64,000 nt of DNA, taken from NCBI RefSeq assembly GCF_008107625.1, contig NZ_SDKK01000003.1, positions 255,825-319,824 on the forward strand, written 5' to 3'. This document shows positions 1-64,000 of this stretch, piece after piece. A model generated the notes under the pieces. That model saw nothing but the letters and a program-made list of their open reading frames with translations. It did not search any database and was not told the origin of the DNA. Source of the DNA: Zoogloea oleivorans (GTDB taxonomy: Bacteria > Pseudomonadota > Gammaproteobacteria > Burkholderiales > Rhodocyclaceae). How positions within the stretch are numbered: position 1 is the first letter of the stretch; the number at the start of each line of letters is the position of its first letter. Made by a program: the position numbers and the translations under genes.

Positions 1-289
1 CGAACTGGATCTTGATCTTGTCGAGCTGGGTCACGCAGATCAGCTGTTCGGCGGCCTCCACCCGGCGGTTGATCGTTTCATCGCTGGCGGCGTCGAGGAT
101 CAGGTGGCGCTCGTCCGGTGTGACGGCAAGGATGGCGGTGAGGAAGGAGTCTGCGCTGGCATCGATGAAGGCACTCAGCATGGCGCGCTTCTGCATGAGG
201 CTGCGCAGGTTGTAGAGGATGTCGGTCTTCCCCCTCAGCAGGTATTGGGAGTAGTCGTCGGCCTGCAGGAGTTCAAACTTGAGCGGCAT
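1..289 (-). CDS. YcgR-like flagellar brake protein, N-terminal part (runs off the window)
   Basis: Ninety-six codons are visible, starting at the ATG at 289 (MPLKFELLQADDYSQYLLRG). The stop lies beyond position 1. The pattern of a short amphipathic start, a YLLRG-type strand, a helix and a strand with LTAILAV and LILDAA resembles the N-terminal YcgR domain that precedes a PilZ c-di-GMP-binding domain. Proteins of this family slow the flagellar motor when c-di-GMP is bound. The PilZ domain itself would be outside the window, so the assignment rests on the N-terminus only. Two diguanylate cyclase genes at 29.5 and 59.1 kb could supply the ligand. It could also be another PilZ-partner protein. 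Confidence 0.55.
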   Translation of the reverse strand, partial: MPLKFELLQADDYSQYLLRGKTDILYNLRSLMQKRAMLSAFIDASADSFLTAILAVTPDERHLILDAASDETINRRVEAAEQLICVTQLDKIKIQF

Positions 290-406
290 GATGGAGGTGG
301 CGTCCGGGGGGCGGAATAGGTGTGGATTCTAGCAGCCCGTCTCGGGGTGCCGTGACTCACAGCAAACCGCATCTCTGTTTCCGGTCTTGCCCTCCCCTGA
401 AAAGCA

Positions 407-432
407 ACGGGGGACGGCAAGCCGTCCCCCGT
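407..432 (-). terminator. Intrinsic terminator of phoU
   Basis: A perfect 12-bp inverted repeat (arm ACGGGGGACGGC, loop AA) is followed on the minus strand by TGCTTTT. It lies 26 bp past the phoU stop. Confidence 0.8.
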
Positions 433-457
433 ACCGGAGAAACTGGTCAGCCCGTGT

Positions 458-1156
458 TCAGCGGGTGGCTTCCCGTTCGATCTCTTCCAGGCTGGTGTGG
501 CGCACGTCGCGGCCCTTGACCATGTACACCACGTATTCGGCGATGTTCTTGGAATGGTCGCCGATGCGCTCCACCGACTTGGCCACGAACATCAGTTCGA
601 TGGCCTGGGAGATGGTGCGCGGATCTTCCATCATGTAGGTAATCAGCTGGCGCATGATGCCCTTGAATTCGGCATCCACTTCCTTGTCCTGGCGAACCAC
701 CTGGGCGGCGGAAATGGTGTCGAGGCGTGCGTAGGCGTCGAGGGAGGTGCGCAGCATGTCCACCACTGCGTCAGCGATGTGGCTGAGGCGGATCTGCGGC
801 ATGAAGGGCGACACCGCCGTGTGGATCTGTTTGGCGGTCTTGGCGATCTTCTTCGCTTCGTCGCCGATACGCTCGAGGTCGGTGATGGTCTTCTGTACGG
901 TGCTGATCATGCGCAGGTCGACTGCGGTCGGCTGGCGCTTGGCGATGACCTGATTGCAGGCTTCGTCCAGCTCGATTTCCAGCAGATTGACCCGGTTGTC
1001 GTTTTCGATGACCTGGTCGATGAGCAGGAGGTCGCCGTCGGATAGCCCTTCCATGGCCTTCACGATCTGCAGTTCGACCATGCCTCCCATCTGAAGGACC
1101 CGGGTGCGGATACCTTCCAGTTCGGTATCAAACTTTTTGGAGGTGTGTTCGTTCAT
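458..1156 (-). CDS. phoU: Phosphate signalling/transport regulator PhoU
   Basis: The product is a 232-aa protein. PhoU links the Pst phosphate transporter to the PhoR/PhoB system and keeps the pho regulon off when phosphate is plentiful. Two repeats of a three-helix bundle are visible, each with an ERIGD metal-binding motif: ERIGDEAKKI near residue 100 and ERIGDHSKNIAEYV near 200. The frame is open for another 60 codons upstream, but the ATG at 1156 (MNEHTSKKF) matches the usual PhoU length and has an AGGA sequence upstream. rpiA lies just upstream on the same strand with 67 bp between them. No pst gene is in the window, so regulation by PhoB cannot be judged here. Confidence 0.95.
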   Translation of the reverse strand: MNEHTSKKFDTELEGIRTRVLQMGGMVELQIVKAMEGLSDGDLLLIDQVIENDNRVNLLEIELDEACNQVIAKRQPTAVDLRMISTVQKTITDLERIGDEAKKIAKTAKQIHTAVSPFMPQIRLSHIADAVVDMLRTSLDAYARLDTISAAQVVRQDKEVDAEFKGIMRQLITYMMEDPRTISQAIELMFVAKSVERIGDHSKNIAEYVVYMVKGRDVRHTSLEEIEREATR

Positions 1157-1223
1157 GGGAAGTCCTGTGAATGAAGGCTGTGGTGAGTGTCGAAGGCTAA
1201 CAGGCCAACATGACGTTTTTGTT

Positions 1224-1886
1224 TCAAGTTCGCTCGAAGGCCTGCACGCCGTCGGGCGTGGCCAGCAGCAGCACGTCGGCACCGCGCTTGGCGAACAGGC
1301 CGCTGGTGACGACACCGACGATGCCGTCGATGGTGATTTCAAGGCTTACCGGATCGTGGATCGCCAAGCCATGTACGTCAAGAATCAAATTGCCATTATC
1401 GGTGATGAATCCTTCCCGCAGCACCGGTCGACCGCCGAGGCGGACGAGTTCCCGGGCGACCTGGGCGCGTGCCATGGGGATCACCTCCACCGGCAGCGGG
1501 AAGCGGCCCAGTTGGGCGACCTTCTTGGTGGCGTCGCAGATGCAGACGAATTTTTGTGCCACCGCGGCGACGATTTTCTCGCGGGTCTGGGCTCCGCCGC
1601 CACCCTTGATCATGGCGAGGGAGGTGTCGATTTCGTCAGCACCGTCGATATACACCGGCAGTTCTTCCACGTCGTTCATGTCGAGCAGGGGAATGCCGTG
1701 TCCGGCCAGGCGTCGTGCGGAGACTTCAGAGGAGGCGACGGCACCGGCGATGCGGTCTTTCATGGTGGCCAGCCCGTCGATGAAGAAATTGGCTGTGGAG
1801 CCGGTGCCGACGCCGACGATGGCGCCTTCGATCACGTAATCGAGCGCACGCAGTGCGGCCTGTTGCTTGAGTTCGTCCTGAGTCAT
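1224..1886 (-). CDS. rpiA: Ribose-5-phosphate isomerase A
   Basis: The product is a 220-aa cytosolic enzyme that interconverts ribose 5-phosphate and ribulose 5-phosphate in the non-oxidative pentose phosphate pathway. Recognisable motifs are the phosphate loop [13 protein letters not shown] (about residue 30), the catalytic DGADEID (about 85) and [12 protein letters not shown] (about 100). The start at 1886 ([15 protein letters not shown]) gives the family length of about 219 aa; a longer open frame to 1952 is not conserved-looking. It precedes phoU on the same strand and may share its transcript. Confidence 0.95.
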
Positions 1887-2057
1887 GGTTTTGCAGCCAT
1901 TTGCCAAAAACCAAATTCTAACCGGGACGGAGCAAGTGGTCAGATTCTGCAAACCGCCATCGGGGCTGCTTAAGTCGGGTTAGAGTGTTAAAACCGTGCT
2001 ACAGGGGTTTCTGACTGTTTCGGGTGCGGCATGATTTTTTGAATGAGGAGGCAGGTC

Positions 2058-2486
2058 ATGGGTTTGTTCGATCAACTGGCGGGTCAGGTTCTTGGTTCCC
2101 TCGCAGGGGGCAACGGGCAGGCAGGCGGCCAGTCTGCCTTGCTGCAACTGGTATTGGGCCTGATACAGAACAGCGAAGGTGGCCTCGGCGGCTTGCTGGC
2201 CAAATTGAATCAGGGTGGGCTCGGTGAACAGGTGGCGTCGTGGGTGGGCACAGGGCAGAACCTGCCAGTCAGTGCCGAGCAGATCAGTCAGGTGCTTGGC
2301 GGTGCCGGCCTTGGCGATATTGCTGCCCAGTTGGGGCTGTCCCAGGAGAGTGCGGCGGGGCAACTGGCCGATCTGCTGCCCCGGGTCGTCGATGGCCTGA
2401 CCCCGAATGGTGAAGTGCCGGACAGCGGCAATGAGCTGCTGACCCAAGGGCTTTCGGCCCTCGGCGGTTTGTTCGGCAAGGCCTGA
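2058..2486 (+). CDS. YidB-like DUF937 family protein
   Basis: The product is a 142-aa protein starting MGLFDQLAGQVLGSLAGG, preceded by a GAGGAGGCAGG ribosome site that favours ATG 2058 over ATG 2043. It is rich in Gly, Leu and Gln, with the short-helix pattern of the DUF937/YidB family (QISQVLG, LADLLPRVVDGLTPNG, GLSALGGLFG). The function of the family is not established. No signal peptide or membrane segment is apparent. The gene stands alone, convergent with the sulfurtransferase gene at 2503. Confidence 0.8.
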   Translation: MGLFDQLAGQVLGSLAGGNGQAGGQSALLQLVLGLIQNSEGGLGGLLAKLNQGGLGEQVASWVGTGQNLPVSAEQISQVLGGAGLGDIAAQLGLSQESAAGQLADLLPRVVDGLTPNGEVPDSGNELLTQGLSALGGLFGKA

Positions 2487-2502
2487 TCCGGCGTTGTCTG
2501 CT

Positions 2503-3357
2503 TTAGTCCGGCCCGCTGGCTACCGGTCGGGCCGGGTCGGCGCACCACTCGCTCCAGGAGCCGGCGTAAAGCTTTGACTCGGACAGCCCGGCGGCTTCCA
2601 TCGCCAGGATGTTGTGGCAGGCAGTGACGCCGGAGCCGCACTGATGCACCACATTGTGGGCGTCGCCGCCCTTGATGAGCTTGCCGAAGTCTTCCTGAAG
2701 TTCGGTGGCCTGCTTGAAGCAGCCGTCGGGCCCCAGGTTGTCGCGAAAGAAACGGTTGATGGCGCCAGGAATATGGCCACCGACCGGGTCGAGGGTTTCG
2801 TTCTCGCCACGGAAACGGTCGGGTGCCCGGGCGTCAATGAGCAGCATGGCAGGGGCGTGGAGGTGGCTGTGGACGTAGTTCGCGTCCACTTTAAGGGCGT
2901 TTTGCAGCTTGGGCGTGAAGGCTTTGGCAACGGCTTCCGGCGTGTCGGTGGCGAGCGTTTGACCACTGCCAGTCCAAGCCTGGATGCCACCGTTCAGAAC
3001 GGCCACCCGATCATGTCCCAGCCAGCGCAGCAGCCACCACAGGCGAGCGGCGAACATGCCGCCCACGTCGTCGTAGGCCACCACCTGGGTGTCAGGGCCG
3101 ACGCCAAGGCTGCCCAGCTTGTCGGCGAGCAGGTGTGGGTCGGGTAGGGGATGGCGCCCGTTGAGGCCCGACAGGGGGCCGGACAGATCCTCTTCCAGGT
3201 CGAGGTAGAAGGCGCCGGGCAGATGTCCTGTCGCGTAGGCCTGTGGTCCAAGAGCGGGATCGCGCAGGTCGAAGCGACAGTCGAAAATGCGCCACTCTGG
3301 TGTAGCCAGAGTGGCCAGCTCATGAGCGCCCACGAGATGGGTGAAAGGCTGCGGCAC
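2503..3357 (-). CDS. sseA: 3-mercaptopyruvate/thiosulfate sulfurtransferase (two rhodanese domains)
   Basis: The product is a 284-aa protein with two tandem rhodanese domains (about 1-135 and 150-284). The active-site Cys lies in CGSGVTACHN near residue 240. The CGSGVT loop is characteristic of mercaptopyruvate-preferring enzymes, whereas thiosulfate-preferring rhodaneses usually carry a CRxGxx[RT] loop. It transfers sulfane sulfur to cyanide or thiol acceptors in the cytosol. The start codon is a GTG at 3357, preceded by GAGGAG; no better ATG exists at the conserved N-terminus. It follows the SpoIIAA-like gene by 12 bp and is probably co-transcribed with it. Confidence 0.88.
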   Translation of the reverse strand: MPQPFTHLVGAHELATLATPEWRIFDCRFDLRDPALGPQAYATGHLPGAFYLDLEEDLSGPLSGLNGRHPLPDPHLLADKLGSLGVGPDTQVVAYDDVGGMFAARLWWLLRWLGHDRVAVLNGGIQAWTGSGQTLATDTPEAVAKAFTPKLQNALKVDANYVHSHLHAPAMLLIDARAPDRFRGENETLDPVGGHIPGAINRFFRDNLGPDGCFKQATELQEDFGKLIKGGDAHNVVHQCGSGVTACHNILAMEAAGLSESKLYAGSWSEWCADPARPVASGPD

Positions 3358-3369
3358 GGCTGACGCTCC

Positions 3370-3732
3370 TCAGGCCACGGGGGTTTCGATACCGCCGAGC
3401 CAGGCTTCGGCGTCGTCTGTGTCTTCAAAGACGCGCACATCGGCGTCTACGAAGAATTTCGACAGCCAGGCACTCCATGTGACCCACTGGTCGTCGGTGA
3501 GAATGGCGATGCGCGCGAAGTCGTGGGCATGGGCGCGGGCGAAACGGATTTCCTCCAGGGCCATGTCTACGGTGAAGCCGTTCATCTCACGCAGATCGAA
3601 GAGCAGGCTGACGGGCCCTTCAAACTGCACCTTGTAATTGGCAACCTCTTCGAATTCCTTGTAGTCGGCCAGTGTGAACTCGCCGAAGACAGTTACGTTG
3701 ATCCGGCTTTCCTTGTTGTCGGTGGTGATCAT
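3370..3732 (-). CDS. SpoIIAA-like (STAS-fold) protein
   Basis: The product is a 120-aa protein of the SpoIIAA-like family. It shows the alternating strand/helix pattern of that fold: INVTVFGEFTLADY, VSLLFDLREMNGF, a long helix with EEIRFARAHAHDFARIAIL, then VRVFEDTDDAEAWL. Members are small cytosolic proteins proposed to act in regulation or lipid binding, and no catalytic residues are known. The upstream GGAAG sequence supports ATG 3732. The sulfurtransferase gene follows 12 bp downstream, suggesting an operon, but a shared job is not evident. Confidence 0.8.
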   Translation of the reverse strand: MITTDNKESRINVTVFGEFTLADYKEFEEVANYKVQFEGPVSLLFDLREMNGFTVDMALEEIRFARAHAHDFARIAILTDDQWVTWSAWLSKFFVDADVRVFEDTDDAEAWLGGIETPVA

Positions 3733-3792
3733 CGCCTGCTTCCTTTCTGGGCTGACTGGACGCCATCAGTGTAGTCCTGCAGAGCCCCCGCT

Positions 3793-4656
3793 TCAATCGG
3801 ACTCCATGACTGGCGTGGGTTTGCGGGATGCGAGGGATACGAGTACGCCGCTGGTGATGATGACGACGATGGCCAGCGTGGAGGTCCACGGAAGGTGTTC
3901 GCCCCATAGCACGACCCCGAACAGGCTGGAAAAAATCACCGTGGAGTAGGCCAGGTTGGCGGCAACGATGGTCTTGCCGTAGCGGTAGGCGCGGGTCATT
4001 GCCAGCTGGGCACAGCCACCAAAGCCGCCGACGCCGACCAGGATTGCCGCGCTCTCCAGGCTGAGGCTGTGCAGGTGCTCTGACGATAGCGCCCACGGAA
4101 GGCCGAAGGCGCTGGTGACCAGGGAGAACCACAAGACCGTGCGCGCTTCAGGTTCGCCGGCACGACCCAGTTCGCGCACGTTGACGTAGGCCAGGCTGGC
4201 AATCAGCCCTGAACTGAGTCCGGCCAGGGCGCCGGGCCATTGATCTGGCTGGAGGGTGGGCTTGAGGAGCAGGACGACGCCCAGGAAGCCCAGGCCGACA
4301 GCCGCAAAGAGCATCGGGCCGATCCGCTCCTTGAACCATAGGGCCAGCAACAGGGCAACGAAGAGCGGGGAGGTGTAGTTGAGCGTGACGGCGGTGGCCA
4401 GCGGCAGAATGCCCAGCGCAAAGAAATAGCACATCAGCGCGATGGTGCCGGATACGCCGCGGGACAGTTGCAGGCGCCAGTGGGGCGTGGTGTAGGGCGT
4501 GCCCTGCCAGCGCAGCAGGACGGCCATCATCAGGAGTCCGATGAAACCCCGGTAGAACACCAGTTCACCGGTGGAAAACAGCGCAGAGCCGAGTTTGACG
4601 CAGACACCCATGCAGGCAAACAGCAGGCTCGCGACGATCATCCAGAGGGATTGCAT
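3793..4656 (-). CDS. EamA-family (DMT superfamily) transporter
   Basis: The product is a 287-aa inner-membrane protein with about ten hydrophobic helices in two EamA repeats. The first repeat starts LWMIVASLLFACMGVCVKLG and the second has a GLSSGLIASLAY segment near residue 150. The family exports small metabolites such as amino acids or nucleobases, and the substrate cannot be read from sequence. The C-terminus (KPTPVMESD) is short and hydrophilic. It stands 60 bp before the SpoIIAA-like gene on the same strand and may start that transcript. Confidence 0.85.
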   Translation of the reverse strand: MQSLWMIVASLLFACMGVCVKLGSALFSTGELVFYRGFIGLLMMAVLLRWQGTPYTTPHWRLQLSRGVSGTIALMCYFFALGILPLATAVTLNYTSPLFVALLLALWFKERIGPMLFAAVGLGFLGVVLLLKPTLQPDQWPGALAGLSSGLIASLAYVNVRELGRAGEPEARTVLWFSLVTSAFGLPWALSSEHLHSLSLESAAILVGVGGFGGCAQLAMTRAYRYGKTIVAANLAYSTVIFSSLFGVVLWGEHLPWTSTLAIVVIITSGVLVSLASRKPTPVMESD

Positions 4657-4721
4657 GGGGGCAGGGCAGATTTGGGACAGCGCAATATTCTACTGGACGC
4701 ATCCCGGGTGGGCCGCGGCCA

Positions 4722-4757
4722 TGAAAAAACCCCCGCAGGCTTGCGCCCGCGGGGGTT
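4722..4757 (-). terminator. Intrinsic terminator of aceA
   Basis: Arms AACCCCCGC and GCGGGGGTT enclose a 12-nt loop and are followed on the minus strand by TTTTTC. The structure lies about 40 bp after the aceA stop. Confidence 0.8.
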
Positions 4758-4799
4758 ATCAACCAAGCGTACCGGTGAGGGTTACCGGCCGATCGATTC

Positions 4800-6101
4800 T
4801 TAGTGGAACTGTTCTTCTTCGGTGGAGCCGGTCAGCGCGGTCACGGAGGACTTGCCGCCCTGGATCACGGTGGTCACTTCGTCGAAGTAACCGGTGCCGA
4901 CTTCCTGCTGGTGCGACACGAAGGTGTAGCCACGGTCGCGGGCAGCGAATTCCGGCTCCTGAACCTTCTCGACGTAGGCAGACATGCCGCGAGCGACGTA
5001 GTCCTGGGCCAGATCGAACATGTTGTACCACATGGAGTGGATGCCAGCCAAAGTGATGAACTGGTACTTGTAGCCCATGGCGCCCAGCTCCTTCTGGAAC
5101 TTGGCGATGGTGGCATCGTCAAGGTTCTTCTTCCAGTTGAAGGACGGGGAGCAGTTGTAGGCCAGCATCTTGCCCGGGTGAACCTTATGCACGGCTTCGG
5201 CGAACTTGCGGGCGAATTCCAGATCCGGTGTGCCGGTTTCGCACCACACCAGGTCGGCGTAGTGAGCGTAGGCGATGGCGCGGGAGATGGCTTGGTCCAG
5301 ACCCTTCTTGGTCTTGTAGAAGCCTTCGGCAGTGCGCTCGCCGGTCAGGAAGGGCTTGTCGTTTTCGTCGTAGTCGGACGTCAGCAGGTCAGCGGCTTCG
5401 GCATCGGTACGGGCGATAACGAGGGTCGGCACGCCATACACGTCGGCAGCCATACGGGCAGCGATCAGCTTCTGAACCGCTTCGGTGGTCGGAACGAGCA
5501 CCTTGCCGCCCATGTGGCCGCACTTCTTGACGGAAGCCAGTTGGTCTTCCCAGTGCACGCCGGCCGCGCCGGAGCGGATCATGGCCTTCATCAGTTCGAA
5601 GGCGTTCAGCACGCCGCCGAAACCGGCTTCAGCATCGGCCACGATCGGAGCGTGGTAATCGACGTAACCGGCATCGCCCGGGTTGGCACCCTTGGACCAC
5701 TGGATTTCGTCGGCACGGGTGAAGGCGTTGTTGATGCGCTCGACAACCTTCGGCACGGAATCCACGGGGTACAGGGACTGGTCCGGGTACATGGCGGCGT
5801 ATTCGTTGTTGTCGGCAGCGACTTGCCAGCCGGACAGGTAGATGGCCTTGATGCCGGCCTTGACCTGCTGCATGGCCTGACCACCGGTCAGGGCGCCCAG
5901 ACAGTTAACGTACGGCTCGTTGTTCACCAGGTTCCACAGCTTCTCGGCACCGCGACGGGCCAAGGTGTTCTCAACCGTGAAGGAGCCACGCAGGCGGACG
6001 ATTTCAGCAGCGGTGTAACCGCGCTTGATACCCTTCCAGCGGGGGTTTTCGGCCCAGTCTTTTTCCAGAGCGGCGATTTGCTGTTCGCGAGTCAGAGACA
6101 T
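4800..6101 (-). CDS. aceA: Isocitrate lyase
   Basis: The product is a 433-aa enzyme that cleaves isocitrate to succinate and glyoxylate, the first step of the glyoxylate shunt used during growth on acetate or fatty acids. The catalytic Cys sits in KKCGHMGGK near residue 195, and flanking family motifs include [36 protein letters not shown] and [10 protein letters not shown]. Length matches the short (E. coli-like) class. The antisense strand carries a long open frame that is only a shadow. aceK and icd, which set the flux to this enzyme, are 12 kb away rather than in an ace operon; no malate synthase gene is in the window. Two AT-rich inverted repeats upstream may be its operator. Confidence 0.97.
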
Positions 6102-6415
6102 ACGGAATCCTTTACTAACGTTGAGGGGAGGGAGGAGCTGGTTATGCCGGCACCGGCGATGAGCGAACGGTGCCTTGCGCTAATTTCTGTGTTGCTTGAC
6201 CGGCTGGAAGGCCGTTGCCGGAGGCTTCCAAAGCGTCGATCAGTGAGGTGAGATTATAGGGATGATTTTGCATGGCAGCAACAGGTCTTATATAAGACAT
6301 AAGAAATAAATATTTCTTGTTTTTCAATGGTCTGTTGATTGCTTTTTGTATCGTGAAACGGCGTCGGCGATGGTGAAACAAAAAATCGCTGCGCCGCGTC
6401 GTTGATGGCCCCAGC
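6102..6415. promoter_or_regulatory. Upstream region of aceA (314 bp without a gene)
   Basis: This stretch lies between the rraA stop and the aceA start. Its middle (6285-6360) is much more AT-rich than the surroundings and carries the two inverted repeats listed separately. I see no convincing open frame, and the aceA promoter is expected here. Confidence 0.6.
6285..6318. promoter_or_regulatory. Candidate operator upstream of aceA (two adjacent inverted repeats)
   Basis: GTCTTATATAAGAC (6285-6298) is a perfect 14-bp palindrome. Two bases later come arms AAGAAATA and TATTTCTT with an AA loop (6301-6318). The TAAGAC half of the first site is followed by a further ATAAGA, giving three half-sites. 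The location, about 185 bp before the aceA start, suits control by a carbon-source regulator. The regulator is unknown. Confidence 0.5.
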
Positions 6416-6895
6416 TTACAGCAAGGAAGCCTCGGAAACGATCACGCCGTCTTCATCGGCGTAGAGCCATTGACCCGCGACAAAAGTCACGCCGCCGAAG
6501 GTCACGGCAATATCCACGTCGCCGGCACCTTTTTTGACGCTCTTCATCGGATGGGTGCCCAGGGCGAAAACGCCGATGTCCATGCCGGCGATCGGGCCGG
6601 AGTCGCGGATGCAGCCATATACAACAATGCCGGCCCAGCCATTCTTGACCCCCAGCAGGGCGAGTTGGTCGCCCACCATGGCGCAACGCATGGAGCCGCC
6701 ACCGTCGATGACCAGTACGCTGCCGTTGCCCGGACTTTCAAGGGTCGAGCGTACCAGCGAGTTGTCTTCGAAAACCTTCAGGGTGCGGATCGGGCCGGCA
6801 AAGCGGGTCTTGCCGCCGAAGCTCCGGAACATGGGGGCTACTGCGCGGACCTTGCCTTCGTTGGCATCGCAAAGATCGGTGGTCTGGAATTCCAT
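6416..6895 (-). CDS. rraA: RraA-family protein (RNase E activity regulator / HMG-CHA aldolase fold)
   Basis: The product is a 159-aa protein with the hallmark RraA motifs [12 protein letters not shown] at the start, [20 protein letters not shown] near residue 60, VYGCIRDSG near 95 and [12 protein letters not shown] near 130. In E. coli, RraA binds and inhibits RNase E. Related proteins with the GDxxA and RD residues act as class II aldolases, so either role is possible. The start at 6895 (MEFQTTD) fits the family; the frame stays open to 6940. It precedes aceA on the same strand, but 314 bp separate them. Confidence 0.88.
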
Positions 6896-6945
6896 GGCAA
6901 CTCCGTGATATTGAAAGTGAATGAAAATGCGGGCGCACAAAAGAA

Positions 6946-6967
6946 ACGGGCGGCCTGGGCCGCCCGT
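6946..6967 (-). terminator. Intrinsic terminator of clpA
   Basis: Perfect 10-bp arms (ACGGGCGGCC / GGCCGCCCGT, loop TG) are followed by TTCTTTTGT on the minus strand, 28 bp past the clpA stop. Confidence 0.8.
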
Positions 6968-6994
6968 GCTTCATGACGTACGTGCGTAATAAAA

Positions 6995-9271
6995 CTATAC
7001 CGCAGCTTCGGCCATTTCCTCGAACTGGAGCTGTACCTTGCCGTCGTCGTCGAGGTCGATGGTGACCGTGCCGCCGTTGGCCAGACGGCCGAACAGAAGC
7101 TCGTCGGCCAGGGCCGAGCGGATCGTATCCTGGATGAGGCGCGCCATCGGGCGGGCGCCCATGAGCGGATCGAAGCCCTTCTGGCCCAGCCATTCCTTGA
7201 GCTTGTCGGTGAAGTGGGCTTCCACCTTCTTCTCGTGGAGTTGTGCCTCGAGCTGCATCAGGAACTTCTCGACCACACGGGTGATGATGTCGTGGTCGAG
7301 GGCCTTGAAGGAGATCGTGGCATCCAGGCGGTTGCGGAACTCCGGCGAGAACATCCGCTTGATGTCGGCCATCTCGTCGCCCTGCTCGCGCTTGGCGGAG
7401 AAGCCGATCACCGATTTCTGCATGTTTTCGGCACCGGCGTTGGTGGTCATGATGATGATGGTGTTGCGGAAGTCCGCCTTGCGCCCGTTGTTGTCGGTCA
7501 GCGTACCGTGGTCCATCACCTGCAGCAGAATGTTGTAGATGTCCGGATGCGCCTTTTCGATTTCGTCGAGGAGCAGCACGCAGTGGGGCTTCTTGTTGAT
7601 CTGTTCGGTCAGCAAGCCGCCCTGGTCGAAGCCCACGTAACCGGGTGGCGCACCGATCAGGCGTGACACCGCATGGCGTTCCATGTACTCGGACATGTCG
7701 AAGCGCACCAGCTCGATGCCCAGGATGTAGGCCAGTTGCCGGGCGACTTCGGTCTTGCCGACGCCGGTCGGGCCGCTGAACAGGAAGGAGCCGATCGGCT
7801 TGGCCGGATTGCCAAGGCCGGAGCGGGACATCTTGATGGCCTTGCCGAGGGCCTCGATGGCGACGTCCTGGCCGAAAACGACGTTCTTCAGGTCGCGCTC
7901 AAGCGTCTTGAGGGCGGCCTTGTCATCGTTGGAGACATTGCGCGGCGGAATGCGGGCGATCTTGGCGACGATCTCCTCGATTTCTGTCTTGCCGATCAGC
8001 TTCTTCTGCCGCGACTTGGGCAGGATGCGCTGGGCGGCACCGGCTTCGTCGATGACGTCGATGGCCTTGTCCGGCAGGTGGCGGTCATTGATGTAGCGGG
8101 CCGACAGCTCGGCGGCACTCGACAAGGCCGAGGCGGAGTACTTGATGCCATGGTGCTGCTCGAAGCGCGACTTGAGGCCCTTGAGGATCTCGACGGTTTC
8201 GGGAACCGACGGCTCGAGTACGTCCACCTTCTGGAAGCGCCGGGACAGGGCGTGATCCTTCTCGAAGATCTGACGGAATTCGGTGTAGGTCGTGGCGCCG
8301 ATGCACTTCAGCTGACCGGACGAGAGTGCCGGCTTGAGCAGGTTGGAGGCGTCGAGCGTTCCACCGGATGCCGCACCCGCGCCGATCAGGGTGTGGATTT
8401 CGTCAATGAACAGGATCGCGTTGGGGTGCTCGATCAACTGCTTGAGTACTGCCTTGAGGCGCTGCTCGAAATCGCCGCGATACTTGGTGCCAGCCAGCAG
8501 GGCGCCCATGTCGAGGGCGTAAACCTGCGCATCGGTGAGGATGTCCGGAATCCGGCCTTCCACGATGCGGCGGGCCAGACCTTCGGCGATGGCGGTCTTG
8601 CCGACACCGGCTTCACCAACCAGCAGTGGGTTGTTCTTGCGACGGCGGCACAGGGTCTGGATGACCCGCTCGACCTCCTTCTCGCGACCGATGAGCGGAT
8701 CGATCTTGCCCAGGAGGGCTTGCTGGTTGAGGTTCTGGGTGTAGTTGTCCAGAGCGCCACCGGCGGTCGTGTTTTCCTGTTCCTGCTCTCCCTGTTCCGA
8801 CTCGCCGGACGGGCGTGCCGGCGCAGCGCCGGGCTGGGGCGTCTTGGTGATGCCGTGAGAAATGAAATTCACCACATCCAGTCGGGAGATGTTCTGCCGC
8901 TGGAGGAAATAGACCGCGTGGGAGTCCTTTTCGCCGAAGATCGCAACCAGCACGTTGGCGCCGGTGACTTCTTTCTTGCCGGAGGACTGTACATGCAGAA
9001 TGGCTCGCTGGATGACCCGCTGAAAGCCAAGAGTCGGCTGGGTGTCGATGTCTTCGGTGCCTTCCACGCGGGGCGTGTGCTCGTTGACGAAGTCTGTTAA
9101 CTCCTTGCGTAGCTCGTCCGTTTTTGCGGCGCAGGCACGCAGCACATCGGCGGCGGAAGGGTTGTCGAGGAGCGCAAGCAGGAGATGCTCCACGGTGATG
9201 AACTCATGACGCTTTTGCCGAGCTTCGACAAAGGCCATGTGCAGACTGACTTCAAGCTCTTGCGCGATCAT
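6995..9271 (-). CDS. clpA: ATP-dependent Clp protease ATP-binding subunit ClpA
   Basis: The product is a 758-aa AAA+ unfoldase, the same length as the E. coli protein. An N-terminal Clp_N repeat domain (about 1-140) is followed by D1 with Walker [10 protein letters not shown] (about 210) and D2 with GPTGVGKTE (about 490). An IGF loop ([11 protein letters not shown], about 615) is the ClpP-docking tripeptide. It feeds substrates to ClpP in the cytosol. The start at 9271 is placed one base after the clpS stop (TGAAATG), so the two genes are translationally coupled. An upstream in-frame extension overlapping clpS is rejected. Confidence 0.97.
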
Positions 9272-9272
9272 T

Positions 9273-9590
9273 TCAGTTTTCCTCCATGACGCACGCCAGC
9301 GGGTGCTGGTGCTGACGTGCATACGCGATGACCTGCTCGACTTTGGTGGCTGCGATGTCCCGCGGGAAGACGCCGCATACACCAAGGCCCTCTCTATGGA
9401 CTTTGAGCATGATCCGCGTGGCTTGTTCGCGGTCCATGCCAAAGAATTTTTGTATCACGGCCACCACGAAATCCATCGGGGTGAAATCGTCGTTAAGGAG
9501 CATGACCTTGAAGAGTGGGGGCGGTTTGACCCGCGTTGCCGCTGTCTCAAGTGTCGACTCTTCCTGTTTTTTGATGACCATGCGAGCCAT
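9273..9590 (-). CDS. clpS: ClpA adaptor protein ClpS
   Basis: The product is a 105-aa adaptor that hands N-degron substrates to ClpAP. Family motifs are clear: [20 protein letters not shown], where the NDD/TPM pocket reads the N-terminal residue, then [18 protein letters not shown] and [15 protein letters not shown]. The flexible N-terminal tail is [15 protein letters not shown]. The ATG at 9590 (MARMVIKK) or 9581 (MVIKK) could be the start; a TTG further out is less likely. It is immediately upstream of clpA. Confidence 0.95.
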
Positions 9591-9973
9591 TCTAAACAAC
9601 CTCGATGATTGTGCAAGCGTGAATTGGCACAGCCTTCAAGGCGAGTTGCGGGTGATGCAGCGCCCCTTCTTTGCTGCGCTGCGGTAGCGGAAATATGTCA
9701 CGAAAAAACATGAGCTTCATTTTCGAATGTGTCTAAAACCGACAAAAATCACTGATTTCAATGCTGTGGTGCAGCATCTTTGTCGGCCTTTAAACTCGTT
9801 GACGACGTCAAGCAAGTCACGTAAAAGCAGAAATGTGTTCGCGTCAGGTTTAAAGAGAGTGCTTTTGCGTTGCGTGTTCGAAGAAATACCATCGAAAAAT
9901 CTTCGCTTGTCTTGACCCGATCGCAAGCCGGACGTCCGGATCGTATTACTGAAATCAAGAAGGAATTTGCAAT
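9591..9973. promoter_or_regulatory. Intergenic region between divergent clpS and cspA (383 bp)
   Basis: This AT-richer stretch must hold the clpS promoter (left) and the cspA promoter with its leader (right). A candidate sigma70-type promoter for cspA is TTGACG at 9799-9804, a 17-bp spacer and TAAAAG at 9822-9827. It would give a leader of roughly 140 nt, as cold-shock genes often have. No open frame of interest is seen. Confidence 0.45.
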
Positions 9974-10177
9974 ATGGCAACTGGTACTGTTAAGTGGTTC
10001 AACGACGCCAAGGGCTTCGGCTTTATTACGCCGGACGATGGTAGCGAAGATTTGTTCGCACACTTCTCCGCCATCACGATGGGCGGTTTCAAGTCGCTGA
10101 AGGAGGGGGAGAAGGTTCAGTTCGACATCACCCAGGGGCCGAAGGGCAAGCAGGCGTCGAACATTCAGCGCGCTTGA
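9974..10177 (+). CDS. cspA: Cold-shock protein CspA family
   Basis: The product is a 67-aa single cold-shock (OB-fold) domain that binds single-stranded RNA and DNA and melts RNA structure. The RNP1 motif KGFGFI (residues 13-18) and an RNP2-like LFAHF (about 30) are both present, as is the usual start [12 protein letters not shown] good ribosome site (AAGAAGGA) precedes the ATG. The long leader upstream suggests post-transcriptional temperature control. A strong terminator follows at 10223. Confidence 0.96.
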
Positions 10178-10222
10178 TCCTTCCGGCTTGTCAGGCCTTC
10201 AAGTCCTGACGTCGTGATCCAG

Positions 10223-10262
10223 ACCGCCGATGCGCGCAAGTGCATCGGCGGTTTTGCTTTTG
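10223..10262 (+). terminator. Intrinsic terminator of cspA
   Basis: Perfect 11-bp arms ACCGCCGATGC / GCATCGGCGGT with an 8-nt loop are followed by TTTGCTTTTGC. Confidence 0.9.
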
Positions 10263-10298
10263 CTTCGAGCGCACAGATTTTGCCGGGCGGCGGACAAC

Positions 10299-10325
10299 AA
10301 AAAACCCGCTGGGAGCGGGTTTTCT
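10299..10325 (-). terminator. Intrinsic terminator of rpmB-rpmG
   Basis: Arms AAAACCCGCT / AGCGGGTTTT with a GGG loop are followed on the minus strand by TTGTTG. It lies 36 bp past the rpmG stop. Confidence 0.85.
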
Positions 10326-10360
10326 GGGTGCAACAAGCGGTAATCGCGTGCCGGAAGCAA

Positions 10361-10528
10361 TTACTTGAGCTTCACTTCCTTGTAGGCCACGTGCTTGCGG
10401 ACAACGGGGTCATACTTGTTGAACTCAAGCTTGCCCGGGGTGGTGCGCTTGTTCTTGGAGGTGGTGTAAAAATGCCCAGTCCCGGCAGTGGACTCGAGCT
10501 TGATTTTTTCGCGGCCGCCTTTTGCCAT
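10361..10528 (-). CDS. rpmG: 50S ribosomal protein bL33
   Basis: The product is a 55-aa basic ribosomal protein translated from ATG 10528: it begins [20 protein letters not shown] and ends [13 protein letters not shown]. The usual [15 protein letters not shown] block is intact. It lacks the CxxC pairs of the zinc-binding form, so this is the zinc-independent paralogue type. It lies 28 bp downstream of rpmB in the conserved rpmB-rpmG order, and a terminator follows. Confidence 0.97.
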
Positions 10529-10556
10529 CTTGATCTATCTCCTGGTGTAGAAAGGC

Positions 10557-10793
10557 TTAGATCTTGTCGCCGCGAGCGCGCAGCTCTGCGACGACAGCGT
10601 CGATGCCTTTTTTGTCAATGGTGCGCAGGGCAGCGTTGGATACGCGCAGGCGTACCCAGCGGTTCTCAGCCTCGCTCCAGAACTTGCGGTTCTGCAGGTT
10701 CGGCAGGAAGCGGCGCTTGGTCTTGTTGTTCGCGTGGGAAACGTTGTTTCCCACCATCGGTGCTTTTCCGGTCACTTGGCAAACGCGAGCCAT
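10557..10793 (-). CDS. rpmB: 50S ribosomal protein bL28
   Basis: The product is a 78-aa protein of the large subunit. It has the family start [20 protein letters not shown], the central [14 protein letters not shown] and the [15 protein letters not shown] block. The ATG at 10793 gives the standard length; the frame remains open further upstream across the promoter but that part is not conserved. A consensus-like promoter sits 40 bp upstream. It is the first gene of the rpmB-rpmG operon. Confidence 0.97.
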
Positions 10794-10832
10794 TTGTTGC
10801 TCCAAACTGGTTTTGATTCGATAAGACTCTCG

Positions 10833-10862
10833 ATTATAAGCGACGAAGTTTGCTCGAATCAA
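10833..10862 (-). promoter_or_regulatory. Sigma70-type promoter of rpmB-rpmG
   Basis: On the minus strand, TTGATT (10862-10857) is followed after 18 bp by a perfect TATAAT (10838-10833). The start site would lie about 30 bp before the rpmB ATG. Confidence 0.75.
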
Positions 10863-10911
10863 TAGCTCGGTGAGATTGGCGTGATGAATAGCCGTTCCGG
10901 AGGCCTGAAAC

Positions 10912-11589
10912 CTACAGCAGACCGCGCTCGGCGAAGGATACCGGCGGGCTGTTGCCAGCCACCACGAAATGGTCGAGAACCCTTACGTCCACAAGGGCGA
11001 GGGCCTTGCTGAGGGCTTGCGTGATGGCCTGATCGGCATGGCTGGGTTCGCCGACTCCCGACGGATGATTGTGCGCAAGAATAACTGCGGCGGCGTTGCG
11101 TTCGAGGACCAGTTTGACCACTTCACGGGGGTAAACCGAGGTTTGCGACAGGGTTCCGCGGAAAAGTTCTTCGCTGCCCATGACCCGGTTCTGGGCGTCG
11201 AGGAGCAGGATCAGGAAAACTTCGTGAGGTAGCTGACCGAGCTTGAGGCGCAGCCAGTCGCGTACTGCGGCTGGCGAATCGAAGACATCCCGTTTGGCCA
11301 TCTCTTCACCGAGGGCGCGGCGGGCGAGTTCGAGGACGGCCTGGAGTTGGGCGTATTTGGCAGGACCCATGCCGGGAATGGCGGAGAAGGCTGTTGCCGA
11401 CGCCGAGCACAGGGCCGACAGGCCGCCGAAGTGGCCGAGGAGGTCGCGGGCCAGGTCGACGGCGCTTTTACCCCGGATGCCGACGCGCAGGAAGAGGGCG
11501 AGGAGTTCGGCGTCGGACAGGGCCGTTGCGCCATGGGCGAGCAGACGTTCTCGCGGGCGTTCGTCTGCAGGCCAGTCGGTGATTGCCAT
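10912..11589 (-). CDS. radC: RadC-family JAB-domain protein
   Basis: The product is a 225-aa protein with an N-terminal helix-hairpin-helix-like UPF0758 domain (about 1-95, with [14 protein letters not shown]) and a C-terminal JAMM metalloprotease-like domain. The zinc ligands are visible as HNHPSG plus a downstream Asp (EPSHAD). Despite the name, a role in DNA repair is not established for the family. The position next to rpmBG and divergent from coaBC is a common proteobacterial arrangement. Start codons of radC and coaBC are under 50 bp apart, so their promoters overlap. Confidence 0.93.
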
Positions 11590-11636
11590 GGCGTGTACAA
11601 TTCCAGCTTCTGAAGGTTACTGATAATACCATTGGC

Positions 11637-12827
11637 ATGATCGAGCTGAAGGGCAGGAAACTGGTTTTGGGCGTAACCGGCGGGGTGGCGGCTTACAAGG
11701 CGGCGGAGTTGGTGCGCCTGCTTGGCAAGGCGGGCGCCGATGTGCATGTGGTGCTTACCGAAGGCGGGGCGCGCTTTGTTACCGCGGTAACCTTCCAGGC
11801 CTTGTCGGGTAACCGGGTATGGACGGATCTGTGGGATCCGCGCATGGATAACAACATGGCGCACATCGATCTCACCCGCGATGCCGACGCGATCCTGATT
11901 GCGCCAGCGACGGCTGACGTGATGGCCAAGCTGGCGCATGGCCAGGCCGATGATCTGCTGACGACCCTGTGCCTGGCGCGGGATTGTCCGTTGCTGGTTG
12001 CGCCGGCCATGAACCGCCAGATGTGGGAACACCCGGCCACCCGTCGGAATGCGGCGCAATTGGTGGCCGATGGCGTGACGCTTCTGGGGCCTGCGGCAGG
12101 TGAGCAGGCCTGTGGCGAAGTCGGCCTCGGCCGGATGCTGGAGCCCGAAGCGCTGTGCGAGGCGGTGATCGGCTTCTTCCAGCCCAGGCTGCTGGCCGGC
12201 CGGCGCATCGTGATGACCGCCGGGCCGACCTTTGAAGCCATCGATCCGGTGCGTGGCATTACCAATTCCAGTTCCGGAAAAATGGCTTACGGACTGGCCC
12301 GGGCCTGCGCTCAGGCGGGGGCCGAGGTCATACTGGTGAGCGGGCCGGTGGCCCTGTCGGTGCCGGAAGGCTGCCGCCGGGTAAATGTGAAAAGTGCGCT
12401 GGAGATGCGTGAGGCGGTGTTTGCGGCGCTGCCGGGAGCGGATGTGTTCATCGGCGTGGCGGCGGTGGCGGATTACCGGCCGGCGACCTCGGCCGAACAC
12501 AAGATCAAGAAATCCGGCGCGGAGCTGACCATTACGCTGACGCCGAATCCGGACATTCTCGCCGACGTGGCGGGCTTGCCCAATCCGCCGTTCTGCGTGG
12601 GTTTTGCCGCCGAGAGCCGCAATCTGGATGAATACGCCGAGGGCAAGCGCAAGGCCAAGAAATTGCCGCTGATCGTCGGCAATCTGGTGCAGGACGGCCT
12701 GGGTGGTGACGACAACGAAGTGGTGCTGTTCGACGCAGCCGGACGACACCCTTTGCCCAAGGCGCCGAAGCCCGAGGTGGCGCGCGCCATCGTGGCCCAT
12801 CTGGCCGCGCTTTTGCCGAAGATCTGA
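11637..12827 (+). CDS. coaBC: Bifunctional phosphopantothenoylcysteine decarboxylase / phosphopantothenate-cysteine ligase
   Basis: The product is a 396-aa fusion enzyme for two coenzyme A biosynthesis steps. The N-terminal flavoprotein CoaC half (about 1-185) has the [17 protein letters not shown] loop and PAMNRQMW. The C-terminal CoaB half has [17 protein letters not shown] and [10 protein letters not shown] near residue 205 for CTP binding. The start at 11637 ([12 protein letters not shown]) matches the family; an upstream in-frame ATG at 11583 overlaps the radC promoter zone and is unlikely. dut follows after 29 bp and is probably co-transcribed. Confidence 0.96.
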
Positions 12828-12856
12828 CCCCATTCCATTACCTGGAGCAAATCACC

Positions 12857-13306
12857 ATGCACAGTATTGATATCCGGATTCTCGACGAGCGTCTGAAGAA
12901 TCAGCCGCCGGCCTACGCGACCAGCGGTTCTGCCGGTCTGGATCTGCGGGCTTGCCTGGAGGCGCCCATTGCCCTGGCGCCGGGCCACACTACGCTGGTG
13001 CCGACGGGCATCGCCCTGCATCTGGCCGATCCAGGGCTGGCGGCGATGATCCTGCCGCGCTCCGGCCTGGGCCACAAGCACGGCATCGTGCTGGGCAATC
13101 TGGTCGGTTTGATCGATTCGGACTACCAAGGGCAGATTTTTGTCTCGGTCTGGAATCGGGGGCATGAGAGCTTCACCATCCAGCCGATGGAGCGCATCGC
13201 CCAGTTGGTGGTGGTGCCGGTGCTGCAGGTGGCCTTCAATGTCGTCGACAGCTTCGACCAGAGCGCGCGCGGCGTGAGTGGCTTCGGTAGCACGGGCAAG
13301 CACTGA
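12857..13306 (+). CDS. dut: dUTP diphosphatase
   Basis: The product is a 149-aa subunit of the trimeric dUTPase that makes dUMP and keeps uracil out of DNA. All five motifs are visible: [40 protein letters not shown] and the C-terminal [10 protein letters not shown] arm. A GGAGCAAATCACC leader precedes the ATG. Its TGA shares one base with the next ATG (TGATG), so the NUDIX gene is coupled to it; both encode nucleotide-sanitising enzymes. Confidence 0.97.
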
Positions 13307-13734
13307 TGCGGCATCCGGGCATCCCGACGGGTGTTCACGTGCTGCTCGAGCAGGATGGTTGTGTGCTGCTGATGCGTCGGGCGGGGACGGGGTTTTTCGA
13401 TGGGCTCTACAGCCTGCCTGGCGGCCACGTCGAGGAGGGTGAAACCCTGCGCGCGACGGCGGTGCGTGAGATGCGTGAAGAGTTGGGTATTGATCTTGCC
13501 GAGGCGGGGCTGACGGTGCTGGGTGTTGTCCATCGGCGCTCCGATACCAACCGGATCGATTTTTTCCTGCGGGCGGCCGAGTGGTCGGGTGAGCCGGTCA
13601 TTGCCGAGCCTGACAAGTGCGATGCGCTTCTCTGGTGTCGGCGGGATGTCTTGCCGGAGGCTGTCGTGCCCTACATCCGTGATGCGCTTGAGGCTGGCCC
13701 AGGGCCGTGGATTCACGAGTCTGGCTGGGCCTGA
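13306..13734 (+). CDS. NUDIX hydrolase
   Basis: The product is a 142-aa enzyme with a complete Nudix box: GGHVEEGETLRA followed by REMREELGI (about residues 38-61). It probably hydrolyses a nucleoside diphosphate derivative. The start overlaps the dut stop by one base, and the pairing with dut suggests nucleotide-pool cleaning. The substrate cannot be read from sequence. The C-terminal half is typical of the family, with a conserved ALLWCRRDVLP. Confidence 0.9.
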   Translation: MRHPGIPTGVHVLLEQDGCVLLMRRAGTGFFDGLYSLPGGHVEEGETLRATAVREMREELGIDLAEAGLTVLGVVHRRSDTNRIDFFLRAAEWSGEPVIAEPDKCDALLWCRRDVLPEAVVPYIRDALEAGPGPWIHESGWA

Positions 13735-13735
13735 A

Positions 13736-13768
13736 ATGAAAAACCCGGCTCGCCAGGAGCCGGGTTGA
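13736..13768 (-). terminator. Intrinsic terminator of the 3HB-oligomer hydrolase gene
   Basis: Arms AACCCGGCTC / GAGCCGGGTT with a 5-nt loop are followed by TTTTTCATTTC on the minus strand. On the plus strand there is no T run, so it mainly serves the leftward gene. It may also block read-through from the NUDIX gene. Confidence 0.75.
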
Positions 13769-13790
13769 AGCTGCAGGTTTCTCTTGGTGT

Positions 13791-16463
13791 TCAGTCGGGC
13801 ACGCTGACCGTTCCGCTGCTGTAGGTGATGGCGTCGCCGTTGGCCGGGGTGCTGGCAATGGCCGGTACGTTGCTTGCCGAGATGGCGGATGCCGCACCCG
13901 CGGTGCCGCTGCGTGGCGTGGTCCGCACCACTTGGGAGGCGGGCAGGGCAGCGCCGTTCTTCAGGTGGGCGTACATCAGGTCCATGGCCTGGTTGAAGTA
14001 CACGTGCAGGGGAACAAGTCGCGTGTCGTAGCCGGGTAGCGCGGCGTTGTCGATGAAGCTGTCGAAGTGCTGGGCGTTCGTTACCTCGTAGTAACGCAGC
14101 CGGCTCTTGCTGTCATCGGCTTTCTGGCTTGCACCGTAGTAGGCACGTGACGCGTGATTCACCGGGATCAGGGTGTCGGAGCGACCAGATACGATGATCG
14201 CCGGTTTGCCGTCGAGCGCACCCTTTACCTGTACTTCGGCGATGCCCTTTTGCACCCTTTCAGACTGGGCCAGCAAGGTGCCGGTCAGCTTGCTGCCGGT
14301 CACCGGATCGCTGCCGGTGACCAGAGAGCGGGCGCACAGGGCTCCGTCCAGTGCGCCGTCGGCAAGGCCGGTGGATGGCGACACCGCCAAAACATCCCGT
14401 TTGGCGCCACCGCTCGCATCGTTGTAGACCAAGTTGATTCCGCCGGTGGGCGGAACCCCGTTGCCGCTGGCAAAGATGCCGGCCTGCACCAGCGGGCTGG
14501 TGGCCGTGACATTGCCGAGCGTTGCACCGGCGGTGCCTACCGTGGTGGCAAAGCTGAAGCCGCACACGTTGTCGGTCACGCTGAAACGCCCGTAAGTGTT
14601 GAGGTAGGTGACGACGATCGACGGCGTGGCCAGGGCGTGGTGCGATGCGTGGAAGACATCGCTGGCGCTGGTCCAGCCGTAGGTGTGGAGCTTCTGCAGG
14701 GCTTCGTCGGCCTGGGCCTGGGTGGTGGTGCCGTTGAGCAGGCCCTTGGCCTTGAGGGCCGTGCAGCGGTTGGTGGCGTAGCCGGCGATGAAGGCCGCGC
14801 CAGGCGAGCCGGTGGCATCACTGGCTAGTGCGGCGCAGGGCTGGTAGAGGTTGGCGTAGGTGAAGTAGTCGAGCAGTGGCTTGCCGAGGGTGGCGACGGT
14901 GCCTGTACCCTGCTTGATGCTGACGCCGCTCATGTCTTTGGGCTGGATTTGCGGCTCGCTCACCGCCACGCCGTCGATCAGGCCGAGTTTGTCCTGTTCG
15001 GCTGCAATCAGGGCTGCGCCCGCGCCGTTCGATGCGGAAGAGGCGATCACCAGCGTATTGCCCGGGCGGATGATGCGTGGCTTCTTGCCGGAGGCATCGG
15101 CCGTGCCGTATTTTTCGTTGAGCACGTAGAAGGCGAAGCCGACGGCATCCAGGGTGTACTTGCCCCAGTCCTTTTCCGGGTTCTGGCGGGAGTGGGCGTG
15201 CTTGTAGGCGATCCGGTTCGGGAAGGTCAGGTTGAAAGCGTCGAGTTCGCTCTTCGATATGTCTGCCGCGAAGTGGGCTGTCGTGCCGGCGGCGCTGGCC
15301 GTGGCGACCGTGCCGTCGATCAGGTTGACGGTGTCGGCGGCCAGGTCGTGCATGCCGTTGCCGCTGCCCTTGTCGGAGTAGGCCACCGCGCAGCCGTGCT
15401 TGAGACCCCATTCGCCGGCCGTGCCGATGGCGCCGTAAACACCGCGGGAGCCGGACGAGGTGGCGGTGACGATGCACGGCTTGGTCTTGTCGAAGCTGTT
15501 GGGTACCTGAACCATCAGGGTAATCTTGCGCTTGCCACTGGCGTCGCTTGAATAGGCGATGGCTTCCGTGCCGGCGATCTTCCCTTCGCCGAGGGTGTCG
15601 TTGCCGCTGATGTCGATGTTCGGGCCGTACAGCGTGCCGTAGCCACCGGCCGCCTTGTTGGCGTCCACCAGGGCCCGGTAGTTGTTGTAGATGGCGTTGC
15701 GACGCAGTTCGCTGGCGGTGGGGGCGGCGGCGCTGGCGTAGGTCGGTGCTGTTGCGCTGCCGAGTCCGGTCTTGCCGAGCCCTGCAGTGAGCAGGTCGTC
15801 GCTGGTGCCGTCGTAGGTTTGTGTGGTGTAGCTGCTGGCCCAAATGCGCTCGGGCAGAACGTTGTAGGCGATGAAGGTGCCAGCCGACGGCCTGGCGTCC
15901 ACCAGGCTCAGCAGGCGATCGATCTCGTCGCCATCGGTGTCAGGCGTGCCCGGGGTGAATGTTGCGCTGCGCAGGCTGGCGGGGCGTTTGCCGAGTTCGG
16001 TCTGCAGGGTGTCCAGCAGCTTGTTGTCGGCGCTGAGCAGGGTTGCGGCGCTGATGCCCATGAAGTTCGCTGAGCGGAAGGCCGCCTGCAGGTCGGCATC
16101 GGAATTTGCACCCAGGGCGAGGAGTGCGATGCTGTTGGTGGCGTTGTTGATATTGACTGGCTTGTCTGCGTCTTCCACCGTCACGAGGGCGTGCCAGATG
16201 CCCTTGTCGCCCGTCACTTGCAGCATGAGGGGGTAGGTCAGCCCGCTCACATTCAGTGCATAGTTGCCATTTGCATCCGTGGTGGCTGTCAGGGTTCTTC
16301 CGGAGGTGTCTTTGGCTGTGATGGTCTTGTTGGCTATCGCGAGCCCTTCGGCTGCGATGCCGCTGAGCTGGGAGTCATGCTTGCCATTGCCTCCGCAGGC
16401 GGTCAGGATCAGGGCGCTGCTGATGGCCAGGGTGAGGGCCCGCAGGCGAAACCGGTGTTCCAT
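13791..16463 (-). CDS. D-(-)-3-hydroxybutyrate oligomer hydrolase, lipoprotein form
   Basis: The product is an 890-aa protein with a type II (lipoprotein) signal peptide: LAISSALILTACGG, with the lipid-accepting Cys near residue 22. After it comes a carboxypeptidase-regulatory-like beta-sandwich segment (about 35-100, with TDANGNYALNVSG). The long 3HB-oligomer hydrolase domain follows, with IASSASNGAGAALI as the likely serine nucleophile region (about 475). The family cleaves water-soluble 3-hydroxybutyrate oligomers, the products of PHB depolymerase. With the phasin at 20 kb it indicates PHB metabolism, here on oligomers outside the cytosol. It stands alone with its own terminator. Confidence 0.85.
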   Translation of the reverse strand: MEHRFRLRALTLAISSALILTACGGNGKHDSQLSGIAAEGLAIANKTITAKDTSGRTLTATTDANGNYALNVSGLTYPLMLQVTGDKGIWHALVTVEDADKPVNINNATNSIALLALGANSDADLQAAFRSANFMGISAATLLSADNKLLDTLQTELGKRPASLRSATFTPGTPDTDGDEIDRLLSLVDARPSAGTFIAYNVLPERIWASSYTTQTYDGTSDDLLTAGLGKTGLGSATAPTYASAAAPTASELRRNAIYNNYRALVDANKAAGGYGTLYGPNIDISGNDTLGEGKIAGTEAIAYSSDASGKRKITLMVQVPNSFDKTKPCIVTATSSGSRGVYGAIGTAGEWGLKHGCAVAYSDKGSGNGMHDLAADTVNLIDGTVATASAAGTTAHFAADISKSELDAFNLTFPNRIAYKHAHSRQNPEKDWGKYTLDAVGFAFYVLNEKYGTADASGKKPRIIRPGNTLVIASSASNGAGAALIAAEQDKLGLIDGVAVSEPQIQPKDMSGVSIKQGTGTVATLGKPLLDYFTYANLYQPCAALASDATGSPGAAFIAGYATNRCTALKAKGLLNGTTTQAQADEALQKLHTYGWTSASDVFHASHHALATPSIVVTYLNTYGRFSVTDNVCGFSFATTVGTAGATLGNVTATSPLVQAGIFASGNGVPPTGGINLVYNDASGGAKRDVLAVSPSTGLADGALDGALCARSLVTGSDPVTGSKLTGTLLAQSERVQKGIAEVQVKGALDGKPAIIVSGRSDTLIPVNHASRAYYGASQKADDSKSRLRYYEVTNAQHFDSFIDNAALPGYDTRLVPLHVYFNQAMDLMYAHLKNGAALPASQVVRTTPRSGTAGAASAISASNVPAIASTPANGDAITYSSGTVSVPD

Positions 16464-16590
16464 GTGTCTCCTCCTTTTATTGGTTGTGGAAGTGCTATCT
16501 GAGTAGCGGCTTCATCGCCAATATTGATCTTCGATAGCCGGAGGCGACACTGGGGTTTACGTGCATCAGGATGAAAAAACCGCCAGATGA

Positions 16591-18345
16591 TCAGTCTGGG
16601 CTGGCGAAGGCGTTGCAGAAGCGCAATTCCTGCGGATAGGGGTAGAAGTCTTCCACGTAGCCCTTGCGGATTTTTTCCTGGGCGTCCTGCCAGAACCTGG
16701 GCTCCAGCAGGTTGCGGTGGTGCTTCAGGAAGGCCTTGCGGATCTTGGCCTGGCCGAGCAGGAAGGTGGCGAATTCTTCCGGGAAGACGTCCATCGGCCC
16801 GGCCGAATACCAGGGCTCGCTGGACATTTCAGCTTCTTCGTTGGGGGCCGGCGGAATCTTGCGAAAGTTGCAGTCGGTCATGTACTCGATCTCGTCGTAG
16901 TCGTAAAAAACCACGCGGCCATAGCGGGTAACGCCGAAATTCTTCCACAGCATGTCGCCGGGGAAGATGTTGGCGATGGCCAGCTCGCCGATGGCCTGGC
17001 CGTATTCGCGTACGGCGTTGTCCACTTGTTCGTCGGTGGCTTTGTCGAGGTAGATGTTGAGCGGCGTCATGCGGCGCTCGATGTACACATGCTTGACCAC
17101 CAGCGTGTCGCCGTCCTCCTCGATGACCGACGGGGCGAGTTGCTTGAGTTGGGCGATCAGGTCGGGGTGGAAGCGGCTGCGCGGCAGGGCGACGTTGGAG
17201 AATTCCAGCGTGTCGGCCATGCGCCCGACTCGGTCCACCTGGCGCACCAGCAGGTATTTGCGCTTGACGGTGGCCCGGTCCATGTTCTTGGAGCTGCCGA
17301 ATACGTCCTTGATGATCTTGAATACGTAGGGGTAGGACGGCAGTGTAAACACCAGCATCACCAGGCCGCGAATGCCCGGCGCCTCGATAAACTGGTCGTT
17401 GGAGTGGCGCAGGTGGGCGATCAGGTCGCGGAAGAAGATGGTCTTGCCCTGTTTGCCGAGGCCCAACATGGTGTACAGCTCGGAGCGCGGTTTGGTGGGC
17501 ATGATGCTGCGCAGGAACTGCACGTAGCCGGAAGGCACTTCCATGTCCACCAGGAAGTAGGCGCGGGACAGGGAGAACAGCAGCGAGATGCGCCAGGTGT
17601 CGAGGAGGATGGTGTCCAGGTGCAGCATGCCCGATGCGCCATGTCGCACGGCGATCACGAAGGGCGTTTCCTGGTAGCCATTGACAGCCTTGCCGATGAT
17701 GTAGGCCGTCTTGTTGCGGTAGAACGCCGAGTAAAGCACCTGGATCTGGCAGTTCACCTCCATCTTCGGCCACTCGCCCAGGTGCTTCTCGACGCTGCGC
17801 ATCACGTAATCCACGTCCCGTTCCAGGTTCTCGAAGGGGCGTTGCCAGTCAAAGTCCTCGATGATCCGGCGGATGGTGGTGCGCAGGCCTTCGTCCCGGG
17901 GGTAGTAGCTGCTGTAGGTGGGCGGGAAGGACTCGATGTAGTCCGTCGAAATGGCCGGGCGGGTGAAGATGTAGGCGTTGTTGAAGTAGTCCCGGTGCAG
18001 GATCTTGGTGGTTACCGAGTTGAAGAAGGTCTCGGCCAGTTCGGGCTGCTTGTGGTTGATGAGCAGGCCGATGTAGTGCAGCTTGACGGCTTGCCAGGTG
18101 GCGTCGTCGATGGTCCCGGCGTTGAATTCCTCGTGCAGGCGCTGTACGGTTTCATTGACCCGGTCGTCGTAGAACTGCACCCGTTCGCGGACGGCTGACA
18201 GTTGCTCCTGCCATGCGGCGGCCTCGTAGCTTTCCTTGGCCCGCCGGGAGGTCTCGCGGAAAATCCGGTAGTGCTTGTTGAAGCCTTCGACCATGGCTTG
18301 GGCAATGGCCTGGATGACCGGATTTCCGTTTGTATTGGCGTCCAT
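16591..18345 (-). CDS. aceK: Isocitrate dehydrogenase kinase/phosphatase
   Basis: The product is a 584-aa bifunctional enzyme that phosphorylates and dephosphorylates Icd, switching carbon between the TCA cycle and the glyoxylate shunt. The unusual kinase P-loop APGIRGLVMLVF (about residue 325), the VFKIIKD strand and the VVFYDYDEIEYMTDCNFRKI metal-binding segment (about 475) are present. The start at 18345 (MDANTNGNP) has GGGGAGGA right before it. It is divergent from its substrate gene icd across 295 bp, not in an aceBAK operon; aceA is 12 kb away. Confidence 0.97.
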   Translation of the reverse strand: MDANTNGNPVIQAIAQAMVEGFNKHYRIFRETSRRAKESYEAAAWQEQLSAVRERVQFYDDRVNETVQRLHEEFNAGTIDDATWQAVKLHYIGLLINHKQPELAETFFNSVTTKILHRDYFNNAYIFTRPAISTDYIESFPPTYSSYYPRDEGLRTTIRRIIEDFDWQRPFENLERDVDYVMRSVEKHLGEWPKMEVNCQIQVLYSAFYRNKTAYIIGKAVNGYQETPFVIAVRHGASGMLHLDTILLDTWRISLLFSLSRAYFLVDMEVPSGYVQFLRSIMPTKPRSELYTMLGLGKQGKTIFFRDLIAHLRHSNDQFIEAPGIRGLVMLVFTLPSYPYVFKIIKDVFGSSKNMDRATVKRKYLLVRQVDRVGRMADTLEFSNVALPRSRFHPDLIAQLKQLAPSVIEEDGDTLVVKHVYIERRMTPLNIYLDKATDEQVDNAVREYGQAIGELAIANIFPGDMLWKNFGVTRYGRVVFYDYDEIEYMTDCNFRKIPPAPNEEAEMSSEPWYSAGPMDVFPEEFATFLLGQAKIRKAFLKHHRNLLEPRFWQDAQEKIRKGYVEDFYPYPQELRFCNAFASPD

Positions 18346-18640
18346 TTTTCCTCCCCTTGATCGGCTTGCGGAACGAAAGTCTAGCATTCGGCGTCAAGCC
18401 AAAATACACCGCGGGAGCGGGGTGGGGCCCGCGCCCGCGGTGTGCCGATCGGGCTTGCGCACTGCAGCTTTTAGCGCGCCACTATTTCAGCCATAATCAA
18501 AAAAGCCTGTTCCTGCGCCGGCAAGCTTGTCGGGTAGGGCGGGCAGCGAGTCGGTTGCGTGGGAGGCATTCTCCTCGTGGCTTTCGCCACAGCCCGACCG
18601 AAGCGCCCGTACGATACGAAACATATTCGAGGGAGTTGGA

Positions 18641-19885
18641 ATGAGTGCTTCTCTGATCAAGGTGCCGGCTGGCGGTCAAAAAATCGTTCCTGGCCAGGCA
18701 ATTCCTGACAACCCCATCATCCCCTTCATCGAGGGGGACGGCATTGGTGTTGATATCACTCCGGTGATGATCAAGGTCATCGATTCTGCAGTCGACAAGG
18801 CTTACGGCGGCAAGAAGAAAATCCACTGGATGGAAGTCTATGCCGGTGAGAAGTCCACCCAGCTGTATGGCCCGGATGAGTGGTTCCCGAAGGAAACCTT
18901 CGATGCGCTCCGGGAATACTCCGTTTCCATCAAGGGACCGATGACCACCCCGGTTGGCGGCGGGATCCGTTCCCTGAACGTGGCCCTGCGCCAGGAGCTG
19001 GATCTTTACCAGTGCGTGCGTCCGGTCCAGTACTTCAAGGGCGTGCCGTCGCCGCTCAAGCACCCTGAGCTGGTGAACATGGTGATCTTCCGCGAGAACA
19101 CGGAAGACATCTACGCGGGCATCGAGTGGGCAGCCAATTCCGAAGGGGCGAAGAAAGTCGTCGAGTTTCTGCAGAAGGAAATGGGCGTCAAGAAGATCCG
19201 CTTCCCGGAAACCTCTGGCATCGGCATCAAGCCGATCTCGGTAGAAGGCACGACGCGCTTGGTGCGTGCTGCGCTCAAGTACGTTATCGCCAACGACCGC
19301 AAGTCGCTGACGATCGTGCACAAGGGCAACATCATGAAGTTCACCGAAGGCCTGTTCCGTGACACGGCTTACAAGGTCGCGCAGGAAGAGTTTGGCGCCC
19401 AGCCGATCGATGGCGGCCCGTGGTGCAAGTTCACGAACCCGAATACCGGTCGTGAAGTGATCGTCAAGGACGCCATTGCCGACGCCTTCCTGCAGCAGAT
19501 CCTGCTGCGTCCGGCCGAATACGACACCATTGCGACGACCAACCTGAACGGCGACTACATTTCCGATGCGCTGGCCGCCCAGGTCGGCGGGATCGGCATT
19601 GCGCCGGGGGCCAACATCTCTGACGAGTACGCCTGTTTTGAGGCTACCCACGGTACCGCGCCGAAGTACGCCGGGCTGGACAAGGTGAACCCGGGTTCCC
19701 TGATCCTGTCGGCAGAAATGATGCTGCGCCACATGGGCTGGACCGAAGCGGCTGACCTGGTCATCAAGTCAATGGAGGCCGCCATTGGCGATAAGCAGGT
19801 CACCTATGACTTCGCCCGCCTGATGGAAGGTGCCAACGAGCTGTCGTGCTCGGACTTTGGCGATGCGATGATTGCCCGCATGTAA
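18641..19885 (+). CDS. icd: NADP-dependent isocitrate dehydrogenase
   Basis: The product is a 414-aa TCA-cycle enzyme that converts isocitrate to 2-oxoglutarate. The substrate loop [14 protein letters not shown] (about residues 107-120) contains the Ser that AceK phosphorylates in E. coli. Also seen are [14 protein letters not shown], the catalytic [13 protein letters not shown], and [11 protein letters not shown] for NADP. The ATG at 18641 is preceded by GAGGGAG; an open frame further upstream is not conserved. It faces aceK head to head and ends at a strong terminator. Confidence 0.98.
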
Positions 19886-19907
19886 GAAGTGTTGGCGTGA
19901 CGCCAAA

Positions 19908-19946
19908 ACAAAAAGCCCGCGCTGCTGAGCAGTGCGGGCTTTTTTT
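19908..19946. terminator. Bidirectional intrinsic terminator between icd and the phasin gene
   Basis: Arms AAAAGCCCGC (19911) and GCGGGCTTTT (19934) have T runs on both strands, so it can end icd rightward and the phasin gene leftward. Confidence 0.88.
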
Positions 19947-19995
19947 CAGCCAGTCAGGGCGATGCCGTTGGCACCGCCCGGCCAGTCAGGATGCC

Positions 19996-20565
19996 TTAGG
20001 CAGCCTTCTTGGAGGACTTGGCGGGAGCAGCAGCGGAGGCGCTGACAGCCTTCACGGTGGCGCTGGTGGCGGCGGCAACGTTGGCTTCGGCGATCTCGGC
20101 GACTTGCTTGGCAGCCTTGGTCACGCTGTCGTAGGCGGAGTTGGCGGCGGCAATGGCGGACTTGACGGCAGCCACGGCCACGTCGGAACCAGCGGGAGCG
20201 GACTTGGCAGCCTTGTCCAGAGCAGCGGCGAAGGACTTGTTGGCTTCGGCCACTTGGGCTTCAACCAGCTTGGACACTTCTTCCTGGGTCTGGGAGGCGA
20301 TTTCGTACACGCTGCGGGAGTAGGCAACAGCCTTCTCGACAACGGGCTGGGCCAGGGAGGTTTGCAGGGCGATCAGCTCTTGCACGTCCTTGGCAGCCAG
20401 CAGGGCCTTGGCGGAAGCAACGCTGTCTTCCAGCACGGCGCGAGCGGTGTTCAGGTTCAGGGCGGCAATGCGCTCGGCGCTGGCGAAGGCGGTGTTGGCC
20501 AGGGTCAGCAGGGTTTCGATGTTGGCTTTGTTGGCGGCAACGATTTGCTCGGGGGTGGTGGTCAT
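19996..20565 (-). CDS. phaP: Phasin (PHB granule-associated protein)
   Basis: The product is a 189-aa protein, almost entirely helical, with the phasin-family start TPEQIVAANKANIETLLTLAN and a long amphipathic helix through residue 130. The tail is rich in Ala and Lys (AAPAKSSKKAA). Phasins coat PHB granules and set their size and number. It is transcribed alone, with a repeat-rich promoter region upstream. The presence of this gene and the oligomer hydrolase implies that the cell makes PHB, although phaCAB is not in the window. Confidence 0.93.
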   Translation of the reverse strand: MTTTPEQIVAANKANIETLLTLANTAFASAERIAALNLNTARAVLEDSVASAKALLAAKDVQELIALQTSLAQPVVEKAVAYSRSVYEIASQTQEEVSKLVEAQVAEANKSFAAALDKAAKSAPAGSDVAVAAVKSAIAAANSAYDSVTKAAKQVAEIAEANVAAATSATVKAVSASAAAPAKSSKKAA

Positions 20566-20880
20566 GACAATCTCCTTGAGTGAATTGATAATTGCAGTCT
20601 AGAGTTTGCAATGCCCCTGATTGGTGCGTTGCAACATGAGGCTCATTATATTCACGGCAAGAGGGCTGTCAACATATTTTTGTTGCGCCGCAACAAAAAT
20701 CTTTATCTGTTTTTAATCTATTTGAAAACAAAGGCTTGGTGGGGTTTTTGAGCCTTCGGTCAAAGTGCCGGATAGCCTGTCGCAAGCTGAAGATCGAGTG
20801 CTGGCGCGGGCCCCGGGGCGGGTGCCCGGCCGGTGTGGTCTGCTCGCCAGGCTGCCGTGGGCGAGCAGATCTGCTGCGCC
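20566..20880. promoter_or_regulatory. Upstream region of the phasin gene (315 bp without a gene)
   Basis: The region holds a 23-bp perfect palindrome (listed separately) and two further GTTGC/GCAAT-type motifs (TTTGCAATGC near 20606, GTTGCAACAT near 20630). These look like PHB-responsive repressor sites by analogy only. The lptA stop lies at its right edge, and nothing else is recognised. Confidence 0.5.
20677..20699. promoter_or_regulatory. Palindrome upstream of the phasin gene, candidate PhaR-type operator
   Basis: Perfect 11-bp arms TTTTTGTTGCG and CGCAACAAAAA surround a single C, about 110 bp before the phasin start. GTTGC..GCAAC symmetry fits a dimeric repressor. Assignment to PhaR is inference. 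Confidence 0.45.
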
Positions 20881-21426
20881 TCAAGGGGCGGCGGCGCCAT
20901 CTTTCTTCTTGGGCTGGATGGTGACTTGGACGCGTCCTTGCTGGCTCGGGATGGTGGTGGCGTTGGGGCCGTTGGTCACCAGGTAGGTTTCGGTGGCACC
21001 GTTGAACTGGATGTACTGGCCACGCACTTCGTCTTCACCGCTCTTCACGTGAGCGCGCTGGAAGAATTGGGACAGTTCGCTGCGGGCATCGTGCTCGATG
21101 CGCTCGCCTTCACCGTTCACCCATTCGTTCTTGCCTTCGCGCTTCTGGCGGAAGCGGGCCAGGCCGCCTTCGCCGCCGGTGGCAATACCGCGCTGGTAGC
21201 CTTCCATGTCCTGGCTGACCACCAGTTTGTCGCTGCGGATGGTAAGGGTGCCCTGGGTCAGGACCACGTGCCCTTCGAAGATGTGGATCTTGTTCTTGTC
21301 GTCCACCGTTACCCGGTCCGCCTCGATGTTGACGGGTTTGCTACGGTCAGCCTTTTCGGCGTGGAGCAGCGGGGCTGCGAGGGCCAGGAAGGCAAGGAGG
21401 GCTAGCTGCCGCGAGACTGGTTTCAT
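20881..21426 (-). CDS. lptA: LPS transport periplasmic protein LptA
   Basis: The product is a 181-aa protein with a signal peptide (LALLAFLALAAPLLHA) and an OstA-type beta-jellyroll. Typical strands are NIEADRVTVDDKNKI, FEGHVVLTQGTLTIRSDKLVV and RGQYIQFNGATETYLVTNG. LptA polymers bridge the inner-membrane LptBFGC and outer-membrane LptDE complexes for LPS. It overlaps lptC by 4 bp (ATGA), so the two are coupled. lptB, which normally follows, is absent; the phasin gene sits there instead. Confidence 0.93.
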   Translation of the reverse strand: MKPVSRQLALLAFLALAAPLLHAEKADRSKPVNIEADRVTVDDKNKIHIFEGHVVLTQGTLTIRSDKLVVSQDMEGYQRGIATGGEGGLARFRQKREGKNEWVNGEGERIEHDARSELSQFFQRAHVKSGEDEVRGQYIQFNGATETYLVTNGPNATTIPSQQGRVQVTIQPKKKDGAAAP

Positions 21427-22007
21427 GGTTTCGGCGTCGGGGAATTGCGATAGAGGGTGCCACGGACCTGACCTTGCAGGCGGACTTCGCCGGCGATGTT
21501 GTCGCTTTCCATGCGGTCGGCGGTAATGATCGTGCGGCCTTCGGTCAGGGTGACGGGCTTGTCGGCGCGCATCTTTTCGGTGTCCGGCCAGACAGTCATC
21601 TGGTCGGTACGCAGGGTCGATTCGGGTTTGCCGTCATGGGGCGCGCGGTGCAGGAGGACCTGCTTGGTGAGGACAACCGTTTCGCCGTCCTTGCTGACCG
21701 TGGCAAATTCCGACTCCACCCTGACGGGTTCGGGCCGGTTCAGGTAGTCGAGGCGGGGTTTGATGAGTTCGGTGGATTCATCGTCGCCGTAATGGACCAT
21801 GCTGTCTGCTACCAGCACGTACTGGGTCTTGCCGGTCAGATCGAAGCGTCGCAGGGTGATTTGGTCGGCGGTGAAGTCGGCTTCGTGACGGGTTTTGTCG
21901 GTTTTTACGGTCGGACTCTGCTGGGTGGCGCGATCGAGCCAGATGCTGACCCCGGCGAGCAGGGTCAGGACGATGACCGGAAAGAGGCTGTGGGCGCGAT
22001 TGTTCAT
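21423..22007 (-). CDS. lptC: LPS export ABC transporter periplasmic protein LptC
   Basis: The product is a 194-aa protein with one N-terminal membrane anchor (LFPVIVLTLLAGVSIWL) and the periplasmic LptC beta-jellyroll (ADFTADQITLRRFDLTGKTQYVL, LHRAPHDG, GRTIITADRMESD). It receives LPS from LptBFG and passes it to LptA. It lies 37 bp after kdsD and overlaps lptA. In related proteobacteria kdsC usually lies between kdsD and lptC, and here it does not. Confidence 0.93.
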   Translation of the reverse strand: MNNRAHSLFPVIVLTLLAGVSIWLDRATQQSPTVKTDKTRHEADFTADQITLRRFDLTGKTQYVLVADSMVHYGDDESTELIKPRLDYLNRPEPVRVESEFATVSKDGETVVLTKQVLLHRAPHDGKPESTLRTDQMTVWPDTEKMRADKPVTLTEGRTIITADRMESDNIAGEVRLQGQVRGTLYRNSPTPKP

Positions 22008-22044
22008 GGATAGTGTCGCTGCCGGGCCGACAGGGCGCTGGGCA

Positions 22045-23037
22045 TCAGATGACCTTGGCCAGCATCAGGTCGTGATGGTTGAGGGCGCCAACCAGGTGTC
22101 CGTCCGGGGCTGCCACCAGGAGCTGGCTGATGCGCAGCCGTTCCATCATTTCTGCTGCTTCCACGGCGAGTGCGCCGGCGTGAATGGTTTTGGGGCCGCG
22201 GCTCATTACGTCGGCCACGCGCGCAGTGGAGAAGTTGCAGCCGCTGGCAAGGGAGCGGCGCAGGTCGCCGTCGGTGTAGATGCCGACGATGCGATCGTTT
22301 GTGTCGACGATGGCCGTCATGCCCAGGCCGGCCCGGGTCATTTCCATCAGCGCATCGCCGAGAGGGGCGTCCTCCCTGACCTGCGGTACGCCTGCGCCGC
22401 TGCGCATGACGTCTTCGACGTGGGTAAGCAGGCGCCGGCCGAGGGCGCCGCCGGGGTGGGAGCGGGCAAAGTCGTCGGGGCCGAAGCCGCGGGCGTCGAG
22501 CAGGGCCACGGCGAGGGCGTCGGACAGGGCGAGGGCCGCCGTGGTGCTGGCGGTGGGGGCCAGGTTGAGCGGGCAGGCTTCTTCCTTGACCATGCCGTTC
22601 AGGTGCACGTCGGCTTCCCGCGCCAGGGGGGAGTCCGGATTGCCGGTGATGGCGATGAGGCGGGCGCCCTGACGCTTGACCAGCGGGACGATCTTGAGCA
22701 GCTCCTCGCCGGTGCCGGAATAGGATATGGCGACGAGCACGTCGTTGGCCGTGATCATGCCGAGATCGCCATGGGCGGCTTCGGCGGCGTGCACGAAATA
22801 GGCCGGTGTGCCGGTGCTGGCGAGGGTGGCGGCAAACTTGCGGCCGATGTGCCCGGACTTGCCGACGCCGGAGACGATCACCCGGCCGTGGGAGGCGAGG
22901 ATCAGGTCGACGGCCTTGACGAAGGTATCGTCGAGTTGGTCGGCAAGCGCCTGGACCGCTTCGGCCTCGATCGCCAGGACGCGGCGGGCAAGGTCCAGAG
23001 TACGGGCGTGCGCAGCGGCAATCGGGGCTGAGCTCAT
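22045..23037 (-). CDS. kdsD: Arabinose-5-phosphate isomerase (KdsD/KpsF family)
   Basis: The product is a 330-aa enzyme that converts ribulose 5-phosphate to arabinose 5-phosphate, the first step toward Kdo for LPS. It has an N-terminal SIS domain (GVGKSGHIGRKFAATLASTG, about 55-75; ISYSGTGEE, about 105) and two C-terminal CBS domains from about 205 (DVMRSG, GIYTDGDLRR, DVMSRGPKTI). The start codon at 23037 is 77 bp from the divergent antiporter gene. lptC and lptA follow on the same strand. Confidence 0.94.
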   Translation of the reverse strand: MSSAPIAAAHARTLDLARRVLAIEAEAVQALADQLDDTFVKAVDLILASHGRVIVSGVGKSGHIGRKFAATLASTGTPAYFVHAAEAAHGDLGMITANDVLVAISYSGTGEELLKIVPLVKRQGARLIAITGNPDSPLAREADVHLNGMVKEEACPLNLAPTASTTAALALSDALAVALLDARGFGPDDFARSHPGGALGRRLLTHVEDVMRSGAGVPQVREDAPLGDALMEMTRAGLGMTAIVDTNDRIVGIYTDGDLRRSLASGCNFSTARVADVMSRGPKTIHAGALAVEAAEMMERLRISQLLVAAPDGHLVGALNHHDLMLAKVI

Positions 23038-23114
23038 GGGCTGGCTGGGTATAATCGGACTCGAAAGTATATCAGATCGACTATTCTGCCCGTCCGGGGC
23101 GGCTTGCCTACCTT

Positions 23115-25091
23115 ATGGTCAATACGCTCGAGCTTGTGCTCGTTCTTCTTGCTGGTGCAGTTTTGGTGGTCGGAATTTTCCGCTCGCTGAATCTGCCGCC
23201 GGTTCTCGGTTATCTGATGGTTGGCGCAGCCGTCGGTCCGCACGCCATGAACCTGATGCCGGACACCGGGAGTGCCCGTTATCTGGCCGAGTTCGGGGTG
23301 GTGTTCCTGATGTTCACCATCGGGCTGGAGTTCTCTCTGCCGCGTCTTTACAGCATGAAGCGCATCGTCTTCGGGCTGGGGGCGATCCAGGTACTGGCGT
23401 CGGTTCTGGTGGTGATGCTGCTCGGGGCGCTGGCCGGGCTGGGCTGGGGGGCCAGTTTTGCGCTTGGTGGCACCCTGGCCATGTCGTCGACGGCGATCCT
23501 TTCCAAACTGTTGTCCGACCGCCTCGAGCTGGACTCCAAGCACGGGCGTGAAACCATCGGCGTGCTGCTGTTCCAGGATCTGGCGGTGGTGCCCTTGCTG
23601 ATTCTGATCCCGGCCCTGTCCCAGCCTGCCGACGCCCTGTTCCAGACCCTGGCGGTGGCGACGGGCAAAGCGATCGTCCTGCTGGCCCTGGTACTGTTCT
23701 TTGGCCAGAAGTTGATGCGTGGCTGGTTCTTCCACGTGGCGCGCCAGCGCTCGGCCGAGTTCTTCATGCTGAACGTGCTGCTGATTACTCTGGGCCTGGC
23801 CTGGCTGACCGAGTTGGCGGGTTTGTCGATGGCGCTGGGGGCTTTTCTGGCCGGCATGCTGATCTCGGAAACCGAGTACCGCTACCACGTGGAAGAGGAC
23901 ATCAAGCCTTTTCGCGACGTGTTGCTGGGCCTGTTTTTCGTGACGGTCGGGATGTTTCTCGATGTGGGTCAGATCATCCTCAGCCTGCCGGCGGTGCTCG
24001 CCATGCTGGCGGCGCTGCTGGTTGGCAAGTTCCTGATTGTCGGAGGTGCATCGCGGGTGATGGGCAGTGCCCAGGGAACCGCCGCGCGAACCGGTTTGTG
24101 GCTGTGTGCTGGCGGGGAGTTCGGCTTCGTGCTGCTGTCCCAGGTCGATGCGGCGAAGCTGTTGCCGCCGGCGCTGTCCCAGGTGGTTGTCGCAGCGCTG
24201 GTATTGTCGATGCTGCTGGCGCCGCTGATCGTGCAGGCCAGCGAGAGAATCGTGTTGCGCCTGGTGCCGTCCGAATGGATGAGCCGGTCCTTGCAACTCA
24301 CCAATATCGCAACCCAGTCGATGTTTGTGGACAAGCACGCCATCGTCTGTGGTTTTGGTCGTAACGGCCAGTATCTGGGGCGCTTGCTGGAGCAGGAGGG
24401 GATTACCTACATCGCCCTCGACCTGGATCCGGAGCGGGTGCGCGAGGCGGCGGCGGCTGGCGAAACAGTGGTCTTTGGTGATGCGGCCAAGCGGGAAACG
24501 CTGATTGCTGCCGGGATATCCCGTGCGTCGGTGGTGGTGATCACCTATGCAGACACCGAGGCCGCGCTGCGGGCCATGAGTCAGGTTCGCGCCTGCCGTC
24601 CGGACGTGCCGGTGGTGGTGCGCACGGCGGACGAGGTCGACCTGGAACGCCTGCAGGCGGCCGGTGCGGCGGAGGTGGTGCCGGAGGCGGTGGAGTCTTC
24701 GCTGATGCTGGCATCTCATGCTCTGGCCCTGCTCGGGGTGCCCTTGCCGCGCATTCTCAAACGCATCCGCGAAATTCGCGCCGAGCGTTACCACCTGCTG
24801 CGCGGCATTTACCGGGGCGGTGAGCGTGTTCATGAAGAGGCCCTCGAAGAGCGCCAGCAGACCCGCCTGCATTCCGTGGTGATGGCGGCTGGCACCCACG
24901 CCATTGGACGCACTCTGGCCGGTCTGCGCATGAAAGAGCTCGGCGTGGAAGTGATTGCCGTGCGCCGGCAGCGCATTCGTGTGGTCGATCCGACACCGGA
25001 TACGCTGCTGGAACTGGACGATGTGCTGGTTCTGCTGGGCACACCATCCCAACTGGCGAATGCCGAGACACGCCTGTTCAAAGGCTTGTAG
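23115..25091 (+). CDS. KefC-like cation:proton antiporter (CPA2 family) with TrkA domains
   Basis: The product is a 658-aa protein. A 12-13 helix Na+/H+ exchanger domain (about 1-385) carries LLFQDLAVVPLLIL (about 155). It is followed by a TrkA-N/RCK nucleotide-binding domain (VCGFGRNGQYLGRLLE, about 415) and a TrkA-C domain (about 570-655, VRRQRIRVVDPTPDTLLE). Kef systems release K+ to acidify the cytosol during electrophile stress. The partner KefF/KefG is not seen. Placement beside kdsD is common in betaproteobacteria. Confidence 0.9.
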   Translation: MVNTLELVLVLLAGAVLVVGIFRSLNLPPVLGYLMVGAAVGPHAMNLMPDTGSARYLAEFGVVFLMFTIGLEFSLPRLYSMKRIVFGLGAIQVLASVLVVMLLGALAGLGWGASFALGGTLAMSSTAILSKLLSDRLELDSKHGRETIGVLLFQDLAVVPLLILIPALSQPADALFQTLAVATGKAIVLLALVLFFGQKLMRGWFFHVARQRSAEFFMLNVLLITLGLAWLTELAGLSMALGAFLAGMLISETEYRYHVEEDIKPFRDVLLGLFFVTVGMFLDVGQIILSLPAVLAMLAALLVGKFLIVGGASRVMGSAQGTAARTGLWLCAGGEFGFVLLSQVDAAKLLPPALSQVVVAALVLSMLLAPLIVQASERIVLRLVPSEWMSRSLQLTNIATQSMFVDKHAIVCGFGRNGQYLGRLLEQEGITYIALDLDPERVREAAAAGETVVFGDAAKRETLIAAGISRASVVVITYADTEAALRAMSQVRACRPDVPVVVRTADEVDLERLQAAGAAEVVPEAVESSLMLASHALALLGVPLPRILKRIREIRAERYHLLRGIYRGGERVHEEALEERQQTRLHSVVMAAGTHAIGRTLAGLRMKELGVEVIAVRRQRIRVVDPTPDTLLELDDVLVLLGTPSQLANAETRLFKGL

Positions 25092-25109
25092 GCTGGCTTT
25101 GCTGTTCGC

Positions 25110-25766
25110 TCAGTAGGCGGCGCAAACCGTGTAGATACCGCTGTCGGTGAGGTCTGCCTGGGCGATGGCGGTACCGCTACCCGCGCCATTGGCGAGCAGG
25201 CGGACTGCGCCACTGGCAGCCAGGCCGTCATCCATGGTGATGTCGATCTGGCGGGCAAAGACGCCGGAGAGATTGTCCTGGCAGATGAAGAAGGTGCCGC
25301 TCCAGCCGCTCACCGGGCTGCTGCCGGTTACGCCGATTCGGCCTCCCGCCGCATTGCGGGGTAGCCATTCGAGGATGTTTACATCGGTGCTGGCCGGGCT
25401 GCGTCCGTCGCCGGTTGCCAGGTTGGCGAGCCGGACGTGCTGCCAGAGCAGCACGGTTTCGTCGGTTGCCGTGGTGGAGTTCCAGTGTCCTTCGATTCTG
25501 CCGTTGCCTGCGCTGCCGCCGGTCGTGGCCCTGATTGCGCCGGTCAGCCGGTTGGCTACGCCCGGGTCGTCGCCGGGCATGGCGCGAAAGCGATCCTGAT
25601 AACCGAAGACATAGGTGGAAACGCTGCGAAAGTCGCTGATGATGCTCTTCACCTTGGCGCTGTTGATCAGCTCCTGCCCCTTGAGAACACCGCCGAGCAG
25701 CAGCCCGATGATGACCAGGACGACGGCGATTTCCACCAGAGTGAAGCCTTGCTGCCGGTTCTTCAT
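25110..25766 (-). CDS. Type IV pilin-like / pseudopilin protein
   Basis: The product is a 218-aa protein with a class III signal peptide: a short basic leader MKNRQQG, cleavage before Phe, then TLVEIAVVLVIIGLLLGGVL with the conserved Glu at mature position 5. The C-terminal globular part has two Cys (FFICQDN and YTVCAAY) that could form a disulfide. It belongs to a type II secretion or type IV pilus related machine, but no assembly ATPase or platform gene is near. It stands alone. Confidence 0.85.
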   Translation of the reverse strand: MKNRQQGFTLVEIAVVLVIIGLLLGGVLKGQELINSAKVKSIISDFRSVSTYVFGYQDRFRAMPGDDPGVANRLTGAIRATTGGSAGNGRIEGHWNSTTATDETVLLWQHVRLANLATGDGRSPASTDVNILEWLPRNAAGGRIGVTGSSPVSGWSGTFFICQDNLSGVFARQIDITMDDGLAASGAVRLLANGAGSGTAIAQADLTDSGIYTVCAAY

Positions 25767-25854
25767 GAGTTGTCCCCTTTTACACCGGCCCGGGTCGGTG
25801 CGTTCGATGTATGTCGAACGGGAATCTTAATTCATTTGGAATTGTTTGTGCCGC

Positions 25855-27123
25855 TCATGCGGCTTTCGGTGTGTGGCGACGGCGGGGGACCGCCAGAATG
25901 CGTGGATTGCGCAGGCGATAGACCGGCACATAGCCCTTGCCCTTGAGAAAAAGGAGTATCGGCTTGGCGAAGACGAAGGCACCGCGCAGGCGTTCGAACA
26001 TGCGGCCGTCGCACTGGATCATGCCCGGTTCGCCTTCTGTGCATAGGCGGTGAGCCAGATTGACGGTATCTCCCCACAGGTCGTAAATGAACTTGCCCCG
26101 CCCGACGACACCGGCCACCACCGGGCCGGAGGCGATGCCGATGCGCAGTTCAAGGTGCAGGCCATCGGTGAATTGGTGGTCGCGCAGGGCGGCCTGCATG
26201 TCGATGGCCAGGGCCGCCATGGCGGCATGGGCTTCGGTCGGATGGGCGTACAGGCCGCCGGCCACCATGTAACCGTCACCGATGGTCTTGATACGCTCCA
26301 GCCCCCGCTGTTCGGTGAGCTCGTCGAAGCGGCAGAAGATCCGGTTGAGCATCTCGAAAACCTTGGGCGGCGGCATGTCGCTGGCGATGCGCGTGTAGTC
26401 GACGATGTCGGCGAACATCACCACCACTTCCGGGTGGCCGTCGGCGAGGGTGCCGGTATGGTCCTTGAGGCGGGCGGCGATCGGTGCGGGGAGGATGCTG
26501 AGCAGGAGGCGCTCCGAGCGTTCCTGTTCCAGATGCAACTGTCGGTGGGCGTCGGCGAGGCGTTCGCGGGTCTTGCCGCGCTGGCTTACTGCAAAGCGCA
26601 GTAGCGGGTAGAGCACCGAGGCAACCAGCACGATATGGACCGTGGTGAATGCCGGGTCAGCGGCCTGGGGCACGATGCCAGCCGAAACCGCACTCAGCAG
26701 CAGAAAGGCCAGGAACCAGGGGGTGGACTCCACTGCACCGATGGTCAGCAGGGCCGCAGCTGGAGCGAGTAGCGCCCACAAGCCCAGCCCCGATGTGAAG
26801 GGTGTGGGCCCCAGAGTCCATTGGGTAACGAAGGGAAAGGCGAGGAGCAGGCCGAGCTGCAGGAATCGATAAGCGCCAAAGTGGCGGTGGCGGGCAAAGA
26901 GGGCGTAATTCGTGATGACCAGTGCCGGAATGGCTGCCATGCCCGGCGGCACCCTGCCGCTAAAATGCCACCAGATGGCCAGCCACAGCAGCGTGCTCAG
27001 CGTGAACAGGCAAGCGAGCAGATTGAGAAGGCTTTTCCGGAGTTGCATCTCCTCGTCGTCTTGCGGGAGCAGTCCGGCATGAAGGAGGGGCTGGAAGGGC
27101 GAGGTGGCCTGGGTGGCCGGCAT
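25855..27123 (-). CDS. Class III adenylate cyclase with membrane domain
   Basis: The product is a 422-aa protein. About six membrane helices (residues 30-180) precede a short coiled linker (RERLADAHRQLHLEQERSER). A class III cyclase domain (about 230-400) follows, with VVVMFADIVDYT (metal Asp), ERIKTIGDGYMVAGG (adenine-selecting Lys) and LWGDTVNLAHRL (second specificity Asp and catalytic Asn). The key residues for ATP cyclisation look intact, so it probably makes cAMP. The start at 27123 (MPATQATSPF) is chosen because the longer frame lacks a ribosome site. Confidence 0.88.
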   Translation of the reverse strand: MPATQATSPFQPLLHAGLLPQDDEEMQLRKSLLNLLACLFTLSTLLWLAIWWHFSGRVPPGMAAIPALVITNYALFARHRHFGAYRFLQLGLLLAFPFVTQWTLGPTPFTSGLGLWALLAPAAALLTIGAVESTPWFLAFLLLSAVSAGIVPQAADPAFTTVHIVLVASVLYPLLRFAVSQRGKTRERLADAHRQLHLEQERSERLLLSILPAPIAARLKDHTGTLADGHPEVVVMFADIVDYTRIASDMPPPKVFEMLNRIFCRFDELTEQRGLERIKTIGDGYMVAGGLYAHPTEAHAAMAALAIDMQAALRDHQFTDGLHLELRIGIASGPVVAGVVGRGKFIYDLWGDTVNLAHRLCTEGEPGMIQCDGRMFERLRGAFVFAKPILLFLKGKGYVPVYRLRNPRILAVPRRRHTPKAA

Positions 27124-27219
27124 TGAGCGTCCTGCAGTGAATAGACCGTGACAAGTGTCACGCTTGCAGGAGCGGAGGGTCAAGGATCACACCGCTGCGA
27201 ACTGTGCCAGCTTGTGTCC

Positions 27220-27915
27220 TCAGGGCAGGCGGCCGACGGTGATCAGGTGATGGGCGATGAGGTTGGGTGACAGCCAGGTGATCCGGTCGTCGAAGGCGCC
27301 GCCGCTGGCGCCGGAGTTCTCGGACAGGGGCCGGCTGTAGAACTGCCTGCCGTCGCCGCTGGCGTTCCTGGCTTCGTCGGTGCTGGCTGGCGGGGCGAGG
27401 AGGACGTTGCCGTCCTGATCGATGGCGCCGAAGCCGTTGCTTCCGTGGGAGAGGATCACTACGGGTGTCTTACCGCCTTCGGTGGTCAGCTTGAGTTCGG
27501 CGCCGTCCAGGTTGCGGGTCACGATTTCGATGTCACCATCGTCTGTGCCGGTGATCTTGCTGGTGTATTTCAGGGTGGCGGCGTAGCGCAAGCGATGGGC
27601 CCAGCCGTCTACGCCGTGAATGCCGAGGGTGGCCCAGGGCAGCAGGCCGACAGTTTTTTTGCAGGTGCCGGCATCCCGGTCTTCGGTGCCGTCGGTGGCG
27701 CTTTTCGCGGGGCAGGGAAAGAATCCCTTGCGCACCACGTAGCCGAGCAGCGCGTCGCGGGCTTCATCCAGCGCTTCGTCAGTGGCAGTCTCGGCGCGGC
27801 GGGTTACATGGCGCGACAGGCCGACGGTGAGGCTGCCGGCCAGCAGGGTCAGAATCAGCAGCACCACGGCCATTTCGACGAGGGTGAAGCCGGTGTGGGA
27901 GGGGCTGGTTTTCAT
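27220..27915 (-). CDS. Pseudopilin-like protein
   Basis: The product is a 231-aa protein with a prepilin leader (MKTSPSHTG, then FTLVEMAVVLLILTLLAGSL) including Glu at mature position 5. A globular region carries FFPCPAKSATDGTEDRD, a pattern shared with the next protein (YLPCPDLNGDGSSETC). That suggests the two fold alike and act together. The stop codon of the 27912 gene overlaps its start by 4 bp (ATGA). It is the last gene of a three-gene leftward operon. Confidence 0.8.
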   Translation of the reverse strand: MKTSPSHTGFTLVEMAVVLLILTLLAGSLTVGLSRHVTRRAETATDEALDEARDALLGYVVRKGFFPCPAKSATDGTEDRDAGTCKKTVGLLPWATLGIHGVDGWAHRLRYAATLKYTSKITGTDDGDIEIVTRNLDGAELKLTTEGGKTPVVILSHGSNGFGAIDQDGNVLLAPPASTDEARNASGDGRQFYSRPLSENSGASGGAFDDRITWLSPNLIAHHLITVGRLP

Positions 27916-29132
27916 GGCGCGGCGTTAAGGCAGAGGGCAACGTCGGCGGATGCGGTGTTTGTGCGGGTTGCGAAGGGCAGGGCGATGCTGGCCGGCAATC
28001 CGCTCACCTGGCCGGTGGCAAGTGCTGCGAGGGTGGCGGGTTCGAGGTATTGCTCGGTGGACTTCCGTTCTTCGGCGTTGGTCCGGCGCTGGGGTGTGCT
28101 GCCGTTGAGGCGCTCGCCGCCGAAGAGGAGGGCGCCGGCGCATTTGTTGCTGGTGCCCGTGAGGCAGTCCGTGCCATCGATGCATCGGGCGTAGCGCATC
28201 ATTTCGCCCCAGTTGCCGGTGGCGTCACGCAGGGTGTCCTTGTTGCAGGGGCCGCTGATCCGGTCGAGGGCCGGCAGGCGGCCGATTTCGACAGCGCCGC
28301 TGGGGATGGGCTCGACGGGGCGTGGAAGGCGGGCCGTTTGCAGGCAGTCGGCGGTGGCTTGCAGGACGGTTTGCAGGTGAGGTGCGTAAGTGTCGCGGCT
28401 TTTGAGTTGCCGGTAGATGTCGCCCCCGGTGATGGCCGCGATCCGGTCGTTGCTGTCGGGCGTGTCACTGCGGACGTCGATGATGCCGGTGCCGGAGACG
28501 GCACCGAGGGATTCCACGTAGTGCTGGATGTGGCGGGCTTCCTGGTCTCCGCCGCAGCGTCCGGGGCCGGGTGCCCGCTCCTGGCCGGCCAGCGGGGGGC
28601 CGGCAGCGATGACGATGGCGACGGCAAGGCCTTCCTGATCTCCCGGCAGAACTAGGGCTTGTTTGCTACCGTCGAGCAGGCGGAAACTGCCGCTGCTGTC
28701 CCAATTGACCACGCTCGCCTTCGGGTTGTTCTTGAAGCTGCCCGATATGGCATACCAAAGGCACTCGCCGGCACCGTCCCGCAGGTCAGGCAAGTTGAGG
28801 GTGAGATAAGGCAGCCTGCCAATGCTGGGCTGATCCTTGCTGCCGCAGGTTTCCGACGATCCATCTCCGTTCAGGTCGGGGCAGGGCAGGTAGCCGAAGT
28901 CGGCGTTGGGGTGTTCCTTGTTGCGATAGGTGGTGGCAAAGCCGATGAGGGCATCCCGGGCGATGAGCAGTGCCCTGGCTGTGCGCGTCTCCTGTGCGAG
29001 TTCACGGGCGGCCCGGTCGGCGGCGCTGTCCTGCCGGGCGAGCAGCCAGCCAAGTCCGCCAAGGGATAGCAGGATGGCGAAGGCAGGGAGGAGCATGCCG
29101 CGCTGCGGGGCGATGCGCCGGGGGCTGTCCAT
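27912..29132 (-). CDS. Membrane-anchored pilin-associated protein, unknown
   Basis: The product is a 406-aa protein with one N-terminal hydrophobic segment (GMLLPAFAILLSLGGLGWLLA) after a basic start, without the canonical prepilin Glu at position 5. The body has four or more Cys (YLPCPDLNGDGSSETCG, GRCGG, GPCNKDT, ARCIDGTDCL). The CPD/CPA-NGDG motif is shared with the pseudopilin gene beneath it. It is likely a minor component of the same envelope machine. It overlaps both neighbours and so is translationally coupled on each side. Confidence 0.6.
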   Translation of the reverse strand: MDSPRRIAPQRGMLLPAFAILLSLGGLGWLLARQDSAADRAARELAQETRTARALLIARDALIGFATTYRNKEHPNADFGYLPCPDLNGDGSSETCGSKDQPSIGRLPYLTLNLPDLRDGAGECLWYAISGSFKNNPKASVVNWDSSGSFRLLDGSKQALVLPGDQEGLAVAIVIAAGPPLAGQERAPGPGRCGGDQEARHIQHYVESLGAVSGTGIIDVRSDTPDSNDRIAAITGGDIYRQLKSRDTYAPHLQTVLQATADCLQTARLPRPVEPIPSGAVEIGRLPALDRISGPCNKDTLRDATGNWGEMMRYARCIDGTDCLTGTSNKCAGALLFGGERLNGSTPQRRTNAEERKSTEQYLEPATLAALATGQVSGLPASIALPFATRTNTASADVALCLNAAP

Positions 29133-29482
29133 CAGCGGGTAGGGGATTCAGGCGGCTGGTTGCCGACCCGCAGATGGTGGATACGTCCGTCGCTGCCGAT
29201 GATGCGGGCAGTGCCTTCGTGCATGTGGATTTGCTGCGGATCGGCCGGGACGGCCTTGCCGTTGAGGAAGACGCTGGGGGCGCCGGCACTGCGGGTGATG
29301 ATGCCGTCCAGGCTGGGCGGTGGCTGGGCGGGACGCTCTTCCTGCTGGCGGCGATTGATTTGCGTGCGTTCGGCGGGGCTGAAGAAGAGCCGTCCGAGTG
29401 GCTTGGTCGCGCTGCCGAAGGCGGGGAGTGCGAGGAGGATGGAAAGCAGAAAGGCCGCTTTTCGTGTCGAGTGCATAGGCAT
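29132..29482 (-). CDS. Small exported protein at the head of the pilin-like operon
   Basis: The product is a 116-aa protein with a signal peptide (AAFLLSILLALPAFGSA). A motif LGRLFFSPAERTQINRRQQ (about residues 29-47) recurs in short periplasmic proteins of pilus and secretion operons. A C-terminal beta-like part follows (GIITRSAGAPSVFLNGKAV, HMHEGTARIIGSDG). It resembles PilP/MshK-like accessory proteins in layout only. Its stop overlaps the start of the 27912 gene by one base, so it is the first gene of the operon. Confidence 0.6.
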   Translation of the reverse strand: MPMHSTRKAAFLLSILLALPAFGSATKPLGRLFFSPAERTQINRRQQEERPAQPPPSLDGIITRSAGAPSVFLNGKAVPADPQQIHMHEGTARIIGSDGRIHHLRVGNQPPESPTR

Positions 29483-29529
29483 GTCGATACGAATTTAGCA
29501 TAAATCGGGCGGCCCTGCAGGAGGCGCTT

Positions 29530-31278
29530 TCAGGTGGCCGCGATGACCCGGTTCTTGCCTGAGCGCTTGGCGATGTACATGGCCTTGTCAGCCCGGTCGA
29601 GGGCTTCTTCCGGTGCTTCGCCGTCGTGCATTTCGGCAACGCCGGCGCTGAAGGTGATGAGCAGTTTCTGCTGGCGGGTCAGGAAGAAGCGTTTGGTGAG
29701 GGCCCGTTGCAGGCGGACCATGGTGGCGACAGCGCTGTCGAGGAGGGTGTCGGGCAGCAGGACGACGAACTCCTCGCCGCCATAGCGGGCGACGGAATCC
29801 TGCGGGCGGACGTTCTCGCGGACCACATCGACGAGGTGCTGGAGCGCCTCGTCACCGGTCTGGTGCCCGTGGTTGTCGTTGATCTGCTTGAAATTGTCCA
29901 CGTCCAGCAGGCCCACGCAGAGGGCTGTGCCACGGCGGCGGGCGAGGGCTGTTTCGCGGGTCAGGGCTTCGTCGAGGCCTTTGCGGTTGAGTACGCCTGT
30001 TAGCGGATCGTGGCGGATGAGTTCGCTGGTCTGTTCGAGTTCGACCTGCAGGCGGGTGATTTCGGAGTTGGCGTCATGCACGCGGGTGCGCAGCTCTTCC
30101 AGTTCACTGCGCGAGCGCCGGGTGGTTTCCTGCACCGTGCGGGTTTCGCGCATGACTTCGGCAATCACGTCGGTGAGCTGGGTGATGTCCTGGGCGGAGG
30201 AAATACGCTCGGCGCATTGTTCGATCTTGTCGTGGTACTCGCCGGTGGATTCCGTGAAGTCGCCCAGGCGATCGACGAAGCGGGCGAGCATGTCCTTGAG
30301 GCGGGTCTGGGCATCGTTGAGTTCGATCTTGATGGCGCCTTGCCGCTGGATAACGTCGCGCAGGCGGTTTTCCAGCTCGCCGAGGATGCGAACATCCAGC
30401 GGATGGTCGAACATTTCACCCATCAGGGCGATCTGACCATGCAGCCAGCGGTCGTCGACGACGAGTTCGCTGATGTTTTCGAGAATGAGTTGCAGGACGC
30501 GCTGCAGGGCGTCGCGCACGGCATGCTGGTCTTCGGCAGACCACTCAAGGCGCGCGCGCAGTTTGTCGAGACGCTGACGAACAAGCTCGGGGGCGAGGGC
30601 GGGGCCTTGCCGGATCATGCCGGCGAGCTCACCGGCTTCGTTCGCCAGATCCGGTTCGGTGAGTTTGGCCTGTGCGGCGATGCCATCGAGCAGACCAGCC
30701 AGTAGCTCCGTGCAAAGAGGACTCGTCGTGTCGCTGGGTGTGGGGGCGAAGGTTTGGACTGCTTCGGCGCTGTCGGCCGCCTCGTTTCCAGGCAGATCCT
30801 CGTCGGAATTGCGTGACCAGGCGCGGAGCAGGCCCTGCATGCGTTCGAAGAGCTTTTCCGGGTTGCCGCCGGAGGCGGTGAGGACCCGGTCGAGCATTTC
30901 CCGCTTGCGGGCCTGGGTCAGGCCGGCCTGGCGTCGATCCCACTCGGAGACGAGGTCGCGCAGCAGGTTGCCCCAGTTGAGGTTCGTTTCCTCGGTGCGG
31001 GAGAAGGCGTCGGCCATGACCGCCCGCAGTGCCGGCCATTCGGCCTGGGAGATCGCGCTTTCGAATTCTCGGGCGAGTCGCAGGGATTCGCGATTGTGCC
31101 TGGGCAGGGCTGCGGCGATCTGCTTGAAGGCGCGTTCGGGGAAGACCTCTTCAGCCAGGGACCCGGCTATCTCATGGTAAAGCGCCCGGTAGTTGTCCGG
31201 CGTCGGTGCAATCCGACGCATGGCCAGCTGACGAAGGGTTTCGCGGGCTACGTCCGAGGGTTGGCTGGTGTCGGTCAT
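29530..31278 (-). CDS. Diguanylate cyclase (GGDEF domain, soluble)
   Basis: The product is a 582-aa cytosolic protein. A long helical N-terminal part of unknown fold (about 1-360) is followed by a coiled coil (EELRTRVHDANSEITRLQVELEQ cut to its core, about 385-410) and a C-terminal GGDEF domain (about 415-580). The active loop reads ARYGGEEF, and an RPQD sequence five residues before it is an intact inhibitory I-site. It probably makes c-di-GMP under product control. The start at 31278 (MTDTSQPSDV) is preferred; the frame is open to 31377. It has no membrane segment, so its input must be cytosolic. Confidence 0.88.
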   Translation of the reverse strand: MTDTSQPSDVARETLRQLAMRRIAPTPDNYRALYHEIAGSLAEEVFPERAFKQIAAALPRHNRESLRLAREFESAISQAEWPALRAVMADAFSRTEETNLNWGNLLRDLVSEWDRRQAGLTQARKREMLDRVLTASGGNPEKLFERMQGLLRAWSRNSDEDLPGNEAADSAEAVQTFAPTPSDTTSPLCTELLAGLLDGIAAQAKLTEPDLANEAGELAGMIRQGPALAPELVRQRLDKLRARLEWSAEDQHAVRDALQRVLQLILENISELVVDDRWLHGQIALMGEMFDHPLDVRILGELENRLRDVIQRQGAIKIELNDAQTRLKDMLARFVDRLGDFTESTGEYHDKIEQCAERISSAQDITQLTDVIAEVMRETRTVQETTRRSRSELEELRTRVHDANSEITRLQVELEQTSELIRHDPLTGVLNRKGLDEALTRETALARRRGTALCVGLLDVDNFKQINDNHGHQTGDEALQHLVDVVRENVRPQDSVARYGGEEFVVLLPDTLLDSAVATMVRLQRALTKRFFLTRQQKLLITFSAGVAEMHDGEAPEEALDRADKAMYIAKRSGKNRVIAAT

Positions 31279-31465
31279 TTTGGGACGGCGTGGGGGAGTA
31301 GGGCGTTGAATCATCCTGCATCCTGCTGCAGCGCTCTGGTGGACGGGCCCATATTCAGTCCATTCGGGAATCCTCAATCATAACGGCTGCGCCGGTCTGC
31401 CCTTGAGGCTCAGGGCATGAGCGAAATGAAAAAAATGATTCCCGGCCGATGGCTTTGGCTTCGGG

Positions 31466-32107
31466 CTACTCGGCCAGGCCGTGCTTGAGTCCGTAGTGGG
31501 TGAGTTCCGCGTTGTTGCGCAGATTCATTTTTTCCAGCAGGCGGGCCCGGTAGACGCTGACAGTCTTGACGCTCAGGTTGAGGGCTTCGGCGATCTCTGT
31601 CGGGGTCTTGCCCGAGGCGATCATGCACAGGGTCTGGTATTCCCGGTCGGAGAGCTTCTCGTGGGCTGGGCGCTCGCTGTCGTCGCCGATGGCGTTGGCC
31701 AGTTCTTCGGCGAGGGACGGGCTGACGTATTTTTTGCCACTGGCCACCTGGCGGATGGCTGTCACCAGCAGCTCCGGCGCACTCTGCTTGGTGAGGTAGC
31801 CGGCTGCGCCGGCCTTGAGGGCACGGATGGCGTATTGCTCTTCGGGGTACATGCTGAGGATCAGCACCGGCAGGCGTGGAAACTCTTTCTTGATGAGCTT
31901 GAGGGCATCGATGCCGTTGCGGTCGGGCATGGAGACGTCCATCAGGACCACGTCCCACTCGCCGGTCCGCACCATGTTGACGGCCTGGACGCCGTTTTCG
32001 GCTTCGCCAGCCACAGTCAGGTCGGGTGTGTCGGAAAGTATCTGGCGCAGCCCCTGGCGGACGATCGCGTGATCGTCGGCAATCAGTACGCGAATGGGCT
32101 TGCTCAT
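31466..32107 (-). CDS. Response regulator, NarL/FixJ family
   Basis: The product is a 213-aa protein with an N-terminal receiver domain (IADDH acidic pocket, phospho-acceptor Asp in VVLMDVSMPD at about 54, Lys in LTKQ at about 104). A C-terminal LuxR-type HTH follows (LSDREYQTLCMIASGKTPTEIA, split at its turn, then LSVKTVSVYRARLLEK). It overlaps its sensor gene by 4 bp. Target genes are unknown. Confidence 0.93.
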   Translation of the reverse strand: MSKPIRVLIADDHAIVRQGLRQILSDTPDLTVAGEAENGVQAVNMVRTGEWDVVLMDVSMPDRNGIDALKLIKKEFPRLPVLILSMYPEEQYAIRALKAGAAGYLTKQSAPELLVTAIRQVASGKKYVSPSLAEELANAIGDDSERPAHEKLSDREYQTLCMIASGKTPTEIAEALNLSVKTVSVYRARLLEKMNLRNNAELTHYGLKHGLAE

Positions 32108-33672
32108 CGTGGGTGACTCCAGTTGTCGTTCGGGTGCTCTTCGGCGTGAGCCGGCCGGAGGGGCGAATGCAGGATCAGCCGCATTCCGCTGGGTTCTACA
32201 GGGCTCAGGTCGAGGCGTCCGCCCAGGCTGCTCAGCCGCTCTCGAATGCCGCGCAAGCCGAAGGAGCGTGGTTTTTGCAGATCGGAGACGCCCAGGCCGC
32301 AGCCGTTGTCGGCGATTTCGAGGACGACTTCGTCACCTTCCTGCATCAGGCGCACATTCACTGCGGTCGCCCTGGCGTGTTTGCTGACATTGGTCAGGGC
32401 TTCCTGGAAAACCCGGAAAAATGCCAGGGCCGTGTCGTAGTCCGGGTCGAGGTCGTGGTCGGTACAAAGAATGTTACAGGCTATGCCGGTACGCTGGGCG
32501 AAGTCCTCGCCCTGGGATTCGATGGCCGCGGCAAGGCCGAAATCCTTGAGGATGCCTGGACGCAGTTCGCGGGTCACGCGGCCGACAGTGGCGATGGCGT
32601 CGTCCACCATGCGCCCCACGTTACGGGTCCGGTCACGGGCCTGTATCGGATCGCTCTCGAGTTTCGATTCCAGCAGCGACATCTCGAACTTCATGGCCAC
32701 CAGGGTGCCACCGAGTACGTCGTGCACATCCCGGGCGATCCGCTCCCGCTCGTCTTCCTTGATGCGCTGCAGGTGGTTGGACAGGGCGGCGAGCTGGCTG
32801 CGGGACTCGCGCAGGTCAGCTTCCACGCGCTTGCTGTGGGTGATGTTCCACATCACGCCTTCCCACACCACTTCGTTGGCTTCCGAGAGCCGCGGCGAGC
32901 TGCGCAGGTTGATCCACTTCTGCTCGCCTGTGGGCAACTGGATGCGTCCTTCCCAGTTGAGGGTGCTCAGGTTGTCGGCCGACAGGGCGGCGGCGTCGAC
33001 GAAGCCGGGCAGGTCGTCATCGAGCAGCCAGGTCATCCAGCCCGCCGAGCTGCCGGTGAGTTCCTCGGCAGAGATGCCGAAAAGCATCGTAGCCGCTTCG
33101 CTCAGGTACTGGAAGCCGAGCATGCCGTCCGTCGAGTAGCCCATCTGGAAGACCACACCGGGAATGTTGTCGGTGAGCGCACGCAGGCGGGCTTCGCTCT
33201 GGCGCAGGGTCTGTTCTGCGAAGCGTTTTTCGCGGCGGTTGCAGACTTCCCGCAGCTCCCGTTCCACGGCTGGCACCAGGCGATCGAGCTTGTTTTTGCT
33301 GAGGTAGTCATGGGCCCCGGCGCGCATGGCGGCGATGGCGTCGTCTTCCTGCATCACGCCGGAGACGATGATGAACGGCAGGTCGAGGGCGAGTTCCTGG
33401 GTCAGGCGCAGGGCCGCCTGGGCGCTGAAGCCGGGAAGGTTGTGATCGCACAGGATCAAGTCCCAGCGCTCCTGCTCCAGTGCGTTGCGCATGTCCACTT
33501 CGGAGGCCACCTGCCGGTAGATCGGCGCGTAGCCGGCATTGCGGAAGCGCTGCAGGAGCAGTAGCACATCGTTCTCCGAATCCTCAATGAAAAGCAGGCG
33601 GATGGGCGGTTTTGGAGAGTTGCTCACGTCTTTCAGGGGGCCGTCCGGCTTGAGGGCGGTGAACATGGACAC
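32104..33672 (-). CDS. Sensor histidine kinase with receiver and PAS domains (NarX/DegS type)
   Basis: The product is a 522-aa soluble protein. A receiver domain (about 25-145; IEDSEND, LILCDHNLPGF with the Asp) precedes a PAS/PAC domain (about 165-285). A HisKA_3 dimerisation helix follows (ERERIARDVHDVLGG, with the phospho-His near 320). The ATPase domain is last (FQEALTNVSKHA, DNGCGLG, GLRGIRERL). Having the receiver at the N-terminus suggests it is itself a phospho-relay target. It overlaps the NarL-type regulator, so the pair forms one system. No membrane segment is seen. Confidence 0.9.
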   Translation of the reverse strand: MSMFTALKPDGPLKDVSNSPKPPIRLLFIEDSENDVLLLLQRFRNAGYAPIYRQVASEVDMRNALEQERWDLILCDHNLPGFSAQAALRLTQELALDLPFIIVSGVMQEDDAIAAMRAGAHDYLSKNKLDRLVPAVERELREVCNRREKRFAEQTLRQSEARLRALTDNIPGVVFQMGYSTDGMLGFQYLSEAATMLFGISAEELTGSSAGWMTWLLDDDLPGFVDAAALSADNLSTLNWEGRIQLPTGEQKWINLRSSPRLSEANEVVWEGVMWNITHSKRVEADLRESRSQLAALSNHLQRIKEDERERIARDVHDVLGGTLVAMKFEMSLLESKLESDPIQARDRTRNVGRMVDDAIATVGRVTRELRPGILKDFGLAAAIESQGEDFAQRTGIACNILCTDHDLDPDYDTALAFFRVFQEALTNVSKHARATAVNVRLMQEGDEVVLEIADNGCGLGVSDLQKPRSFGLRGIRERLSSLGGRLDLSPVEPSGMRLILHSPLRPAHAEEHPNDNWSHPR

Positions 33673-33822
33673 TCCATATGCTGCGTAAAGGGATTGATTT
33701 GTTTATAATCCGGCTCCTGCTTCAATCTGAGCCGTTTTCAAGGATAGAGCAGGCCAGCCTTTCCCGTCCATGCATTGCCGGTTTTACGGCATGCAAAACG
33801 GTGCAGGCAGGTTGTGAATCAT

Positions 33823-33898
33823 GCCGGTGTAGCTCAGTTGGTAGAGCAGCGCACTTGTAATGCGAAGGTCGAGGGTTCGATTCCTTTCTCCGGCACCA
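33823..33898 (+). tRNA. tRNA-Thr (anticodon TGT)
   Basis: A complete 76-nt cloverleaf with an encoded CCA: acceptor GCCGGTG / C-TCCGGC, D arm GCTCAGTTGGTAGAGC, anticodon loop CTTGTAA (TGT), T arm GAGGG-TTCGATT-CCTTT. A TATAAT at 33704-33709 is a possible promoter. The 3' half is the integration site of the element that follows; the gene stays intact because the element carries a replacement copy of that half. Confidence 0.97.
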
Positions 33899-33945
33899 AG
33901 AATTTCAAGCACTTAGGCCAGTCCGCGAGGGTTGGCCTTTTTGCT
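33853..33945 (+). repeat. attL: 93-bp direct repeat spanning the tRNA-Thr 3' half and its terminator
   Basis: Identical to 50238-50330 base for base. It begins in the anticodon arm (ACTTGTAATGCG) and ends after the terminator T run (CCTTTTTGCT). Confidence 0.95.
33915..33943 (+). terminator. Terminator of tRNA-Thr, inside the att repeat
   Basis: AGGCCA and TGGCCT arms with a 12-nt loop, then TTTT. The same terminator is duplicated at 50300-50328. Confidence 0.8.
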
Positions 33946-33962
33946 GGGCTATCACCGGGCTA
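33946..33962 (+). promoter_or_regulatory. Left arm-type integrase sites (candidate)
   Basis: Two GGGCTA hexamers, 11 bp apart, start directly after attL. The 20-bp block they lie in matches the one at 50099-50118 at 18 of 20 positions. Confidence 0.5.
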
Positions 33963-34135
33963 GCGTCAGGGGCTGCAGCGGTCGAATTGGCAGCTTTTCG
34001 CATGCATCCCCGTCGCGCAGGTTCGACCATGCCCTGATCGCTAGAACACATTGGCTTCGCGTGCTGGGTTTGCGTTGCCGTGGCTGGCTTTCGATACAAC
34101 CACAACCGCTTCTCAAGCTGCAGGCGGCCTCAAAT

Positions 34136-34579
34136 ATGCTCAACGTCAGTCGTACGCTCCGCGCAGTTCTGTTCTTGCTTGTGGCCGGGCAGGCTTCTGC
34201 CAACGATCACGGGGACGGCGGCGGTGGTGGCAGCGACCTCGTTACGCTGGAAACCATCACGACCAATCTCGCTCGGGAGGAGGGGGGAGGAAGCAGGTTC
34301 ATCCAGATAGCCATCTCCCTCAGGTTGTCCGACCCGCTGGGGGCCGCAGCCATCAACGCGTACATGCCTCAAGTGCGAAACGACATCCTGCTCCTGCTGT
34401 CCTCCTATACCGGCACTGCCCTCATGGTCACCCAGGCGCGCAAAGATCTGGCGGAGGAGGTGAAGGACGCTGTGAATGGAATTGTCGGTACGCCTGCCAA
34501 AACTGACAAGAAGGGCCATCGGGCGCCCGCCGACGGCCCCGTCAAGCATGCGCTGTTCACCTCGTTCATTGTTCAGTGA
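34136..34579 (+). CDS. FliL-like exported protein (orphan)
   Basis: The product is a 147-aa protein with a signal-peptide-like start (LRAVLFLLVAGQASA) and a FliL core: LVTLETITTNLAREEGG, FIQIAISLRLSD, YMPQVRNDILLLLSSYTG, and the classic end ALFTSFIVQ. FliL proteins associate with the flagellar stator in the inner membrane and periplasm. Here a cleavable signal seems to replace the usual N-terminal helix, and no flagellar gene is nearby. It is the only confident rightward gene in the element, just inside attL, so it is likely cargo. The start at 34136 is chosen by the signal peptide; the ribosome site is weak. Confidence 0.75.
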   Translation: MLNVSRTLRAVLFLLVAGQASANDHGDGGGGGSDLVTLETITTNLAREEGGGSRFIQIAISLRLSDPLGAAAINAYMPQVRNDILLLLSSYTGTALMVTQARKDLAEEVKDAVNGIVGTPAKTDKKGHRAPADGPVKHALFTSFIVQ

Positions 34580-34706
34580 TGGAGGCGTGGCTCTTTGGGG
34601 TTTAGGTGTCGCCGATGCTGCGCTGACGTGTAAGCAGCCACCCGGGAGCGACTGACGCGGGCCAGCCTCTGAAGGGCCTCGTTCGCAGAAACGGCACCCA
34701 ATCGGA

Positions 34707-34960
34707 ATGAACTACTTCATAGCCCGCAATATCCGCGTGCCTTAGGATTGCGGCTCCTGTTCTTCCCTGATGAATCTATGGGCCCGATCTCCGAGCCGTC
34801 CAGAATCAGCCAATGGCGTGCCACCACCGCCACAGGTGAAACCGAAGTCTTCAACCTCAAGATAATCGCCGAGGACTGGGCGGGCACCGGCGGCACGGTC
34901 GAAGCCGTGAATGCTGCCGACCAGAAGCTACCCGCAGAATCGCAAACGCCTACCCCATGA
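34707..34960 (+). pseudogene. Possible frameshifted gene fragment
   Basis: An ATG at 34707 opens MNYFIARNIRVP and then hits TAG. Shifting by single bases (around 34743 and 34768) joins it to RIAAPVLP and then DESMGPISEPSRISQW, which continues in an open, GC3-rich frame to 34960. The joined reading looks like one 84-aa protein. Alternatively only the 60-aa frame from ATG 34778 is used. No function is recognised. The rest of the gap (34580-35002) holds nothing I can identify. Confidence 0.3.
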
Positions 34961-35002
34961 ACGAGAACCCCGGCGCGTGGCAGGGGCTGGTGGTGAGTCG
35001 CT

Positions 35003-35293
35003 TTACTGAGGCCGTGCGTGCCCGCTGGGCGGTGGCAGGATGTCCGACAGGGGCAAACCCTGCGCCCAGGCGTGAATTTCGGTCAGGAGCCAGCCTATCC
35101 GGTTGGTCGATGTCTTCCGAGGCGCCGGGAAGGTGCCCTTCAGCACCTGCGCGGCGATGTTGGACGGGGACAGGCCGACGATTGTGCAGGTGGTGTCCCG
35201 GTCAACGATGACAGGATCGATGTGCACCACCCGGCTGACCCGCAGTGTTCCGCCGCTGGGCGTGCAGTTGGGGACTTTCTTCGGCCGTCCCAT
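35003..35293 (-). CDS. AlpA-family DNA-binding protein (copy 1)
   Basis: The product is a 96-aa protein. After a flexible start (MGRPKKVPNCTPSGGTLR) comes a winged-helix AlpA/excisionase-like domain with VGLSPSNIAAQVLKGTFPAP and RIGWLLTEIHAWAQGLPLSD. Such proteins control integrase genes or satellite transcription. The ATG at 35293 lies one base after the stop of the XRE gene at 35295, so they are coupled. A second AlpA/XRE pair sits at 42 kb. It is the last gene of the leftward operon. Confidence 0.7.
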   Translation of the reverse strand: MGRPKKVPNCTPSGGTLRVSRVVHIDPVIVDRDTTCTIVGLSPSNIAAQVLKGTFPAPRKTSTNRIGWLLTEIHAWAQGLPLSDILPPPSGHARPQ

Positions 35294-35294
35294 C

Positions 35295-35759
35295 TCAGGT
35301 GCCCCCGGGTGCGTGGGCGGTCGCCTGGCGGCCACCAACGGCAAGCAGTTCATCGACAAGCGCTACGGCCTCCCGGGCGAGAGCCTGGCAGGCTGCCTGT
35401 GTAGGGGCCTCCCCGTCAAGAAACTGATCGATCCGCGACACGAGCGATTTACGCCGCTGCTGGAGGTCCGCCAGGTCGCCAAGGATATCCGCAAGGGGTG
35501 GGAGTTCTGCGCGATTCTCCCAGTCGTCAGCACGGCCGAGGAGGTAATCGGCCGACACTCCGTAGGTCCGTGCAGCATCGGCGAGCAACTGGGGGGTGAT
35601 TCCCTTGGGGTGGCTCGGATGCTCGGCGCTGGTCAAACGGGACGGGCTTTTGATGCCCAGCCGCCGCGCGGCCTCGTCCGTGCTCAGGCACGCAATATCG
35701 CGGGCGGATTTCAAGCGCTGGCCGACGATGCAGGGCGCTACGGGTGGTCTTTTGCTCAT
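35295..35759 (-). CDS. XRE-type helix-turn-helix regulator (copy 1)
   Basis: The product is a 154-aa protein with an N-terminal lambda-repressor-like HTH (VGQRLKSARDIACLSTDEAA, RRLGIKSPSRLTSAE). DAARTYGVSADYLLGRADDW follows, then a helical C-terminal part (LADLQQRRKSLVSRIDQFLD). The layout matches the regulator at 41891, which has DAARIYEVSTEYLFGLSDD, so the two are paralogues. GAAGGACACCACC precedes the ATG. It is likely a repressor of an element operon. Confidence 0.75.
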   Translation of the reverse strand: MSKRPPVAPCIVGQRLKSARDIACLSTDEAARRLGIKSPSRLTSAEHPSHPKGITPQLLADAARTYGVSADYLLGRADDWENRAELPPLADILGDLADLQQRRKSLVSRIDQFLDGEAPTQAACQALAREAVALVDELLAVGGRQATAHAPGGT

Positions 35760-35837
35760 GGTGGTGTCCTTCTAGATTCGGGTGTTTCGGGCCTGCTGTG
35801 CGCCCAGTTACAGGCGCACAGCTCCATCCGGTGGGTG

Positions 35838-36317
35838 TCAGGCGGCAGCCTTAAGAATCCCCCGGCGCACAAGCGAGGCGGTCGCCTTCGCCCGATTCTT
35901 TTCCTTGAGCGGCAGGCGCGACCAGGCTTCAAGCCGGACCGATGCGCGAATCATGGTGTCGCCATACCAGTTATTCCAGGCCACGGCCGGGTCGCCCTCG
36001 GCATTGACCGCGATCACGATGCCCGTTTCGCTTTCGTCGAGGTCGGACACATGGTCGCCGATGCGCAGCGGCTCGGTTTCAGCGTCGAAAGCAGTCGAAG
36101 TCGGCTGTGCCAGGTGTCCCGCGCCGATAGCCGCCTGTGCGCTCTTGGCCAGGCTTTCCACGGCGGCGAGCATGTTGCTCGTCAGGGCCTCCAGTTCCTC
36201 GCGGCTGTAGTTGATGATGGCCGCGGACATCATCCCGTCGGTGGCCAGGCCCTTGAGCGTGTCCAGGGCTTCGGCTGCGGTCATCGGGGAGATAGCGGTG
36301 GTGGTGATCGTGGTCAT
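35838..36317 (-). CDS. Hypothetical element protein
   Basis: The product is a 159-aa soluble protein. A Thr-rich start (MTTITTTAISPMTAAEALDTL) and a helical first half are followed by a beta-rich segment, LRIGDHVSDLDESETGIVIAV and WNNWYGDTMIRASVR. The latter resembles small SH3-like domains that sense or bind, but I cannot name the family. It starts 2 bp after the stop of the 36320 gene in a CTGACCATG context seen at several element genes. It is probably co-transcribed with its neighbours. Confidence 0.55.
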   Translation of the reverse strand: MTTITTTAISPMTAAEALDTLKGLATDGMMSAAIINYSREELEALTSNMLAAVESLAKSAQAAIGAGHLAQPTSTAFDAETEPLRIGDHVSDLDESETGIVIAVNAEGDPAVAWNNWYGDTMIRASVRLEAWSRLPLKEKNRAKATASLVRRGILKAAA

Positions 36318-36319
36318 GG

Positions 36320-36685
36320 TCAGGCGCTCCAGGAAAATGAAAGGCGATAGGCTGCTACGGGACCGGCGAGCCGGCGGACAACGCGGTACAGGGAAAGGGC
36401 GAGGCGAGCGCGGCCAGGACGGCGCGCAGTGCGATCAGCGGCGGCAAGGGCCTGCTGTGCGGCTTCGATCAGCGGGGCCGGCAGGAAGCTATCGGCGCTG
36501 GTCGGACGCACGGGCGGGTAATCCATCGTCTCGGTGACGATGGCGCGCAGGGCGGTAACTGGTGACGGTGCAGCAGGACGGGCACGGCCGATGCGGCGAT
36601 GCGGGCCGCGGGCAAGGGCGGGGCTGTATTTCGGGCGTGCGGTGGTCCGGCAGAGTGCGGGCGCACTGGGGGCGTGGGTTGCCAT
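36320..36685 (-). CDS. Hypothetical basic protein
   Basis: The product is a 121-aa Arg/Ala/Pro-rich protein (MATHAPSAPALCRTTARPKY at the start, then RRPGRARLALSLYRVVRRLAG). The high Arg content suggests nucleic-acid binding, but no family is recognised. A clear AGGAG lies before the ATG at 36685. The next gene starts 2 bp after its stop. Composition alone does not prove it is translated. Confidence 0.45.
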   Translation of the reverse strand: MATHAPSAPALCRTTARPKYSPALARGPHRRIGRARPAAPSPVTALRAIVTETMDYPPVRPTSADSFLPAPLIEAAQQALAAADRTARRPGRARLALSLYRVVRRLAGPVAAYRLSFSWSA

Positions 36686-37019
36686 GGTGATGCTCCTAAG
36701 CTGCGGTTTGTATCTCCGCTTCCCAGCTGCCAAGCTGGGTGAGCGGAACCGTGCGGGTTGGCAGACCGGGCATAGGAACCGGCAGGGTTTCCCCTCCCGC
36801 ACGGCCCCGCCCATTGAGGCGTCACCATGCGACGGACGTAAAAAAACCGCTTGAGGGCGGTTGTCCGCCTATGCATCCAGGCTGCCAAGCCTGTGTCCCC
36901 GTTGTTTGCGGCGACGTGTGAATCATGCGCCCGGGATTGGCTGGCCGTCAAGCGTTGTTTGGACGGCAATGTCCTTTTTGTTGCTTCGGGAACGACGCCC
37001 CCGGGGTGGCGAATGAAGC
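36686..37019. other. Intergenic stretch of 334 bp
   Basis: It lies between the GH19 gene and the 36320 gene. It contains a terminator (36840-36862), a short hairpin (CCCAGCT / AGCTGGG around 36722-36739) and presumably the promoter of the 36685-35003 leftward group. No gene is seen. Confidence 0.5.
36840..36862 (-). terminator. Intrinsic terminator after the GH19 gene
   Basis: AACCGC / GCGGTT with a 6-nt loop is followed on the minus strand by seven T. It separates the GH19 operon from the AlpA/XRE group downstream. Confidence 0.75.
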
Positions 37020-38972
37020 TCAGTTCACCATGCCGCCGGTGACGATGTGTGCGATGCGCCTGTCACGCACATCCTGGCCAACATCGGCGGGGGCCTGGGC
37101 AACGATGACAGGCTGCTTGCTTGCCCCTGATGCCAGCGGCACGACTACGGACGGGGCATCGGCGACCGTGGGAACCGACGGCGCACGAATGGTAGGCGCC
37201 TTCGGCATGCTGGCCATCACAGGAGCAGATGCGCCGAAAGCGCCTGCCGATGCGGCAGAAAGGTACTTCCCGTATTTCTCAGTTCGATCATCAAGGCCGT
37301 TCGCGCCGCCGTTGATGCCCTTCGTGACTGCGCGAACGTCTCCCCGCCTGGCGGCAGTGCCTAAGTCCGCGTCTTTCCAGTACCACGCGGCGACCTTGGC
37401 AGAGTTTTCAGGTGCGGCGGCAAGCTCGGGGTGGTTCTCAAGGTCAAGGCCAAGCGCTTTGCCCGCCCTTGCGTAATTCGCCCGGCCTGTCAGCTGGATG
37501 GCTCCACGCCCCCGGAAGTTGTAGGCATCGCCGGGGCTCTTGTTCCCCATCCGGCCGCCGTACATCAGCTCCGCCACAGCTTCCGGCCCCTGCGCCATGG
37601 CCTGCTCTACCGCCGGCAGCCCCTTTTTTCTGGCGCTTGCGCTGACTTGCATGAGGCGGTCGGCGCTTTTGTACCTGAAGCTTTCTTCATTTTTCGAGAA
37701 TCCGCCCGACTCGTGATCGAGCTGGGCCATGAACATCGCTTGTTCCTTCGGGTCAGTGATGCCCGATTCCGCCATCTGCTTCACCATGGCGTCCTTGTTG
37801 CGATTCCCGAAGACGGCCCGGCCGACGGACTTCACCTTGTCGACACCCCTTTGGATGAAGCCCTTCTTCTTGTCGGCCTGGGCTTCCTTGGCTTGCTGCG
37901 CGCGGTAGAAGGCGTCTTCGTATGCCTGCGTCCCCGGGGTGATCCCGGATGGCGCAAACGTGGCCTTCGCCGCCGCTTCCTTCGCATACTCCCCATCGCG
38001 CTTTTCGAGCGTGTCCGCCCGCGCCTTGGCAATCTCTGCGTCCTTGTCGATGCCGACGGCCTTCAGCGCCGCCTTCGCGGGCGCCGCGGCCCCTTCCTTG
38101 ATGCCCTCCACGCGCTCCTTATCGTGCGAGGTGTCGGCCGCCCACTCCGTCACCTTCAGCATCGCCAGCAGCGGCGCCATAGCCGCAGCCAGGCCGCCAA
38201 GCACCGTAGCGACGCCCGGGAGCGCAGCCTTGATTCCGTTCATGACAGTGCCCAGCATGCCCCCACCGCCGGCAGCCGCACCCGCCTCCGGCTTCTCCTC
38301 CAAAGCCTTCAGGCTCTTGCCGGCCGCCTTCGAGAATGCGGTTTCTTCGGCCCGGAACATGCGCAGCTCGCCGAAGATCTTCCGAAACCATCCAGTTTTC
38401 TGGCGCTCCGCCTTGTCACCGCCGGCCAGCGCCTGGTAGCCGCGCGCCAGGGGCTGCGCGACCTCGCCAAAAGCCTTTACCGCAGGGTCGGCCTCATCCA
38501 TCCCGGATCTGCCGATGGCGCCCGCAATACTGACACCACGACCACGAACGGCGCCAAACGTCGCGCCCGCGGGGCTGCTGCTGGTGCTCGCTGCTGCCGC
38601 CGTCGCATCCCCGTTGGTCGCCTTTTTGGCGAATCGCCCGCGTTCGTCGCGCTGCGCCGGCTGCGCCACCTCGGCCCCTACCCGACCAAGCGAGCGGCGG
38701 GCGGCGTTGGGCTGTGCTGCACGGGCGGTGTTGGCCTCGCCCTTCCGGCTCCCGGTTGGAGCAACTGGAGAAAAGCGCGCGGCCGCGAGCCCCTCCGTCG
38801 TCCTGCTGCCGCTTCCTCGAGCAGCGGGGCTGACTGCCTGGCGGAGGGCGCGCACTTCACCGAGGATTCCGGATAAATACTCCTCGGCCTTCCGTCCGCC
38901 AGCCCGATGGAGTTCCTTGATAGGCTCGCCGCCAATGATGAAGCCGGCGGCGTCGCTTCGGATCGTTGCCAT
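37020..38972 (-). CDS. Large phage-type protein with C-terminal GH19 lysozyme/chitinase-like domain
   Basis: The product is a 650-aa protein. Residues 1-180 are low complexity, rich in Ala, Gly, Ser and Arg. A hydrophobic Gly/Ala segment near 240-270 (GVATVLGGLAAAMAPLLAML) could cross or insert in a membrane. A Lys/Ala-rich helical part follows. The GH19-like domain lies at about 400-580, with LDHESGGF (catalytic Glu), NFRGRGAIQLTGRANYARAG and AAWYWKDADLG. The build suggests a virion-associated or tail-tip lytic protein that cuts peptidoglycan at entry, rather than a free endolysin. It is the last gene of a leftward operon (40148 to 37020). Confidence 0.75.
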   Translation of the reverse strand: MATIRSDAAGFIIGGEPIKELHRAGGRKAEEYLSGILGEVRALRQAVSPAARGSGSRTTEGLAAARFSPVAPTGSRKGEANTARAAQPNAARRSLGRVGAEVAQPAQRDERGRFAKKATNGDATAAAASTSSSPAGATFGAVRGRGVSIAGAIGRSGMDEADPAVKAFGEVAQPLARGYQALAGGDKAERQKTGWFRKIFGELRMFRAEETAFSKAAGKSLKALEEKPEAGAAAGGGGMLGTVMNGIKAALPGVATVLGGLAAAMAPLLAMLKVTEWAADTSHDKERVEGIKEGAAAPAKAALKAVGIDKDAEIAKARADTLEKRDGEYAKEAAAKATFAPSGITPGTQAYEDAFYRAQQAKEAQADKKKGFIQRGVDKVKSVGRAVFGNRNKDAMVKQMAESGITDPKEQAMFMAQLDHESGGFSKNEESFRYKSADRLMQVSASARKKGLPAVEQAMAQGPEAVAELMYGGRMGNKSPGDAYNFRGRGAIQLTGRANYARAGKALGLDLENHPELAAAPENSAKVAAWYWKDADLGTAARRGDVRAVTKGINGGANGLDDRTEKYGKYLSAASAGAFGASAPVMASMPKAPTIRAPSVPTVADAPSVVVPLASGASKQPVIVAQAPADVGQDVRDRRIAHIVTGGMVN

Positions 38973-38974
38973 GG

Positions 38975-39187
38975 TCAGCCCTTCACCGACGGGCGTGCGG
39001 CGTCAAGGAGCGCGACAGCGGCCACGACGCGAGCTTCGGCGGGGGCCTTGGGGTCGGCCGCGACATCGGCCAGGGCGGCGACAGCAAGGGCGGCGTGTTG
39101 TGCTGCGCGGCGCTGCAGGCCGGGTGAAGCCGGAGGGCGGCCGGCTCCGGGGCGGTCACCGCCGTGATTTTTCGTAGCAGTTGGCAT
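38975..39187 (-). CDS. Small protein with N-terminal GGDRPGAGRP motif
   Basis: The product is a 70-aa protein starting MPTATKNHGGDRPGAGRPPA. The GG-RPGAGRP signature is common at the N-terminus of phage small terminase subunits and related DNA-binding proteins, but the rest (Ala-rich helix, ALLDAARPSVKG) is too short for a terminase. It lies 2 bp before the GH19 gene. Function unknown. Confidence 0.55.
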   Translation of the reverse strand: MPTATKNHGGDRPGAGRPPASPGLQRRAAQHAALAVAALADVAADPKAPAEARVVAAVALLDAARPSVKG

Positions 39188-39235
39188 CCTTGATCCTCGT
39201 GATGCCCGGGCGGCACGGTGGCCACCCGGTGGGCG

Positions 39236-39499
39236 CTATTTCCAGTTTTTTTGGACCCGGGCAATCGACTCGATGGTCGCGGGCGGGACGACCTTGAAGC
39301 CAGCGGGCAGGTGGGCCGGATTTTTGGTTTTCAGGAATTGCGCCAGCTTGGCGATCTCCGCCTCTGCCTGCTTTGCCCGGACACGCTCGGCCGCTGGAAC
39401 ATGGTGAGCGCCGGAGTTATCCAGGAGCTGCGCAGGGCCGCTCAAGTCTAAGAGCCGGCGGGCGGCTGCGGCCATCTGGTCAGCCAGCGAATCAGCCAC
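39236..39499 (-). CDS. Hypothetical element protein
   Basis: The product is an 87-aa protein, read from a GTG at 39499 that overlaps the previous stop by 8 bp. It consists of helical segments (ADSLADQMAAAARRLLDLSG, AERVRAKQAEAEIAKLAQFL) and a C-terminal FKVVPPATIESIARVQKNWK. Tight packing and the frame's composition support translation. No family is recognised; it could be a small virion or scaffold-like helical protein. Confidence 0.5.
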   Translation of the reverse strand: MADSLADQMAAAARRLLDLSGPAQLLDNSGAHHVPAAERVRAKQAEAEIAKLAQFLKTKNPAHLPAGFKVVPPATIESIARVQKNWK

Positions 39500-40148
39500 G
39501 CTGGGCCACCACAGGGCGGTAAGTGATGCCGACGACTGGCGGGCGGGGGGCGAAGTCCTCCGGAAGGGCCGATTCGTCGCGAGTGCGCAGGAACTCGCCG
39601 AGGGTTTCCACCTCGGCGGCAAGCCGGGCCTGCTCTTCCTTCAGCGACGCGGCGCGCTGGGCGTTTTCGTCCGCGAGTTTCTTCGTCAGGCCGGTAATTT
39701 CAGCAGCGGAAAGGCCGGCGGTTTCATACTTCACGCGAGCAGCACCTGCGATGCTTTCGACGTAGGCGACCTCGCTCGGGATGTTCTCCAGCCGTGCGGT
39801 GCCATCGAGGACACGCCGACCCGCTTCGGCGATCAGGGGGGCAAGGCGCTTACGCTCGGCGGCTTCGACTTCCTTCACCCTGCCCGCGATGAATGCCATT
39901 TCGGCGAAAACCTCCACGAACTCTGCGTCCAGAACGGCAATCGCATCAACGACCCGGCCCGGGTGCCGCTGGACGGCAAGGAACGCAACCGTTACCGGGG
40001 AAATGTCCGTCAGGCTGGCCCGTAGGCGGGAGAGAACGGCTTCGGCGGCTGCCATCGAGGCAGGATCGCCCAGCAGGATTCGCACGTCGGCGGCCAGATC
40101 GGCAGGGGTGTATTCGTCGGTTTCGGCGGTACGGGTGTCGGTGGTCAT
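39492..40148 (-). CDS. Hypothetical helical protein, first gene of the GH19 operon
   Basis: The product is a 218-aa acidic, mostly helical protein (DLAADVRILLGDPASMAAAE, VKEVEAAERKRLAPLIAEAG, LADENAQRAASLKEEQARLA). A coiled-coil stretch is likely at about 150-190, and the C-terminus is PRPPVVGITYRPVVAQRG. No family is recognised. The start at 40148 lies just downstream of duplicated TAATCAAGTTTT motifs on the minus strand, which may hold its promoter or operators. Confidence 0.6.
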   Translation of the reverse strand: MTTDTRTAETDEYTPADLAADVRILLGDPASMAAAEAVLSRLRASLTDISPVTVAFLAVQRHPGRVVDAIAVLDAEFVEVFAEMAFIAGRVKEVEAAERKRLAPLIAEAGRRVLDGTARLENIPSEVAYVESIAGAARVKYETAGLSAAEITGLTKKLADENAQRAASLKEEQARLAAEVETLGEFLRTRDESALPEDFAPRPPVVGITYRPVVAQRG

Positions 40149-40166
40149 TGCGCGGCCTTCAACTTG

Positions 40167-40200
40167 AAAAACTTGATTATTAGGGCCGAAAACTTGATTA
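40167..40200. repeat. Iteron-like direct repeats AAAACTTGATTA (two copies, 22-bp period)
   Basis: Copies at 40167-40178 and 40189-40200, two helical turns apart, start 19 bp upstream of the 40148 gene. A third AACTTGA lies at 40161. They could be operators for that gene or replication iterons. Confidence 0.5.
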
Positions 40201-40236
40201 AATCGGACGTTTTCCGGGTTTTCGGCTGGTCCCGAT

Positions 40237-40325
40237 ACCCAGAATTTGGGTGTCGGTCAAAAGGGGCTGGCCAGGGCTCCCGCGTTGCCGAGACTCCGGA
40301 AGCCGAAAACACCCAGAATTTGGGT
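40237..40325. repeat. Duplicated operator-like inverted repeat, 74 bp apart
   Basis: ACCCAGAATTTGGGT occurs at 40237-40251 and 40311-40325. Each copy has ACCCA/TGGGT arms around a 5-bp centre, as expected for a dimeric repressor site. Confidence 0.55.
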
Positions 40326-40394
40326 AGTTTCGCAGTGGCTACCGCCAAGGGCCGATGAACCCGGGGAATCGGCGTTCCATTCGCCGGCTTATCC

Positions 40395-40578
40395 GATCGG
40401 GGCTACCAGGCTGCGTCGACGGCTGGTGAAACCCGGGTTTTTCGGTGAGCGGGAATGAAGTCCTCGATGTCGCCACTACAAGGCCGTGACGATGGCTGTT
40501 GAAACGAAAACGATGATTGAAAAGCCTCACCATTCATAGCTGTCGCCACTACAAGGCCGTGACGATGGCAGGTGAAAC
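40395..40578. CRISPR. CRISPR-like mini-array (one degenerate and two near-identical 37-bp repeats)
   Basis: Repeat units lie at 40395-40431, 40469-40505 and 40542-40578, separated by 37 and 36 bp of unrelated sequence. Units 2 and 3 match at 35 of 37 positions and begin GTCGCC. Unit 1 matches the others at about 28. Every unit ends in a GAAAC tail. A 14-nt hairpin GCCGTGACGATGGC (5-bp stem with one G-T pair, GACG loop) precedes the 9-nt tail. In unit 1 the hairpin is GCTGCGTCGACGGC, where two stem positions change yet still pair. Start GTCGC and end GAAAC match known CRISPR repeats. No cas gene is in the window. Orientation is uncertain. It might instead be a set of protein-binding repeats. 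Confidence 0.45.
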
Positions 40579-40645
40579 TTACGCGAGGCAATCGCGAATG
40601 TGAGGCTTTCTTAAGCATTTGACGGCCCCTTTTTGGCCCCGTCAT

Positions 40646-40662
40646 TACGGGAATTTCCCGTA
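40646..40662. promoter_or_regulatory. 17-bp palindrome
   Basis: TACGGGAA, a central T, then TTCCCGTA: a perfect dyad. It is preceded by a hairpin-like TGACGG..CCGTCA at about 40619-40644. It could be an operator or part of an origin. Confidence 0.4.
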
Positions 40663-40720
40663 GTTTCCCCAGTGTTCGCGCGGGATTGAGGCGGGTCGAA
40701 GGTTTCCATTTGGGCGCGGA

Positions 40721-40750
40721 GAAACTTTCGCAAATCGGGAAACTTTCGCA
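40721..40750. repeat. Direct repeat GAAACTTTCGCA (two copies, 18-bp period)
   Basis: Copies at 40721-40732 and 40739-40750, lying 60 bp downstream of the 40810 gene. Confidence 0.4.
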
Positions 40751-40809
40751 CCGCCTTTTTTGCCTCCATGAATCGGCTTTCGTGGTGCAGTTTCGGACGG
40801 CCAGGCCAG

Positions 40810-41604
40810 TCACAGTGCTGCGGTCTTGAAATTGGCCCAGATCCCGCGATCCAGCGCGGTCAGGGTGCAGAGGGTCATCGGAATCAACTGCTCCACAAAC
40901 CGGCCACTCCGGTCCACCGGCGCATTGAGAGGCTGGCCGATGTTCTCGATTACGAGAGGAAAATAAGTGCGGCCTTTGTACTGCATGGCGATGCGGACCG
41001 GCGCACGGGACGGCATCAGGGCTTCCACGTATGCCATGTCGCCCTTAACTGTCTTGGCCAGCCTGGCAAGGACAGATCCGTCTTTCGACAGCTCCGCCGG
41101 AAGTGCCCACTCCATGAGCTTGGCGACCGGCTCCTCAACCTCTTTGACCGGATCAGACCAGGCGCGGAAGACGGCCACCACCTGAAATTTCACCGGCTGC
41201 ATGCCGTTGAAAACCTGCGTGCTATTCAGCAACGTTATCCCGGTGCGCCCCTCGAACTGCTTGAGGAAATCGCCAGATTTCTTTTGAGCCGCTGCGCCAT
41301 CGGCGCCCGTTCCGCCCATTGAGGCCGCCTCTACGATGGGCTGAAGCACGCCGGACTGCAGCATCGCCATCAAGGCCGGGGCCTTCGATTCGGGGCCGGA
41401 TTGTTCGAACGGGCTCTGCCAATTCAGCGACGCCTCCATCGATGCCTCGGTGAGCGGCGCGACAACGGTCGCCGGGTCGGTCTTGCTCGTCCGCTTCCAC
41501 GCGCCGTTGTCGTTGTCGACCTCGAAAAAGTGCGCCAGAAGGTGCGGCGAAAGCCCATCCCACTTGGAGGAAAGTACCGGGGCGTCAAGGCTGGGGGCGG
41601 TCAC
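40810..41604 (-). CDS. Hypothetical phage-type protein, possibly a tail/baseplate component
   Basis: The product is a 264-aa protein starting at a GTG that overlaps the previous stop (GTGA). A Pro- and Trp-containing start (LSSKWDGLSPHLLAHFF) leads to a beta-rich second half: GITLLNSTQVFNGMQPVKFQ, VVAVFRAWSDPVKEVEEPVA, FPLVIENIGQPLNAPVD and TALDRGIWANFKTAAL. The run with FNGMQPVK and FRAWSDP reminds me of myovirus tail-tube initiator/baseplate hub proteins, but this is recollection, not proof. Together with the GH19 protein it suggests a remnant or minimal tail module. Confidence 0.45.
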   Translation of the reverse strand: MTAPSLDAPVLSSKWDGLSPHLLAHFFEVDNDNGAWKRTSKTDPATVVAPLTEASMEASLNWQSPFEQSGPESKAPALMAMLQSGVLQPIVEAASMGGTGADGAAAQKKSGDFLKQFEGRTGITLLNSTQVFNGMQPVKFQVVAVFRAWSDPVKEVEEPVAKLMEWALPAELSKDGSVLARLAKTVKGDMAYVEALMPSRAPVRIAMQYKGRTYFPLVIENIGQPLNAPVDRSGRFVEQLIPMTLCTLTALDRGIWANFKTAAL

Positions 41605-41888
41605 AATTCACCGCCTTCGGTGTCCGAGCTGGCGGGCGCAAGCTGCACGTGGACCACGGGTTCGGCGATGGCCTGGCGGATGCCCTCAAGGGCGACGAGG
41701 TACGCGTGGAGGACACCGCGCACGGCTTCCGGGTTGTCGGTGCCAGCATCCCGCGCCTGCGCCTCTGCAGCGGCCATGACGGTCTCGGGCGTTGATTGGG
41801 CAACTATTTCGCGCAAAGTATCGATGCAGGCGCTGGCAAGGGCGTGGGCTATGCCGTCGACGGTGGTTTCGGTGGTGGTGGTGGTCAT
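41601..41888 (-). CDS. Hypothetical element protein
   Basis: The product is a 95-aa acidic protein with a Thr-rich start (MTTTTTETTVDGIAHALASA) and a single long helix, then VVHVQLAPASSDTEGGEL. It overlaps the following gene by 4 bp and lies 2 bp after the XRE gene, in the CTGACCATG start context. No family is recognised. Confidence 0.5.
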   Translation of the reverse strand: MTTTTTETTVDGIAHALASACIDTLREIVAQSTPETVMAAAEAQARDAGTDNPEAVRGVLHAYLVALEGIRQAIAEPVVHVQLAPASSDTEGGEL

Positions 41889-41890
41889 GG

Positions 41891-42496
41891 TCAGGTCTCG
41901 TCGGTGGATTCGATGGCGGCAGGCTCGGCGAGCACCAGGTGTAACCGGCGCTCGGCTTCCAGTGCGTCGCCGGCGCTTTTCTTCAGCCGGTTGGCTGCGG
42001 CCGTGAGGATGGATCCGCCGCGCAGTTCGAGAAATTCGTCCCCGTTCAAGTCGGTGAGTCGGTTGATCGCATCTATCACGTTTTGGGCATCTCGCTGGAT
42101 CGTTGGGATCACGGAAGTGGCCGCCTCAATTTTCTTCTGCAGGGCAATGAGTGCCTGAAGGTCGCGCGACCGCATGCGGTCCCACTGGTCCAGCAGATGG
42201 GGAGTCATCCCCCGCGGCACCCCGGCCTCGAAGTCGTCAGAAAGTCCGAATAAATACTCCGTCGAAACTTCGTAAATGCGGGCAGCATCGCGAATCAGGC
42301 GGATCGGAACGGAGTTGGTGTCCGTGGCATTCTCGACTTTCGACAACTTCGACGGGTTGGCGTAGCCCAGCCGGCGCGCAGCCTCCGATAGCGAGAGGTT
42401 ACAAAGCTCCCTTGATGCCTTCAGGCGCAGGCCGATAGTTTTGACCAATTCCGCCTGCGCGTGGCGGATTGGTGGGGCCTCCTGGATTACTCGCAT
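41891..42496 (-). CDS. XRE-type helix-turn-helix regulator (copy 2)
   Basis: The product is a 201-aa protein with an N-terminal HTH (IGLRLKASRELCNLSLSEAA, RRLGYANPSKLSKVE). DAARIYEVSTEYLFGLSDDF follows, then a long helical tail (MRSRDLQALIALQKKIEAAT, AANRLKKSAGDALEAERRL). It is a paralogue of the 35295 regulator. The start at 42496 overlaps the AlpA-like gene by 10 bp. It probably represses the promoter just upstream of the AlpA-like gene. Confidence 0.78.
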   Translation of the reverse strand: MRVIQEAPPIRHAQAELVKTIGLRLKASRELCNLSLSEAARRLGYANPSKLSKVENATDTNSVPIRLIRDAARIYEVSTEYLFGLSDDFEAGVPRGMTPHLLDQWDRMRSRDLQALIALQKKIEAATSVIPTIQRDAQNVIDAINRLTDLNGDEFLELRGGSILTAAANRLKKSAGDALEAERRLHLVLAEPAAIESTDET

Positions 42497-42774
42497 TCCT
42501 TTTTCCCTTTGTGGTTCGGTGCTGCGCGGCGTGCCAAATCTGCCCGGATGTCGCCGACTCGCCAGGCCGTCACACGACCGGATAGCCTGACGGGCGAGGG
42601 TATTGCGCCAGCCGCGGCCCAGCGCCAAATGGTGGGGCCAGACACGCCCCCGTAAATCGCCTGCATCGTAGGCAGGCGCACGTACGCGGCATCCGGCAAG
42701 CCGCCAAAATTAGCCAGTGCGGACGGGATTGCGGCGCCTGCTGGAGGCGCGGATGTGATGTGTAGAGCAGTCAT
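42487..42774 (-). CDS. AlpA-family DNA-binding protein (copy 2)
   Basis: The product is a 95-aa protein with an AlpA/excisionase-like winged helix: LPTMQAIYGGVSGPTIWRWA, IPSPVRLSGRVTAWRVGDIR. The basic tail is RRAAPNHKGKKECE. The start at 42774 has AAAGGA and the CTGACCATG context; the frame stays open to 42867 without a ribosome site. It opens the leftward operon AlpA-XRE-41601-40810, with a promoter and operators about 100 bp upstream. Confidence 0.72.
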   Translation of the reverse strand: MTALHITSAPPAGAAIPSALANFGGLPDAAYVRLPTMQAIYGGVSGPTIWRWAAAGAIPSPVRLSGRVTAWRVGDIRADLARRAAPNHKGKKECE

Positions 42775-42873
42775 GGTCAGTTCCTTTCGCGCGATACGGT
42801 GCCGTACGCATCGGGTCGCAACACGACGGATCGTACCCCCTTGCAGCCAAAAACAAAATCCACACACGCAAAA

Positions 42874-42927
42874 AATATAGTTTTAATTCAATGGCTTAGT
42901 AAAGCATTTGCTAAACTTTGCGTTTAG
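42874..42927 (-). promoter_or_regulatory. Promoter with overlapping operators for the AlpA-XRE operon
   Basis: On the minus strand, TTTACT (42903-42898), an 18-bp spacer and TATATT (42879-42874) form a sigma70-type promoter. Two dyads overlap the -35 side: TTAGTAAA / TTTGCTAA with a GCA centre (42896-42914) and CTAAA / TTTAG (42911-42927). The layout fits autoregulation by the XRE or AlpA protein. Confidence 0.6.
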
Positions 42928-42977
42928 GGTTCACTTGTGCCGGAGGCTCGCGCCGAGACATTGCGGCGGGGTGTCGG

Positions 42978-44342
42978 TCAGTCATCCCCCATCATCGACC
43001 GGCGGCGCTTCTCCGGTTTTTCGGCTGTCGCGGCCCAAGTCCCCGCAAAGTCCTGGAAGCGGGTGAACTCGCCCCGGAAGGCCAACGGAACGAACCCGCC
43101 CGACTGGCCCTGGCGCACCTTCAACATTCCGATTTCTGCGGATCCGCGATGCGGTGAATCAGGGTTGTACGCTTCGTCCCGATAAACCGACATGACGATG
43201 TCGGCATCTTGCTCAATGGCCCCCGAGTCGCGCAGGTCGGAGAGCATCGGCCGCTTGTTTGGCCTGGCTTCTAAGGACCGATTTAGCTGCGACAGAGCGA
43301 TGATCGGCATTTTCATTTCCTTTGCGAGCTCCTTGAGGCCGCGGCTGATCTGCTCGATTTCGGAGTTCCGGTTTATGCCTTCACCCGCCATCAGCTGCAG
43401 ATAGTCGACGACCAGCAACCCTAGTGATCCGGCCTTGCGCCGCACCTGACGCGCTTTGTTTCGCACCGCCTGCAAGGTCAGGGCTGGCTGCTCGTCAAGG
43501 AACAAGGGAGCCTTGTGCAGCTCGCCTGTGACCATCGTCACCCGCGCCCAGTCGTCCTCAGTGAGTTGGCCCGTGACCAGTCGATCCAGCGGGACGCGGC
43601 CGCCAATGGCTAAGAGGCGATCCATGAGATCCGCTTCCTGCATTTCCTGCGAGCAAAAAAGCGAAGCTGTTCCAGCGTGGGCACAATTGGCAGCGATTTG
43701 CAGCGCGAGTGCCGTCTTACCCATGGCCGGGCGAGCCGCGATCAGAATCAATTGCCCAGCGCGCATGCCGCCGGACAGGCGCCGGTCGATATCGGCAAAG
43801 CCAGTCGACAGGCCAGTTTCCCGCCCCTCTGCTCGTCGCTCAATCAGTGCCAAGTGTCGGAACAGGGCGTCATGCATGCCCTGGGGAGCGGTTTCCGCGC
43901 CGTTTGAATCAGAAAGTTGCGCGAAAGCCGCCTGGGCGAAGTCCAGTTTCTCGGCCGTGGTGCGGTCGTGGCGCGTGACCTCGTCGTGCACCTGTGCCGC
44001 TGCTGCACGAATGCGGCGCTGCATTGATTTGTCGCGGATTGTTTCGGCGTATCGCGCAGCGTTGCCAGCCCAGAATCCCCCATTGGCGATATCCCCTATG
44101 TAGGCCATGCCGCCAGCTCGGTCCGCTTCATTCCGGGCCGCCAGTGCGTCGTGTACCGTGACGACGTCGAAAGCCTTGCTTGCGGCGGCCTGGGCGAGGA
44201 TCGCCGAGAAGATCAGCCTGTGCGGTTCCTGGTAGAAGTCGGTAGCGGCCAGGGATCCAATTCGGTCAACGGCATCCGGATCGACCAGAAGCGAGGCCAA
44301 GACGGCCTGCTCGGCCTCGATGGAAAACAGATCCTGGGTCAC
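42978..44342 (-). CDS. dnaB: Replicative DNA helicase, DnaB family
   Basis: The product is a 454-aa hexameric helicase. An N-terminal DnaB_N domain (about 1-100, FSIEAEQAVLASLLVDPDAV) is followed by the RecA-like C-terminal domain with Walker A ARPAMGKTALALQ (about 205), Walker B LGLLVVDYLQLM (about 310) and SQLNRSLEARPNKRP (about 355). It is an element copy used for its own replication, since it is coupled (4-bp ATGA overlap) to a phage-style replication gene upstream. The presence of its own helicase supports autonomous replication after excision. Confidence 0.95.
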   Translation of the reverse strand: MTQDLFSIEAEQAVLASLLVDPDAVDRIGSLAATDFYQEPHRLIFSAILAQAAASKAFDVVTVHDALAARNEADRAGGMAYIGDIANGGFWAGNAARYAETIRDKSMQRRIRAAAAQVHDEVTRHDRTTAEKLDFAQAAFAQLSDSNGAETAPQGMHDALFRHLALIERRAEGRETGLSTGFADIDRRLSGGMRAGQLILIAARPAMGKTALALQIAANCAHAGTASLFCSQEMQEADLMDRLLAIGGRVPLDRLVTGQLTEDDWARVTMVTGELHKAPLFLDEQPALTLQAVRNKARQVRRKAGSLGLLVVDYLQLMAGEGINRNSEIEQISRGLKELAKEMKMPIIALSQLNRSLEARPNKRPMLSDLRDSGAIEQDADIVMSVYRDEAYNPDSPHRGSAEIGMLKVRQGQSGGFVPLAFRGEFTRFQDFAGTWAATAEKPEKRRRSMMGDD

Positions 44343-45229
44343 TGAGCCCCCGCCTGGCCTTCAAAGGCCTTAAGGGCTTGCATCCCGATGGTGGTCAGTC
44401 GGTAGGATTCGTCGCGATCAGACCACGACCACACGCCCATCCAGCCCTCTTTGACGGCCCGTAAGAACACGCGACGCCAGTCGGCATAGCGCTTTAGATT
44501 GGCCTTCTCGTCGTTGGTGTAGCGCTCGCGGAAACATATCCAGGCCAGCTCGATCCACTCTGCAGGGATTCCGACCTGCTCCGCGTAGTCCCAAACAGGC
44601 TGATAGCCGGAGACGGCCTTTTGGCCTGACGCCCGGATGTCGGTCAGCCATACCTTGAAAGTCGTCTTGCGGCCCTTTGTAGGGTCGGAGGTGGGCTCTG
44701 CCGATGCGACAGCGGCGGAAGAGGGCGGTGCACTTGGTAACGGAGACGGAGACGGAGACGGAGACGGTGCACAGCTATTTTCTGCAACCCGCATGCTGTC
44801 GTCTGCTTCTGGTGTGCTAGTAGCAGACGACAGCAGACGGTCAGCATAGGCTGGCATGGTTTCCGCAGCCCTTTCGCGTCCGTGATGCTTGCACAGGGCA
44901 ATCCACCGTGCTTTTTCGGATCGTGCCGCAGCGCCCGCAGACCACGGATTGTGTTCGGCCCAGTCGTGGATGCTGTAGTTGCCATCCTCGCCGTCCAAGA
45001 ATCCGACCGCGACGAGCGTAGCGACAAATGCACCGTCATCGCCAGCCCAGTCCACGGCAAGCTCGACGTCCTCTGCGGTCATGCCAGTGAGCTTGCCGTC
45101 GGAGCGGTTCGCTGCCGCCCACAGGAATAGGCAGATCAGCGACCATGGGCCACTATCCCCCAGCTTGCGTTTGAGCTTTTTGGTTTTTGGGTGGCTGACG
45201 ATGGAGACGTTAACCCTGGCGTCGATCAT
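44339..45229 (-). CDS. Phage-type replication initiation / helicase-loader protein (candidate)
   Basis: The product is a 296-aa protein. Its N-terminal winged-helix-like part (KTKKLKRKLGDSGPWSLICL, WAAANRSDGKLTGMTAEDVE, FLDGEDGNYSIHDWAEHNPW, about 15-110) is typical of phage replication proteins. A Ser-Pro linker (about 165-180) comes from a hexanucleotide repeat. The C-terminal domain (VWLTDIRASGQKAVSGYQPV, WICFRERYTNDEKANLKRYA) resembles DnaT/O-protein tails. It immediately precedes dnaB with a 4-bp overlap, which fits a loader role. The start at 45229 (MIDARVNVSIVSH) overlaps the gene before it by 4 bp. Confidence 0.65.
   Translation of the reverse strand: MIDARVNVSIVSHPKTKKLKRKLGDSGPWSLICLFLWAAANRSDGKLTGMTAEDVELAVDWAGDDGAFVATLVAVGFLDGEDGNYSIHDWAEHNPWSAGAAARSEKARWIALCKHHGRERAAETMPAYADRLLSSATSTPEADDSMRVAENSCAPSPSPSPSPLPSAPPSSAAVASAEPTSDPTKGRKTTFKVWLTDIRASGQKAVSGYQPVWDYAEQVGIPAEWIELAWICFRERYTNDEKANLKRYADWRRVFLRAVKEGWMGVWSWSDRDESYRLTTIGMQALKAFEGQAGAQ
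44742..44765. repeat. Hexanucleotide repeat GGAGAC x4
   Basis: Four tandem GGAGAC units encode part of the Ser-Pro linker of the replication protein on the minus strand. Unit number changes would alter linker length without a frameshift. Confidence 0.8.
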
Positions 45230-45534
45230 CTGGAGCCCCAGGGCTGCCGACGGCTCTGCGTGGCGGCGAGACAGTCGTCCATTACTTCGGCCAGCGCGTC
45301 GGAAGTCAAATCGTGGAGAAAGGCAAAGCACCGGCCATCGCGCCCCCAGTAGACGGCAGGGGTCTCGAGAGCAAAAGTGAACCCGTACGTGCCCCAAATC
45401 GACCCGTAGTGAACCGGATAGTGGAGCTGCACGCGGAGCGTCGGCGTGCCGTCCGCGCCGGATCTGCGGTGGCCGCCCGGGTGGTGCCCGCTATGGAGGG
45501 TTGGGAGTAGGGCGGAGCGGTCGCGGGCCATCAT
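45226..45534 (-). CDS. Hypothetical element protein
   Basis: The product is a 102-aa protein with a His/Gly-rich start (LHSGHHPGGHRRSGADGT) and a beta-strand pattern in the middle (LRVQLHYPVHYGSIWGTYGF, VYWGRDGRCFAFLHDL). It overlaps both neighbours by 4 bp (ATGA), so it is part of the replication operon. No family is recognised. Confidence 0.55.
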   Translation of the reverse strand: MMARDRSALLPTLHSGHHPGGHRRSGADGTPTLRVQLHYPVHYGSIWGTYGFTFALETPAVYWGRDGRCFAFLHDLTSDALAEVMDDCLAATQSRRQPWGSR

Positions 45535-45761
45535 CGAGCCCCTCGGCGCACGGACCCGAGTCCGCGCATCAGGGGGTCGACCAGGATGCCCGCAATACCA
45601 GCCGCGGTGCCGTAATCCATGCCGCCAGCCAGGATAAGCAGGGCTTTAATCTTTTCGGCCGCTTCGGCCTGATTGCGGGCGCGGGCGATGGCGTCAATCG
45701 TGTTGTCTGCCATATCGGCGGCGCGGCGCTCGGCGGCCATGGCGGGGGTATCCGGAATCAT
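45531..45761 (-). CDS. Hypothetical element protein
   Basis: The product is a 76-aa Ala-rich protein (MIPDTPAMAAERRAADMADN, AEKIKALLILAGGMDYGTAA), mostly helical, ending MRGLGSVRRGAR. The ATG at 45761 has GGGGG upstream; an in-frame ATG at 45794 would overlap the excisionase-like gene by 23 bp. It is coupled to the 45226 gene. Function unknown. Confidence 0.5.
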   Translation of the reverse strand: MIPDTPAMAAERRAADMADNTIDAIARARNQAEAAEKIKALLILAGGMDYGTAAGIAGILVDPLMRGLGSVRRGAR

Positions 45762-45771
45762 GATTACCCCC

Positions 45772-46014
45772 TTACGCCGTGGCGCCCGTGGCACGAGTGC
45801 GGCTGTCGAGCCACGCCATCAGATCCGCCCGGCGGTAGCGGACCTTGCGGCCAACTTTCAAAAAGGGCAGGGTGTAGCGGCCAGTGCTGCGCCAGACAGA
45901 GAGGGTGCCGGGGGACACGTCGAGGACGGCAGCGGCGGCCTTTTCGTCGAGGAGGTCGGCGACAGGCGCAATTACAGCCCGGAGGCTATGGGTGGTGTTG
46001 GCTTGAGGGGTCAT
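45772..46014 (-). CDS. Excisionase-like helix-turn-helix protein
   Basis: The product is an 80-aa protein with an HTH_17/MerR-like domain: LLDEKAAAAVLDVSPGTLSV, WRSTGRYTLPFLKVGRKVRY, RRADLMAWLDSRT. This is the standard layout of recombination directionality factors and AlpA relatives. It is the first gene of the replication operon and lies behind an operator-like repeat cluster at 46087-46150, so it may both direct excision and regulate. Confidence 0.75.
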   Translation of the reverse strand: MTPQANTTHSLRAVIAPVADLLDEKAAAAVLDVSPGTLSVWRSTGRYTLPFLKVGRKVRYRRADLMAWLDSRTRATGATA

Positions 46015-46086
46015 GGTTCACATCCATTTGGACCCGCGTTGCCTGATTGGCTTGCGGTATGGATTAGAACTTTCGGTTAAGGAAGC

Positions 46087-46150
46087 ACCTGACAGGAAGC
46101 GCGATTACCTGACAGTTTGGTAGGTGTCATGAAGTGACAGGTACCTGCCA
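46087..46150 (-). promoter_or_regulatory. Operator-like repeat cluster before the excisionase-like gene
   Basis: ACCTGACAG occurs at 46087-46095 and 46107-46115, 20 bp apart. TGACAGGT / ACCTGCCA forms a dyad at 46135-46150 and a further AGGTGTCA lies between. Repeated sites on one face of the helix suggest cooperative repressor or Xis binding. Confidence 0.55.
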
Positions 46151-46214
46151 GGCGCGCCAGCGCTGGATTTTGACGTGTCACTAAAAGATTATGTGGGCAG
46201 CCAGAGTTGCAGCC

Positions 46215-47369
46215 TTAGCAACTCCGTTTCAGGGCGAAATGTTCGGCAACAACCCGGTGGGCTACGTAGGCCGTTCGATCGTCTTTTGTTTTACCCTGAA
46301 GCCAAGAGAGAACCTCTTTAAGCAGTGGGGGCTCCGTTCGTGTGCGAGCAGCAGCCCATGCTGGGTAGTCATTAACAGCCTCCAATAGGGCGGCGAATGT
46401 CTCGCCTTGGATTGCTGAGTGGTCTTTTGTGATAGGTGTGGGCGTTGCCTGTAGCCGCGTCAACTCTGTCTGTAGGCGAGCTACTTCGGCGGAGAGTTTG
46501 GAGTTTCGTGCGCGTTCCTGGTTGCGGTCTTCTGTGATGATTTCACCCATCTGGGATTCGAGCTGCCAACTCTCATGCCGGCGTGCCTCTTCGGCTCTCG
46601 CTTCGTCGCGCTCCCTCGTTACCTTCTCCAGTTCAGCCTGAAGCGTATCGCGTTCTCGCGAAACTTCCGTGAGATTGTCGGACAATGAAATCCACGTGGT
46701 GGATGGTGCGTCAGAAAGCGGCGCCGGCATGGGGATAGGCCACACAAAGCCGTTCCTGTCACACCAGTTGCGAATATCTGCTTGGGACAGCTCGATGCTA
46801 TTAAGAAGAGCGCTTTCGCCATCTCTTGTGGCAATTAATTGAGAGTTCGCGGCATCCTTAAGGGCTTCGCGCCAGTGGTAGAAGTCTTGGTGATCATCTG
46901 AATCTGCTGCGCCGGGCTCCTTGCCGGTAAGGATCGAAGCTGCTGCTTGTAGGCCTACCCACTGACGCACCGCATACACATGCTTCCACAGTGGTGTTCC
47001 ACGACCTTTTAACAAGCAAGGAGGGACCGTAATTCCACACTCTTGAAGTGTGACGGCAACCTCTTGGCGGAGAAAACCAGCCTCCGCGTGCCTGGCTTCG
47101 GATAGAACGTCTGCCGATGCGTTGATGTGTGTGTTTGAAATGGCTTCCTGAAGATCGTGGAAGGCTAAGGCGAAACCCCCTTCAGAAATTTCATTGTTGT
47201 CGTATTTGCGCAATTGGACCTCAACCTTGTGCAGCAGATGGCAAACGCTGAATGCACGTGCGACCTCTTTGGTTGGGACTCCTTCTGCTTCGGCGACAAC
47301 ATCAAGTAGATCTGTAAATGAAATGAAACGCTCGTCATCATGTTTGGCGAGTAGATCGCGGACTCCCAC
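46215..47369 (-). CDS. Coiled-coil cargo protein, unknown
   Basis: The product is a 384-aa soluble protein starting at GTG 47369 (AAAGGGG upstream). An N-terminal helical domain (LLAKHDDERFISFTDLLDVV, VARAFSVCHLLHKVEVQLRK) and a region with Cys/Trp (WCDRNGFVWPIPMPAPLSD) precede a long coiled coil (about 235-300, RERDTLQAELEKVTRERDEA). A C-terminal domain follows, with FAALLEAVNDYPAWAAARTR and AYVAHRVVAEHFALKRSC. That C-terminal block recurs in integrative-element proteins of proteobacteria, by recollection. GC content is visibly lower than in its neighbours, suggesting separate acquisition. Confidence 0.6.
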   Translation of the reverse strand: MGVRDLLAKHDDERFISFTDLLDVVAEAEGVPTKEVARAFSVCHLLHKVEVQLRKYDNNEISEGGFALAFHDLQEAISNTHINASADVLSEARHAEAGFLRQEVAVTLQECGITVPPCLLKGRGTPLWKHVYAVRQWVGLQAAASILTGKEPGAADSDDHQDFYHWREALKDAANSQLIATRDGESALLNSIELSQADIRNWCDRNGFVWPIPMPAPLSDAPSTTWISLSDNLTEVSRERDTLQAELEKVTRERDEARAEEARRHESWQLESQMGEIITEDRNQERARNSKLSAEVARLQTELTRLQATPTPITKDHSAIQGETFAALLEAVNDYPAWAAARTRTEPPLLKEVLSWLQGKTKDDRTAYVAHRVVAEHFALKRSC

Positions 47370-47471
47370 AGTAGTGCCCCTTTGCGCTTGTCCTTGTAAA
47401 AAGTGCCGCGCCAGCCGGGCAAGGGAACCCGGTTTTCCTCCCGTCGGAGTAGGCGCGGCGGTTGTGCTCGG

Positions 47472-47804
47472 TCAGGCCGCGGCCGCGCCCTGGTGATGCT
47501 CGTCGCGGGTCACTGACAGGCGCAGGCCGGCCGCGTTGAGCACGGCCAGCAGCGTCTTCAGCGTCGGGTTGCCCTTGGCGCTCAAACTCTTGTAGAGGCT
47601 TTCCCGGGGCAGGCCGGCACGTTCGGCGACCTTGGCCATGCCTTGAGCTTCGGCGACGTGCCGGAGTGCCTGCAGCAGGGCTTCCTGGCCGCCGGGCTCG
47701 TCGATGGCTTCCATGCTCGCAGCGAGATATTCGTCAGCAAAGGCCGGGTCTTCGCGCAGCAGTTCGACCACGGCTTCATCGTGTGGGCGGGATGCGGTGC
47801 TCAT
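47472..47804 (-). CDS. Addiction-module antitoxin-like HTH protein (HigA/COG3636 type)
   Basis: The product is a 110-aa protein. A helix-rich start (DEAVVELLREDPAFADEYL) leads to an HTH with AQGMAKVAERAGLPRESLYK, then SLSAKGNPTLKTLLAVLNAA and GLRLSV. The family normally pairs with a RelE/HigB-like toxin encoded just upstream. Here the upstream genes are another HTH and a DUF4258 protein. AGGAG precedes the ATG. It may be the third gene of one addiction operon. Confidence 0.78.
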   Translation of the reverse strand: MSTASRPHDEAVVELLREDPAFADEYLAASMEAIDEPGGQEALLQALRHVAEAQGMAKVAERAGLPRESLYKSLSAKGNPTLKTLLAVLNAAGLRLSVTRDEHHQGAAAA

Positions 47805-47822
47805 GGTGCGCTCCTTGCTCGG

Positions 47823-48257
47823 TCAGGCGGCGAGCCGCCAGCCGTCCGACGTTTCCTCAAATGTCAGCTTGGGGGCCTCTTCCCGGTCGGTATCGGCCAG
47901 GCGTTCGACAATCTCCAGAACGGACGGATTACCGGAAACCTTCTCGAGGTAGAACGCACGAATGAAGCGGTCGGCAATGCGCGGCACCCGCCCCCGCTTC
48001 TCCCAGCCGGCGACGCTCTGCGCCTCGTAGCCCCACCAGTGGGCGAGCTTTGCCTGGGACAGCCCCAGTTCCTTGCGCAGGAACCGAAACTCGGCCCCCG
48101 TCAGTTGAGCCCGCTCCTTGACCAGCTTCATGCCAATCACGCGATGCAGGCCTTCAATATCCTCGATGGACACACCCTTGCCATAGGGCGTGTCTTCCTC
48201 CCTGAAGCCGTTGGAGAGCCAGACATTCGTCAGCCCGCCTTCCGTGTAGTGGTACAT
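47823..48257 (-). CDS. HTH antitoxin-like protein paired with the DUF4258 gene
   Basis: The product is a 144-aa protein. An N-terminal region (YTEGGLTNVWLSNGFREEDT) is followed by an HTH (LTGAEFRFLRKELGLSQAKL, AHWWGYEAQSVAGWEKRGRV) and a helical tail. The order DUF4258-then-HTH, with starts and stops overlapping by one base, is the layout of a type II toxin-antitoxin pair of MqsRA-like build (toxin first). The HTH protein would be the antitoxin and repressor. Confidence 0.72.
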   Translation of the reverse strand: MYHYTEGGLTNVWLSNGFREEDTPYGKGVSIEDIEGLHRVIGMKLVKERAQLTGAEFRFLRKELGLSQAKLAHWWGYEAQSVAGWEKRGRVPRIADRFIRAFYLEKVSGNPSVLEIVERLADTDREEAPKLTFEETSDGWRLAA

Positions 48258-48580
48258 CAGTCGCTCCCAAAAACCGTTATCACAAACACCCGCTTGCCGG
48301 GCTCGTCGTTCATATCAATGGCACCCGCCACCGATATTTCCTGCCCACAGCTGACACCACGAACCGTCAGCTTCCAGTTCCCATGAATGTCGACCGTTGC
48401 CGGCTCTGCCACTCTCCCCTTGCGCATCACATCAAGCACCTGGGCCAGCGTGATTTGCCGTTGCCGCATTCGCTGTTTGGCATGGGTAAGGAGCACGACT
48501 CGGGCTGAGTCGGCGGCAATCTCCCGCAGGAGGCGAAGGGCGTTGGCGTCGTTCAGCCGAAAGGGTACAGGATTCGTCAT
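48257..48580 (-). CDS. DUF4258-domain toxin-like protein
   Basis: The product is a 107-aa protein with the DUF4258 pattern: VVLLTHAKQRMRQRQITLAQ, VLDVMRKGRVAEPATVD, WKLTVRGVSCGQEISVAGAI, VFVITVFGSD. The basic face and size resemble BECR-fold RNases such as MqsR, and the His in LTHAKQRM is the best catalytic candidate. Its ATG lies one base from a palindromic operator, so the mRNA may be leaderless. It is the first gene of the three-gene operon. Confidence 0.72.
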   Translation of the reverse strand: MTNPVPFRLNDANALRLLREIAADSARVVLLTHAKQRMRQRQITLAQVLDVMRKGRVAEPATVDIHGNWKLTVRGVSCGQEISVAGAIDMNDEPGKRVFVITVFGSD

Positions 48581-48581
48581 T

Positions 48582-48600
48582 ACCTATACTTTTTATAGGT
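48582..48600 (-). promoter_or_regulatory. Autoregulatory operator of the toxin-antitoxin-like operon
   Basis: Perfect arms ACCTATA / TATAGGT with a 5-bp centre sit directly before the toxin start. TATAAA within it could be the -10 element, with TTGATT 15 bp further upstream as -35. Confidence 0.65.
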
Positions 48601-48639
48601 TGATGGAGAGAAAATCAAGCGACATCGATAGGCCCTTGC

Positions 48640-48729
48640 TCACGCTTTCACCACTCGCAGACCGGGTGCCAGCTCTTCATTCGGCTGCTCGATGCCGGCC
48701 TGCTCCAGAATCCAGCCCTCAATCTTCAT
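48640..48729 (-). CDS. 29-codon ORF coupled to the integrase
   Basis: The integrase stop overlaps an ATG (ATGA) that opens MKIEGWILEQAGIEQPNEEL and nine further residues. The frame reads with normal codon use. It could be a micro-protein, or simply keep ribosomes on the transcript. There is no family to compare. Confidence 0.3.
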   Translation of the reverse strand: MKIEGWILEQAGIEQPNEELAPGLRVVKA

Positions 48730-50078
48730 GCCCCGCCCCGGTTTTTCTTGGGCAGCGGCAGCACGGTCGCCCCTTCCTTCAGGCCGGCCGCCTCCATCAT
48801 TGCGGCCGTTGCGGTGTTCACCGACTGGCGGACCGGATCGAGGTCGAGGCGCGCATAGATCGCAGTCGCCTGGTGCGTCTTGTGGTTCAGGCTCTTGCCG
48901 ATGATGGTCAGGGATGCGCCGGTTTTCGCCTGCCAGCTTCCCAAGGTGCGGCGCAGGTCGTGAATCCGCAGGTCGGTCATGGCGAAGTGTTCCGGGTCGA
49001 TCTTCGCGGCTTTGGCTTGGGCGTGATACTTCCGTTCGGCCTTGGCGAGACTCTCGAGAGCCAAGGCATCCGCTTCGGCGCGGGCGTCGCCTTCGATCTT
49101 CAGGGCGTCGAGCAGGCGGGCGAGGCTGGCGGATCGCAGGACCGTCGACCATGCCTTTTTGGGTTCTACGAGGTGCCCGGTCTTGCCAGTGCCAGGGAAG
49201 ACGAAGGGCGACGTGTCCGCGTGCTCCTGGCGGGCCTTCAAGACCATGACGGCCTCGGGCGAGAGCGGGACATTCTGCGGCGTGCCGTTCTTGGTCATGC
49301 CGATGCGCCAGACGGTGCCGGACAGATCGAGGTCGCGCCATGCCATCGCCTGCACGTTGGCGCGTCGTGCACCGGTCAGCAGGGACAGCAGTAGGTAATC
49401 CCGTTGGCCAGATCGCGCAACGGCGTCGAGCAATTGCGGCAATTCGTAGCCTTGGGCGAAGCGGTCACGGGTAGCGGGCGGATTCTTCTGTACCCGGCTG
49501 GCTGGATTCGGTCCGATGAAAACCTCTTGGTCAGCCATGTAAGTGAAGACCGAAGACACGACAGCAACGGCCCTGTCAGCCTGTGCCGCACTCTTGATCG
49601 TGGTCTTCTTGTGGATCGCCTTCATGTCGGTTCGGGTGATCTGGGACAGCTTCTTGGCCTTGATGGGGGTGAGGTACAGCCGCAGCACGTCTTGATAGTC
49701 GCGCTTGGTGCGCTCCCCCAGGGGCGAGCCATCGCGCTTGCGCTTGCCTATCAGGAAAGCATCGAAGGCTTCGCCGAAGGTTGGTTCTCCGCGAACAGCA
49801 CGGCGGGCCTCGGCAGGGTTGGAGCCACTGGCAAACTCTCCCAGCACCTTGGCGGCTTCCTTCCGGGCTTGCTCGACGGTCATGTCTGGGAAGCTGCCCA
49901 GCTTTACCCAGGCCATAGACGTACCGGCCCGCTTCACGACGTAGAAGGTGCATGTCCCGGCGTGCGTCATGCGGATCGCCAGCTTTGGCACGTCGGTATC
50001 GTAGATCGTCAGTCGCTTTCCGGGCTCGGGCGCTTTAAGTCCGAGTAGTGCAACCTTGGAGAACTTCAGGTTTGCCAT
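48726..50078 (-). CDS. int: Tyrosine integrase (P4/DUF4102-type site-specific recombinase)
   Basis: The product is a 450-aa protein. An N-terminal arm-binding domain (LAIRMTHAGTCTFYVVKRAG, WVKLGSFPDMTVEQARKEA) and a core-binding SAM-like domain (about 95-190) precede the catalytic domain. That domain carries Arg in LLTGARRANVQAM (about 245), HDLRRTLGSWQAKTGA (about 375), His in SLNHKTHQAT (about 400) and the nucleophile Tyr in IYARLD (about 413). An extra helical insertion of about 40 residues lies before the HDLRR box (about 320-360). It would recombine the 93-bp tRNA-Thr repeats. It lies at the end away from the intact tRNA. Confidence 0.95.
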   Translation of the reverse strand: MANLKFSKVALLGLKAPEPGKRLTIYDTDVPKLAIRMTHAGTCTFYVVKRAGTSMAWVKLGSFPDMTVEQARKEAAKVLGEFASGSNPAEARRAVRGEPTFGEAFDAFLIGKRKRDGSPLGERTKRDYQDVLRLYLTPIKAKKLSQITRTDMKAIHKKTTIKSAAQADRAVAVVSSVFTYMADQEVFIGPNPASRVQKNPPATRDRFAQGYELPQLLDAVARSGQRDYLLLSLLTGARRANVQAMAWRDLDLSGTVWRIGMTKNGTPQNVPLSPEAVMVLKARQEHADTSPFVFPGTGKTGHLVEPKKAWSTVLRSASLARLLDALKIEGDARAEADALALESLAKAERKYHAQAKAAKIDPEHFAMTDLRIHDLRRTLGSWQAKTGASLTIIGKSLNHKTHQATAIYARLDLDPVRQSVNTATAAMMEAAGLKEGATVLPLPKKNRGGA

Positions 50079-50098
50079 TTACTCACCTTGGATTGTCT

Positions 50099-50154
50099 GG
50101 GCTAGCACCGGGCTAGCACGGGCTATCAATTTTGGGCTATTTTCGTGCTAGCCC
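50099..50154. promoter_or_regulatory. Right arm-type integrase sites (candidate), int promoter region
   Basis: GGGCTA occurs at 50099, 50110, 50120 and 50134 and inverted (TAGCCC) at 50149. CGTGCTAGCCC at 50144-50154 is an exact inverse of 50110-50120. The region lies between int and attR, and the same motif lies inside attL. Confidence 0.55.
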
Positions 50155-50237
50155 GTTAAGGTGAGTATAAGTTACAATCCTTGCTGCGTATGGCTTTGTT
50201 AAGATTCAGTGGTCTGGATTAATGTAGGAACCCTCTA

Positions 50238-50330
50238 ACTTGTAATGCGAAGGTCGAGGGTTCGATTCCTTTCTCCGGCACCAAGAATTTCAAGCACTTA
50301 GGCCAGTCCGCGAGGGTTGGCCTTTTTGCT
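50238..50330 (+). repeat. attR: second 93-bp direct repeat
   Basis: An exact copy of 33853-33945 with the tRNA-Thr 3' half (no 5' half, so not a functional tRNA) and its terminator. Confidence 0.95.
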
Positions 50331-50401
50331 TTTCAGCTTCCGTGCACTGCCTGTATGCGGTGTTTCTGGTCTGCAAGCATCTGGGAGGTATCTGTGGCGT
50401 C

Positions 50402-50548
50402 ATGCATGGCCTAGCGGGATACATCATCATCGCGTGTTGCATCTGCACGGCCATCGCCGGCTTTGTGATGCTTGCAATCGACATGCGGAAGAGCCGGCGT
50501 GGTGCCAGGCGCCGGCAAAAGCTCGTTTCCCGCATTCTTCCTAAGTAA
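50402..50548 (+). CDS. Small membrane protein with basic tail
   Basis: The product is a 48-aa protein read from ATG 50402: MHGLAGYIIIACCICTAIAG forms one membrane helix, followed by a tail of MRKSRRGARRRQKLV type. GGGAGG lies 13-18 bp upstream. It is the first host gene after attR and would lie beside tRNA-Thr in the empty site. No family is recognised, and a longer frame from GTG 50342 is possible. Confidence 0.45.
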   Translation: MHGLAGYIIIACCICTAIAGFVMLAIDMRKSRRGARRRQKLVSRILPK

Positions 50549-50570
50549 GGGCGGGCGCCAGTCGCCCGAT

Positions 50571-50598
50571 GAAAAAACCCCGGCACGGGGCCGGGGTT
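50571..50598 (-). terminator. Intrinsic terminator of amiC
   Basis: AACCCCGG / CCGGGGTT with a 7-nt loop is followed on the minus strand by TTTTTTC, just after the amiC stop. Confidence 0.85.
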
Positions 50599-50601
50599 GG
50601 A

Positions 50602-51996
50602 TCAGTCCAGGCGGGCCAGCTTGGATTTTGCCATTGGCGGGTTCTTGGCGAAGTAGCGCTTCAGTCCGCGCACAATGGCTTCCGCCATGCGGTCCTGGTA
50701 GGCCTCGTCGTTGAGGCGGGCTTCTTCTTCCGGGTTGGAGATGAAGGCGGTTTCGACGAGGATGGACGGAATGTCCGGCGCCTTCAGGACGGCGAAACTC
50801 GCCTGTTCCACTTCTCCCTTGTGCAGACGGTTGATGCCGCCGAGCTCACCCAGTACGGCCTTGCCGACTTTCAGGCTGTCATTGATGGCAGCAGTCTGGG
50901 ACAGGTCCAGCAGTGTGCGCGCCAGGTGGCTGTCCTTGACGCCCAGGTTCACGCCGCCGATCAGATCGGCCGCGTTTTCTTTCTGCGCAAGCCAGCGGGC
51001 GGCGGTGCTTGAGGCGCCCTTGTCCGACAGAACAAACACAGAACTGCCGCGGGCGCTCGGGCTGATGAAGGCGTCGGCGTGGATCGATACGAACAGGTCG
51101 GCCTGTACCCGACGCGCCTTGGCGACCCGCTGTTGCAGCGGCACGAAATAATCGGCATCGCGGGTCAGCATCGCGCGCATGTTGGGCTCGGCATCAATCC
51201 TGGCCTTGAGGCGGCGTCCGACCGATAGCGTGACGTGTTTTTCAAAGCTGCCGGCGGCGCCGACGGCGCCTGGGTCTTCACCACCATGGCCGGGGTCGAT
51301 GGTGATGGTGATCAGGCGGCTGACACTGGGTTCGTCGTCGGCGGGTTTGGCCGGCCGTGCCGGCGTTTCGGCAGCGGTCTCGCGCGGGGGAAGATCTGGC
51401 TTGCGTGGTGCTTCAGCCGTTTTGCGGGGTTTTTCCTCTGCCCGCTGCGGCGTGATGGCTCCGCCGACGGCTGCTTCTTCCGGGGTGATTTTTTCCAGCA
51501 GTGCCAGCAAGGGGTCGACGGGTTCGACCGGGTAGAGGTCGAGCACCAGGCGGTGGCCATATTCGCCGACCGGCTTGAGGGTGAATATCTGCGGGCTGAC
51601 CTCGGTTTTCAGTTCGATGACCAGCCGGACCACGCCGGGGCGGTTGCGACCGGCACGAATCAGCTGGATGTAGGGATCCTGGCCGGTGATTTTGGTAGGC
51701 AGGGTCTGGAGGATGTCGTTCAGCTCGACACCTTCGAGATCGACGACGAGCCGTTCCGGGTTGTGCACGGACTGGTGCGTAAAGACCACCGGGTCACGGC
51801 TTTCCAGGGTGATCCGGGTGTAATCCCTGGCCGGCCACACGCGCACCGCCAGCATGGAGGTCTGGGCGGCCTGGCCGGGACGGCTGACCAGAAGCAGCAG
51901 GCCGACCCCGGCAGAACCGAGGAAGCGGCGGCGGGTCAGGGGATTGCCCTGGCTGGGACTCAATTGGGGGAAAGCGCGACGAAACGTTCCAGACAT
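50602..51996 (-). CDS. amiC: N-acetylmuramoyl-L-alanine amidase AmiC
   Basis: The product is a 464-aa periplasmic amidase that splits septal peptidoglycan during division. A Tat-type signal is visible (LTRRRFLGSAGVGLLLLVS). An AMIN domain (about 48-160) targets the septum, a Pro/Glu-rich linker follows, and the Amidase_3 domain begins near 225. Zinc ligands lie in DPGHGGEDPG (His), SIHADAF (His) and the Glu before it, and ILVETAFISN gives the catalytic Glu. Its start overlaps the tsaE end by 37 bp. Activation normally needs an EnvC/NlpD-type partner, not present here. Confidence 0.94.
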   Translation of the reverse strand: MSGTFRRAFPQLSPSQGNPLTRRRFLGSAGVGLLLLVSRPGQAAQTSMLAVRVWPARDYTRITLESRDPVVFTHQSVHNPERLVVDLEGVELNDILQTLPTKITGQDPYIQLIRAGRNRPGVVRLVIELKTEVSPQIFTLKPVGEYGHRLVLDLYPVEPVDPLLALLEKITPEEAAVGGAITPQRAEEKPRKTAEAPRKPDLPPRETAAETPARPAKPADDEPSVSRLITITIDPGHGGEDPGAVGAAGSFEKHVTLSVGRRLKARIDAEPNMRAMLTRDADYFVPLQQRVAKARRVQADLFVSIHADAFISPSARGSSVFVLSDKGASSTAARWLAQKENAADLIGGVNLGVKDSHLARTLLDLSQTAAINDSLKVGKAVLGELGGINRLHKGEVEQASFAVLKAPDIPSILVETAFISNPEEEARLNDEAYQDRMAEAIVRGLKRYFAKNPPMAKSKLARLD

Positions 51997-52421
51997 GTCT
52001 GACCCTCCCTGTTCAACGCCCGCAACTCAAGGTCGCGACCGCCAGACGCGGAAACCTGCAGCCGGACTTCGAGATCTGCTGCCTGAAGATAAGGCTGGGC
52101 GCGGTCCGGCCATTCCACAAGACGGATGCCATTGCCTTCAAAGTACTCTTCGAGGCCCGCTTCAAGAAACTCTTCTGCATTGGTGAATCGATAAAAATCA
52201 AAGTGATATACGACTATTCTAGAATCTTTATAGGGTTCAACCAAGGTATAAGTTGGACTCTTTACCTTCCCTGTGTAGCCGAGGCCGCGTAGCAGGCCCC
52301 GGGTCAGGGTTGTCTTGCCGGCGCCCAGGTCACCGCACAGGAAGATTGTCAGTCGGGCAGGCAGGGCGCTGGCGAGCTGCTGGCCAGCCGCCAGCGTCGC
52401 GTTTTCATCGATGAGGTGCAT
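51960..52421 (-). CDS. tsaE: tRNA threonylcarbamoyladenosine biosynthesis ATPase TsaE
   Basis: The product is a 153-aa ATPase that supports TsaBD in making t6A37 on ANN-decoding tRNAs. Walker A is GDLGAGKTTLTRG (about 30-42), then SPTYTLVEPY and VYHFDFYRF. The start at 52421 (MHLIDENATLA) is preferred over an open extension to 52466. amiC overlaps the 3' end by 37 bp, a frequent tsaE-amiC pairing. queG starts 31 bp away on the other strand; both are tRNA-modification genes. Confidence 0.94.
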   Translation of the reverse strand: MHLIDENATLAAGQQLASALPARLTIFLCGDLGAGKTTLTRGLLRGLGYTGKVKSPTYTLVEPYKDSRIVVYHFDFYRFTNAEEFLEAGLEEYFEGNGIRLVEWPDRAQPYLQAADLEVRLQVSASGGRDLELRALNREGQTCLERFVALSPN

Positions 52422-52451
52422 GCGGCCTTGCGGGTCGCTATCATAGGCAGG

Positions 52452-53549
52452 ATGAACTTGGGGCACGATAATCTTTCTGGTAGTCAGGACGGCCTGGCAT
52501 CTCTGGCGTCACGCATCAAGGCGTGGGGGCGGGAACTCGGCTTCGATGAAGTGGGCGTTGCCGATACCGACCTCGCCACGGCGGAGGCGGGGCTGATGGC
52601 ATGGCTGGAGGCCGGTTGCCACGGGCAGATGGATTATATGTACAAACACGGGACCAAACGTTCCCGTCCGGCCGAACTGGAGCCAGGAACGCTGCGGGTC
52701 ATTTCGGCGCGGATGTCTTATCTTCCCGATGCCGCCGATGCCTTGACGGTGCTGAATGATCCGTCGAAGGCCTATGTGTCGCGCTATGCCCTGGGGCGGG
52801 ATTATCACAAGGTCCTGCGCGCGCGCCTGCAAAAACTGGCAGACCAGATCGTCGACGTGTTGCCCAGCGCCTACCGGGTTTTCGTCGATTCGGCGCCGGT
52901 GATGGAGGTTGCCCTGGCGGAGAAAGCCGGGCTGGGTTGGCGGGGCAAGCACAGCCTGCTGCTGTCGCGCTCTGCCGGTTCATTTTTCTTTCTCGGGGAA
53001 ATCTACACTGACCTGCCGCTGCCGGTCGATGCCTCCGTGGGCGAGCATTGCGGCAGTTGCTCCGCCTGCATGACGGCCTGTCCCACCGGAGCCATCGTGG
53101 CGCCTTATCAGGTCGATGCGCGACGCTGCATTTCCTATCTGACCATCGAATTGAAAGAGGCTATCCCGGAAGCATTTCGCCCGCAGATCGGGAACCGCAT
53201 TTATGGTTGTGACGATTGCCAGCTGGTGTGTCCCTGGAACCGGTTTGCCCGGCAGGCTGCAGAGCTGGATTTCGTGCCTCGCCATGGGCTCGATTGTGAA
53301 GAACTGGTAAAGTTGTTTCATTGGACGCAAACGGAATTTAATGAGCGCATGGCGGGTAGCCCGATTTACCGGATTGGTTATGAACGCTGGTCTCGTAACC
53401 TGGCGGTTGCGCTTGGCAATGCTCCTGGAATGGAGGCCGTGCTGGGCGCACTTCAGTCCCGGCTGAACGACGCATCTGCGCTGGTGAGGGAGCATGTTGA
53501 GTGGGCCTTGGCCCGGCACCATGTTCTACCTCCGGAAGCCGCTGTATAG
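52452..53549 (+). CDS. queG: Epoxyqueuosine reductase QueG
   Basis: The product is a 365-aa cobalamin- and Fe-S-dependent enzyme that reduces epoxyqueuosine in tRNA to queuosine, the last step of the pathway. Two 4Fe-4S motifs are present, CGSCSACMTACPTGAI (about 190) and CDDCQLVCPWNRFA (about 245), with GLGWRGKHSLLLSR upstream. The C-terminal HEAT-like part is as usual. It is divergent from tsaE with 30 bp between starts, so the promoters must overlap the coding ends. A longer start at 52416 is less likely. Confidence 0.95.
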   Translation: MNLGHDNLSGSQDGLASLASRIKAWGRELGFDEVGVADTDLATAEAGLMAWLEAGCHGQMDYMYKHGTKRSRPAELEPGTLRVISARMSYLPDAADALTVLNDPSKAYVSRYALGRDYHKVLRARLQKLADQIVDVLPSAYRVFVDSAPVMEVALAEKAGLGWRGKHSLLLSRSAGSFFFLGEIYTDLPLPVDASVGEHCGSCSACMTACPTGAIVAPYQVDARRCISYLTIELKEAIPEAFRPQIGNRIYGCDDCQLVCPWNRFARQAAELDFVPRHGLDCEELVKLFHWTQTEFNERMAGSPIYRIGYERWSRNLAVALGNAPGMEAVLGALQSRLNDASALVREHVEWALARHHVLPPEAAV

Positions 53550-53557
53550 TATCGATA

Positions 53558-54331
53558 ATGTTTCGCAAGCCGGCCAAACTCCCCGCTGAAGAAGTTCAGT
53601 CACCGCAAACCCTGGCGGAAGTCACTGCCATGGAGTCGTGGCGTTTTGATCCGCTGTGTCTGGCGGAAGACGATCCCAAGGTCGACGCGCCTACCGAACG
53701 GCAGGACAAGTTCCGTATCAAGATGTTGATGCGCGACGGTGAACGCCGTCGTGAAACCGAGCTGCTGATTCAGAAGCGTTATGCATGGCGGGGTTACGGC
53801 CAGCTCGGCTCCCTCGACGAGCCCAATCAGCTGACCATGAACGCCGAGCTGTTCGGCAGGGTTTATGCAACCGTCACCGTCAACGTGGACTCTCCCGCCG
53901 GCCTGGCGCTGGATACCACCTACGGCGCCGAAGCGGCTCGCCTGCGGGCGCAGGGCGCCAAGTTGTGCGAGTTTGGACGTTTCGCCATTGATCCGACGGC
54001 GCGTTCCAAGCGGCTGATCATTTCGCTGGTCCACCTTCTTTATATTTACGCTCATCGCGTCAAGGGATGTTCCGACATCCTGATCGAGATCAATCCGCGG
54101 CACCGGGCCTTCTACGAAAAACTGCTCGAATTCGAGCAACTCGGGGCAGAACGGATTTGCGAGCGGGTCAAGGCGCCGGCGATTCTCATGCATATTTCCT
54201 GTGCCCGGATTGAACGCCGGCTGAAGGATATCGGTGGCAAGTGGCGGGAGTTGCCTGACGAGAAGTCCGCCTACAAGTTTGCCCTCAGCTCGGAAGAAGA
54301 ATCAGAACTGATTGCGCGCCTCGGCTACTAG
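53558..54331 (+). CDS. Long-chain N-acyl amino acid synthase, FeeM-like (acyltransferase fold)
   Basis: The product is a 257-aa GNAT-like protein of the kind annotated as N-acyl amino acid synthase or PEP-CTERM/exosortase-associated acyltransferase. Visible features are FRIKMLMRDGERRRETELLI, RYAWRGYGQLGSLDEPNQLT, a strand VYATVTVNVDSPAGLALDTT, and the acyl-CoA/ACP-binding FGRFAIDPTARSKRLIISLV. ILIEINPRHRAFYEKLLEFE follows. It would join a fatty acyl group to an amino acid. It begins 8 bp after the queG stop and may be co-transcribed, with murI 65 bp further on. The substrate is unknown. Confidence 0.65.
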   Translation: MFRKPAKLPAEEVQSPQTLAEVTAMESWRFDPLCLAEDDPKVDAPTERQDKFRIKMLMRDGERRRETELLIQKRYAWRGYGQLGSLDEPNQLTMNAELFGRVYATVTVNVDSPAGLALDTTYGAEAARLRAQGAKLCEFGRFAIDPTARSKRLIISLVHLLYIYAHRVKGCSDILIEINPRHRAFYEKLLEFEQLGAERICERVKAPAILMHISCARIERRLKDIGGKWRELPDEKSAYKFALSSEEESELIARLGY

Positions 54332-54396
54332 GCGCCGTCCCGCCGGGGGCATCCCGACTGGCGTAGAATCCGCATTCCCTTTTCTCCGCATTCACC

Positions 54397-55206
54397 ATGT
54401 CCGAAACTGGCAAGCTGCCCATCGGGGTTTTCGATTCCGGTGTCGGTGGCCTCACCGTCGTGCGCGCCCTCATGGAGCGCCTGCCCCTCGAGAACATCAT
54501 TTATTTTGGCGACACGGCCCGGGTTCCTTACGGGGTCAAATCGGTGGCGACCATCGAGCACTTCACCGGGCAGATCACCGATTACCTGCTCGACCAGGGC
54601 GTCAAGATGCTCATCATCGCCTGCAACACGATGGCGGCGGTGGCGTCCCAGGTGGTCAAGGAGAAGGCCGGGCACATTCCGGTGCTGGATGTGATCGATG
54701 CCGGTGCCCGGGCGGCGGTGGCCGAATCCCGCTCGCGGGCAATCGGCGTGATCGGCACCCCGACCACCGTCAACAGCAACGCTTACGCGCGACGCATGCA
54801 CGCCCTCGACCCGAACGTGCGGGTGTACTCGCAGGCCTGCCCGCTGTTCGTGCCGCTGGTGGAGGAGGGCTGGCTCGAGCACGAGGTCACCCGCCTGACC
54901 GCCCAGGAATACCTTAAGCCAGTCCTCGCCGAAAACGTCGATACACTGGTGCTTGGCTGCACCCACTATCCCCTGATCAAGTCGCTGCTGCAGGACGTGG
55001 TGGGGCCGAATGTGCGCCTGGTGGATTCCGCCATCACCGTGGCCGAGCAGGCCGCGCGCATGCTCAACGAGCTGGGCATCGCCAACCCGGGCGACAGCCT
55101 GTCCACCTACCATTACACCGTTACCGACATTCCGCTGCGCTTCCAGACCATCGGCGAGCGCTTTCTGGGGCGCTCCCTCGGGCAGATCGAGAAAGTCGAC
55201 TGGTAA
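54397..55206 (+). CDS. murI: Glutamate racemase
   Basis: The product is a 269-aa enzyme that makes D-glutamate for peptidoglycan. The catalytic pair is ACNTMAAVA (Cys about 75) and LGCTHYPLI (Cys about 186), with FDSGVGGLTVVRAL and GDTARVPYG at the N-terminus. Length is normal. It is read with queG and the FeeM-like gene, so these three could share a transcript. A GC-rich hairpin (GCGGGGCG / CGCCCCGC at 55211-55239) follows without a T run. Confidence 0.96.
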   Translation: MSETGKLPIGVFDSGVGGLTVVRALMERLPLENIIYFGDTARVPYGVKSVATIEHFTGQITDYLLDQGVKMLIIACNTMAAVASQVVKEKAGHIPVLDVIDAGARAAVAESRSRAIGVIGTPTTVNSNAYARRMHALDPNVRVYSQACPLFVPLVEEGWLEHEVTRLTAQEYLKPVLAENVDTLVLGCTHYPLIKSLLQDVVGPNVRLVDSAITVAEQAARMLNELGIANPGDSLSTYHYTVTDIPLRFQTIGERFLGRSLGQIEKVDW

Positions 55207-55245
55207 GCCGGCGGGGCGGCCGGTAACAGGTCGCCCCGCAAATCC

Positions 55246-55797
55246 TTACGCGTTCTTGCTTTTCTGCCACAGCACGTCGCCGCGGCCGCCGGCCCGGTTG
55301 AGCACGCGGCCGAGCACGAAGAGCAGATCCGACAAGCGGTTGAGGTACTGGCGCGGCGCGTCATTGACCGACTCTTCCTGCCCCAGCGCGACGATCATCC
55401 GTTCGGCCCGCCGGCACACGGTACGGGCTTGGTGGCACAGGGCCGCGGCGCGGGTGCCACCGGGCAGGATGAAGTCCTTCAGGGGTTCCAGGTCGTCGTT
55501 GAAGCGATCCAGTTCCGTTTCCAGATGATCGACCTGCCTGGCGGTGATCATTTCCATGCCCGGAATGCACACCTCGCCACCCAGGTCGAACAGATCGTGC
55601 TGCACGTTGGTCAGCAGGGTACGTACGTCCTCCGGCAGCTCTTCGCACAACAGGATGCCGATGGCCGCATTGGCTTCATCCACCTCGCCGAGGGTGTGGA
55701 TGCGCAGGCTGTTCTTGGAGACCCGGTTACCGTTGCCGAGGCCGGTGGTACCGGCGTCGCCGGTGCGGGTGTAGATCTTGGAAAGGCGGTGGCCCAT
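55246..55797 (-). CDS. Cob(I)alamin adenosyltransferase, PduO type
   Basis: The product is a 183-aa trimeric-type corrinoid adenosyltransferase that makes adenosylcobalamin. The N-terminal ATP loop YTRTGDAGTTGLGNG (about 8-22), GEVDEANAAIG (about 37) and the C-terminal RQYLNRLSDLLFVLGRVLNR block are intact. It converges with murI and is divergent from alaS. QueG at 52.4 kb also uses a cobalamin cofactor, though the two genes are not in one operon. Confidence 0.92.
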   Translation of the reverse strand: MGHRLSKIYTRTGDAGTTGLGNGNRVSKNSLRIHTLGEVDEANAAIGILLCEELPEDVRTLLTNVQHDLFDLGGEVCIPGMEMITARQVDHLETELDRFNDDLEPLKDFILPGGTRAAALCHQARTVCRRAERMIVALGQEESVNDAPRQYLNRLSDLLFVLGRVLNRAGGRGDVLWQKSKNA

Positions 55798-55944
55798 GTT
55801 TGCTGTCTCCTCTGGGAGTTGATGTTCTTGGAGGGGCGATTATAGCCAGCCGGACCGGGCGGGGAGGGATGCTACAATTTCCGGCTCTGAAACCTGATAT
55901 TTCCCCGACCGTCGTTGTTTGAGACACCCGGAGACCCCACGCCG

Positions 55945-58569
55945 ATGAAAAGCGCCGAAATCCGCCAGAAGTTCCTTGAATTCTTCGCCTCCAAGGGCCA
56001 CCAGATCGTGGCCTCCAGTTCGCTGGTGCCTCACGAAGACCCGACCCTGCTGTTCACCAACGCGGGCATGAACCAGTTCAAGGACGTTTTCCTCGGCTTC
56101 GACAAGCGCCCCTACACCCGCGCCACCACGTCGCAGAAGTGCGTCCGCGCCGGCGGCAAGCACAACGACCTGGAAAACGTCGGCTACACCGCGCGTCACC
56201 ACACCTTCTTCGAGATGTTGGGCAACTTCAGCTTCGGCGACTACTTCAAGCGCGACGCGATCAACTACGCGTGGGAGCTGCTGACCGGCGTTTTTGGCCT
56301 GCCCAAGGACAAGCTCACCGTCACCGTGTATGCCGAGGACGACGAAGCCTACGATATCTGGACCAAGGAAATCGGCGTGCCGGCCGAGCGGGTGATCCGC
56401 ATCGGCGACAACAAGGGCGCCCGCTACGCTTCCGACAACTTCTGGATGATGGGCGACACCGGCCCCTGCGGCCCCTGTACCGAGATCTTCTACGATCACG
56501 GCGAGCACATCTGGGGCGGCCCCCCGGGATCGCCGGAGGAAGATGGCGACCGCTTCATCGAGATCTGGAACAACGTGTTCATGCAGTTCAACCGTGACGA
56601 AGCCGGCGTGATGCATCCGCTGCCCAAGCCCAGCGTGGACACCGGCATGGGCCTTGAGCGGATTTCCGCCGTGCTCCAGCATGTGCATGCCAACTACGAG
56701 ATCGACCTGTTCCAGGCGCTGATTGCCGCTGCCGCCCGTGAAACCAGCGGCGCCGATATGGACAGCCCGTCTCTCAAGGTGCTGGCCGACCACATCCGCG
56801 CCTGCTCCTTCCTGATCGCCGATGGTGTGATCCCCGGCAACGAAGGCCGCGGCTATGTGCTGCGCCGGATCATCCGCCGGGCCATCCGCCACGGCTACAA
56901 GCTGGGCGCCCGTGCCGCTTTCTTCTACAAGATGGTGCCGGACCTGGTGGCCGAGATGGGCGAGGCCTATCCCGAGCTGAAGACCGGCCAGCAGCGTATC
57001 ACCGACATCCTCAAGCAGGAGGAAGACCGCTTCTTCGCCACCATCGAGAACGGCATGGCCATTCTCGAAGGCGAACTCGCTGCGATGGCCGCCGCCGGCA
57101 ACACGGTGTTCAACGGTGAAACCGCTTTCAAGCTCCACGACACCTTCGGCTTTCCGCTCGATCTGACCGCCGACGTGTGCCGTGAGCGCAGCATGACAGT
57201 CGACTCCGCCGCCTTTGACGCCGCCATGGCGCGCCAGAAGGAGCAGGCCCGTGCCGCCGGCAAGTTCAAGATGGCTGCCAATCTCGAATACGACGGCCCG
57301 GTCACCACCTTCCACGGCTACGACGGCCTGGAAGCCAAGGGCAACGTGCTGGCCCTCTACAAGGACGGCGTGGCCGTCAATGAGCTTTCCGAAGGCGACA
57401 TGGGCGTTGTTGTGCTGGATGACACCCCCTTCTATGCCGAGTCCGGTGGCCAGGTCGGCGACCGGGGCGAGCTGCGTTCGGTGCATGGCATCTTCGCGGT
57501 GGAAGACACCCAGAAGATCCAGGCCACCGTTTTCGGCCACCACGGCGTTGTGACCACCGGCAAGATCACTGTCGGCAATGGTGTCGCCGCGAAGGTCGAT
57601 ACCCTGGCTCGCGCTCGCACCCAGCGTCATCACTCGGCAACCCACCTGATGCACAAGGCCCTCCGGGAAGTCCTCGGCGAGCACGTGCAGCAGAAGGGTT
57701 CGCAGGTCGATCCTGACAAGACCCGCTTCGACTTCGCCCACACCCAGCCGGTGACGGCCGAGGAAATCACCCGCATCGAACGCATGGTCAACGATGAGAT
57801 CATTGCCAACGCAGCCACCGAGGCTCGCGTGATGGACATCGAGTCGGCCCAGAAAACCGGCGCGATGATGCTCTTCGGCGAAAAGTACGGCGACGAAGTG
57901 CGCGTGCTCTCCATCGGTTCGTCGAAGGAGTTGTGCGGTGGCACCCACGTGAGCCGCACCGGTGACATCGGCCTGTTCAAGATCACCCTCGAAGGCGGCG
58001 TGGCAGCCGGTGTGCGGCGTATCGAAGCCGTTTGCGGCGACGTGGCGGTAGCGCTGGTGCAGCAGCAGCAGACCCTGCTGGATGCCGTGACCGGCGCGCT
58101 CAAGGCCCAGCCGCAGGAAGTGCTGTCCCGCGTGGTGCAGGTGATGGACAACGTGAAGGCGCTGGAAAAGGAACTCGCCCGCCTGAAGAGCAAGCTCGCC
58201 GCCAGCCAGGGTGACGATCTGCTGGCCCAGGCGGCGGATGTGGCCGGCGCCAAGGTGCTCGCCGCCGTGCTCGAAGGTGCCGATGTGGCGACCCTGCGCG
58301 AGACCCTCGACAAGATCAAGGACAAGCTCAAGAGCGCGGCTGTGGTGCTGGCCAGCGTTATTGACGGCAAGGTGAGCCTGATCGCTGGCGTGACGCCGGA
58401 CCTGACCGGCAAGGTCAAGGCCGGTGAGCTGGTCAATTTTGTCGCCCAGCAGGTGGGTGGCAAGGGCGGCGGCCGGCCGGACATGGCCCAGGCTGGCGGC
58501 ACCGATGCCGCAGCGCTGCCGGCGGCCCTGGCCTCGGTGGCCGGCTGGGTCGGCGGCAAGCTGGGCTGA
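55945..58569 (+). CDS. alaS: Alanine-tRNA ligase
   Basis: The product is an 874-aa class II synthetase. The catalytic core (about 1-460) shows [55 protein letters not shown] and the motif 2 region [14 protein letters not shown]. The editing domain has [12 protein letters not shown] (HxxxH, about 560) and [12 protein letters not shown] (about 665). The C-terminal oligomerisation domain ends [10 protein letters not shown]. The start at 55945 ([14 protein letters not shown]) is standard. The minus strand contains a very long open frame that is a codon-bias shadow. Confidence 0.98.
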
Positions 58570-58574
58570 GCGTC

Positions 58575-59093
58575 ATGAGCTTCAACGAGTGGCGTTTCTG
58601 CCCCCAGTGCGGGAGCCCGCTTGAGCGGGGCGAGGTGGAAGGGCAGAGCCGTCAGCTGTGCTTCAACCCGCCTTGCGGCTTCGTCCGCTGGGACAACCCG
58701 CTGCCGGTGGTGGCCGCCATCATCGAATGCGTGGATCGGGATGGCGTGGTGCTGATCGCCCGCAACCGGGCGTGGGCGGAGGGCAAGTTTGGCCTCGTGA
58801 CCGGCTTCCTGGAGCGAGACGAGGCGCCCGAGGACGCCGTGGCCCGGGAGGTGCGGGAAGAGACCCGCCTTGAGTCGGTTGGCGTGAATCTGGTTGGCGT
58901 CTATCCCTTCACTCGTAACAACGAAGTGCTCATCGTCTACCACGTGCAGGCGCGGGGCGAGATCGTCCTGAACGAAGAGTTGGCCGAATACCGGCTGATC
59001 GCCCCCGAGAAGCTCAGGCCGTGGCCCCAGGGAACGGGGCCGGCCCTGCGCGACTGGCTGCTGGGTTTGGGCCTGCCGGTTCCCGATGCTTAG
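58575..59093 (+). CDS. NUDIX hydrolase with zinc ribbon (NudC-like layout)
   Basis: The product is a 172-aa protein. An N-terminal zinc ribbon (FCPQCGSPL and CFNPPCGF, two Cys pairs) is followed by a Nudix domain with GFLERDEAPEDAV and REVREETRLE (about 75-98). The box matches GX5EX7REUXEEXGU except that the conserved late Gly is Arg. Domain order recalls NADH pyrophosphatase, but the SQPWPFPxS-type NAD motif is not obvious. It starts 5 bp after the alaS stop and its own stop overlaps the stop of the opposite GGDEF gene. Confidence 0.88.
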   Translation: MSFNEWRFCPQCGSPLERGEVEGQSRQLCFNPPCGFVRWDNPLPVVAAIIECVDRDGVVLIARNRAWAEGKFGLVTGFLERDEAPEDAVAREVREETRLESVGVNLVGVYPFTRNNEVLIVYHVQARGEIVLNEELAEYRLIAPEKLRPWPQGTGPALRDWLLGLGLPVPDA

Positions 59094-61336
59094 CGGCCAG
59101 GGAGCGTCGGTTTCCACACATCCTTGACGTAGCCGACGCCGTTGCGGCCTTTGTCCTTGATGGCGTACATGGCCTGGTCGGCGCGCAGGAACAGGGCTTC
59201 CATGTGGTCTGCGTCAGAGGGGAAGAAGGCGATGCCGATACTGGCTGAAATGCGGGCGTCGCCCTCCTTGAGCGCATAGGTGCCGGCGAGGGCGCGCAGG
59301 ATCGCTTCGGCGACGGGTTCAACGTGCGTCACGTCGGTGATGCCCCCCAGAATCACGGCAAATTCATCGCCCCCCAGCCGGGCGGCGGTATCCATTTCGC
59401 GGATGCAGGCCTGCAGGCGCTGCGCCACTTCCATCAGCAGCTGGTCGCCAGCCAGGTGGCCCAGGGTGTCGTTTACCTCCTTGAAGCGATCGAGGTCGAT
59501 CAGCATCAGGGCAACCTGTGCGCCGCTGCGGCGGGCAACGTTGATCTCTTGCTGCAGTCGATCAAGGAGCAGGCGCCGGTTGGGCAGGTTGGTAAGGACG
59601 TCATAGCTGGCCTGGCGCCACAGGGTTTCCTCGGCGCGTTTCTGGGCGGTGACGGTCGAGTACATGCCGACCCGCCACTGTGCTTGGCCCTCTTCATCGT
59701 AGATTGTGTTGATCATCAGCCAGTCGGCAACCACTTCGCCGCTACGTCGGCGATTGAGGATTTCGCCTTTCCAGGTTCCGGTTGCATCCAGGCTCTCCCA
59801 CATGGCGCGGAAGAAGGCGTGGTTGTGGCGGCCGGAGTGCAGCAGGCCTGCCGGCTGTCCGATTGCTTCGCCCGGCGTGTAACCCGTGAGTCGCGTAAAG
59901 GCAGGGTTGATGGCGACGATACGGTTGGTGGTGTCGGTGACCATGATGGCCTCGCCGACTGCCTGGTAGACGAGGGAGGCGAGCTTGAGGGCCTCTTCCC
60001 GTTCGCGCCGTTCGCTGATGTCGCGGATGGCCATGGTGACCATCCGGCCGCGTTCGGTCTCGATGGGGGTGAAGCTCGCGCTGATCGGAAAGCGGTGCCC
60101 ATCGGCGGTGATCGCCCACAGGTCGATGTCGAGGCCGGCCTGCCCGGGCGTGACAAGGTCAATCTCTTCCGTTGCCAGCAGCAGGCTGGCCGGCTGCCCG
60201 ATCAGGGCGTCATGGCTGTAGCCGAAGGTGATCAGTGTGCGCTGGTTGACCCGGTTGATCCGTCCTTCGGCATCGACGATCACGATGGCGTCGGGGGCAG
60301 TATCGAGCAGAGTGCGGAATTCCTTTTCCTTGCTGGCGATGCGGCTCAGGTCGGCTTCCCTGCAGCGCCAGGCATGCAGAAGCAGGCCCGTCATGGTCAG
60401 CGTGGCGAGCAGGAAGGCGGTGATCTGAATGGCGGTCTTGAGCAGTTCGCGGTGCCAGCCCAGGAGATAGTCGTCATCCGCCAGGCCGACGATGACGTAG
60501 TAGGGGTAGTTGGCCATGCGCCGGTAGGTATTGGTTCGCTCGATCTGGTCCATGCGGGTGGACGCCAGGTACGTGCCGGCGGTGGGCACGCTCTGGATGG
60601 CTTCCCTGAGCTGTGCCGAAACGCTGCGGGAGCCGATGGCGGCTTCTGGTGTGGCCAGTTCCGGGTGGCGAGTCACCATGCCCAGTTCCAGGTCACGCAG
60701 GCTGATCGCGCCATTGGGGCCAAGGTTGATGCCGGCGAAGAGCTGGCGCAGGTGGTCGACACGCACGCTGGCGATGACGGCGCCGGCAAAGCCTCCTGAA
60801 GGGGAGTCATAGCGACGGCTCAGGGTGATGATCCATTCGTCGTTCAGACGGCTGCGCAGGGGCGGTGAGATCACCAGTCCTGCCGCGGGAGTGTCGCGGT
60901 GGCGGCGAAAATAGTCGCGGTCGGCCAGCAGGCCGGGTGTTGTCTTGTAGAGGTTGCTGCCGGCGATGATCGTACCGGCGCTGTCGGCCACAATCAGGCT
61001 GGCCAGGGCTGGCTGGCGGGAATAATGGTGCCTGACGGTGGAGTTGAAATCCCGTCTGCTGCGGGTTCGGGCCAGTTCGTCCTGCAGGTCATCCACCAGT
61101 GCCTGCAGGGTCAGGTCGATGCGCTCGAAGGAGGCGGCGATGTCGTGCTCAAGGAGCTGGGCGATGTTCTGGGTGGCCACTGCCGCTCGTGCGCGGGATT
61201 GCTCAAGGCCCTGGCGGAGGGACTGGAGCGCCAGTCCGGCCATCATCAGGTTCAGCAGGACGACTGCAATCACCAGTCGGGTGCGGAACTGGGATGAGCT
61301 GAAGTTTGCCAGTTGGCGGCCGGGCAATTCCTTCAT
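59090..61336 (-). CDS. Membrane diguanylate cyclase with sensor, two PAS and GGDEF domains
   Basis: The product is a 748-aa protein. Two membrane helices (about 20-40 and 300-325) flank a periplasmic Cache-type sensor domain (about 45-295, with LIVADSAGTIIAGSN). Two PAS domains follow (about 335-455 and 460-575, APDAIVIVDAEGRINRVN and AIMVTDTTNRIVAINPAFT), then a GGDEF domain (about 580-735). The active loop is RLGGDEF, and REMD five residues earlier is an intact I-site. It probably makes c-di-GMP in response to an outside ligand. Its stop overlaps that of the convergent NUDIX gene. Confidence 0.92.
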   Translation of the reverse strand: MKELPGRQLANFSSSQFRTRLVIAVVLLNLMMAGLALQSLRQGLEQSRARAAVATQNIAQLLEHDIAASFERIDLTLQALVDDLQDELARTRSRRDFNSTVRHHYSRQPALASLIVADSAGTIIAGSNLYKTTPGLLADRDYFRRHRDTPAAGLVISPPLRSRLNDEWIITLSRRYDSPSGGFAGAVIASVRVDHLRQLFAGINLGPNGAISLRDLELGMVTRHPELATPEAAIGSRSVSAQLREAIQSVPTAGTYLASTRMDQIERTNTYRRMANYPYYVIVGLADDDYLLGWHRELLKTAIQITAFLLATLTMTGLLLHAWRCREADLSRIASKEKEFRTLLDTAPDAIVIVDAEGRINRVNQRTLITFGYSHDALIGQPASLLLATEEIDLVTPGQAGLDIDLWAITADGHRFPISASFTPIETERGRMVTMAIRDISERREREEALKLASLVYQAVGEAIMVTDTTNRIVAINPAFTRLTGYTPGEAIGQPAGLLHSGRHNHAFFRAMWESLDATGTWKGEILNRRRSGEVVADWLMINTIYDEEGQAQWRVGMYSTVTAQKRAEETLWRQASYDVLTNLPNRRLLLDRLQQEINVARRSGAQVALMLIDLDRFKEVNDTLGHLAGDQLLMEVAQRLQACIREMDTAARLGGDEFAVILGGITDVTHVEPVAEAILRALAGTYALKEGDARISASIGIAFFPSDADHMEALFLRADQAMYAIKDKGRNGVGYVKDVWKPTLPGR

Positions 61337-61452
61337 GGGCAGTCCTCCATTGGGGCTGTGTGCCGGTCTTGGTGATTAACGACCGATTTGCAGCCAGCTT
61401 CAACGGATAGCCTGCTCTTTGGCAGGCGAGGGGGGCTGAAGGGAAACAACAC

Positions 61453-61477
61453 GGGCTCGCTGGCAGGCAGCGAGCCC
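61453..61477 (-). terminator. Terminator-like hairpin after the phosphomannomutase gene
   Basis: Perfect 10-bp arms GGGCTCGCTG / CAGCGAGCCC with a 5-nt loop, then TGTTGTTTCC on the minus strand. The T run is weak. Confidence 0.6.
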
Positions 61478-61486
61478 GGAGACGAC

Positions 61487-62869
61487 TTAGAAGGGCAGCT
61501 GGACGCCCGGCCAGACGCCTTCGATGGCCTGACGGAAATCGGCCTGGATGCGGGCAAGCGCGGCGTCGGTGTCGGCCTCGAAGCGCAACACGACCACCGG
61601 CGTGGTGTTGGACGGACGGGCCAGGCCGAAGCCGTCGGCGTATTCGACGCGCACGCCATCGATGGTCAGGATGCTCTCGGCGCCTTCGAACGTGGCTTCG
61701 GCCTTGAGCTTGTCCACCAGCGTGAAGGGCTCGCCTTCATTCATCTTGATGTTCAGCTCGGGGGTGCTGATGGCGTCAGGCAGGCCCTTGAGCACCGGGT
61801 TGGCGTCGGGTTGGCGGGACACGATTTCGAGCAGGCGGGCGCCAGTGTAGAGGCCGTCGTCGAAGCCGTACCAACGTTCCTTGAAGAACACGTGGCCGCT
61901 CATTTCGCCGGCCAGTGGGGCGCCGGTTTCCTTGAGCTTGGCCTTGACCAGCGCGTGGCCGGTGTTCCACATGGTCGGCTTGCCGCCGCGATCACGGATC
62001 CAGCCGGCCAGGTTGCGGGTGCATTTGACGTCGTAGATGATCTCGCCGCCGGGCACGCGGGTCAGTACGTCTTCGGCGAAAAGCATCAGCTGGCGGTCGG
62101 GGAAAATGATTTCGCCATCTTTGGTGACCACGCCCAGGCGGTCGCCGTCACCGTCGAAGGCGAGGCCGATTTCGGCATCGGTTTCCTTCAGGGCGCGGAT
62201 CACGTCGGCCAGGTTTTCGGGCTTGGAGGGGTCCGGGTGGTGGTTGGGGAAGTTGCCATCCACGTCGCAGAACAGCTCGACCAGCTCGCAGCCGAGGCGC
62301 TTGAAAAGTTCGGGGGCGACCGCGCCGGCCACGCCGTTGCCGCAGTCCATGACGATTTTCATCGGGCGGGAGAGCTTCACGTCGCCGATGATCTTGTCGA
62401 CGTAGGCGGGCACCACGTCGGCGTGGGTGAGCGTGCCCGGGACGAGTGCGTGCACCAGGTTGCCGTCAATGATGCGCTGGCGCAGGGCCTGGATCAGCTC
62501 ACCGAACAAGGTCTGACCGCCGAGGACCATCTTGAGGCCGTTGTAGTCGGGCGGGTTGTGACTGCCGGTGACGGAGACACAGGAGTTGGTGCCCAGCTCG
62601 TAAGCGGCGAAGTAGGTCAGGGGGGTCGGCACACAGCCGACGTCGACCACGTTCACACCCGCTGCGCGGATCCCGTCAGACAGGGCGCCGGCCAGCTCGG
62701 GGCCGGACAGGCGGCCGTCGCGACCGACGGCAATGGCTTGCTGGCCGCGGGCGACCGCTTCGGAGCCGAGGGCGTGGCCGATGGCGCGGACGGCTTCGGC
62801 TGTCAGGGACTTGTCGACGATGCCGCGAATGTCATAAGCCTTGAAAATCTCGGGGGCGGGAACGAACAT
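61487..62869 (-). CDS. algC: Phosphomannomutase/phosphoglucomutase
   Basis: The product is a 460-aa alpha-D-phosphohexomutase that moves phosphate between C6 and C1 of mannose and glucose for LPS and exopolysaccharide. Domain signatures: FKAYDIRGIVDKSL at the start, the phosphoserine loop TGSHNPPDYNG (about 105), the metal loop FDGDGDRLG (about 240), the sugar loop GEMSGHVFFKERW (about 325) and the C-terminal RPSNTTPVVVLRFE phosphate-binding loop. Length matches P. aeruginosa AlgC. It is transcribed alone, leftward. Confidence 0.95.
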   Translation of the reverse strand: MFVPAPEIFKAYDIRGIVDKSLTAEAVRAIGHALGSEAVARGQQAIAVGRDGRLSGPELAGALSDGIRAAGVNVVDVGCVPTPLTYFAAYELGTNSCVSVTGSHNPPDYNGLKMVLGGQTLFGELIQALRQRIIDGNLVHALVPGTLTHADVVPAYVDKIIGDVKLSRPMKIVMDCGNGVAGAVAPELFKRLGCELVELFCDVDGNFPNHHPDPSKPENLADVIRALKETDAEIGLAFDGDGDRLGVVTKDGEIIFPDRQLMLFAEDVLTRVPGGEIIYDVKCTRNLAGWIRDRGGKPTMWNTGHALVKAKLKETGAPLAGEMSGHVFFKERWYGFDDGLYTGARLLEIVSRQPDANPVLKGLPDAISTPELNIKMNEGEPFTLVDKLKAEATFEGAESILTIDGVRVEYADGFGLARPSNTTPVVVLRFEADTDAALARIQADFRQAIEGVWPGVQLPF

Positions 62870-62952
62870 GCTTGAAGCTCCGATTCGAAATTAATGAAAA
62901 ATGAATTATACGCAGTGCACCATGAGGTTCCGGTGCACCATTGAAAAGCTAT

Positions 62953-63924
62953 TTAACATTTTCTCGCCACCGTGAAAAAATGCACGAGCCGGTTGGGCAG
63001 CCAGTCCAGGTTGCCTGGCCAGGCACCGCCGACAAAACCCACGTGGCCGCCTTCGGCCGGTTGTTCCAGATGAACGGCGGGGGAGACGTCCTTGGCTGAC
63101 GGCAGGTAGCGGGCTGGCAGAAACGGGTCGTTGAGCGGGTTGATCAGCAAGGTTGGGACGACAATGGCCGGCAGATGGACTTTGCTGGAGGCGCGCAGCC
63201 AGTAATCGTCCGTATCGCGAAAGCCGTGCAGTGGGGCGGTGACCAGGTTGTCGAACTCGTACAGGTTGCCGGCGCGTTGCATCGCCGCACCGTCGAAGAG
63301 GCCCGGATGCTGAGTCAGTTTTGCGCCGGCGTTGCGTTTGAGGGTGGCCAGGAAGTGCCGGGTGTAGACCCGGTTGAAGCCGCGTCCCAGGGTGTGGCCG
63401 GCGGCGCTCAGGTCAAGGGGCGGGCAGATCGCTGCTGCTGCCGTGAGGATGGCGCTGGCGGCTGTGCCGCGGGTGCCGAGCCACAGGAGCAGGGCGTTGC
63501 CGCCGAGGGACACGCCGGCTGCGTAGCGGGGCACTCCGGGAAAGCGTCGGGCCAGGCGTTCGAGGATCCAGCCGATTTCGTCGGCATCGCCCGAGTGGTA
63601 GGCGCGCGGCAGGCGGTTGGGCTCGCCGGAGCAGCCACGGAAGTGGGGTACGACGCCGTTCCAGCCTTGTGCCGCAACACGGCGCATCAGGCTGCGGGCG
63701 TAGGGCGAATGGCTGGAGCCTTCGAGGCCGTGAAACAGGATGACGAGCGGTGCGCCGGGCTGCTCGGGCAGCCAGTCCAGATCAATGAAGTCCCCGTCGG
63801 GGGTATCCCAGCGTTCGCGTCGGAAACTTGGCAGCGGCCCCTTGCACAGCAGGGGCCAGATCGTTTGCGCGTGGCCGCCCGGGAGCCAGCGGGGGGCGAC
63901 GTAGGGCGGGGGAGGACGGCTCAA
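62953..63924 (-). CDS. Alpha/beta hydrolase, YheT family
   Basis: The product is a 323-aa hydrolase. The family start YVAPRWLPGGHAQTIWP is followed by the LVILFHGLEGSSHSPYARSL oxyanion region, the nucleophile elbow AGVSLGGNALL (Ser about 140), Asp in LINPLNDPF and His in EGGHVGFVGG. Members are cytosolic carboxylesterases of unknown substrate. The start appears to be a TTG at 63924, overlapping the preceding stop by 2 bp, since no ATG precedes the conserved N-terminus. Confidence 0.88.
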   Translation of the reverse strand: MSRPPPPYVAPRWLPGGHAQTIWPLLCKGPLPSFRRERWDTPDGDFIDLDWLPEQPGAPLVILFHGLEGSSHSPYARSLMRRVAAQGWNGVVPHFRGCSGEPNRLPRAYHSGDADEIGWILERLARRFPGVPRYAAGVSLGGNALLLWLGTRGTAASAILTAAAAICPPLDLSAAGHTLGRGFNRVYTRHFLATLKRNAGAKLTQHPGLFDGAAMQRAGNLYEFDNLVTAPLHGFRDTDDYWLRASSKVHLPAIVVPTLLINPLNDPFLPARYLPSAKDVSPAVHLEQPAEGGHVGFVGGAWPGNLDWLPNRLVHFFTVARKC

Positions 63925-64000
63925 TGGACCACGTGCGGGCTGTCGTGACCGTGCAGGTTGTCCATGTCCGGGGCCGGCGAGGCGTGGTGCATGACCATTC
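63921..64000 (-). CDS. C-terminal end of an unidentified His/Met-rich protein (runs off the window)
   Basis: The frame reads MVMHHASPAPDMDNLHGHDS then PHVVH and a stop. The His/Met richness (seven His in 25 residues) suggests a metal-binding tail. The stop overlaps the TTG start of the YheT-like gene, so the two are coupled. Too little is visible to name the gene. Confidence 0.5.
   Translation of the reverse strand, partial: MVMHHASPAPDMDNLHGHDSPHVVH

What the first reader, a model, noticed from the sequence alone, without database searches (positions are those of the whole stretch)
40395..40578. Orphan CRISPR-like mini-array inside the integrated element
Three 37-bp units with 37- and 36-bp gaps lie in a gene-free stretch. 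Units 2 and 3 differ at two positions. All end in GAAAC after a 5-bp stem hairpin (GCCGT-GACG-ATGGC). The older-looking unit 1 keeps the hairpin through paired changes, which points to selection on RNA structure. Start GTCGC and end GAAAC match known CRISPR repeats, and an 8-nt tag after the stem would suit Cas6-type cutting. No cas gene is present, so it would have to use a host system or do something else. An element-borne array could target a rival or helper phage.
Basis: partly seen in the sequence, partly recalled or inferred. Interest (0 to 1): 0.78.

Follow-up and report, generated by a model that had tools for sequence, protein, structure and literature searches.

The report
Orphan Cas12m-type CRISPR mini-array on island
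A mobile DNA island carries a tiny CRISPR array of the Cas12m (type V-M) kind, read from the strand opposite to the one first proposed, in a genome where no Cas12m protein was found, so it is a relic, a decoy, or a set of guides for another element's Cas12m.

Summary
The repeats are real: three 37-nt units 73 nt apart with two unrelated 36-nt gaps. They form a CRISPR mini-array, but not of the kind proposed. The RNA is on the minus strand: GTTTCAACAGCCATCGTCACGGCCTTGTAGTGGCGAC (unit 2). A covariance model without window sequences finds units 2 and 3 (E 4.6e-8, 3.7e-7). A simpler profile from six repeats found only through Cas12m proteins ranks them first and second of 127,944 window positions. 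Both units keep the two-helix pseudoknot published for Cas12m crRNA, whose pairs covary even without the window (0.762; shuffled 0.198). Unit 1 is a decayed, leader-distal repeat. The array lies in a 16.5-kb tRNA-Thr island with phage-like genes. No Cas12m was found in the window or genome; the genome's own system is type I-F with an unrelated repeat. A genome of the same family holds a broken Cas12m beside a related repeat. No credible spacer target was found. Identity as an orphan type V-M array is strong. Function is inferred: guides for a Cas12m supplied in trans (0.42), relic (0.33), RNA anti-CRISPR decoy (0.18).

The parts
40542..40578 (-). type V-M-like repeat, unit 3, leader-proximal on the minus strand; both crRNA helices intact
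   Evidence: R3 model (no window sequence in it) E 3.7e-7; rank 2 with the six-repeat profile; pairs
40506..40541 (-). spacer 1, 36 nt (minus strand AGCTATGAATGGTGAGGCTTTTCAATCATCGTTTTC)
   Evidence: position between units; no target found
40469..40505 (-). type V-M-like repeat, unit 2; both crRNA helices intact
   Evidence: R3 E 4.6e-8; rank 1 with the six-repeat profile; 35 of 37 to unit 3
40433..40468 (-). spacer 2, 36 nt (minus strand ATCGAGGACTTCATTCCCGCTCACCGAAAAACCCGG)
   Evidence: no target found
40396..40432 (-). unit 1, degenerate leader-distal repeat: three pairs broken and the final C lost
   Evidence: 27 of 37 to units 2 and 3; R3 E 0.23; rank 60 with the six-repeat profile
40579..40809 (-). 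leader-side region between the array and the PmgG-like gene; no sigma-70-type promoter found
40521..40530 (.). arm in spacer 1 of a 10-nt perfect inverted repeat around unit 3; the other arm is at 40600-40609 on the leader side
   Evidence: pairs in the predicted minus-strand fold
40810..41604 (-). PmgG-like head morphogenesis gene upstream of the array, where cas12m lies in the V-M loci examined
   Evidence: PHROG 1114, E 5.6e-54
39492..40148 (-). 218-aa gene downstream of the array, no known family
   Evidence: no PHROG or PADLOC match, one weak Pfam match below cut-off
33853..33945 (.). attL: 3' part of tRNA-Thr and the sequence after it, repeated at the other end
   Evidence: read by eye
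48726..50078 (-). tyrosine integrase of the island
   Evidence: PHROG 1 E 7.9e-45; Pfam Phage_integrase
50238..50330 (.). attR: 93-nt direct repeat of attL
   Evidence: read by eye
42978..44342 (-). DnaB-like replicative helicase of the island
   Evidence: PHROG 19 E 4e-104

Best explanation
It is an orphan CRISPR mini-array of the type V-M (Cas12m) class on a phage-like integrated island, read on the minus strand as repeat (40542-40578), spacer 1, repeat (40469-40505), spacer 2, degenerate terminal repeat (40396-40432). Shown: repeat class, strand, conserved fold, no Cas12m detected, location in the island. Inferred: if transcribed, the intact repeats would be cut by a Cas12m into crRNAs with the pseudoknot handle followed by the guide. 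As no Cas12m was found in the island or host, the crRNAs could act only when another element (plasmid or prophage) brings a compatible Cas12m, which would then be steered to silence transcription of the array's target, probably a rival element. My split given the identity: trans guides 0.42, relic 0.33, RNA anti-CRISPR decoy 0.18, other 0.07. The confidence below is for the identity with the orphan state, not for the function.
For: R3, a covariance model of seven repeats without window sequences, hits units 2 and 3 on the minus strand at E 4.6e-8 and 3.7e-7; the best match outside the units in 64 kb is E 0.77. Two of the seven (P. caeni, G244) had been found with the window-derived R1; a profile of six repeats found only through Cas12m proteins or the Cas12u1 profile still ranks units 2 and 3 first and second of 127,944 window positions, both with 9 of 9 pairs. 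R3 also finds the held-out Meiothermus silvanus array (7 places at E 0.023 or less, one more at 0.87) and nothing at E up to 1 in the host's type I-F loci or three phage loci. Two helices (cols 10-12/21-23 and 14-20/30-36) covary: over 11 sequences score 0.638, shuffled 0.167, slid at most 0.123; over the seven non-window sequences 0.762, 0.198, 0.159. The layout agrees with the published Cas12m2 crRNA (pseudoknot ending at -3, non-canonical G:A pair involving -2, contacted C at -1; PMC10442227 passages). Largest array of the near class: Parachitinimonas caeni, nine identical repeats, eight spacers, starting 185 nt after a 641-aa Cas12m in what reads as a Mu-like prophage. In the host's own family, G110 has a broken Cas12m followed by a repeat 29 of 37 like unit 2. 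The decayed unit is the leader-distal one on the minus strand, as is usual in CRISPR arrays (recalled).
Against: No spacer target found. No sigma-70-type promoter or terminator found, though the scan also finds no promoter at the P. caeni array. No RNA data. No Cas12m found in the host. Only two intact repeats. The repeat is not identical to that of any Cas12m locus found; the best beside a cas12m is 29 of 37. Single-unit folds do not stand out; over 241 nt the + strand folds better against its shuffles (z -1.86, 5 of 200 as good) than the minus strand (z -0.13, 84 of 200), though such folds cannot show pseudoknots. R3 found nothing in three loci that hold Cas12m relatives (L096, L097, L098), so the model does not cover the whole class. 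Spacer 1 pairs with the leader side (10 nt perfect), which is not usual in CRISPR arrays (recalled).
Confidence: 0.88

Rival explanations
1. Relic: the island once held a complete V-M locus, lost cas12m, and the array is decaying without function.
For: No Cas12m remnant in the window (tblastn with six Cas12m proteins, best E 0.010 at 15871-16134, outside the island). A broken Cas12m with a short array exists in the same family. Unit 1 is degraded. No promoter found.
Against: Units 2 and 3 keep all ten modelled pairs (one as U-G) and the final C; their two differences (cols 7 and 9) lie outside both helices.
Confidence: 0.33
2. RNA anti-CRISPR: the repeats make crRNA mimics that load a rival element's Cas12m and keep it from its real guides.
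For: RNA anti-CRISPRs that mimic repeats are known, including against type V-A (PMC10651486, passages). Solitary V-M-like units also occur in G244, between a relaxase and an integrase gene, and in G107; neither genome is among those listed with a Cas12u1 match (those lists name the matching genomes, so that both were in the draw is assumed).
Against: Two intact repeats plus a terminal one with spacer-length gaps look like an array rather than a solitary unit. No known anti-CRISPR or defence gene was recognised beside it (no dedicated anti-CRISPR library was on hand).
Confidence: 0.18
3. Protein-binding tandem repeat or control region of the island, unrelated to CRISPR. The same gap holds other short repeats and palindromes.
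For: Direct repeats AAAACTTGATTA x2, ACCCAGAATTTGGGT x2, GAAACTTTCGCA x2 and several inverted repeats in the same 661 bp.
Against: Match to repeats from Cas12m loci, covariation, spacers unrelated to each other.
Confidence: 0.04
4. Guides for the host's own type I-F system.
For: The genome has a I-F locus with Cas1, Cas3, Csy1-Csy4 and an array.
Against: Its 28-nt repeat (with GTCACTGCCGGACAGGCAGCTCAGAAA) is unlike this one in length and sequence; R3 gives nothing there.
Confidence: 0.01

Closest known systems
Type V-M (formerly V-U1) CRISPR-Cas12m arrays, e.g. Parachitinimonas caeni prophage, Pelobacter pPRO1, Methylomonas pLM6, Meiothermus silvanus pMESIL02
   Same: 36-37 nt repeat, two-helix pseudoknot handle, loop equal (P. 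caeni) or close to GGCCTTGTA, spacers of about 36 nt, carriage on mobile elements
   Different: no cas12m found in the island or genome; only two intact repeats; the upstream gene is PmgG-like
Virus-borne CRISPR mini-arrays (inter-virus competition)
   Same: one or two spacers on a phage-like element without cas genes
   Different: those described carry repeats identical to the host's system (PMC11656645, passages); here the host system found is unrelated
RNA anti-CRISPRs / solitary repeat units
   Same: repeat mimic on a mobile element without effector
   Different: here an array with spacers; type V-M did not come up in the passages that I saw of PMC10651486

Membership tests
Type V-M CRISPR array (repeat class) | repeat similar to repeats beside Cas12m genes | tested here: met
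   R3 without window sequences: E 4.6e-8 and 3.7e-7; ranks 1 and 2 with repeats found only via Cas12m
Type V-M CRISPR array (repeat class) | pseudoknot handle conserved by covariation | tested here: met
   layout compared with PMC10442227 passages
Type V-M CRISPR array (repeat class) | regular spacing with unrelated spacers | tested here: met
   73-nt period, gaps 36 and 36 nt, 9 of 36 identical
Type V-M CRISPR-Cas system (complete) | cas12m gene at the locus or in the genome | tested here: not met
   the profile searches found Cas12m in G245, G469, G110 and partly G296
CRISPR array in general | spacer matches a mobile element next to a PAM | tested here: inconclusive
   no credible match in phages, plasmids, viral contigs (17-nt exact seeds) or own genome (first 20 nt, up to 3 mismatches)
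CRISPR array in general | transcribed and processed | not testable with these tools
   no RNA data
RNA anti-CRISPR (Racr) | solitary repeat unit without spacer array | tested here: not met
   two intact repeats and a degenerate third
RNA anti-CRISPR (Racr) | inhibits the cognate effector | not testable with these tools
   needs an assay
Class 1 array with Cas6-type processing | 3' handle GAAAC on the + strand after a conserved stem | tested here: not met
   conserved helices and array order in relatives put the RNA on the minus strand

The most novel reading that the evidence does not exclude
A phage-like island carries a guide cassette for an effector that neither it nor its host encodes. The array waits for a plasmid or prophage that brings Cas12m, then loads that effector either with guides against the island's rivals or with decoys that disarm it. 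The solitary V-M-like units in G244 (beside conjugation genes) and perhaps G107 would be the same strategy: type V-M guide RNAs detached from their effector.
Probability: 0.4. Interest if true: 0.75.

Novelty: new variant of a known kind. Interest (0 to 1): 0.52.

Why it matters
Mini-arrays on viruses are described as matching the host's own CRISPR system (PMC11656645, passages). Here the array matches a class that was not found in the genome and that is itself often carried by mobile elements. If active, it would show one mobile element borrowing or disarming another's non-cutting Cas12m, a form of conflict testable with characterised Cas12m proteins. It also shows that a V-M repeat can be recognised without its effector by a small covariance model.

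Tried and rejected
Rejected: + strand reading, Cas6-type processing, host I-F use (above). BLASTN of the 241-bp region: nothing in phages, one 27-nt chance match in plasmids. Exact 21-mer in viral contigs: 0. Degenerate repeat pattern in viral contigs: 0. The 491-bp region in 199 family genomes: own genome only. Rfam at E up to 5: two matches far below cut-off, neither on the array. Relatives of the 218-aa gene in viral contigs: none. 55 viral relatives of the PmgG-like gene: best non-window match E 0.94 with R1 and 0.18 with R2. Relatives of the P. caeni Cas12m in viral contigs: none.

Hits not followed or set aside. R1 search of the order: 28 of 399 genomes at E up to 0.05; I studied own, G469 and G244; the other 25 score 26.7 bits or less and about 20 were expected by chance. 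Pattern scan of genome contigs: 7 stretches, of which the P. caeni and the G244 contig were kept; four Polaromonas hits lie in one homologous stretch and one is deltaproteobacterial; I read these five as chance in coding DNA without a formal ORF test. R2 search of the class: 7 of 369 genomes including own; the six others are single units of 26.7-29.7 bits, five of them inside stop-free frames of 362 codons or more, treated as chance. R2 search of the family: 3 of 199 (own, G110, G107). Cas12u1 profile in the order: 52 of 399 genomes at E up to 1e-3; nearly all listed matches cover only the C-terminal TnpB-like part; G245, G469 and (in part, no array seen) G296 match as Cas12m. In the family: 4 of 199 at E up to 1e-10, of which G110 is Cas12m and three are C-terminal only. 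Array finder: 10 loci, 11; clear arrays in L083, L092, L094, L100 and L131; a two-copy 25-nt repeat in L098; none by that method in L093, L095, L096, L097, L099, L132, L103, although R2 later found the L095 array and one unit in L093. Spacers: the matches listed have E 1 to 5; the seven 17-nt seed hits in viral contigs agree at 18-23 of 36 positions, and two of them (one shared sequence) are preceded by TTT; I count these as chance, without a computed expectation.

Papers: PMC11656645, PMC10651486, PMC11013384, PMC10442227 and PMC12945316 were seen as passages only; the others as search listings. The searches for orphan V-M arrays or mini-arrays showed none by title or abstract start; they cover only the held open-licence library.

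Full report
OBSERVATION. Units at 40396-40432, 40469-40505 and 40542-40578 repeat every 73 nt with gaps of 36 and 36 nt. Units 2 and 3 are 35 of 37 identical, unit 1 is 27 of 37 identical to each, and the gaps are 9 of 36 identical. The best lagged match in 300 simulations was 25 of 37, so this is not chance. With up to 3 mismatches in a 23-nt core, the repeat occurs nowhere else in the 5.68-Mb genome (and R2). A mechanical 136-aa minus-strand frame runs through the array and matches no Pfam or PHROG family.

ISLAND. A tRNA-Thr gene lies at 33823-33898. A 93-nt stretch from inside it (33853-33945) recurs at 50238-50330 (read by eye), next to a tyrosine integrase at 48726-50078. The island of about 16.5 kb holds a DnaB-like helicase and replication-initiation-like, AlpA- or excisionase-like, repressor-like, endolysin- or tail-like (GH19) and PmgG-like head genes; those with family matches are on the minus strand. 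It looks like a reduced prophage or satellite. Capsid and portal genes were not recognised among the proteins scanned; a terminase small-subunit family appears only as a weak match of a small HTH protein.

HOST CRISPR. The one Cas1 match in the genome (E 2e-7) lies on contig C14. Beside it are a I-F type Cas3 and Csy1, Csy2, Csy3, Csy4 (Pfam E 5.5e-23, 7.2e-135, 3.7e-114, 1.4e-153, 1e-60) and an array of some 30 repeats containing GTCACTGCCGGACAGGCAGCTCAGAAA, mostly 60 nt apart. That is type I-F and unrelated to the repeat in question.

RELATIVES. A covariance model of the three units (R1) searched 399 genomes of the order. It found nine tandem hits in G469 (E 3.4e-5 each) and one in G244 (E 1.3e-5). 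In P. caeni nine identical repeats (GTTTCACCGGCCATCACAGCGGCCTTGTAGCTGTGAC) with eight spacers of 35-39 nt start 185 nt after a 641-aa gene on the same strand. That protein matches PADLOC Cas12u1 (E 1.8e-71) and solved Cas12m chains (best E 8.2e-21). The neighbouring genes read as a Mu-like prophage (my reading).

MORE V-M REPEATS. Cas12m relatives on plasmids, a phage and in G245 gave arrays with repeats of 36 nt: Pelobacter pPRO1, Methylomonas pLM6, virus Rctr197k and G245. In these four, in P. caeni, in G110 and in M. silvanus pMESIL02, R2 places the repeats after cas12m on the same strand. In the window's own family, G110 has a Cas12m interrupted by a stop and a frame change. It is followed by a repeat GTTTCAACGGCCATCGCACCGGCTTGGTAGGTGCGAC, a 38-nt spacer and a truncated second copy.

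STRAND AND FOLD. In this sense the window units read GTTTCAACAGCCATCGTCACGGCCTTGTAGTGGCGAC (unit 2) on the minus strand. Over 11 sequences, two helices covary: cols 10-12 with 21-23 (97.0% of cells paired, all three pairs with two-sided changes) and cols 14-20 with 30-36 (89.6%). The score is 0.638, shuffled 0.167, best slid version 0.123. Without the window and the single Manganitrophus unit, seven sequences give 0.762, 0.198 and 0.159. The alignments are small and partly related, so the shuffle control is not a probability. The layout agrees with the Cas12m2 crRNA structure: a pseudoknot ending at -3, a G:A pair involving -2, a coaxial stem, and a contacted C at -1 (PMC10442227, passages). 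In the window the position before the pseudoknot is U-A in place of G:A, and the loop is one nt longer (my mapping). Against this: energy folding does not favour the minus strand. Single units do not stand out, and over 241 nt the + strand has z -1.86 and the minus strand z -0.13; these programs do not model pseudoknots.

CLEAN TESTS. R3, built from seven sequences none of which is from the window, finds unit 2 at E 4.6e-8, unit 3 at 3.7e-7 and unit 1 at 0.23, all minus strand; the best other match in 64 kb is 0.77. Two of those seven (P. caeni, G244) had been found with the window-derived R1. I therefore made a simple profile of the last 29 columns of six repeats found only through Cas12m proteins or the Cas12u1 profile. 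It ranks units 2 and 3 first and second of 127,944 positions, each with 9 of 9 pairs; unit 1 ranks 60th. The margin over the third position by letters alone is small (16.7 against 15.9 bits), but that one forms 5 of 9 pairs. On 12 further loci R3 recovers the held-out M. silvanus array and single units in L093 and L149; it gives a doubtful 0.17 in L132 and nothing at E up to 1 in the host I-F loci (L004, L005), three phage loci (L008, L014, L019) or three loci with Cas12m relatives (L096-L098). L149 had been picked by R2, so it is not an independent find.

ORPHAN STATE. Cas12m was sought in the own genome with the P. caeni protein and with the Cas12u1 profile, and in the window with six Cas12m proteins: none. 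The same profile searches found Cas12m elsewhere. The genome is a draft in 107 contigs rated 100% complete, so a plasmid lost in assembly cannot be excluded.

SPACERS. Spacer 1 AGCTATGAATGGTGAGGCTTTTCAATCATCGTTTTC, spacer 2 ATCGAGGACTTCATTCCCGCTCACCGAAAAACCCGG. Matches in phages and plasmids have E 1 or more. Exact 17-nt seed hits in viral contigs (5 for spacer 2, 2 for spacer 1) agree at no more than 23 of 36; two, of one shared sequence, have TTT before them. In the own genome the first 20 nt of each match only themselves, apart from one 3-mismatch place for spacer 2. Within the window, self-seeds of 8 nt or more number one and five for spacers 1 and 2, none behind TTN.

MECHANISM. Cas12m systems process pre-crRNA within the repeat without a tracrRNA, and Cas12m binds DNA without cutting it (PMC11013384, PMC10442227, passages). 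Type V-M is enriched on plasmids and present on some prophages (PMC11656645, passages). Hence the array can act only with a Cas12m in trans. I rate trans guides 0.42, relic 0.33, decoy 0.18. The intact helices of units 2 and 3 speak against long neglect; the lack of effector, promoter and targets speaks for it. No step after the DNA anatomy is shown.

NOVELTY. Mini-arrays on viruses and V-M loci on mobile elements are known. A V-M mini-array without Cas12m in its genome did not come up in the listings of my searches of the held library. I class it as a new variant of a known kind.

Noticed in passing
L084:10010-10046 (G244 contig 47, MAG SKS1.bin42): A solitary V-M-like repeat unit between a TraI-like relaxase gene and an integrase gene; the 13 nt after it (ATTTCAGCAGCGG) equal the first 13 nt of the first spacer of the P. 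caeni Cas12m array, which chance would hardly give. Possibly a shared target or a regulatory guide.
   Followed up: partly
window 40521-40530 and 40600-40609; also 40218-40227/40301-40310 and 40352-40365/40432-40445: Inverted repeats with arms 66-73 nt apart, two of them around array units; spacer 1 pairs with the leader side. Role unknown.
   Followed up: partly
window 40168-40200, 40237-40325, 40721-40750: Short direct repeats and palindromes (AAAACTTGATTA x2, ACCCAGAATTTGGGT x2, GAAACTTTCGCA x2) in the same gap, like a control region or origin of the island.
   Followed up: no
L146 about 9786-11620, minus strand (G110 contig 8): Broken Cas12m gene (frame change and stop) with a short V-M array, in the same family as the window's host.
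   Followed up: partly
L149:1501-1537 (G107 contig 10): Single V-M-like unit between two annotated-by-eye frames (R3 31.3 bits); the genome is not among those listed with Cas12m.
   Followed up: partly
L083:7914-10645 (Parachitinimonas caeni): Cas12m and a nine-repeat array inside what reads as a Mu-like prophage; its spacers were not searched for targets outside the locus.
   Followed up: no
L005:7524-9356 (G000 contig 14): The host's I-F array of about 30 repeats runs to the end of the contig; its spacers were not searched.
   Followed up: no
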